Assembly (NCBI RefSeq): GCF_900102145.1
Contig: NZ_FNBC01000024.1
Coordinates: forward strand, 1-35,153
Length of the DNA: 35,153 bases
Source: Thermus arciformis
GTDB lineage: Bacteria > Deinococcota > Deinococci > Deinococcales > Thermaceae
Direction of reading: 5' to 3'
Positions 1-35,153 of the stretch are shown piece after piece. Both the position numbers and the translations under genes were made by a program. Every line of letters begins with the position of its first letter. Position 1 is the first letter of the stretch. The notes under the pieces are model-generated. The model worked only from the letters and a program-made list of their open reading frames with translations, was not told where the DNA came from and did no database searches.

Positions 1-249
1 CACGTCCACCAGGCGGCGGGCGTAGGGCTTAAGGAAAGCCGGGTAATACCGAGATTCCCGATCCCTAGGGACCTTCAGGTCCACCTGGCCGAAGGTGGTC
101 TCCAGCTTGCGGGGGTAGTAGCCGTTCCTGCGGCCTCCGTGCACCTGCAAGAAGGCTGTCCGGTCCAGCTCCAGAACCGTCTGCAGAACCTCGGCTACTG
201 TCTCCCGCACCGCTTCCCTCAGCAAGATCCGCAAGGTATCCTGGTCCAC
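1..249 (-). CDS. IS256-family (mutator-type) transposase, N-terminal 83 codons
   Basis: Cut-and-copy transposase of the IS256/mutator DDE superfamily; only the N-terminal part is in the window and the frame is open to base 1. The start is GTG at 249 with a Shine-Dalgarno AGGAGGT at 261-255, five bases before it. Visible family features are the LELDRTAFLQVHGGRRNGYY segment followed by GQVDLKVPRDRESRYYP, the conserved N-terminal region of IS256-type transposases that precedes the catalytic core. The DDE residues are beyond the edge. The gene is divergent from the interrupted SPFH gene. A hairpin covers the ribosome-binding site (separate entry), a known device that keeps transposase synthesis low when transcription reads in from outside. 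Confidence 0.85.
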   Translation of the reverse strand, partial: MDQDTLRILLREAVRETVAEVLQTVLELDRTAFLQVHGGRRNGYYPRKLETTFGQVDLKVPRDRESRYYPAFLKPYARRLVDV

Positions 250-279
250 GGGGCACCTCCTCGTGCCAAGGTGTGCCCC
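250..279 (-). promoter_or_regulatory. Hairpin enclosing the transposase Shine-Dalgarno
   Basis: GGGGCAC (250-256) pairs perfectly with GTGCCCC (273-279). A tighter alternative, GGCAC (252-256) with GTGCC (263-267), puts the AGGAGG core in a six-base loop. Either form would hinder ribosome access on a transcript entering from outside the element. Seen directly; the role is inferred from other insertion sequences. Confidence 0.5.
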
Positions 280-317
280 CCTATTAAACACGGACCCTTA
301 CACATAAATCCTTACAC

Positions 318-821
318 GACCAGATCGCCGCGGTGGTGGTCTGGCGGGTGGTGGACACCGCCAAGGCCCTTTTCCAGGTGGAGAACTACCAAAGCTTCGT
401 GGCCATCCAGTCGGAGGCGGCCATTAGGGCCCTGGCGAGCCGCTACCCCTACGACGCCGAGGGGAAGTCCTTAAGGGGAAGCCCGGAGGAGATCGCCGCG
501 GAGCTCAAGGCCGAGGTGGAGGAGCGCCTAAAGGTGGCGGGGGTGGAGGTCCTCGAGGCCCGCCTCACCCACCTGGCCTACGCCCCCGAGGTGGCCCAGG
601 CCATGCTCCGCCGCCAGCAGGCCCTGGCGGTGGTGGCGGCCCGCAGGCTCATCGTGGAGGCGGCGGTGGGGATGGTGCGGGAGGCCCTCTCGGGCCTGGA
701 GGAGGCGGGGCTTTCCCTGGACGAGGAGAGGAAGGCGGCCATGGTGAACAACCTCATGGTGGCCCTGGTCTCCGAGGCCCAGGCCCAGCCGGTGGTGAAC
801 GTGGGCACCCTCTACGCCTAA
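318..821 (+). pseudogene. SPFH/band-7 domain protein, 5' part lost to IS insertion
   Basis: An open frame from about 318 to the TAA at 819-821 encodes the C-terminal ~167 residues of an SPFH (stomatin/prohibitin/flotillin) protein. The text begins mid-domain with [19 protein letters not shown] and [20 protein letters not shown], runs through [25 protein letters not shown] and the alanine-rich helix around [13 protein letters not shown], and ends [11 protein letters not shown]. These are hallmarks of SPFH proteins that sit on the inner membrane as large oligomers. The N-terminal membrane anchor and start codon are missing because the IS256-type element sits at the junction; the rest presumably lies beyond the element. 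An internal GTG at 333 could start a fragment, but it has no membrane anchor and no clear ribosome-binding site, so I treat it as broken. Confidence 0.8.
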
Positions 822-822
822 T

Positions 823-859
823 CCCTAAGGGTGAAGGCTACGGCAAGACCCTTTAGGGG
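823..859 (+). terminator. Hairpin after SPFH remnant
   Basis: CCCTAAGGG (823-831) and CCCTTTAGGG (849-858) can pair with one bulge around a 17-base loop, directly after the SPFH stop codon at 821. No T-run follows. It may weaken read-through into the ribbon-helix-helix gene, or act as an mRNA 3' end stabiliser. Confidence 0.35.
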
Positions 860-880
860 CGAGGGGCGGGAAAATCCAAG

Positions 881-1075
881 GTGAAGGGGAAACCAGAGGG
901 AAAGAAGGCGTTTTTGCTGAGGCTGGACCCAAGGCTTTACCGGGTGCTGGAGAAATGGGCCCAGGACGAGCTGAGGAGCGTGAACGCCCAGATAGAATAC
1001 CTCCTCAAGGAGGCGGCGAGGCGGGCGGGGAGGTGGAAGGATGAGGCTAACCCCGAAGAGGGACGGGAGCCCTAG
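881..1075 (+). CDS. Arc-like ribbon-helix-helix DNA-binding protein
   Basis: A 64-residue basic protein with a short beta strand ([16 protein letters not shown]) followed by two helices ([22 protein letters not shown]), the pattern of Arc/MetJ ribbon-helix-helix repressors. The motif [11 protein letters not shown] is typical of the small Arc-family proteins found beside SPFH-domain genes. Such proteins dimerise and bind operator DNA through the N-terminal strand. Start chosen is GTG at 881, since no upstream in-frame start gives a better fit; the ribosome-binding site (GAGGGGCGGG, 861-870) is distant. It follows the SPFH remnant by 59 bases and overlaps the next gene by 35. The probable role is control of this membrane-protein cassette; the target is unknown. 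Confidence 0.75.
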
Positions 1076-1559
1076 GGGGCTCCTCCTCTTCCTCTACCTG
1101 ACCTCCCTCGTGGCGCTATTGGCCGTGGCCGCCACGGCCGAGGCCTCCGAGAGGCCCCTCCTCCTCGCCCTGGTGGCGGCGGATGGGCTCCTTATGGGAG
1201 TCCTCTTCCTCTGGCTTGTGGGCTTCCCGGAAAGGCTTTTCTACGAGATCCAAGGACCCTTCCTGGTCATCCACCACCCCTTGGGGAAACGCCAGGTCCA
1301 CCGCTCGGAGGTGGCGGCCGCGGTGGCCACGGCCTACGCCCTGCCCCTCCTCGCCTTCGGGCCCAAAGCCGAGATGCCCGGCTACTACCGGGTGCGCTTC
1401 CGCCTAAGGACGGTAGCCTTCCCCCAGGGGCTTCCCGTGGAGGCCTTCGTGGGGGCGAGGCGGGGGGAAGGGGTTCTCCTGGTCCTTAAAGACGGCACGG
1501 GCCTCCTCCTAAACCCCGAGGACCCCAAGCCCCTTCTGGCCTGGAAGGAGGCGAAATGA
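1041..1559 (+). CDS. Membrane protein with PH-like domain
   Basis: A 172-residue protein with two N-terminal membrane segments (about residues 12-32 and 40-61), then a soluble beta-rich part. The passage [29 protein letters not shown], followed by strands around [16 protein letters not shown] and [21 protein letters not shown], looks like the bacterial PH-like domain seen in small membrane proteins; this is family resemblance, not a proven match. ATG at 1041 is preceded by GGTGGAAGG and overlaps the ribbon-helix-helix gene by 35 bases; its end overlaps the CPBP protease start by four bases (ATGA), so these genes are co-translated. No catalytic residues seen. Function unknown; the neighbours suggest membrane homeostasis. 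Confidence 0.7.
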
Positions 1560-2320
1560 GGGCGGTCTACCTCGCCTTTGGGCTCTCCTGGGCCCTGGCC
1601 CTTTTGGGCTACGCCCTGGGGGTGAGGCCGGGGACGCCCGCCTACCTCCTCCTTGGGGTGGCCTACATGTGGGCCCCGGGCCTCGTGGCCCTCCGCTTCG
1701 CTCGGAAGGAGGGGGTGCCCCTCCCCTTGCGCTTCCGGCCCAACCGCTTTTGGCTTTTCGCCTGGCTCTTCCCCGTGGCCCTCACCTTCCTCTCCCTCCC
1801 CTTAAGCCTTCCCTTCGCCTCCTGGAAGGGCCTGGCCTGGGCCCTGCCGGGGCTTCCCGAGGCCGCCCTCTGGGCCCTCGTCCTCCTCCAGGGGCTTTTC
1901 GCCGGGGCCACGGTAAACCTCCTCGCCGCCTTGGGGGAGGAGCTCTTCTGGCGGGGCTACCTCTGGGAGAGGCTGAGGGCGCGGGGCTTCTGGCCCGCCA
2001 GCCTGGAGATCGGCTTCTATTGGGGACTTTGGCACGCCCCCCTGGTCCTCCTCTTCGGCCACAACTACCCGGACCACCGCCTCCTGGGCGTGGGCATGAT
2101 GGTCCTCTTCGCCCTGGCCCTCACCCCCGCCCTCCTCTACGCCCGGGAGAAGGGGGGCTCCCTCTGGGCCCCCGCCCTCCTCCACGGCACCCTGAACGCC
2201 GTGGCCGGGCTTTCCCTCCTGGCGGTGGAGCGCACCCACGACCTCCTGGTGGGGGTGGTGGGGCTTCCCGGGCTTTTCCTCCTCGCCCTCTTCAACCTCT
2301 GGCTTAGGGGGCGGGTATAG
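1556..2320 (+). CDS. CPBP-family intramembrane metalloprotease (Abi/CAAX-like)
   Basis: A 254-residue, multi-pass membrane protein of the CPBP (CAAX protease and bacteriocin-processing) family, glutamate-type intramembrane peptidases. The three diagnostic motifs are present: EELFWR with E128, E129 and R133; FYWGLWH ending in H160; and HGTLN with H210 and N214. About seven hydrophobic segments are visible. Members cut prenylated or membrane-embedded peptides, or confer bacteriocin immunity; the substrate here is unknown. It overlaps the PH-like gene by four bases and ends the first operon. Its TAG stop (2318-2320) lies inside the putative -10 box of rapZ. All residues thought to be catalytic are intact, so the enzyme is probably active. 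Confidence 0.88.
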   Translation: MRAVYLAFGLSWALALLGYALGVRPGTPAYLLLGVAYMWAPGLVALRFARKEGVPLPLRFRPNRFWLFAWLFPVALTFLSLPLSLPFASWKGLAWALPGLPEAALWALVLLQGLFAGATVNLLAALGEELFWRGYLWERLRARGFWPASLEIGFYWGLWHAPLVLLFGHNYPDHRLLGVGMMVLFALALTPALLYAREKGGSLWAPALLHGTLNAVAGLSLLAVERTHDLLVGVVGLPGLFLLALFNLWLRGRV

Positions 2321-2321
2321 T
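2316..2321 (+). promoter_or_regulatory. -10 box (TATAGT) for rapZ
   Basis: TATAGT ends seven bases before the rapZ ATG, giving a likely transcription start at or next to the start codon (leaderless mRNA). The TAG of the upstream protease gene is part of the box. No convincing -35 hexamer is seen (TTCAAC at 2291-2296 would need a 19-bp spacer). Confidence 0.55.
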
Positions 2322-2328
2322 CAAGGGG

Positions 2329-3150
2329 ATGCGCTTTCTGGTGCTTTCCGGCCTCTCGGGGGCGGGCAAGACCACGGCCAAGGGGTTTTTGGAGGACCTG
2401 GGGTACTTCATGGTGGACAACCTCCCCCCAAGGCTTTGGGGGGGGTTGCTGGAGGAGCTGGCCGGGCGGGGCGTGGAGCGGGCCGGGGTGGTGCTGGACG
2501 CCCGGGCCCTGGCCTTCTTCGGCGACCTGGAAAGGGCCTTGGACGAACTCAAGCCCACGGTGGTCTACCTCGAGGCCCGCCCCGAGGTCCTCCTCCGCCG
2601 CTACAACCTCACCCGCAGGCTCCACCCCCTGGGGGCGGGGAACCTTCTCAAGGAAATCGGGAAAGAGCGGGAGGCCCTTGCCCCCTTGCGGGCGCGGGCC
2701 CACCTGGTCCTGGACACCTCAGAGCTCTCCCCTAGGGCCCTCAAGGAGGCCCTCACCCGGTTTTTGGGGGAGGAGGCGGGCTTCACCCTGCGCCTCCTCT
2801 CCTTCGGCTTCAAGTGGGGCCCGCCCCAGGAGGCGGACCTGGTCCTGGACGTGCGTCCCCTGCCCAACCCCCACTACGACCCCGGGCTCAAGCCCAAGAC
2901 CGGCCTGGACCCCGAGGTCCGGGCCTATATCTTCCGGGAAGAGCACGAGCCCTACTACCGGGCCCTCCTGAGCGTGGCCGGGCTGGCGGCGGAAGGGGCC
3001 AGGCGGGAGGGGCGGGCCTTCTACACCGTGGCCGTGGGCTGCACGGGAGGGCGCCACCGGAGCGTGGCCGTGGCGGAGCGGCTCGCCGAGGAGCTTTCGG
3101 GCCGCTTTCGGGTGGAGGTGAGCCACCGGGATGTGGAAAAGGAGGCCTAG
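2329..3150 (+). CDS. rapZ: RapZ/YvcJ nucleotide-binding protein (RNase adapter family)
   Basis: A 273-residue P-loop protein. The Walker A motif GLSGAGKT is at residues 8-15, followed by the family block LGYFMVDNLPP; the second half holds the RapZ C-terminal domain with VRPLPNPHYDPGLKPKTG and the signature CTGGRHRSVAVAERL. In E. coli RapZ binds the small RNA GlmZ and hands it to RNase E, controlling glucosamine-6-phosphate synthase; in Bacillus the homologue YvcJ hydrolyses GTP. The role in Thermus is not established. It is the first gene of a rapZ-yvcK pair conserved in many bacteria and overlaps yvcK by 20 bases. The usual third gene whiA is absent. Confidence 0.93.
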   Translation: MRFLVLSGLSGAGKTTAKGFLEDLGYFMVDNLPPRLWGGLLEELAGRGVERAGVVLDARALAFFGDLERALDELKPTVVYLEARPEVLLRRYNLTRRLHPLGAGNLLKEIGKEREALAPLRARAHLVLDTSELSPRALKEALTRFLGEEAGFTLRLLSFGFKWGPPQEADLVLDVRPLPNPHYDPGLKPKTGLDPEVRAYIFREEHEPYYRALLSVAGLAAEGARREGRAFYTVAVGCTGGRHRSVAVAERLAEELSGRFRVEVSHRDVEKEA

Positions 3151-4348
3151 GCTTCCCCCCGCCTTCCGCTGGCTTTACCCGGGGATGCGGGTGAAGCGCT
3201 ACGCCCTGGTGGCCTTCCTGGGGGTGGTGCTCTTCGGCCTGGGGCTTGGGGAGCTCCTCCCCCCCCTGGGCCTGAAGCCCCCCTGGGCGGCCCTCGCCCT
3301 CCTCTTGGGCGGGCTCCTCGCGGTCCTTGGGGTGCGGAGCATGAACCGGAGCATGCTCTCCGCCTTCACCGAGCCCGAGGAGGTCCCGGAGAAGGTGTAC
3401 GTGCGCCGCAGGCTGGAGCGGGGCCCAAAGGTGGTGGCCTTCGGCGGGGGCACGGGGCTTTCCCGGGTGCTCCGGGGCCTTAAGGAGCACACGGCCAACG
3501 CCACCGCCATCGTGGCCGTGACGGACGACGGGGGCTCCACGGGAAGGCTCAGGCTCTCCTTCGGCCTCCCCGCGGTGGGGGACCTGGTGGACTGCCTCTC
3601 CGCCCTCTCCGACCACCCGGGCCTCTCCCGGCTCCTCGCCCACCGCTTCGCCCGGGGGGAGATGGCGGGGCACACCTTCGGCAACCTCCTCCTGGTGACC
3701 CTGAACGAGGTGGCGGGGGACTTCGCCGAGGCCATCCTCGAGGCCAACGCCATCCTGAACCTCCGGGGCCAGGTCCTCCCGGCCACCCCGGAGGCCGTCC
3801 ACCTCAGGGCCCGCTTCCAGGACGGGGCGGAGGTGGTGGGGGAGGTGGCCATCCGCCAAAGGGGCGGGCGCATCCGGGAGGTCTTCCTGGAGCCCGAGCC
3901 AAGGGAGGTGATGCCCGAGGCCCTCGAGGCCATCCGCAGGGCCGACCTCCTGGTCCTGGGGCCGGGAAGCCTCTACACCAGCGTCATCCCGAGCTTCCTG
4001 CCCCCCCGCCTCAAGGAGGCCCTCGCCCGGGCCAAGGCCCCCCTGGTCTACGTGGTGAACCTCATGACCGAGCCCGGGGAGACGGACGGCTACACCGCCT
4101 ACGAGCACTACAAGGCGGTGGCCTTCCACCTGGGAAGGAGGCCGGAGATCGTCCTGGTGCACACCGCCCCCATCCCCGAGGAGGTCTTGGAGCGCTACGC
4201 CGAGGAGGGCCGCCACCCCGTGGCCTTTGACCCGAGGCCCTTCGCCCTGGACGGGGTGCGGGTCCTCACGGGGGACTTCCGGGAGGAAGGCCCCCTGGCC
4301 CAGCACGACCCCGAAAAGGTGGTGCGGGCGCTCCTTGGCCTGGTATAA
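3131..4348 (+). CDS. yvcK: YvcK/CofD-like gluconeogenesis factor, membrane-anchored form
   Basis: A 405-residue protein with an N-terminal extension carrying two hydrophobic segments (about residues 24-41 and 52-68), followed from about residue 100 by the YvcK/CofD-like Rossmann domain: VVAFGGGTGLSRVLRGLK, then AVTDDGGSTGRLR, FGNLLL and the conserved LGPGSLYTSVIP. In Bacillus, YvcK binds UDP-sugars and is needed for growth on gluconeogenic carbon and for cell-wall balance; it resembles the 2-phospho-lactate transferase CofD but is not known to make F420. The membrane extension would place it at the inner face of the membrane. ATG at 3131 lies inside the end of rapZ (20-base overlap), so translation is coupled. 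Confidence 0.92.
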   Translation: MWKRRPRLPPAFRWLYPGMRVKRYALVAFLGVVLFGLGLGELLPPLGLKPPWAALALLLGGLLAVLGVRSMNRSMLSAFTEPEEVPEKVYVRRRLERGPKVVAFGGGTGLSRVLRGLKEHTANATAIVAVTDDGGSTGRLRLSFGLPAVGDLVDCLSALSDHPGLSRLLAHRFARGEMAGHTFGNLLLVTLNEVAGDFAEAILEANAILNLRGQVLPATPEAVHLRARFQDGAEVVGEVAIRQRGGRIREVFLEPEPREVMPEALEAIRRADLLVLGPGSLYTSVIPSFLPPRLKEALARAKAPLVYVVNLMTEPGETDGYTAYEHYKAVAFHLGRRPEIVLVHTAPIPEEVLERYAEEGRHPVAFDPRPFALDGVRVLTGDFREEGPLAQHDPEKVVRALLGLV

Positions 4349-4350
4349 AG

Positions 4351-5052
4351 GTGGGCGTGCTTTTCCTCTTCCAAGACCCCTTAGGGGACGACCGGGGCCT
4401 GGCCTACCAGTACCCCCGGGCCGCCCTCTACCAGGAGGCGGGGGAGGGCTTCGCCGACCTTTTGGCCGTGGGGGGAGAGGCGCAGGAAGGGCGCCTTCTC
4501 CTCAAGGTGCGCCTCGCCCGCTACCCCAACCCCCTAGAAGGCCCCCTGGGCTTCAGCCTGGCCACGGTGGCCCTCTTCCTGGACACGGGAGAAGGGGGGG
4601 AGGAAACCCTGGTCCCCGGGCTCAGGACCCCACCGGGGGAGGGCTGGGAGGTGGGCTTTTCCCTCACCGGCTTCGGGGCGGAGCGGCGGGACCCTTCCGG
4701 GAAGCGGACCCCGGCCAGGGTCTGGCGGGAGGGGGAGTGGGTGGTGCTGGACACGGGCCTCCCCCCGGGGGCCTACGGGGTCTACGGGGGAGTAGGGCTT
4801 TTTGACCCCTTCGCCCCCGGCTACCTCCGCCCCACGAGCCCCTCCGGGGGGCCCTGGACCCTCCTCGCCCCCCCGGGGAGCCCGCCCTTGGTGGACCTTC
4901 TGGCGGAGAACCCAAAGGACCAGGTGCGGGCCTACGAGACCGGGGTCCTGAAGCCCTCGAGGCCCCCTAGGCTCTCCTTGCGCCGGGAAAGCCTCCTGGC
5001 CTTCGCCCTGGGGGGGGTTTCCCTCCTCCTCGCCTTCCTCCTGAGGCGCTAA
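4351..5052 (+). CDS. Glucodextranase C-terminal-like (DOMON-like) protein with C-terminal membrane anchor
   Basis: A 233-residue protein. The start FLFQDPLGDDRGLAYQYP matches the conserved opening (DPxGDDxGxGxYxYP) of the glucodextranase C-terminal domain family, an Ig/DOMON-like fold found on surface carbohydrate enzymes. A hydrophobic segment near the C-terminus (about residues 212-230) ending in RR looks like a membrane anchor, but no N-terminal signal peptide is visible, which is odd for a surface protein. GTG at 4351 follows the yvcK stop by two bases. A TATAAA at 4344-4349 lies seven bases before a second in-frame GTG at 4357, which may be the start of a leaderless message. It ends in a 4-base tail-to-tail overlap with the next gene. 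Function unknown. Confidence 0.7.
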   Translation: MGVLFLFQDPLGDDRGLAYQYPRAALYQEAGEGFADLLAVGGEAQEGRLLLKVRLARYPNPLEGPLGFSLATVALFLDTGEGGEETLVPGLRTPPGEGWEVGFSLTGFGAERRDPSGKRTPARVWREGEWVVLDTGLPPGAYGVYGGVGLFDPFAPGYLRPTSPSGGPWTLLAPPGSPPLVDLLAENPKDQVRAYETGVLKPSRPPRLSLRRESLLAFALGGVSLLLAFLLRR

Positions 5053-5369
5053 AGGGGCCGGAGGTCCTCCAGAAGGAGCCAGCCCACCCCCGAAGGAAGC
5101 CCCCGGAGAAGGGCGTCCAGGGCCTCGGCCGCCGCCTCGGCCAGGGGCTTTAGCGCCTCGGGGGGGCGCTCGGTGAGGAGGAGCAGGGTGAGCTGGTAGA
5201 AGCGCTGGGTGTGGGTGGGGGTGCCGTCCTCAAAGAAGGGGGTGGGGGGCGGCACCTCGTCCAGGAGAAGCCTCGCCCCGAGCACCTCCTCCGGGAGGAG
5301 GGCCTTTAGGTCCAGGGGGCTTTCCTGGGGGTGCCAGAGGTAGCCCTGGAAGAGCCGGATGGCCTGCAC
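5049..5369 (-). CDS. Conserved hypothetical protein, 106 aa
   Basis: A small acidic, leucine-rich soluble protein starting MQAIRLFQGYLWHP and ending with a long helix (PEALKPLAEAAAEALDALLRGL). I do not recognise a family. The GTG start at 5369 lies four bases after the alr stop, so it is the last gene of a priA-alr operon. Its stop codon TAG (rc of 5049-5051) and the TAA of the convergent gene (5050-5052) share the four bases CTAA. Codon use resembles its neighbours, which with the tight spacing supports a real gene. No membrane segment, signal peptide or metal motif is seen. Confidence 0.7.
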   Translation of the reverse strand: MQAIRLFQGYLWHPQESPLDLKALLPEEVLGARLLLDEVPPPTPFFEDGTPTHTQRFYQLTLLLLTERPPEALKPLAEAAAEALDALLRGLPSGVGWLLLEDLRPL

Positions 5370-5373
5370 GCCC

Positions 5374-6453
5374 CTAGCCTACCCGCTCCCAGACCTCCCC
5401 CTCCAGGAGGTAAAGCCGGGGGAGCCTCCGGGAGAGATGCACCGCCACCTCGTAGGGGATGGTGCCCCGGGCCTCGGCCCAGGCCACAAGCCCCGTGGGG
5501 CCGAAGTCCGGGGAGAGGACCTCAAAGACCGCCTCGAGGCCTAGGGGCCCGGGGAGGGCCACGGTGGTCTGGTCCATGGAGATCCGCCCGGCCACGGGAT
5601 GGAGGCCCCCTCCCGGCCCCCTCACGAACCGCACCGCCCCCCGGGGAAGCCCGTCGGCGTAGCCCACGGGAAGGGTGGCGAGCCACTCGCCTCCTCGGGC
5701 CACATACTCCCCGCCGTAGCCCACCCGGTCCCCCGCCTTAAGGCGCTTCACCAGGGTGGGCCGGGCGAGGAGGCGGAGGACGGGCCTCAGCCCGAAGCCC
5801 GGCACGAGGCCGTAGAGGGCGAGGCCCACCCGGACGTTCTCCCCCCCGTGGAGGAGGAGGCCATAGGAGTTCTCCAGGTGGTAGAAGTAGGCCTCCCCCA
5901 GGGCGCGGCGCACCTCCAAAAAGCGCCCCTTCTGCACCTCCACGAAGGCCGCGTCCTCCCCGGCGGTGGCCAGGTGGCTGTACACCCCCTCCACCCGCAC
6001 CCCCAGGGCCTCCACCGCCTTAAGGGCCATGGCCGCCTCCTCCCAGGGGAAGCCCACCCGGTTCATGCCGGTGTCCACCTTGAGGTGGGCCCTGGGAAGA
6101 AGGCCCAAGGCCCTCGCCCTCTCGGCCAGGGCCCTTGCGGCCTCGAGGGTGGAAAGCGTCGGGGTAAGCCCCCACCTTAGGGCCTCCTCTGCCTCCAGGG
6201 GGTGGAGGCTTCCCAGGAGGAGCACCTCCCCCTCCACCCCCCCTTCCCGGAGAGCCCGCCCCTCGGCCAGGGTGGCCACGGCCACCCGCCTCACCCCCCG
6301 TTGAAAGAGGAAGCGGGCGAGGGGAAGGGCCCCGTGCCCGTAGGCGTCCGCCTTGAGCACGGGGATCACCTCCCCCCCGGCCCTCCCCTTCAGGAAGAGG
6401 TAGTTCCCCCAGAGGGCGGCGAGGTCCACCTCCATCCAGGCCCGGGCCTCCAT
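5374..6453 (-). CDS. alr: Alanine racemase
   Basis: PLP enzyme interconverting L- and D-alanine to supply D-Ala for peptidoglycan. The 359-residue length is normal. The PLP lysine is K34 in VLKADAYGHG; the opposing catalytic tyrosine lies in GDRVGYGGEY; LKVDTGMNRVGF and the C-terminal RISMDQTTVALPG block are further family signatures. The ATG (6453-6451) follows the priA stop (6456-6454) without a gap, so it is translated from the priA message. A small unknown gene follows after four bases. Cytoplasmic. Confidence 0.95.
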   Translation of the reverse strand: MEARAWMEVDLAALWGNYLFLKGRAGGEVIPVLKADAYGHGALPLARFLFQRGVRRVAVATLAEGRALREGGVEGEVLLLGSLHPLEAEEALRWGLTPTLSTLEAARALAERARALGLLPRAHLKVDTGMNRVGFPWEEAAMALKAVEALGVRVEGVYSHLATAGEDAAFVEVQKGRFLEVRRALGEAYFYHLENSYGLLLHGGENVRVGLALYGLVPGFGLRPVLRLLARPTLVKRLKAGDRVGYGGEYVARGGEWLATLPVGYADGLPRGAVRFVRGPGGGLHPVAGRISMDQTTVALPGPLGLEAVFEVLSPDFGPTGLVAWAEARGTIPYEVAVHLSRRLPRLYLLEGEVWERVG

Positions 6454-8565
6454 CTAGTCCTCCAGAAGCCCCACGAAGCGGTGGGGGTCGGGGTCCAGCT
6501 TGAACCTGCGCCGGTCCAGGCGGGAAAGGAGCTCGGAAAGGCGCTCCGTGCTCCCCCGGAGGAGGAGGTGGAAGACGTAAACCCCCTTCACCCGGGGCAC
6601 AGGGGCGGGGGCGGGCCCCAGGACCTCCCCCTCCCGGGCCACGCCCTCCAGGGCCGCCCTTAGGGCGAAGGCCTCCTCCAGGGCCCGCTCCTCCTGGCGG
6701 TGGCGCACCTCCAGCTTCACCATGCGCACCTTCGGGGGGTAGTCTAAAGCCTCCCGCAGGGCCTTTTCCACCCAGGGGAAGGCCTCCACGCTCCCCTCCA
6801 GGAGGCCCTGGTGGGCGGGGTGGTCGGGGGTGTAGGTCTGGAGGGCGAGAAGGGGCCGCCTCCCCGGCCTGAGCTCCGTGAGGGCCCAAAGGAGCCGGTG
6901 GTAGCGCTCCGCCGCGCGGAAGTCGCTCTCGTAGAGGAAGCCGTCGGCGTAGGGCAAAAGGACCAGGGCGAGCTCGGGCAGGGTGGGCCCCCGGAGGAGG
7001 GCCGTGGTCCCCACCACCACCCCGGGCGCCCCCTCAAGAAGGGAGGTGAGGTCGTCCTTGGCCTCCTTGGCGTAGCGGAAAAGGGGAAGGGAAAGGCGCT
7101 GGCCAAGCTCCTCCCAAAGCCACTCCAGCCCGGGGCCCTTGGGCTCTAAGAGGGGGGAGGCGCACCGGGGGCAGAGGAGGGGGGGAGGCTCCTCGTGGCC
7201 GCACTGGTGGCAGAGGAGGCGGCGGGGGCGGTGGAAGCGCAGGGGAAGGGCGCAGTTGGGGCAGGTGGGCTTGTAGGCGCAGTCGGCGCAGAGGAGGAGG
7301 GCGCTGTAGCCCTTCCTGGGGGCGAGGACCACCGCCTGCCTTCCCCGCTCCTCCACCTGCTTGAGGAGGGCCAGGGCCCTGCCCGTGAAGGGGTAGCCCT
7401 TCTCCCGCCTGAGGTCCAGGAGGAGAACCCGGGGCTTGGGCACGGGAAAGGTGAGGCCGGGCCGCTCCAGGACCTCCACCGCGGGCACCAGGGAGAGGTA
7501 GGTGAGGGGCACCCCCAAAAGCCTGGCCCGAAGCTCCGCCAAGGGGGGGATGAAGGCCCGGCTTCCCGAGGGGAGCTTGTAGCTTTCGCTCCCCTCCTCC
7601 ACCACCACCAAGGAGCGGGGGGTGAAGGGCAGGAGGAGCCCCCCGTAGGTGGCGAAGACGAGGCCTTTGGGGTCTTTGAAGAGGGCCTCCCGCTCCCTTG
7701 GGGAAAGCCCCCCGTGGTAGGGCCTGGCCTCGGGGAAGAAGGCCAGGAAGCGCTCCAGAAGGCTCACCTCCGGGAAGAGGACCAGGTGGTCCCCCTCGGC
7801 CACCAGGCCCTTCAGGAGGCGGAGCCGCTCGGAAAACCTCCCCCCGTTCAGGCGCCCGGGGCGCTCGGGCAGGGGAAGGGGCTCCAGGGAAGGCCCGGAG
7901 GGCTTGGGCTTGGGAAGGGGACCCAGGCCGATGTACCCTTCCTCCAGGAGGCGCCGCACCCTCCCCACCCCCACCCCCGCCGCCCGGGCCAGGGCCGCCT
8001 GGCTTTCCGCGTGGCCCAAGGAGCGGAGGACCTGGAGCACCCGGTCCAGACCGGGGTCGGGGTGGGCCTCCTTCAGGGGGAGGAGGACCCCCCTTTCCTC
8101 CTTGAAGGCCACCTCCTCCTCCAAGACCCCCGCCTCCCGCAGGAGGTCCAGGAGCTTGGGGTCAAAGCCCTTGGCCTCCTGCCAGTCCACCAGGGCCTCG
8201 AGGCCCTTGGGCAGCACCTTGGGGTCCGCCCCCGGGTAAAGCCGCACCCGGTGGCGCACCTCGGGGAAGGGGGGGAGGAGGTCCGCCAGGACCTGGCCCA
8301 GGGGGGCGAAGAGGTAGCGGGCGGCCTCCTCCAGGAAGGCGACCTCCTGCGGGCGCAGGTAGGGTGCGGGGTCCAGGTAGGCGATGGCGTGGCGCAGGGC
8401 GGGGCCTTTTGGGGCCTCTTCCTCCCCCACCACCACCCCAAGCCGCACCTCCCCCCGCCAGGGCACGGCCACCCGCCGCCCCAAGGCCTCCCCTTCCTCC
8501 CCCAGGGGGGGCAGGTAGCTCATGGGGGGGAGGGGCAGGGGGAGGGCCACCCGGAGGGCCCGCAT
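6454..8565 (-). CDS. priA: PriA-type primosomal protein lacking helicase motifs (pseudohelicase)
   Basis: A 703-residue PriA homologue for restart of stalled forks. The N-terminal 3'-end-binding domain is recognisable (residues 1-100), as is the zinc module with eight cysteines at 426, 429, 435, 438, 452, 455, 465 and 468. The ATPase motifs are gone: where PriA has GxTGSGKT there is RLNGGRFSER (about 239-247); the DEEH box has become VVEEGSES (about 321-328); the motif VI QVAGRAGR is replaced by LWALTELRPG (about 559-568). The surrounding DFRAAERYHRLL is still PriA-like, so this is loss within a true homologue. A PriA without helicase activity is known in Deinococcus radiodurans. Start ATG at 8565 is six bases from a TATCCT -10 box; longer frame extensions upstream run into the divergent gene and lack similarity. 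Confidence 0.93.
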   Translation of the reverse strand: MRALRVALPLPLPPMSYLPPLGEEGEALGRRVAVPWRGEVRLGVVVGEEEAPKGPALRHAIAYLDPAPYLRPQEVAFLEEAARYLFAPLGQVLADLLPPFPEVRHRVRLYPGADPKVLPKGLEALVDWQEAKGFDPKLLDLLREAGVLEEEVAFKEERGVLLPLKEAHPDPGLDRVLQVLRSLGHAESQAALARAAGVGVGRVRRLLEEGYIGLGPLPKPKPSGPSLEPLPLPERPGRLNGGRFSERLRLLKGLVAEGDHLVLFPEVSLLERFLAFFPEARPYHGGLSPREREALFKDPKGLVFATYGGLLLPFTPRSLVVVEEGSESYKLPSGSRAFIPPLAELRARLLGVPLTYLSLVPAVEVLERPGLTFPVPKPRVLLLDLRREKGYPFTGRALALLKQVEERGRQAVVLAPRKGYSALLLCADCAYKPTCPNCALPLRFHRPRRLLCHQCGHEEPPPLLCPRCASPLLEPKGPGLEWLWEELGQRLSLPLFRYAKEAKDDLTSLLEGAPGVVVGTTALLRGPTLPELALVLLPYADGFLYESDFRAAERYHRLLWALTELRPGRRPLLALQTYTPDHPAHQGLLEGSVEAFPWVEKALREALDYPPKVRMVKLEVRHRQEERALEEAFALRAALEGVAREGEVLGPAPAPVPRVKGVYVFHLLLRGSTERLSELLSRLDRRRFKLDPDPHRFVGLLED

Positions 8566-8582
8566 GCCCCTAGGATAAGGGC
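8566..8582. promoter_or_regulatory. Bidirectional leaderless promoter, priA / MFS
   Basis: Only 17 bases separate the two divergent start codons. On the plus strand TAGGAT (8571-8576) is six bases before the MFS GTG; on the minus strand TATCCT (8577-8572) is six bases before the priA ATG. The two boxes overlap by five base pairs around the palindrome CCTAGG. The start site on each strand would fall on the start codon. No -35 hexamer is evident on either side, and what would be -35 positions lie within the opposite gene. Confidence 0.6.
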
Positions 8583-9629
8583 GTGCGCCTGGCGGTGCTC
8601 TTCTCGGGGGTGGCCCTCTACAGCGCCCTCTACGCCGTGGTCCCCCTCCTTCCCCTCCTGGAAGGCCTCTTCCAGGCCCCCCCGGGGGCGGCGGGGCCGG
8701 GGATGGGCCTCCCCCTCCTCCTCCTCGTCCTCCTCTCCCCCCTGGTGCCGAGGCTTCCCCTTCCCGCCGGGGCCCTCCTGGGCGGGGGGCTTCTCTTGGT
8801 GGGGCTTGGGGGGCTCCTTGGGGCCCTAAGCCCAAGCCTCCTCCTCTGGACCCTCTTCCGCCTCCTCCAGGGGGTGGGGGCGGCCCTGGTCCCCACCCTG
8901 GCCATCGCCCTCATCCCCCTCCTCTTCCCGCAAAGGGCCCTGGAGATGGCCGGGGTGTACATGGCGGGCAACGTCCTGGGCGGGGGGCTTGGCCGGGTGC
9001 TGGCGGGGCTTTTGGCCGAGGCCCTAGGGGTGCGGCAAGCCCTTTCCCTCCTCTCCCTGCCCGCCCTGGGCCTGGGGCTTCTCCTCCTAAGGGCCCCGGG
9101 AGGGCTTCCCCCCTTGGGGAGGCCCCGGTACGAGCCCGGGGCCTGGCCCCTCTACCTGGTGGGGGGGGTCCTCCTCTTCCTCAACCTCTTCCTGGCCAAC
9201 CTCCTCCCCTACCGCCTCCTGGAGTTGGGCTTCCGCCCGGGGGAGGTGGGGCTCGTGTACCTGGCCTACCTCTTTGGCATCCCGGGAAGCGCCCTCTCGG
9301 GGGTGCTGGCGAGGCGGCTTGGGGCGGTGGCCACCTTCCGCCTGGCCTTCCTCGTGGTGCTCCTGGGGATGGGCCTCCTCCTGAAGCCCCCTTACCTGGT
9401 CCTGGGCTTCGTCCTCCTCATGGGGGCCCTCTTCACCGCCCAGAGCCTGGCCTCGGGGGCCGCGGGAAGGAGGGGAGCGGGGGTGAGCGGGGCCTACGTG
9501 GCGAGCTTCTACCTGGGGGGCACCCTGGCGGGCCTCCTCTACCCCTTCTTCCTCCACAGCTTCCCCCTGGCCGTGGGGGTGGGGATGGCCCTGGCCCTTC
9601 TGGCCCTCCTCCTCGCCCCCCTTCGGTAG
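8583..9629 (+). CDS. MFS-type transporter
   Basis: A 348-residue, almost wholly hydrophobic protein with about ten to eleven membrane segments and the layout of a major facilitator. A basic cytoplasmic loop with YMAGNVLGGGLGRVLAG (motif C-like, antiporter type) follows LFRLLQGVGAALVPTLAIALIPLLFP, typical of MFS segment 4. It is shorter than the usual ~400 residues and appears to lack one or two helices, so it may be a reduced form. Substrate cannot be inferred. GTG start at 8583 fits the leaderless -10 box at 8571-8576. Its stop TAG forms part of the -10 box of the following glcE-like gene. Confidence 0.82.
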   Translation: MRLAVLFSGVALYSALYAVVPLLPLLEGLFQAPPGAAGPGMGLPLLLLVLLSPLVPRLPLPAGALLGGGLLLVGLGGLLGALSPSLLLWTLFRLLQGVGAALVPTLAIALIPLLFPQRALEMAGVYMAGNVLGGGLGRVLAGLLAEALGVRQALSLLSLPALGLGLLLLRAPGGLPPLGRPRYEPGAWPLYLVGGVLLFLNLFLANLLPYRLLELGFRPGEVGLVYLAYLFGIPGSALSGVLARRLGAVATFRLAFLVVLLGMGLLLKPPYLVLGFVLLMGALFTAQSLASGAAGRRGAGVSGAYVASFYLGGTLAGLLYPFFLHSFPLAVGVGMALALLALLLAPLR

Positions 9630-9632
9630 CAT
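9627..9632 (+). promoter_or_regulatory. -10 box (TAGCAT) for glcE-like gene
   Basis: TAGCAT is followed by exactly six bases and the GTG at 9639; its first three bases are the stop codon of the MFS gene. Implies a leaderless mRNA. Confidence 0.5.
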
Positions 9633-9638
9633 GGACCC

Positions 9639-10298
9639 GTGGAGGTGCGCGCCGCCGACCAGTACCTGGTGGCCCCCGGGGAGGCGGGCCTTCTGGAGGC
9701 CCACGCGGCCCTCCGGGGCACGGGGCTTTACCCCCCCTTCCCCCCGGTGGAGCTCCCCGGGGGGGTGGGGGGGCTGGTGGCCCGGGGGGGGTTCGCCCAG
9801 ACCTTCCCCTTCGCCTCGGAGGTCTTGGGCCTCGCCTTCCGCACCCCCCAGGGCCGGGTGGTGCGGGCCGGGGGGGTGGTGGTGAAGAACGTCCAGGGCT
9901 ACGACCTGGTGCGCCCCTTCGTGGGGAGCTTCGGGCTTTTGGGGGAGGCCCTGGAGGTGGTCTTCCGCCTGCGGCCGGGACGGGCCGCAAGCTTCCTCCG
10001 CCGCCCCTGGGAGGGGGCCTTCCCCGGGCTTTCCCCTTCCCCCCGCTTCCTCTTCGCCTTGCAGGAAGAGGGTAGAACTTGGCTCTACGCCTTCCACTTC
10101 GGGCACGAGAAGGAGGTGGTCCGCTTCCGGGAGGCCTTCGGGGGGGAGGAGGTGGAGGCCCTGGACCTCCGCCCCCTCTTCCCCCGGGGGATGGGGGTGG
10201 GGGAGGGGCCCCTTTGGGACCTGCGCTTCTCCTGGAGGGATGGAGGGGAAAAGCCCCCGCCCCCAAGGGCCTTCCTCCGCCTGGCGGAGGTCCTCTGA
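9639..10298 (+). CDS. glcE: GlcE-like FAD-binding protein, short form
   Basis: A 219-residue protein resembling the FAD-binding subunit GlcE of glycolate oxidase, which with GlcD and GlcF oxidises glycolate to glyoxylate. The best landmark is [20 protein letters not shown] followed by [14 protein letters not shown], the C-terminal half of the FAD (PCMH-type) domain. GlcE is normally ~350 residues; here the first FAD-binding lobe is much reduced, with no clear PxGxGT loop. glcD and glcF are not adjacent. It may have lost flavin binding or rely on a partner encoded elsewhere. GTG at 9639 is chosen from the -10 spacing. The name is by resemblance only. Confidence 0.65.
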
Positions 10299-10365
10299 GA
10301 CCACCCCATGCCGGCTTGGGGGACCCGGTAAGTCTGGCCCGCGCTCGGGAAAGCGGGGCTGAGGG

Positions 10366-10371
10366 TATCCT
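10366..10371 (+). promoter_or_regulatory. -10 box (TATCCT) for pheST
   Basis: TATCCT is followed by seven bases (including GGGG) and the pheS ATG at 10379, so the mRNA probably starts at the start codon. The 80-base gap before pheS shows no T-box and no clear leader peptide. Confidence 0.55.
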
Positions 10372-10375
10372 TTAG

Positions 10376-13797
<3,422 letters not shown>

Positions 13798-13806
13798 ACT
13801 TTGGCC

Positions 13807-14268
13807 ATGCTCACCTGGGTGGACCTCCTGGCCCTCTGGAGCCTGGCCTTGGGGGTGGCCCTGGGCTACCGGGCGGGGCTTCCCCTGGCCTTCGCCGGGC
13901 TTGGGGGGGTCTTGTACCTCCTCCTCGCCCAGCTGGGGCTTTCCGGGGCGGGATGGGGGCTTGGGCTTGGCCTCCTCGCGGGGCTTTTGGCCAAGAGCCT
14001 CCCCCTGCCTCCCCTTTCCCGGGGCCTCGAGGGCTTCCTCGGCCTCCTGGGGGGTGGCTTCCTCGGCCTCTTCCTGGCCTTAGCCCTCTGGACGGGCTTC
14101 CCCTGGGAGGCGGTGGGGGGAGGCCTCCGCTACCCCTCGGTGAACCTCCCCACCCCCATCTACCAGGGGGTGGCCCAAAGCCCCTTCGCCCGGGAGGCCT
14201 TCCTCCTGGCCTGGAAGTACCCCTGGCTCAGGAAGGCCCTGGCCCTAGAGGGCAAGCACCCGCGATAG
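13807..14268 (+). CDS. CvpA-like integral membrane protein
   Basis: A 153-residue protein with about four hydrophobic segments (roughly residues 4-20, 24-44, 50-64, 80-98). The opening WVDLLALWSLALGVALGYRAGL resembles the start of CvpA-family proteins (membrane-edge Asp, then a helix ending in G-R-G), a family linked in E. coli to colicin V export and envelope function; the match is weak and a function is not assigned. Start ATG 13807 is preferred over TTG 13801 because of the -10 box six bases before it. It overlaps the convergent pfkA by 24 bases at the 3' ends. Confidence 0.6.
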   Translation: MLTWVDLLALWSLALGVALGYRAGLPLAFAGLGGVLYLLLAQLGLSGAGWGLGLGLLAGLLAKSLPLPPLSRGLEGFLGLLGGGFLGLFLALALWTGFPWEAVGGGLRYPSVNLPTPIYQGVAQSPFAREAFLLAWKYPWLRKALALEGKHPR

Positions 14269-15213
14269 GGCGAGCAGGCCCCGGTGGATGTCCTTCTTCC
14301 GCTCCACCGCCTCCTTGAGGGGGGTGAGCTCCACCTCCCCCGCCACCTCCCCCACCATGACCCCGCTCGTCCCCCCGGCCAGGGCCTCCACCGCCGCCGC
14401 CCCCAGGCGGCTCGCCAGGATGCGGTCCTTGGCCGTGGGGCTTCCGCCCCGCTGGATGTGCCCGAGGACCGTGACCCGGGCCTCCACGGCCACGTGCTCC
14501 TGGATGGCGGCGAGAAGCCCCGCCGCCCCCCCCGGGTAGGCCCCCTCCGCCACCACCACGATGGAGCTCGTCTTCCCCCGCCTCTGGGACTCCAAAAGCC
14601 CCTCGGCGATGGCCTTGGGGTCCACGGGGGCCTCGGGGACGGCGATGACCTCCGCCCCCCCCGCAAGCCCCACGTCCAGGGCGATGAAGCCCGCGTGCCG
14701 CCCCATGACCTCTATGAAGAAGACCCGCTCGTGGCTCGCCGCGGTGTCCCGGATGCGGTCAATGGCCTCGAGGGCGGTGTTCACCGCGGTGTCAAAGCCG
14801 ATGGTGTAGTCCGTGCCGTAGAGGTCGTTGTCAATGGTGCCGGGGACCCCCACCACGGGCAGGCGGAACTCCTCTATGAGGCGGATGGCCCCGCGGAAGG
14901 TCCCGTCCCCGCCGATGGCCACCAGGCCTTCTATGCCCGCGGCCTGCAGCTTGGCGTAGGCCTTGGCCCGGCCCTCCTCCGTGAGGAACTCCTGGCTTCT
15001 CGCGGTGAGGAGGACCGTCCCCCCCCGCTGGAGGATGTTGGCCACGTCCCGCACCCCTAAGGGCACCATCTCCCCCTGGATCATGCCCGCGTAGCCCCGG
15101 CGGATCCCGATGACCTCTATCCCCAGGGCGTAGGCCTGGCGCACCACCGCCCGGATGGCGGCGTTCATGCCGGGGGCGTCCCCCCCGCTGGTGAATACCC
15201 CGATCCGCTTCAT
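14245..15213 (-). CDS. pfkA: ATP-dependent 6-phosphofructokinase
   Basis: Committed step of glycolysis: fructose-6-phosphate plus ATP to fructose-1,6-bisphosphate. The 322-residue length matches bacterial PfkA tetramers. Visible motifs are FTSGGDAPGMNAAIRAVVR (ATP site, residues 8-26), IGGDGTFRGA, the catalytic GTIDNDLYGTDYTIGFDTA, EVMGRHAGFIAL and VLGHIQRGGSPTAKDR near the effector and substrate sites. The GGDGT type of ATP site supports the ATP-dependent rather than the PPi-dependent enzyme. The ATG overlaps the rsmI stop (ATGA) with GGAGGAG before it, so it is coupled to rsmI. Confidence 0.96.
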   Translation of the reverse strand: MKRIGVFTSGGDAPGMNAAIRAVVRQAYALGIEVIGIRRGYAGMIQGEMVPLGVRDVANILQRGGTVLLTARSQEFLTEEGRAKAYAKLQAAGIEGLVAIGGDGTFRGAIRLIEEFRLPVVGVPGTIDNDLYGTDYTIGFDTAVNTALEAIDRIRDTAASHERVFFIEVMGRHAGFIALDVGLAGGAEVIAVPEAPVDPKAIAEGLLESQRRGKTSSIVVVAEGAYPGGAAGLLAAIQEHVAVEARVTVLGHIQRGGSPTAKDRILASRLGAAAVEALAGGTSGVMVGEVAGEVELTPLKEAVERKKDIHRGLLALSRVLAL

Positions 15214-15998
15214 GGCTCCTCCACGCTAAGACGGTAGGCCTCGTTCCGGGGAAGCCCGGCCTCCACCAGGGCCCGGAAGAGGGCCTTTCCGGAAAGCCCC
15301 TGGGCGCGAAACTTCTCTAGGAGGGCTTCGGCTTCCAAAGGCTCGGCCTTCTTGGGCCCCAGGACCAAGACGAACTCCCCCCTGGGCTCTTGGAAATGCT
15401 CCAGGGCCTCCTCCAGGCTTCCCCGAAAGATCTCCTCGTGGACCTTGCTCAGCTCCCGGGCCACGGCCACGGGGTGTTTGGGGCCGTACACCGCGAGGAG
15501 GTCCTCCAGGGTCTTCCTCAGGCGGTGCGGGCTCTCGTAAAGCACGGCGGTCCTCCCCTCCCGGGCCAGGGCCCAAAGCCTTTCCCGGCGCTCCTTTCCC
15601 CTCTTGGGCAGGAAGCCCTCAAAGGTGAAGCGGTGGGTGGGCAGGCCCGAGGCCACCAGGGCGGGGATGAGGGCGGTGGGGCCAGGAAGCGCTTCCACAC
15701 GCCAGCCCCACTCCAAGGCCTGGCGCACGAGCTCGGCCCCCGGGTCGGAGATCCCCGGGGTGCCCGCGTCCGTGGCGTAGGCCACGTAGCGGTAAGGGGC
15801 GAGGAGTTCCCGGGCCCGGCCCACCGTGTGCTGGTCTAAGCGCAGGGTGGGGGTGGGAATCCCGTAGTGCTCCAGGAGAACGCCCGTGCGCCGGGTGTCC
15901 TCGCAGGCCACCACCTCCGCCTCCTTGAGGACCCGGAGGGCCCTTAAGGTGATGTCCTCCAGGTTCCCGATGGGGGTGGGCACCAAGACCAGGCGCAC
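15210..15998 (-). CDS. rsmI: 16S rRNA (cytidine-1402-2'-O)-methyltransferase
   Basis: SAM-dependent tetrapyrrole-methylase-fold enzyme that adds the 2'-O-methyl group to C1402 in the ribosomal P site. A 262-residue protein with the RsmI signatures PTPIGNLEDITLRAL (residues 8-22), ACEDTRRTGVLLEHYGI, TDAGTPGISDPGAELVR and PTALIPALVASGLPT. GTG at 15998 begins one base after the stop of the zinc-ribbon gene (TAGcGTG) and has no Shine-Dalgarno, so translation probably relies on coupling. It ends in a four-base overlap with pfkA. The C-terminal extension is slightly shorter than in E. coli. Confidence 0.95.
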   Translation of the reverse strand: MRLVLVPTPIGNLEDITLRALRVLKEAEVVACEDTRRTGVLLEHYGIPTPTLRLDQHTVGRARELLAPYRYVAYATDAGTPGISDPGAELVRQALEWGWRVEALPGPTALIPALVASGLPTHRFTFEGFLPKRGKERRERLWALAREGRTAVLYESPHRLRKTLEDLLAVYGPKHPVAVARELSKVHEEIFRGSLEEALEHFQEPRGEFVLVLGPKKAEPLEAEALLEKFRAQGLSGKALFRALVEAGLPRNEAYRLSVEEP

Positions 15999-15999
15999 G

Positions 16000-16488
16000 C
16001 TAGAGGAGGGGCTTGAGCGTCTTCAGGGCCTGCCGGAAGGGGAACTCGTAGAGGGAGCCCGAGGGGAGGGTGAACTCCAAGAGGTCCGGGGCCCCGGGGA
16101 AGAGGACGCGCCGCAGGACCAGGGGGCCCTGGTCCGTTTCCAGGTGCGCGGTGAGGTAGTCGGGCTCCAGGTTGGGCTCGTCCTCGGCCTCCTTGGGGGG
16201 TTCCTCCCCCACCCCCTCTTCCAGGCGGCGCAAGGCCTCGGCCAGCTCCACCTTGGCCACCCGCACCTCCTCCTCCAGGGCCCCGTCGGAGAAGCGGAGG
16301 ACCACCTCGTCCCCCTCGGGGAAGGCCTCGAGGCCCCAAAGGGGCTCGGCTTCCTCGGGCACCTCCACCACCTCCAAGGCGCCGTCGGAAAGCAGGCGGA
16401 GCACCGCCCCGCAGGCCTCGCAGTCCAAAAGGTCCCCGGCTTCGTACCCTTCCAAGTCTAAGGTTTCTCCACAGACCGGGCAAACCAT
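16000..16488 (-). CDS. Zinc-ribbon protein with LysW-like N-terminus
   Basis: A 162-residue protein. Residues 1-30 form a zinc ribbon with CPVC (C3, C6) and CEAC (C23, C26) separated by an acidic linker, much like the amino-group carrier LysW; the carrier's characteristic C-terminal EDWGE tail is not present. The middle is very acidic (PEEAEPLWGLEAFPEGDEV, GVGEEPPKEAEDEPNLEP), and the C-terminal part (residues 110-162) looks like a small beta domain. Function unknown; first gene of an operon with rsmI and pfkA. The ATG at 16488 is served by GAGGGGGTGG and a TAGAAT -10 box. The start is fixed by the ribbon, since upstream frame text is arginine-rich noise. Confidence 0.75.
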   Translation of the reverse strand: MVCPVCGETLDLEGYEAGDLLDCEACGAVLRLLSDGALEVVEVPEEAEPLWGLEAFPEGDEVVLRFSDGALEEEVRVAKVELAEALRRLEEGVGEEPPKEAEDEPNLEPDYLTAHLETDQGPLVLRRVLFPGAPDLLEFTLPSGSLYEFPFRQALKTLKPLL

Positions 16489-16511
16489 AGGCCACCCCCT
16501 CGGGGATTCTA
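16489..16511 (-). promoter_or_regulatory. Promoter and ribosome-binding site for zinc-ribbon operon
   Basis: TAGAAT (16511-16506) lies 17 bases before the ATG, leaving room for a ~10-base leader that holds GAGGGGG. This is a conventional short-leader promoter, unlike most in the window. Confidence 0.5.
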
Positions 16512-16519
16512 CCCCCGCC

Positions 16520-17059
16520 TCAAAGGGACGCCTGCCCCTGGTAGCGGGCCATGCAGGCCCGGACCTCCTCCAAGGCCGCCTCCCGGCCCCGCCAGCCCGT
16601 GACCCTGACCCACTTGCCCTTCTTGGCCTCCAGGGCCTTGTAGGTCTCAAAGAAGTGCTGGATCTCCTGCTTCACGCCCTCGGGGACATCCCCGATGTCC
16701 CGGATGTGCTCCAGGCGCTGGTCCTCGTGCACCACCCCGAGGATCTTGGCGTCCCCGCCCTTCTCGTCCTCCATGAGGAGGAGGCCCACCACCCGCACCT
16801 CCACCACCACGCCAGGCAGGAGGGGGTAGGTGGAGAGGATGAGGCCGTCCAAGGGGTCCCCGTCCTCGGCCAGGGTGGAGGGGATGAAGCCGTAGTCCCC
16901 AGGGTAGAACTGGGCTCCCGGCAGGACCCGGTCCAGCTTGACCACCCCCAGGTCGGGGTCGTACTCGTACTTGTTCCCCGAGCCCCGGGGCACCTCAATG
17001 ACCATGTGGACCACCTCGGGCGCGCCCTTGCCCACGGGAAGGCTCTTGAGGTTCGCCAT
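16520..17059 (-). CDS. ppa: Inorganic pyrophosphatase
   Basis: Soluble family I pyrophosphatase, hydrolysing PPi from biosynthetic reactions. A 179-residue protein with the diagnostic metal site DGDPLDGLIL, plus EVPRGSGNKYEYD, FYPGDYGFIPSTLAEDGDP and MEDEKGGDAKI. Family I enzymes are hexameric in bacteria. ATG at 17059, nine bases after a perfect TATAAT box. Downstream, 31 bases separate its stop from the zinc-ribbon start, and the TAGAAT box lies in between, so it is probably an independent transcript. Confidence 0.96.
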   Translation of the reverse strand: MANLKSLPVGKGAPEVVHMVIEVPRGSGNKYEYDPDLGVVKLDRVLPGAQFYPGDYGFIPSTLAEDGDPLDGLILSTYPLLPGVVVEVRVVGLLLMEDEKGGDAKILGVVHEDQRLEHIRDIGDVPEGVKQEIQHFFETYKALEAKKGKWVRVTGWRGREAALEEVRACMARYQGQASL

Positions 17060-17068
17060 AGCCCCCCC

Positions 17069-17074
17069 ATTATA
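17069..17074 (-). promoter_or_regulatory. -10 box (TATAAT) for ppa
   Basis: A perfect TATAAT on the minus strand, nine bases before the ppa ATG. The TAA stop of the upstream phosphodiesterase gene (17072-17070) is inside the box. Confidence 0.65.
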
Positions 17075-17699
17075 CGAGGGCCTCCGCCCGGTCCGTGACC
17101 AAGGCCTCCACCCCCCAGGCGGCCAGGGCCTGGGCCCGGTCCCGGGCGTTCACCGTCCAGGCCAAGACCCGGTAGCGGGCCCGAAGCCGGGCCACCTCCT
17201 CCCGGGTGAGGAGGCCCTCCCAGGGGTGCACCCAGGCCACCCCCAGGCAAGGAGCGAGCTCGGAGGCCTCGGGCTTCTCGTAAAGGAGGCCCAAGGGCCC
17301 CACCCCAAGGCGGCGGAGGCGCACCAGGGCCAGGGGGTCAAAGGAGCTCACCCAGATCCGGGGAGAGGGGTAGCGGGCCAGGAGCCGGGCCAGGGCCTCC
17401 TCGCGGCCGTCCGTCTCGGGGGGAAGGCTTTTGAGCTCCACGTTGACCCAGGCCTGGGGGAAGGCCTGGAGCACGGCCTCGAGGGTGGGCACGTAGGCGG
17501 GAAGCTCCCGGGAGGTGAGGGAGGCCAAGGGAAGACCCTCCAGGGTGAAGTCGTGGTGGACCACCAGGACGCCGTCTCGGGTGAGGTGGACGTCCAGCTC
17601 AAACCCGTCCAGGCCCGCCTCCAGGGCCTTGGCGAAGGCCTCCAGGGTGTTCTCCCGCACCCCCTGGGCGAGGCCGCGGTGGCCCAAGCGAAGGAGCAC
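17070..17699 (-). CDS. Glycerophosphodiester phosphodiesterase
   Basis: A TIM-barrel enzyme of the GlpQ/UgpQ family that splits glycerophosphodiesters to glycerol-3-phosphate and an alcohol. A 209-residue, compact cytoplasmic form without signal peptide. Catalytic landmarks: LGHRG and RENTLEAF near the N-terminus, GFELDVHLTRDGVLVVHHD (metal-binding Glu, Asp and catalytic His), NVELKS, and AWTVN near the end. I choose GTG at 17699, six bases after TATACT, rather than upstream in-frame ATGs that would fall inside the divergent promoter. Its stop lies in the ppa -10 box. Confidence 0.9.
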   Translation of the reverse strand: MLLRLGHRGLAQGVRENTLEAFAKALEAGLDGFELDVHLTRDGVLVVHHDFTLEGLPLASLTSRELPAYVPTLEAVLQAFPQAWVNVELKSLPPETDGREEALARLLARYPSPRIWVSSFDPLALVRLRRLGVGPLGLLYEKPEASELAPCLGVAWVHPWEGLLTREEVARLRARYRVLAWTVNARDRAQALAAWGVEALVTDRAEALV

Positions 17700-17721
17700 G
17701 GGTGGAGTATACAATGGGGCC
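17700..17721. promoter_or_regulatory. Bidirectional leaderless promoter, phosphodiesterase / comEA operon
   Basis: Twenty-two bases separate divergent start codons. TATACT (17711-17706, minus) is exactly six bases before the GTG at 17699, and TACAAT (17710-17715, plus) is exactly six bases before the ATG at 17722; the boxes share two base pairs within AGTATACAAT. No -35 hexamers are seen. Second example of the layout found at 8566-8582. Confidence 0.6.
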
Positions 17722-18366
17722 ATGGGCAAGTATGAAGAAGCCTTTTCCCGCACGGGGGAGGTGGCCCTGGCCCGCCTGGAGGGACCGGGGGGGCTTTTGG
17801 CCGTGACGGAAACCCACCTGGTCTACGTGGACGACACCGGGGTCCAGCGCCTGGAGCTCGCCCGCATCCGCCGGATAAGCCGGGGGGAAGGGGGAACCCT
17901 GGCGGTCCAGGGGGAGGGGGCCTCCTTGTCCATCCCCCTGAAGGCCTTCCCCGTGGAGGAGCTCAAGGGGTTCCTGGAGGGCCTCAAGCCCCATGTGGCC
18001 CGGGCCCGCAAGGCCACGAGCGCCCCTCAACCCGCGGCCGCCCCACAGCCCGCCCCCCAGGCCCCGGTGTGGGAGGAGGAAGCCCCGCCTACTCCTCCCC
18101 GGCGGGCCTCCGTGGAGCTGGCCCCCGAGCCGGAGGCCCCGGCGCCCCCGCCGGAGGAGGCCTCCGGCGCCCCGCCAAGGGAGGCCTCGAGGAGGCGGAA
18201 CCCTTTGGCCCTCCCCCTCAAGGTCCTCGCCCTCCTCACCCTGGGCTACACCGTGGCCTTCGCCGCCCTGAACCCCGGGGCCGACCCCTGGGCCCTGGCG
18301 GGGGTGGTCCTGGGTGGGCTGGGCCTGGCCTTGACGGAGTGGTCCTTGGCTACCTCCTCCTCGTAG
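17722..18366 (+). CDS. Membrane protein with PH-like N-domain and Pro/Ala linker, upstream of comEA
   Basis: A 214-residue protein in three parts: residues 1-95 look like a small beta-barrel (LLAVTETHLVYVDDTGVQRLELARIRRIS, a PH-like pattern), residues 96-160 are an Ala/Pro/Glu-rich linker, and residues 165-210 hold two membrane helices (LALPLKVLALLTLGYTVAFA and PWALAGVVLGGLGLALTEW). No family name can be given. It is the first gene of the comEA-comEC operon and overlaps comEA by 28 bases, so a role in DNA uptake is a reasonable guess. Start chosen from the TACAAT box; longer frame text upstream lies in the divergent gene. Confidence 0.7.
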   Translation: MGKYEEAFSRTGEVALARLEGPGGLLAVTETHLVYVDDTGVQRLELARIRRISRGEGGTLAVQGEGASLSIPLKAFPVEELKGFLEGLKPHVARARKATSAPQPAAAPQPAPQAPVWEEEAPPTPPRRASVELAPEPEAPAPPPEEASGAPPREASRRRNPLALPLKVLALLTLGYTVAFAALNPGADPWALAGVVLGGLGLALTEWSLATSSS

Positions 18367-18647
18367 CCCTCCTGGCCCTCCTCGCCCTCTGGCCCAAGCT
18401 GGCCCCAAGCCCAAGGCCCGTGAGGGTGGAGGCCTTCGCCGAGGTCTCTTTCGCCCCGCCCGTCCCTGAGCCCATAAGCCTCAACGCCGCCACCCTGGAG
18501 GAGCTGGAGGCCCTCCCGGGGGTGGGGCCGGTTCTGGCCCGGCGCATCCTCGAGGCCCGCCCCTACCGGCAGGTGGAGGACCTCCTCCGGGTGAAGGGCA
18601 TCGGGCCCGCCACCTTGGAACGCCTCCGCCCCTACGTGCGGCCATGA
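18339..18647 (+). CDS. comEA: ComEA-type DNA-binding competence protein
   Basis: A short (102-residue) ComEA: one N-terminal membrane segment (about residues 2-19, GYLLLVALLALLALW), a ~25-residue spacer, and two helix-hairpin-helix units, SLNAATLEELEALPGVGPVLARRI and LLRVKGIGPATLERL. ComEA binds incoming double-stranded DNA at the outer face of the inner membrane and passes it to ComEC. The best start is GTG 18339, inside the end of the previous gene (28-base overlap). The end overlaps comEC by four bases (ATGA). Lack of an SLBB domain is as in other Thermus and Gram-negative forms. Confidence 0.88.
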   Translation: MVLGYLLLVALLALLALWPKLAPSPRPVRVEAFAEVSFAPPVPEPISLNAATLEELEALPGVGPVLARRILEARPYRQVEDLLRVKGIGPATLERLRPYVRP

Positions 18648-20674
18648 GGAGCCTGGCTTCCCCTGGGGTGGCCCTGGGCTTAGGAGGGCTTCTGGGCGCC
18701 CTCGGCCTCTCCCACCCCTGGGCGCTTTCCTTGGCCCTTCTCCTCCTCCCCTGGTACCGCCTTCCCCTGGCCCTGGGGGCGGTCCTGGTCCTCCTCCAGG
18801 GCCTCCTCTTCCCCCTCCCGGAACCCCCCCATGGCCTTCGGCTGGAGGGGAGCTTCGCCGTTCGGGGAGGCTTCACCCTGTGGGAGGGAGAGCCCCTGCG
18901 CCTGAAGGCCTTCCCCCCTTTGGCCGATGGGGTGTACCGGCTTCGGGGCTACCTGGCCCCTCCCGAGCCCAAGCGCAACCCCGGGGGGTTTGACGAGAAG
19001 GCCTGGCTCCTGTCCAGGGGGGTGCGGGGGGTGTTTCACGTGGAACGGGCGGTGCCCCTCGCCCCCCTCCCCGACCCCCAGGGGCCTTTCCGGGAGCGCC
19101 TAGGCCAAGGGCTTTCCCCGCCTTCCCGGGAGGTCCTGGAAGGGCTCGTCCTGGGGGACAAGGAGGGCCTGGAAGAGGCCTACGCCGCCTTCCAAAAGGC
19201 GGGCCTCGCCCACCTCCTGGCGGTTTCGGGCCTCCACGTGGGCTTCCTGGTGGGGGCGGCGGCCCTCCTGCCCCTGGGGCGGTGGCGCTACCTCATAGCC
19301 CTCGCCCTCCTCCCCGTTTACCTCCTCCTCGCCGGGCCAAGCCCCTCCCTGGTGCGGGCGAGCCTCATGGCGGGCCTGTCCCTCCTGGGGCTTTTCCTGG
19401 GCCTGGGCGGGGCGGGGGTGCTCCAGGGCCTGGGGCTCGCCCTCTTCCTCCAGCTCCTCCTCCGCCCCGAGGCCTGGCTCTCCCTGGGCTTGCAGCTCTC
19501 CTACCTGGCGGTCTTGGGCCTGGCCCTGGTCCTTCCGGCCCTCAGGCTTCCCCCCGGGCCCAGGGGCCACCTCCTCGGGGGGCTTGCCGCAAGCCTCGCC
19601 GCCCAGGCCTTCCTCGCCCCTTTGCTCCTCCACCGCTTCGGCTTCCTGCCCCTCCTCGCCCCCCTGGCCAACCTCCTGGCCCTCCCCCTGGTGGCCCTCC
19701 TCGTGCCCCTGGGGTTCCTCAAGCTCCTCCTGGGGGGCCTCCTCGTCCCCCTGGTGGAGCCCCTCGCCCAGGGGCTCCTCTTCCTGGCGGGGATCGCAGC
19801 CCAAGGGCCCCTCCTCCGCTGGGGGGAGATCGCCCCGGTGGGGTTCGCCCTCTACTACCTGGGCCTTCTCCCCTTCCTCCTCGCCCTTCACAGGAAGCTC
19901 CCCTGGCGGCGCGCCTTCCTTCTCGCCACGCTTCCCGTCCTGGCAAGCCTCTTCGCCGCCTGGCCAAAGCCTTTGGACCTCTGGGCCCTGGACGTGGGCC
20001 ACGGGGACGCCCTTCTCGCCCGGATGGGCGGGGCCGAGGTCCTGGTGGACGGGGGCCGGGCGGAGAAAGGGGAGACCGTGGTGCGGGCCCTCCGGGCCCT
20101 GGGGGTGGAGGCCCTGGAGCTTTTGGTGGCCACCCACCCCGACGCCGACCACTACGGGGGGCTTCTGCGGGTGGTGGAGGAGGTCCCCGTGGGCCTCGCC
20201 CTCCTCTCCCCCGCCTTCCCCCGGGACCACCCCCTGGTGGAGGCCCTAAAGGCCCGGGGCGTGCCCTTCCGCTTCCCGGGTGCGGGAAGCGAGCTGGCCG
20301 TGGGCCGGGGGAGGGTCCGGGCGCTCTGGCCGAAGGCTTTAAGCGGGGAGGACAACCAAGACGGCCTGGTGCTCCTTCTGGACTTCGGAAGGGCGCGGGC
20401 CCTCCTCCTGGCGGACGTGCCCGAGGCGGTGGAAAGGGAGCTCGCCGTGGGCCCGGTGGAGGTCCTCAAGGTGAGCCACCACGGCTCCCGCACGGGCACC
20501 TCCGAGGCCCTGCTGGCACGGGCCAGGCCCCAGGTGGCCCTCATCGGGGTGGGGGCCAACCCCTTCGGCCACCCCCACCCGGAGGTCCTAAAGCGCCTAA
20601 AGGCCCACGGCGTCCAGGTGGCCCGCACGGACCGCATGGGGGCGGTGCGGGTCTTCTTCGGCTACGCCTGGTAG
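18644..20674 (+). CDS. comEC: ComEC/Rec2 DNA-uptake channel
   Basis: The 676-residue inner-membrane channel for single-stranded DNA in natural transformation. Order: N-terminal helices and DUF4131-like region (1-150), Competence domain with [15 protein letters not shown] (about residue 190) and ~8 membrane segments up to about 430, then a metallo-beta-lactamase-fold domain (about 440-676) with [19 protein letters not shown], and SHHGS. The HxDxDH metal motif is intact, so a nuclease role is possible. DVGHGD replaces the common DVGQGD. Preceded by comEA with ATGA overlap and ends in a 13-base overlap with convergent parB. It also carries a parS-like site. Confidence 0.93.
19032..19047. promoter_or_regulatory. 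parS-like site within comEC
   Basis: TGTTTCACGTGGAACG differs from the widespread bacterial parS palindrome TGTTTCACGTGAAACA at two positions (12 and 16). It is about 1.6 kb from parB. Binding by ParB is inferred. Confidence 0.7.
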
Positions 20675-20680
20675 CCGAGG
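20656..20680. terminator. Bidirectional hairpin at comEC/parB junction
   Basis: CTTCGGCTAC (20656-20665) pairs with GTAGCCGAGG (20671-20680) around a five-base loop, with a single T-G wobble. The comEC stop TAG and the parB stop (CTA on plus) are both in the stem. No T-run follows on either side. Confidence 0.5.
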
Positions 20681-21468
20681 CGCTCCAGGAGGGCCTCCAG
20701 CTCCTCCAGGGAGCGGTAATGGATGACCACCCGGCCCCGCTTTCCCCCCACCACCCGCACCGGCAGGCCCAGGTGCCGGGAAAGCTCCAGGGAGAGGGGA
20801 GACTCCTCCTTGGCCTTCCGGCCCCGGGCAAGCCGCTCCCTTAAGGCCTCCGCCTGGCGCACGGAAAGCCCCTTGGAAAGGATCTCCCTAAGCCCCCAAA
20901 GCCGCTCCTCAGGGGAAAGCATCAGCAGGGCCCGGGCGTGCCCGGCGGTGATCTCCCCCCTTTCCAGGGCCTGAAGCACCTCCTCGGGGAGCTGGAGGAG
21001 CCTGAGGGCGTTGGCCACGGTGGAGCGGGCCTTGCCCACCTTTTGGGCCACCTCCTCCTGGGTGAGGCCCATCTCCAAAAGGGCCTGGTACCCCCGGGCC
21101 TCCTCCACGGGGGAGAGGTCTTCCCGCTGGAGGTTCTCCACCAGGGCGAGCTCCAAGGCCTCCCGGTCCGTGAGGTCCTTGACCACGGCGGGGACCTCCT
21201 GGAGGCCCGCCATCTGCGCCGCCCGGAAGCGCCGCTCCCCGGCCACCAGCTCAAACCCCTCCCCCCTGGGCCGCACCAGGAGGGGCTGGAGGAGGCCCTT
21301 TTCCCGAATGGACTGGGCGAGCTCTTCCAGCCCCTCCTGGGGAAAGCGCTTCCTGGGCTGGTGGGGGTTGGGCCGGATGGCCGCCAGGGGCAGGCGCACC
21401 ACGCTGCCGCTTCCCTTGGGGAGGAGGGCCTCGAGGCCCCTCCCGAGGCCGCTAGCCTTCTTGGACAC
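20662..21468 (-). CDS. parB: Chromosome-partitioning protein ParB (Spo0J)
   Basis: A 268-residue ParB. From the N-terminus: [12 protein letters not shown] (the ParA-stimulating region), the CTP-binding fold with [19 protein letters not shown] and [20 protein letters not shown], the helix-turn-helix [24 protein letters not shown] that reads parS, and a C-terminal dimerisation domain ([25 protein letters not shown]). ParB loads at parS, spreads as a CTP clamp and recruits SMC. GTG at 21468 lies inside the end of parA (17-base overlap). Three parS-like sites lie within 3.5 kb. Confidence 0.96.
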
Positions 21469-22186
21469 GGGCCATCACCTCCTCAGCCAGGCGGCGGTAG
21501 GCGTGGGCCCCAGGGGAGGTGGGGGCGTGCTGGGCGATGGTGCGGCCGAAGCTTGGCGCCTCCGCCAGGCGCACGCTCCGGGGCACCACCGTCCAGAAGA
21601 CCAGCTCCCCGAAGTGGCCCCTGAGCTCCGCCTCCACCTGCTGGGAAAGCAGGGTGCGGCCGTCGTACATGGTGATGAGGAGGCCCAAAAGCCGCAAGGC
21701 GGGGTTCAGGCGGCCCCGGACCTCCTCCAGGGTGGAGAGCACCCCCGCCACCCCCTCCAGGGCGTAGTACTCCGCCTGCACGGGCACCAGGACCCCCTGG
21801 GCCGCCCCCAGGGCGTTTAAGGTGAGGGGGGAGAGGCTTGGGGGGACGTCCAGGAGGGTGAACTCGTACCCCTCGTCCCCCAGGGCCTTGGCCAGGGCCA
21901 GGGGGTCCTCCGCCAGCTCCAGGGTGGCCCCCACCAGGTCGGGGGTGGCGGGGAGGAGGTGGAAGGCGTCCACGGCCTGGACCAGGCCCTCCAAGGGCTC
22001 CCCCTGGAGCAGGTGGTACACGCCCTTCCGGGGGCGCAGGCCGAGGCCGCTCGTGGCGTTCCCCTGCGGGTCCAGGTCCACCAGGAGCACGCGCTTGCCC
22101 ATCCGGCCCAGGTAGGCCGCCAGGTTGATGGCGGTGGTGGTCTTCCCCACCCCTCCCTTCTGGTTCACCAAGGCGATGCGGCGCAC
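21452..22186 (-). CDS. parA: Chromosome-partitioning ATPase ParA (Soj)
   Basis: A 244-residue Soj-type ParA. Deviant Walker [19 protein letters not shown] starts at about residue 10; [16 protein letters not shown] and [19 protein letters not shown] (Walker B region) follow, with [13 protein letters not shown]. It lacks the helix-turn-helix extension of plasmid ParA, as expected for the chromosomal type. It binds DNA non-specifically as an ATP dimer and is released by ParB. GTG at 22186 is seven bases after the rsmG stop and preceded by AAGGGCGAG. In an operon mnmG-rsmG-parA-parB, the classic order near oriC. Confidence 0.96.
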
Positions 22187-22193
22187 CTCGCCC

Positions 22194-24733
<2,540 letters not shown>

Positions 24734-24743
24734 CCCGCCCTCC

Positions 24744-24792
24744 ACTTTACCCGAGCCCGTGGCGTAGAATGTTCCCCTGGACGGGGGTGGCC
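24744..24792. promoter_or_regulatory. Divergent mnmG / dnaA promoter region
   Basis: On the minus strand TAAAGT (24749-24744) precedes the mnmG ATG by ten bases, with GGAGGGCGGG between. On the plus strand TAGAAT (24765-24770) precedes dnaA, with GGGGGTGG (24783-24790) as ribosome-binding site. An ATG at 24769 lies partly in the -10 box and so is unlikely to be the dnaA start. Confidence 0.5.
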
Positions 24793-26106
24793 TTGACCCA
24801 CGAGGCGGTTTGGCAACACGTCCTGGAGCACATCCGGCGCAACATCACCGAGGTGGAGTTCCACACCTGGTTTGAGAGGATCCGTCCCCTGGGCCTAAGG
24901 GACGGGGTCTTAGAGCTCGCCGTGCCCACCTCCTTCGCCCTGGACTGGATCCGGCGGCACTACGCCGAGCTCATCCAGGAGGCCCTGGGCCTCCTGGGGG
25001 CCCAGGCTCCCCGCTTTGAGCTCAAGGTGGTGCCGGGGGCCGTGGTCCAGGAGGACATCTTCCAGGCCTCCCCCAAGCCGGAAAGCGAAAAACCCAAGCT
25101 CAACCCCAAGTACACCTTTGAGAACTTCGTGGTGGGGCCCAACAACTCCATGGCCCACGCCGCGGCGGTGGCCGTGGCCGAGTCCCCGGGCCGCGCCTAC
25201 AACCCCCTCTTCATCTACGGGGGGGTGGGCCTGGGGAAGACCCACCTGATGCACGCCGTAGGCCACTCCGTGGCCAAGCGCTTCCCCCACCTGAAGATCG
25301 AGTACGTCTCCACGGAAACCTTCACCAACGAGCTCATCAACGCCATCCGGGAAGACCGCATGGCGGAGTTTCGCGAGCGCTACCGCTCCGTGGACCTCCT
25401 CCTGGTGGACGACATCCAGTTCATCGCCGGCAAGGAGCGGACCCAGGAGGAGTTCTTCCACACCTTTAACGCCCTCTACGAGGCCCACAAGCAGATCATT
25501 CTCTCTTCCGACCGGCCGCCCAAGGACATCCTGACCCTCGAGGCCCGCCTCCGGAGCCGCTTTGAGTGGGGGCTCATCACCGACATCCAGCCCCCCGACC
25601 TGGAAACCCGCATCGCTATCCTCAAGATGAACGCCGAGCAGCGGGGCCTGAGGGTGAGCGAGGAGGTCCTGGAGTACATCGCCCGGCAGGTCACCTCCAA
25701 CATCCGCGAGCTGGAAGGCGCCCTCATGCGGGCCATCGCCTACGCCTCCCTAAACGGGGTGGAGCTCACCCGCAGCGTGGCCGCCAAGGCCCTCTCCGAC
25801 ATCTTCGCCCCGCGGGAGGTGGAGGTGGACCCCCAGGAGATCGTGCGCAAGGTGGCCGAGCACTTCGCCCTCCGCCCCGAGGACCTCGTGGGCGGGGGCC
25901 GGAGGAAGGAGGTGGTGCTTCCCCGCCAGATCGCCATGTACCTGGTGCGGGAGCTCACCCGCGCCTCCTTGCCCGAGATCGGCCAGCTTTTCGGGGGCCG
26001 CGACCACACCACCGTCCTCTACGCCATCCAGAAGATCCAGGAGCTTTCGGAGAGCGACCGGGAGGTGCAAAGCCTCCTGAGGTCCTTGCGGGAGGTGCTG
26101 GCGTGA
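24793..26106 (+). CDS. dnaA: Chromosomal replication initiator DnaA
   Basis: AAA+ initiator that binds DnaA boxes and melts oriC. About 437 residues from TTG at 24793 ([20 protein letters not shown]); a longer form could start at ATG 24769. Domain I is residues 1-85, the linker includes [14 protein letters not shown], and the AAA+ domain runs from [10 protein letters not shown] with Walker [16 protein letters not shown] (about residue 143) and Walker [22 protein letters not shown]. Domain IV carries the box-reading helix-turn-helix with [16 protein letters not shown] chose TTG because GGGGGTGG sits just before it and the ATG overlaps the -10 box. oriC follows directly. Confidence 0.97.
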
Positions 26107-26110
26107 CCCC

Positions 26111-26214
26111 TGTGGATAACCTGTGGATAACCCTGTGGATAAGTGTCCTTTTCCTGTGGATAACCTTGTGGACAACCTGTGGACAACTTCCCCAGGGCGA
26201 GGCCCTGTGGAAAA
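26111..26214 (+). repeat. DnaA boxes 1-7, forward orientation
   Basis: Seven boxes related to TGTGGATAA: exact at 26111, 26122, 26134 and 26155; one mismatch (TGTGGACAA) at 26167 and 26178; and TGTGGAAAA at 26206. Spacings are 11, 12, 21, 12, 11 and 28 bases, mostly near one helical turn. Confidence 0.93.
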
Positions 26215-26266
26215 CCCGCCACTTATCCACACCTTATCCACAGGCCCGGGCGGGTTTTCCACAGGG
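26203..26266. repeat. 18-bp perfect inverted repeat in oriC
   Basis: CCCTGTGGAAAACCCGCC (26203-26220) is the exact reverse complement of 26249-26266. Each arm holds one variant box (7 and 10); boxes 8 and 9 are in the 28-base centre. Confidence 0.85.
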
Positions 26267-26328
26267 GTTATCCACAGGCCCTTTTCCCTTCCAGACGGCC
26301 TTCCTGCCCCCTTATCCACATATCCACA
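26223..26328 (-). repeat. DnaA boxes 8-13, reverse orientation
   Basis: Six boxes related to TTATCCACA: exact at 26223, 26234, 26268 and 26312; TTTTCCACA at 26255; ATATCCACA at 26320, which overlaps its neighbour by one base. They face the AT-rich zone. Confidence 0.93.
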
Positions 26329-26332
26329 GCCC

Positions 26333-26393
26333 CTACTACTACGGCTACGGATCTTTTAAAGCTTTAAAAAGACTTTAGTAGTAACAGTAGAAG
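26333..26393. other. DnaA-trio-like repeats and AT palindrome (unwinding zone)
   Basis: From box 13 outward: GCCC, then CTACTACTACGGCTACGG (26333-26350), whose complement reads 3'-GAT triplets away from the box, as in the Bacillus DnaA-trio element; then the perfect palindrome TTTTAAAGCTTTAAAA (26354-26369); then in opposite orientation TAGTAGTAACAGTAGAAG (26376-26393). Confidence 0.65.
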
Positions 26394-26405
26394 GAGGAGC
26401 GGAGA

Positions 26406-30243
<3,838 letters not shown>

Positions 30244-30247
<4 letters not shown>

Positions 30248-31704
30248 GGGAAGAGGGCCAGGGCGCTCACCACGGGCCTAGGCGAGCCCGAGTAGGGGCT
30301 TCTTAGCTTCCCCTTCACCCAGAGCTGGGCCGAACCGCCCCCGTCCATCCTGAGCGCGTTCCAGGCCCCCAAGGAAAGGAGGGCCCGGGCCAGGGCCCCG
30401 GGGGTGGTGGGTTCGGAGACGAGGAGCCAGAGCTTCCCCTCCTTCGTCCAGGCCACCGCCGCCTGGGGGGCCACGGCCTGGAGGGGTCTTGGGTCCTTGA
30501 AGTTCTCCGCGGCGGGGTCGTAGGCGTACCGGCCCTCCTTGAGGAGGAGGGGGCCGCCCTCCAGGGCGTAGCGGAAGGGGGGGTCCAAGCGCCCGTAAAG
30601 GGAAAGCCGCTCCCCGGGGCCCAAGGGGAAGGGCGGGGCCCCCTTGGGGAAGGCGAGGGCCCAGTGCCCCGGGGGAAGCTCCGCCGGGGCGGGGAGGAGG
30701 GCCACCACCCGGTCCTCCCGTACCAGGGCCACCTCCTCCCCCTCCCGCCCCACGGTCCCCGGCACCGTGTGGGCGGTGTAGCGGGCGCGGGAGGCGTTCA
30801 CCCCCACCCGGACCCGGCTCCCGTCCGGCCCCACCGCCTCGGCCACGAACTGGGGGAAGCCGAGGAAAAAGGTGAACTCGTCCCAAAGCAGGGCCACCCG
30901 GCCGTAGGGGTAAGAGACCGTCACCCCGTCCTGCACCCAAAGCCCGATGGGGGTGCCCGTCTTCGGGTCAAAGTAGCCGCCGTTCAAGACGGCGAGGGCC
31001 CCCGGGGCCAGGTCCTTGGGAAGCGCCCTCTTCCCCGGGGTGCCCACGGGGAGGAGCCTTCCCCGTTCCGCCTCCACCAGGTAAAGCCTAAGGGGCTCGG
31101 GGGCGAAGCCGTAGACCTCCCGGTAGCGCACCCCGGGGGAGAGGACCTCCTCTACCTCGGGGGCGAGGAGGTAGAGGTCCAGGACCAGGCGGGGGGGGTC
31201 TTGAAGGGGGAAGAGGCGGTGGTAGAGGTGGCCCTGTTCCGCCCTCAGGGCGAGCTCGGTGGCCTCGGGGAGAAGGCGGACCCTGGCCTTTAGGCCCTTA
31301 GGCCAGGGGGCCTTGAGGAGGTCCGGGGCGAGGTAGGGAAGGCGGAGGGTGGCCTCCCCTTCCCCCCGCCCCTCCCGGGGCTCGGCCGGGTAGGGGGCGG
31401 GCAGGTCCAGGACCACCCGGAGGCCTTTGGGCTTCTCCCCGAAGCGCACCCCCGCCTCCGCCACCCGGAAGTACCCCAGGGCCTTCAGCGCCTCCAAGGG
31501 GAAAAGCTCCCCTTGGGGCGGGGGAAGCTCCGCCCCCAAGGGCTCGCTCCAGCCCACCCCGGGGACGTAGACGAAGCGCTTCCCGCCCCCCTGGTACACC
31601 CAGGCCCCCCCTTCCTCCCGGAAGGTGAGCCCCAGCTGTTCCACGGGAAGGAGGGTCTGGCCTAGGCCAAGGCCGAAAAGGAGGAGGAGGGCAAACCGCC
31701 TCAT
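30244..31704 (-). CDS. Secreted phosphodiester glycosidase-like (NAGPA family) protein
   Basis: A 486-residue protein with an N-terminal signal peptide (MRRFALLLLFGLGLGQTLL). Its C-terminal half is the NAGPA-type domain: VLNGGYFDPKTGTPIGLWVQDG, SRARYTAHTVPG, LEGGPLLLKEGRYA, then the hallmark RMDGGGSAQLW. In animals the family removes GlcNAc from a phosphodiester; in bacteria members act on exported phosphodiester-linked sugars. The first ~200 residues are beta-rich and resemble periplasmic accessory domains but I cannot name them. ATG at 31704 is chosen from the signal peptide; GGGAGG lies directly against it, closer than is usual. Confidence 0.85.
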
Positions 31705-31803
31705 CCTCCCAGGAAACCAAAACTTTCTGAGAAGCGGATGGAGCCTTATACCCTTTCCCCGAGCTTCCTTGGCCCAGCTGGCCCGGGGAAGCCCCTTGCG
31801 GAC

Positions 31804-31831
31804 CCCCATGCTGGCGCAAGCCAGCATGGGG
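31804..31831 (-). terminator. rtcB transcription terminator hairpin
   Basis: A perfect 12-bp stem, CCCCATGCTGGC (31804-31815) with GCCAGCATGGGG (31820-31831), closed by four bases (GCAA on plus, TTGC on minus), just past the rtcB stop at 31837. No T-run follows on the minus strand, so it may stop transcription weakly or protect the mRNA end. Confidence 0.7.
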
Positions 31832-31836
31832 TGGGA

Positions 31837-34713
31837 TTACCCCTTGACCACGATGAGGGGCCTGAGGCGGGCCACCTTTTTCCCGATCCCCGCTCCCTCC
31901 ACCGCCTCCACCACCAAGGAGACGTCCTTGTAGGCCTCGGGCATCTCCTCGTCCACCGTGGCCCGGGTGGCGGCCCGCACCAGGATGCCCCTTTCCGCAA
32001 GCTCCTTCACCAGGTTCCGCTCCCGGGCCACCCGTTTGGCCTGGTGGCGGCTCATCTTGCGCCCGGCCCCGTGGCAGCTACTTCCGAAGGAAACCGCCAT
32101 GGCCTTTTCCGTCCCCGCGAGGACGTAGGAGTAGCGGCCCATATCCCCGGGCACCAAAACGGGCTGGCCCACCCGGCAGTAGGCCTCGGGGACCTCCGGG
32201 TGGCCGGGGCCGAAGGCCCGGGTGGCCCCCTTGCGGTGGACGAGGACCCGCCTGCCCCCGTGCTCCTCAAACTTGGCGTTGTTGTGGGCGAGGTCGTAGA
32301 GGACCCTGAGGCCGTGGTCCCTGGGGGTAAAGCCCACCTTCTCAAAGGCCTCTCGGACGAAGTGGGCGATGAGCTGGCGGTTGGCGAAGGCGAAGTTGGC
32401 GGCGGCGGCCATGGCCTGGAGGTAGTCCTGGCCCTCAGGGCTCTTTATGGGGGCGGCGGCGAGCTGCTTGTCCACGAGCTCAATGCCGTACCGGGGGGCG
32501 GCTTTGAGGAAGCGCTCCACGTAGTCCTGGCAGACCTGGTGGCCTAAGCCCCGGCTTCCCGTGTGGATGAGGACGGTGATCTGGCCCTTGAAGAGCCCGT
32601 AGGCCTCGGCCGCCTCTTCGTCGTAGACCTCGTCCACGTACTGCACCTCGAGGAAGTGGTTCCCGCTTCCTAAGGTGCCGATCTGGGGCGCCCCCCGCTC
32701 AAAGGCCCTTTCCGAGACCTTGTCGGGGTTGGCCCAGGGGAGGCGGCCTTGGGACTCAATGAAGCCCAGGTCCTCGGGGTAGCCAAAGCCCCGCTTCACG
32801 AGCCAGCCCGCCCCCTCCTTGAGGATCTCCTTGAGCTCCTTTTTGCTAAAGCGCACGTCCCGCCGTTCGCTTCCCACCCCCGAGGGGACGAGGCGGTAGA
32901 GGGCGTCGGCGAGCTCCTTCTGGCGGGGGAGGAGGTCTTCTAGGGTGAGGTGGGAGGCGAGGAGGCGGACGCCGCAGTTGGAGACCACGAACCCCTCGGC
33001 CACGAAGTTGTGGTCCGGGTGGGCCATGGAAAGGTCGTACACCTTTCCCCCGTAAGGCACCCGCTCCACGGCCACCACCCGGTCAAAGAGCATCGCCCCC
33101 TGCGCCGCCACAAACTCGGGGAAGGTGGGAAAGCCCTGGGGCCGGAAAGCGCCCCGCTTCTCGTAAAGCGTCCGCTCTGCGAAGCGGCGGGAGACCCCAA
33201 GCCGGTGGGCGATGGCCGCCACCTTCTCGCCGGCCTCCTGCAGGGCCAAAACCTCCGCGGCCATAGCCTCCCTCCGAGCCAGGTGGGCCTGCTTGAGGCG
33301 GAGGTAAAGGGCGGCGAGAAGGGCGAGGCGCGCCTTCTTAGGAGCGTAGGCGTAGCCCACCTCCTCGTAAAGCCGGGCGAGGTTCTCCGGCGTGGAGCGG
33401 AGGATGAGCTTGAAGCGGTGAGAGGGGTCCTCGGGTTCCTCCCAGTCGGCCTCCTCGCGAAGGTCCTGGACCTCGAGGCCCAAGGAGGCCACCAGGCGGG
33501 CGAGGTCTTCGGTGAAGGCACGCCCTTCCTCCAGGAAGCTTCGGCGCTTGGATTGGGAAAGCACCGGAGGGACCAGGTTGTACCCGTGGCCGCTTACGGC
33601 CTTGGGCGCGGAAAGCTCTGCCCCGAAAAGGCCCGCGAGGAAGTTCGCCTTAAGCCAGGGAGGAAGGGCAAAGAGCCAAGCAGGCAGCCTGAAGCCCTGC
33701 TTGGCCTTGGCCCCCTCAGGGAGGCCGAGGGCGCGGAAGAGGAGGAAGAGGGCACGGGAAGACACCTTCAGACCCGCCTCCACCGCGTCAAAGGTTCGCC
33801 CCCGGAAGGCGTGGTTGCGGCGGCGCAAGTAGGGTCCCCCTGCCCGGAACCCCAGACGTTCCAGGTCGGCTTTGGCCTCCCGCAACCCCTCCTCCTCCCC
33901 GTAGAGGACCAGGTAGGCCCGCCCCCCGGAGCGGTAGAGGGTGCCGTCCCCCAGGGCGTAGCCCAAGAGGCGGAGGAGGGCGGGGAGGTGGGGATGGTCC
34001 GCCCGGAGGGGAAGAAGGCCCCGCGCCCGGAGTTCCCGGGGCGCCTGGGGAAAGCCGAGGGTCCGGGCCCAGGCCTCCGCTTCCTCCTCCTCGAGGAGGG
34101 ATAGGGGTGGGGGGAGCTCGTAGGGAAGGCCCCGGAAGGGGTGGACCGCCACCCGGTCCCCCGGCCGCAAGGCGCCCGCAGGCCGCATCCCCTCAGGGGT
34201 GTAGAGGGGGTGGTCCGGGGTCGCCTCCAGGACGAACCCGCCCTCGGTGCGGAGCCTAAGGAGTTCCTCCGCCTCCCGGGAAAGGAGAAGCGCCGCCTGG
34301 GCCGCTTCCGGGCGCTCCCCAAGCCGCCACACCACCAGGTTGGGGGCTCTTTCCTCCGCCAGCTCCTCTATGGGGCGGGTGTACCCGTCGCGGAAGAGGA
34401 TCCGGGTTCCTGGGGGCAGGCAGTTGATGTCAAACCCTACGCCGCCCGGGCTCACCACCCCGCCCTCCTCCGGGTCAAAGGCCGCCACCCCCCCGATGGG
34501 GAAGCCGTAGCCCCAGTGGATGTCGGGCATGGCCAAAGCGGGCTCCACGATGCCGGGGAGGGTGGCCACGTTCATGAGCTGCTGCAAGGAGGCGTAGTTT
34601 TCCGCCTCGAGGTCCCTTAAGATCTCCTCCGAGGCGAAGAAGACCGCGTCCACCCGCATCTTCCCCTGGCGGGGGATGCGGTAGGTGAAAGGGGCGATCT
34701 TCTCAAAGCGCAT
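31837..34713 (-). CDS. rtcB: RNA 3'-phosphate ligase RtcB with in-frame intein
   Basis: RtcB joins RNA 2',3'-cyclic phosphate or 3'-phosphate to 5'-OH ends using GTP and Mn2+, for tRNA and rRNA repair. The 958-codon frame is a 476-residue RtcB split by a 482-residue intein after residue 97. Extein landmarks: PDIHWGYGFPIGGVAAFD, GGVGFDIN then C-GVRLLAS, GSGNHFLEVQYVDE, HTGSRGLGHQV, and FGSSCHGAGRKMSR with the guanylated histidine. The insertion falls at the metal-binding cysteine (C98 after splicing), so the enzyme cannot work unspliced. ATG at 34713 is preceded by GGAGGG; a TTG at 34725 is unlikely. No archease gene nearby. Confidence 0.95.
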   Translation of the reverse strand: MRFEKIAPFTYRIPRQGKMRVDAVFFASEEILRDLEAENYASLQQLMNVATLPGIVEPALAMPDIHWGYGFPIGGVAAFDPEEGGVVSPGGVGFDINCLPPGTRILFRDGYTRPIEELAEERAPNLVVWRLGERPEAAQAALLLSREAEELLRLRTEGGFVLEATPDHPLYTPEGMRPAGALRPGDRVAVHPFRGLPYELPPPLSLLEEEEAEAWARTLGFPQAPRELRARGLLPLRADHPHLPALLRLLGYALGDGTLYRSGGRAYLVLYGEEEGLREAKADLERLGFRAGGPYLRRRNHAFRGRTFDAVEAGLKVSSRALFLLFRALGLPEGAKAKQGFRLPAWLFALPPWLKANFLAGLFGAELSAPKAVSGHGYNLVPPVLSQSKRRSFLEEGRAFTEDLARLVASLGLEVQDLREEADWEEPEDPSHRFKLILRSTPENLARLYEEVGYAYAPKKARLALLAALYLRLKQAHLARREAMAAEVLALQEAGEKVAAIAHRLGVSRRFAERTLYEKRGAFRPQGFPTFPEFVAAQGAMLFDRVVAVERVPYGGKVYDLSMAHPDHNFVAEGFVVSNCGVRLLASHLTLEDLLPRQKELADALYRLVPSGVGSERRDVRFSKKELKEILKEGAGWLVKRGFGYPEDLGFIESQGRLPWANPDKVSERAFERGAPQIGTLGSGNHFLEVQYVDEVYDEEAAEAYGLFKGQITVLIHTGSRGLGHQVCQDYVERFLKAAPRYGIELVDKQLAAAPIKSPEGQDYLQAMAAAANFAFANRQLIAHFVREAFEKVGFTPRDHGLRVLYDLAHNNAKFEEHGGRRVLVHRKGATRAFGPGHPEVPEAYCRVGQPVLVPGDMGRYSYVLAGTEKAMAVSFGSSCHGAGRKMSRHQAKRVARERNLVKELAERGILVRAATRATVDEEMPEAYKDVSLVVEAVEGAGIGKKVARLRPLIVVKG
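32977..34422 (-). mobile_element. Intein in RtcB with LAGLIDADG endonuclease and helix-turn-helix
   Basis: The intein covers 482 codons. Block A CLPPGTRILFRDG has Cys1; block B ATPDHPLYTPEG has His71; endonuclease motifs LLGYALGDG (residues 152-160, acidic D159) and FLAGLFGAE (261-269, E269) are LAGLIDADG-type; block F VYDLSMAHPDHNFVA (461-474) and block G EGFVVSN end at Asn482, followed by Cys+1. The penultimate residue is Ser481 rather than the usual His. A helix-turn-helix (EKVAAIAHRLGVSRRFAERTLY, about 399-420) lies between endonuclease and block F. Insertion is at the conserved RtcB motif GFDIN|CGVR, a known intein hot spot. Confidence 0.92.
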
Positions 34714-34735
34714 GGCGCCCTCCAAAACAAAACCG

Positions 34736-34753
34736 CCGGGCTTTAGGGCCCGG
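34736..34753 (-). promoter_or_regulatory. Attenuator-like hairpin in rtcB leader
   Basis: On the minus strand CCGGGC-CCTAAA-GCCCGG is followed after three bases by TTTTGTTTT and then GGAGGG, the rtcB ribosome-binding site. This is the shape of an intrinsic terminator placed between promoter and gene. Confidence 0.5.
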
Positions 34754-34763
34754 GCTTATCCTT

Positions 34764-34792
34764 ACCATACCCGCTTATGCGTTATGCGTCAA
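34764..34792 (-). promoter_or_regulatory. rtcB promoter, TTGACG-17-TATGGT
   Basis: TTGACG (34792-34787), a 17-base spacer and TATGGT (34769-34764) form the best conventional promoter in the window. The -35 lies about six bases outside the probable IS end, which may influence rtcB expression. The leader to the ATG is about 45 bases. Confidence 0.7.
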
Positions 34793-34797
34793 GGCTA

Positions 34798-35153
34798 TGT
34801 AGTCGGTCAACACATTTGAGACTCTGTGGGGACCGCCTCCCCCCGTATTCTAGCCAGGTACTCTAAAGGGGCCAGGCCCCCCAAGGCCCGGTGGGGTCGC
34901 CGGCGGTTGTAGTGGTCCAGGTAGGCGTCAAGCTCCCTTTGGAGCTCGGGGATCTGTGAAGGCAACGGTCGTGTGTAGAACTCATCCCTAAAGGTCCGCT
35001 GCATCCGCTCCACGTGACCATTGAGCTTGGGGCTCCTCGGAGGAAGAACGAAGAGCTTAACGCCCAAACGTTCACAGGCCTCCTCAAAATCGGACATAAA
35101 CTCGCTGCCCCCATCCACCTGCACCGCACGGATAGGAAAAGGCGCTCGCACCA
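34798..35153. mobile_element. IS481-like insertion sequence, one end (partial)
   Basis: The probable tip is TGTAGTCGGTCAACA from 34798, nine bases before the transposase stop. The element continues past the window edge. Base composition is clearly less GC-rich than the neighbouring genes. The tip is inferred from typical TG... ends, and the other end is not visible. Confidence 0.65.
34807..35153 (-). CDS. IS481-like transposase, C-terminal part
   Basis: The last ~115 codons of a DDE transposase of the rve (retroviral integrase core) group, open to the right edge. VQVDGGSEFMSDFEEACERL carries the second Asp; LPPRSPKLNGHVERMQRTFRDEFY carries the catalytic Glu within GHVER; HYNRRRPHRALGGLAPLEYL is the typical IS481/IS3 C-terminal signature. 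A GTG at 35151 is only an internal codon. The stop is TGA at 34809-34807. The element lies just upstream of rtcB in the same direction, so outward transcription could read into rtcB. Confidence 0.85.
   Translation of the reverse strand, partial: VRAPFPIRAVQVDGGSEFMSDFEEACERLGVKLFVLPPRSPKLNGHVERMQRTFRDEFYTRPLPSQIPELQRELDAYLDHYNRRRPHRALGGLAPLEYLARIRGEAVPTESQMC

Follow-up and report, generated by a model that had tools for sequence, protein, structure and literature searches.

A conserved trio-like block on the opposite strand, across the AT-rich core from the DnaA-trios, in the replication origin of Thermus

The left side of the Thermus replication origin (oriC) appears to be a standard DnaA unwinding system, joined by a trio-like block on the opposite strand that DnaA could capture across the AT-rich core. 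We hold this reading, which is built on sequence comparison, with somewhat better than even confidence. The starting point was a stretch of 35,153 nucleotides from Thermus arciformis (contig NZ_FNBC01000024.1), referred to here as the window. Its left block, AT palindrome and right block lie where a sequence-only reading of the same DNA had placed them (Table 1).

Layout of the dnaA-dnaN gap

The gap between dnaA and dnaN measures 299 bp and carries 13 DnaA boxes. Seven boxes in TGTGGATAA orientation (starting at 26111, 26122, 26134, 26155, 26167, 26178 and 26206) are followed by six in TTATCCACA orientation (26223, 26234, 26255, 26268, 26312 and 26320), and the polarity of the seven is opposite to that of the six boxes that feed the left trios. 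The DnaA protein of the window matches the B. subtilis DnaA of the cryo-EM entry 8btg, a structure of the basal unwinding system (BUS), with an E value of 1e-139 and an alignment along its length. The 13-box array (26111-26328) is convergent, and its spacing is base-exact, without a single indel, in 27/27 Thermus genomes. In other families of the phylum the box offsets are nearly the same, most boxes lying within one or two bases. Such rigid spacing throughout the phylum suggests one fixed orisome geometry.

Table 1. Features of the dnaA-dnaN region (window coordinates)
Feature	Position	Strand	Basis
dnaA, initiator gene	24769..26106	+	ORF, 445 aa
Seven DnaA boxes, TGTGGATAA orientation	26111..26214	+	0-1 mismatches; conserved spacing
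Six DnaA boxes, TTATCCACA orientation	26223..26328	-	0-1 mismatches; conserved spacing
Last DnaA box, ATATCCACA	26320-26328	-	read from sequence
GCCC spacer separating the left trios from the last box	26329..26332	.	direct reading
Left DnaA-trio block, trios on the bottom strand (top strand CTA CTA CTA CGG CTA CGG)	26333..26350	-	direct reading and genus comparison
AT-rich core, perfect 16-bp palindrome TTTTAAAGCTTTAAAA	26354..26369	.	direct reading
Right trio-like block TAG TAG TAA CAG TAG AAG	26376..26393	+	sequence, shuffles, genome scan, tree
dnaN Shine-Dalgarno AGGAGG	26392..26397	+	direct reading
dnaN, sliding clamp gene	26406..27524	+	ORF, 372 aa; PF00712 match

The left half is a textbook BUS in the usual order, with tandem boxes (at 26312 and 26320), the GCCC spacer and trios on the bottom strand. 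The sequence-only reading had recognised this succession of box, GC cluster and trios, and it can be read directly: ATATCCACA, a box of TTATCCACA orientation that directly precedes the left trios, ends 4 bp before the first of them, well inside the 16 bp that a BUS allows. Read away from the box, the bottom strand is TAG TAG TAG CCG TAG CCG. As triplets 4 and 6 are CCG, without the central A, the contiguous canonical trios number only three, and a BUS has at least three NAN trios. Trios 1-3 are kept throughout the genus. Three trios are also the minimum named for origin activity in B. subtilis, and strand separation that depends on DnaA and trios has been shown in other species, including Deinococcus radiodurans (PMC8287927). 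The fourth left trio (26342-26344 and homologous positions) is TCG or CCG, with a middle C, in 26/27 Thermus genomes, which therefore have exactly three contiguous left trios; in other genera of the family this triplet is TAG-like.

The AT palindrome described earlier between the two blocks is indeed perfect in the window, as it is in a small number of other genomes. In the remaining ones the core is AT-rich and partly self-complementary, so that perfect palindromy as a conserved property had to be given up. The same applies to the idea that the two blocks keep register: in Thermus they are 23-36 nt apart, and the distances fall in all residues mod 3. The blocks could also be read as arms of an inverted repeat that folds into a hairpin or cruciform and has the AT palindrome as its tip. 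Although the CTA and TAG repeats are able to pair and the core is partly self-complementary, the arms show no co-variation. Complementarity is 10.70 for a genome's own arms, a value reached by 83% of permutations, versus 10.80 for species-swapped arms; the left CGA/CGG triplets lack TCG/CCG partners on the right, and there is no Rfam match. We regard such a structure as the most improbable of the alternatives weighed here.

Sequence and conservation of the right block

The right block is read on the top strand and points back toward the AT core. Its alphabet and polarity agree with those of the trios in B. subtilis and H. pylori (PMC10316083). In the window it offers five to six NAN trios, again above the minimum of three; the final AAG runs into the Shine-Dalgarno sequence AGGAGG by two bases, and therefore five triplets (26376-26390) are free of overlap. 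Since an adjoining DnaA box is missing, we did not file the block as a second BUS. As had been noted before, no box lies next to it: within the 16-bp limit none was found, and the nearest candidates have 3 mismatches and are not conserved, which also disposes of a hidden box to the right of the block. Another candidate partner, the box cluster of opposite orientation, was rejected as well, because the families f2 and f3 have this cluster without the block and a specific link between the two is thus not indicated.

Whether the right-hand triplets are conserved in other Thermus origins had been proposed as the point on which their role would stand or fall. Run as a refutation test, the comparison did not refute it: a right block can be recognised in 27/27 Thermus genomes, together with the boxes, the left trios and the AT core, although it is degraded in a few. 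Two genomes, those of loci L027 and L028, show an interrupted run (TAA TAG CCG TTA), and in eight Thermus genomes the strict run comprises only three triplets. The mean pairwise difference within the genus is 0.28 in the right block versus 0.61 in the spacer before it; it is 0.63 between the Shine-Dalgarno sequence and the start codon, and 0.35 at the fourfold sites of dnaN and dnaA.

Changes were counted on a dnaA+dnaN tree of the genus. In right triplets 1-3 the middle A has undergone zero changes, versus eight each (16 together) at positions 1 and 3. Triplets 4 and 5 are looser and tolerate loss of the middle A; over triplets 1-5 the changes at positions 1, 2 and 3 amount to 10, 5 and 13. 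Ahead of the CAG anchor the block has changed in triplet number four times on the tree, always by one whole triplet. The changes follow the pattern of an element that is read in triplets. Orientation is conserved too, in line with the earlier proposal: the mean longest triplet run in Thermus is 4.11 on the top strand, versus 1.70 on the bottom strand and 2.09 in shuffles.

A purine-rich stretch could also read as triplets by accident and be inherited by descent, and the shortness of the block and its degradation in some genomes are compatible with chance or decay. The genus has, however, diverged by 0.35 at fourfold sites and by about 0.6 in the flanking spacers, a background against which the absence of middle-A changes in triplets 1-3 and the whole-triplet length changes are hard to explain. 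Local dinucleotide shuffles of the region after the core reach the triplet run of the window with p <=0.004. A scan of both strands of 595 kb of Thermus DNA, made up of the window and 28 pieces of genome G007, each 20 kb long, yielded two runs of at least five TAG/TAA/CAG/AAG triplets; one is the right block of the window and the other its counterpart at the origin of G007. A column-permutation null turned out to be anti-conservative, as it was exceeded even by a control without a trio block, from family f5 (1.5 vs 1.0); for this reason we rely on the changes counted on the tree, the shuffles and the genome scan. All three disfavour chance or decay, which we consider very unlikely. Taken as a pattern of sequence evolution, the data support the view that the block is, in Thermus, a triplet array under selection whose orientation is conserved.

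Distribution of the block beyond Thermus

Related genera of the same family have the block in varying length. G049, of genus g5, has a right block of five triplets, and in genera g2 and g3 it comprises four triplets rich in GAG and AAG (mean longest run 4.0 on the top strand, 1.25 on the bottom strand and 2.17 in shuffles). Genus g4, which is probably Meiothermus, keeps a short top-strand block after the core, e.g. GAG-AAG-TAG, despite a distant dnaN: this gene is 154-625 bp away from the unwinding site, and in G042 about 11 kb. The mean longest run in g4 is 3.06 on the top strand, 1.17 on the bottom strand and 1.64 in shuffles; in some g4 genomes the right triplet run is at background.

The g4 genomes are informative with respect to dnaN expression. 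In Thermus the block adjoins the dnaN Shine-Dalgarno sequence, slightly overlaps it and is purine-rich, as would suit a translation enhancer, a leader or a part of a promoter in which the triplet look is incidental. Yet a shorter block is kept in g4, where 154 bp to about 11 kb separate the unwinding site from dnaN, and since the block recurs in a genus with a distant dnaN, the ribosome-binding site of this gene is hardly the explanation. In addition, no promoter or terminator match was obtained, a comparable run occurs nowhere else in the 595 kb, and Priestia has the same unwinding site right before dnaN without the block. A dnaN expression element thus appears unlikely, if still the least improbable of the rivals.

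Some further observations concern dnaN itself. At the g4 loci L035, L038, L041-L055 and L057 the distance between unwinding site and dnaN is 0.15-0.6 kb, or about 11 kb (G042), and many g4 dnaN genes have a promoter-like TTGACT...TAGAAT of their own upstream. Divergent second DnaN-like genes, with 36-48% identity to the DnaN of the window, were seen at L029 (G013:C42:253-1299) and as matches in G028, G029 and G030; they are possibly located on plasmids.

In families f2-f5 of the same phylum the right block is absent, with runs at background, and these families open their origins without it. From other phyla we sampled nine DnaA-bearing records filed as plasmids. Four of them, all Bacillota (Priestia, Acetoanaerobium, Latilactobacillus and Subdoligranulum), gave a BUS origin, none with a mirror block; the remaining five gave no BUS match. 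Given its range across the family and its absence from f2-f5 and from the four Bacillota origins, the right block looks like a feature of the Thermus family.

The two sides also differ in their share of trios. Thermus, where the right block is longest, has the shortest run of left trios (three). Contiguous left trios number six to eight in other genera of the family and six to nine in f2 and f3; g4 has shorter right blocks beside its six to eight left trios, and f2 and f3 have none on the right. This distribution suggests that in Thermus part of the capacity for single-strand binding may sit across the core.

Known systems and a possible route to two helicases

With the BUS and DnaA-trios of B. 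subtilis (PMC8287927, PMC10721633) the left half of the Thermus origin is a full match in tandem boxes, GC spacer and trios. The right block shares the triplet alphabet and the polarity of these trios, but it is located on the other strand, past the AT core, and lacks a DnaA box. The oriC of T. maritima contains an eTrio, a block of TAG triplets away from the boxes that is bound in single-stranded form by box-bound DnaA, and thus illustrates how a block with no box beside it might be captured. This eTrio, however, shares its strand with the annotated trio and lies between the latter and a TTATT motif (PMC10316083), whereas the Thermus block is on the strand opposite to the box-proximal trios and across the AT core. 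A third relative, known from B. subtilis, is the DnaD recognition element (DRE), a motif in single-stranded DNA that has been proposed to guide the second helicase (PMC10201434). Like the right block it is a motif for the strand that the trios do not hold; in contrast, its sequence is complementary to the trios as such, and DnaD is the protein that reads it. The DnaD family (PF07261) was detected in 0/27 Thermus genomes, with B. subtilis and L. lactis as positive controls, and DciA is present in 40/41 relatives searched. The left BUS is a known system. For the conserved opposite-strand trio block across the core no description was found in the open-access papers searched, and within these the earlier remark that a two-sided trio arrangement is undescribed holds.

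Capture and opening by box-bound DnaA via trios is an established mechanism in other bacteria. In Thermus, DnaA on the tandem boxes would capture the bottom strand via the left trios, and the core would open. Opening would expose the top strand, on which the right block would offer three to five more trios in the polarity read by DnaA, so that DnaA could hold both strands. From alphabet, polarity and conservation we infer that DnaA binds the right block. Because no box adjoins it, the block would be captured by looping of box-bound DnaA or by DnaA of the open complex; the looping version is modelled on the single-strand recruitment described for Thermotoga (PMC10316083). In bacteria without DnaD and with DciA, each strand would thereby carry a mark for a helicase of its own. 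Looping and the directing of helicases are likewise inferred. It is a guess that the seven TGTGGATAA boxes could serve the top strand.

The block might instead be a single-strand site for primase, DciA, DnaB or SSB rather than for DnaA. Its complement is CTT-CTA-CTG-TTA-CTA-CTA, and from the geometry the CTA/TTA triplets on each side lie on the template for the leading strand of the fork departing on that side, a placement expected for a primase that reads CTA. Trinucleotide specificity has been studied for the primases of B. subtilis and C. difficile (PMC5429622, PMC5204125). Priming, on the other hand, does not need five in-register repeats, a specificity of the Thermus primase was not found, and the conservation fits the trio alphabet NA[G/A] with its central A. 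We judge a site for another protein to be unlikely, marginally more so than the dnaN element.

Capture by DnaA thus remains the reading that we prefer. Its far-reaching form is that the oriC of Thermaceae has a trio array for each strand and two opposed DnaA assemblies, each dictating the loading of one helicase, so that bidirectionality would be encoded in the DNA without a DnaD-like factor; of the two oppositely oriented box clusters, the one with seven boxes and the one with six, each could then serve one strand. We offer this as a tentative possibility that we would sooner doubt than assert. How the second helicase gets onto the strand left free by DnaA has been named as an open question for bacteria without DnaD (PMC10201434; also PMC10721633). 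For this question, a conserved opposite-strand trio block in a family that lacks DnaD and carries DciA provides a concrete, mutable sequence, and the right block may mark the top strand for the second replication helicase.
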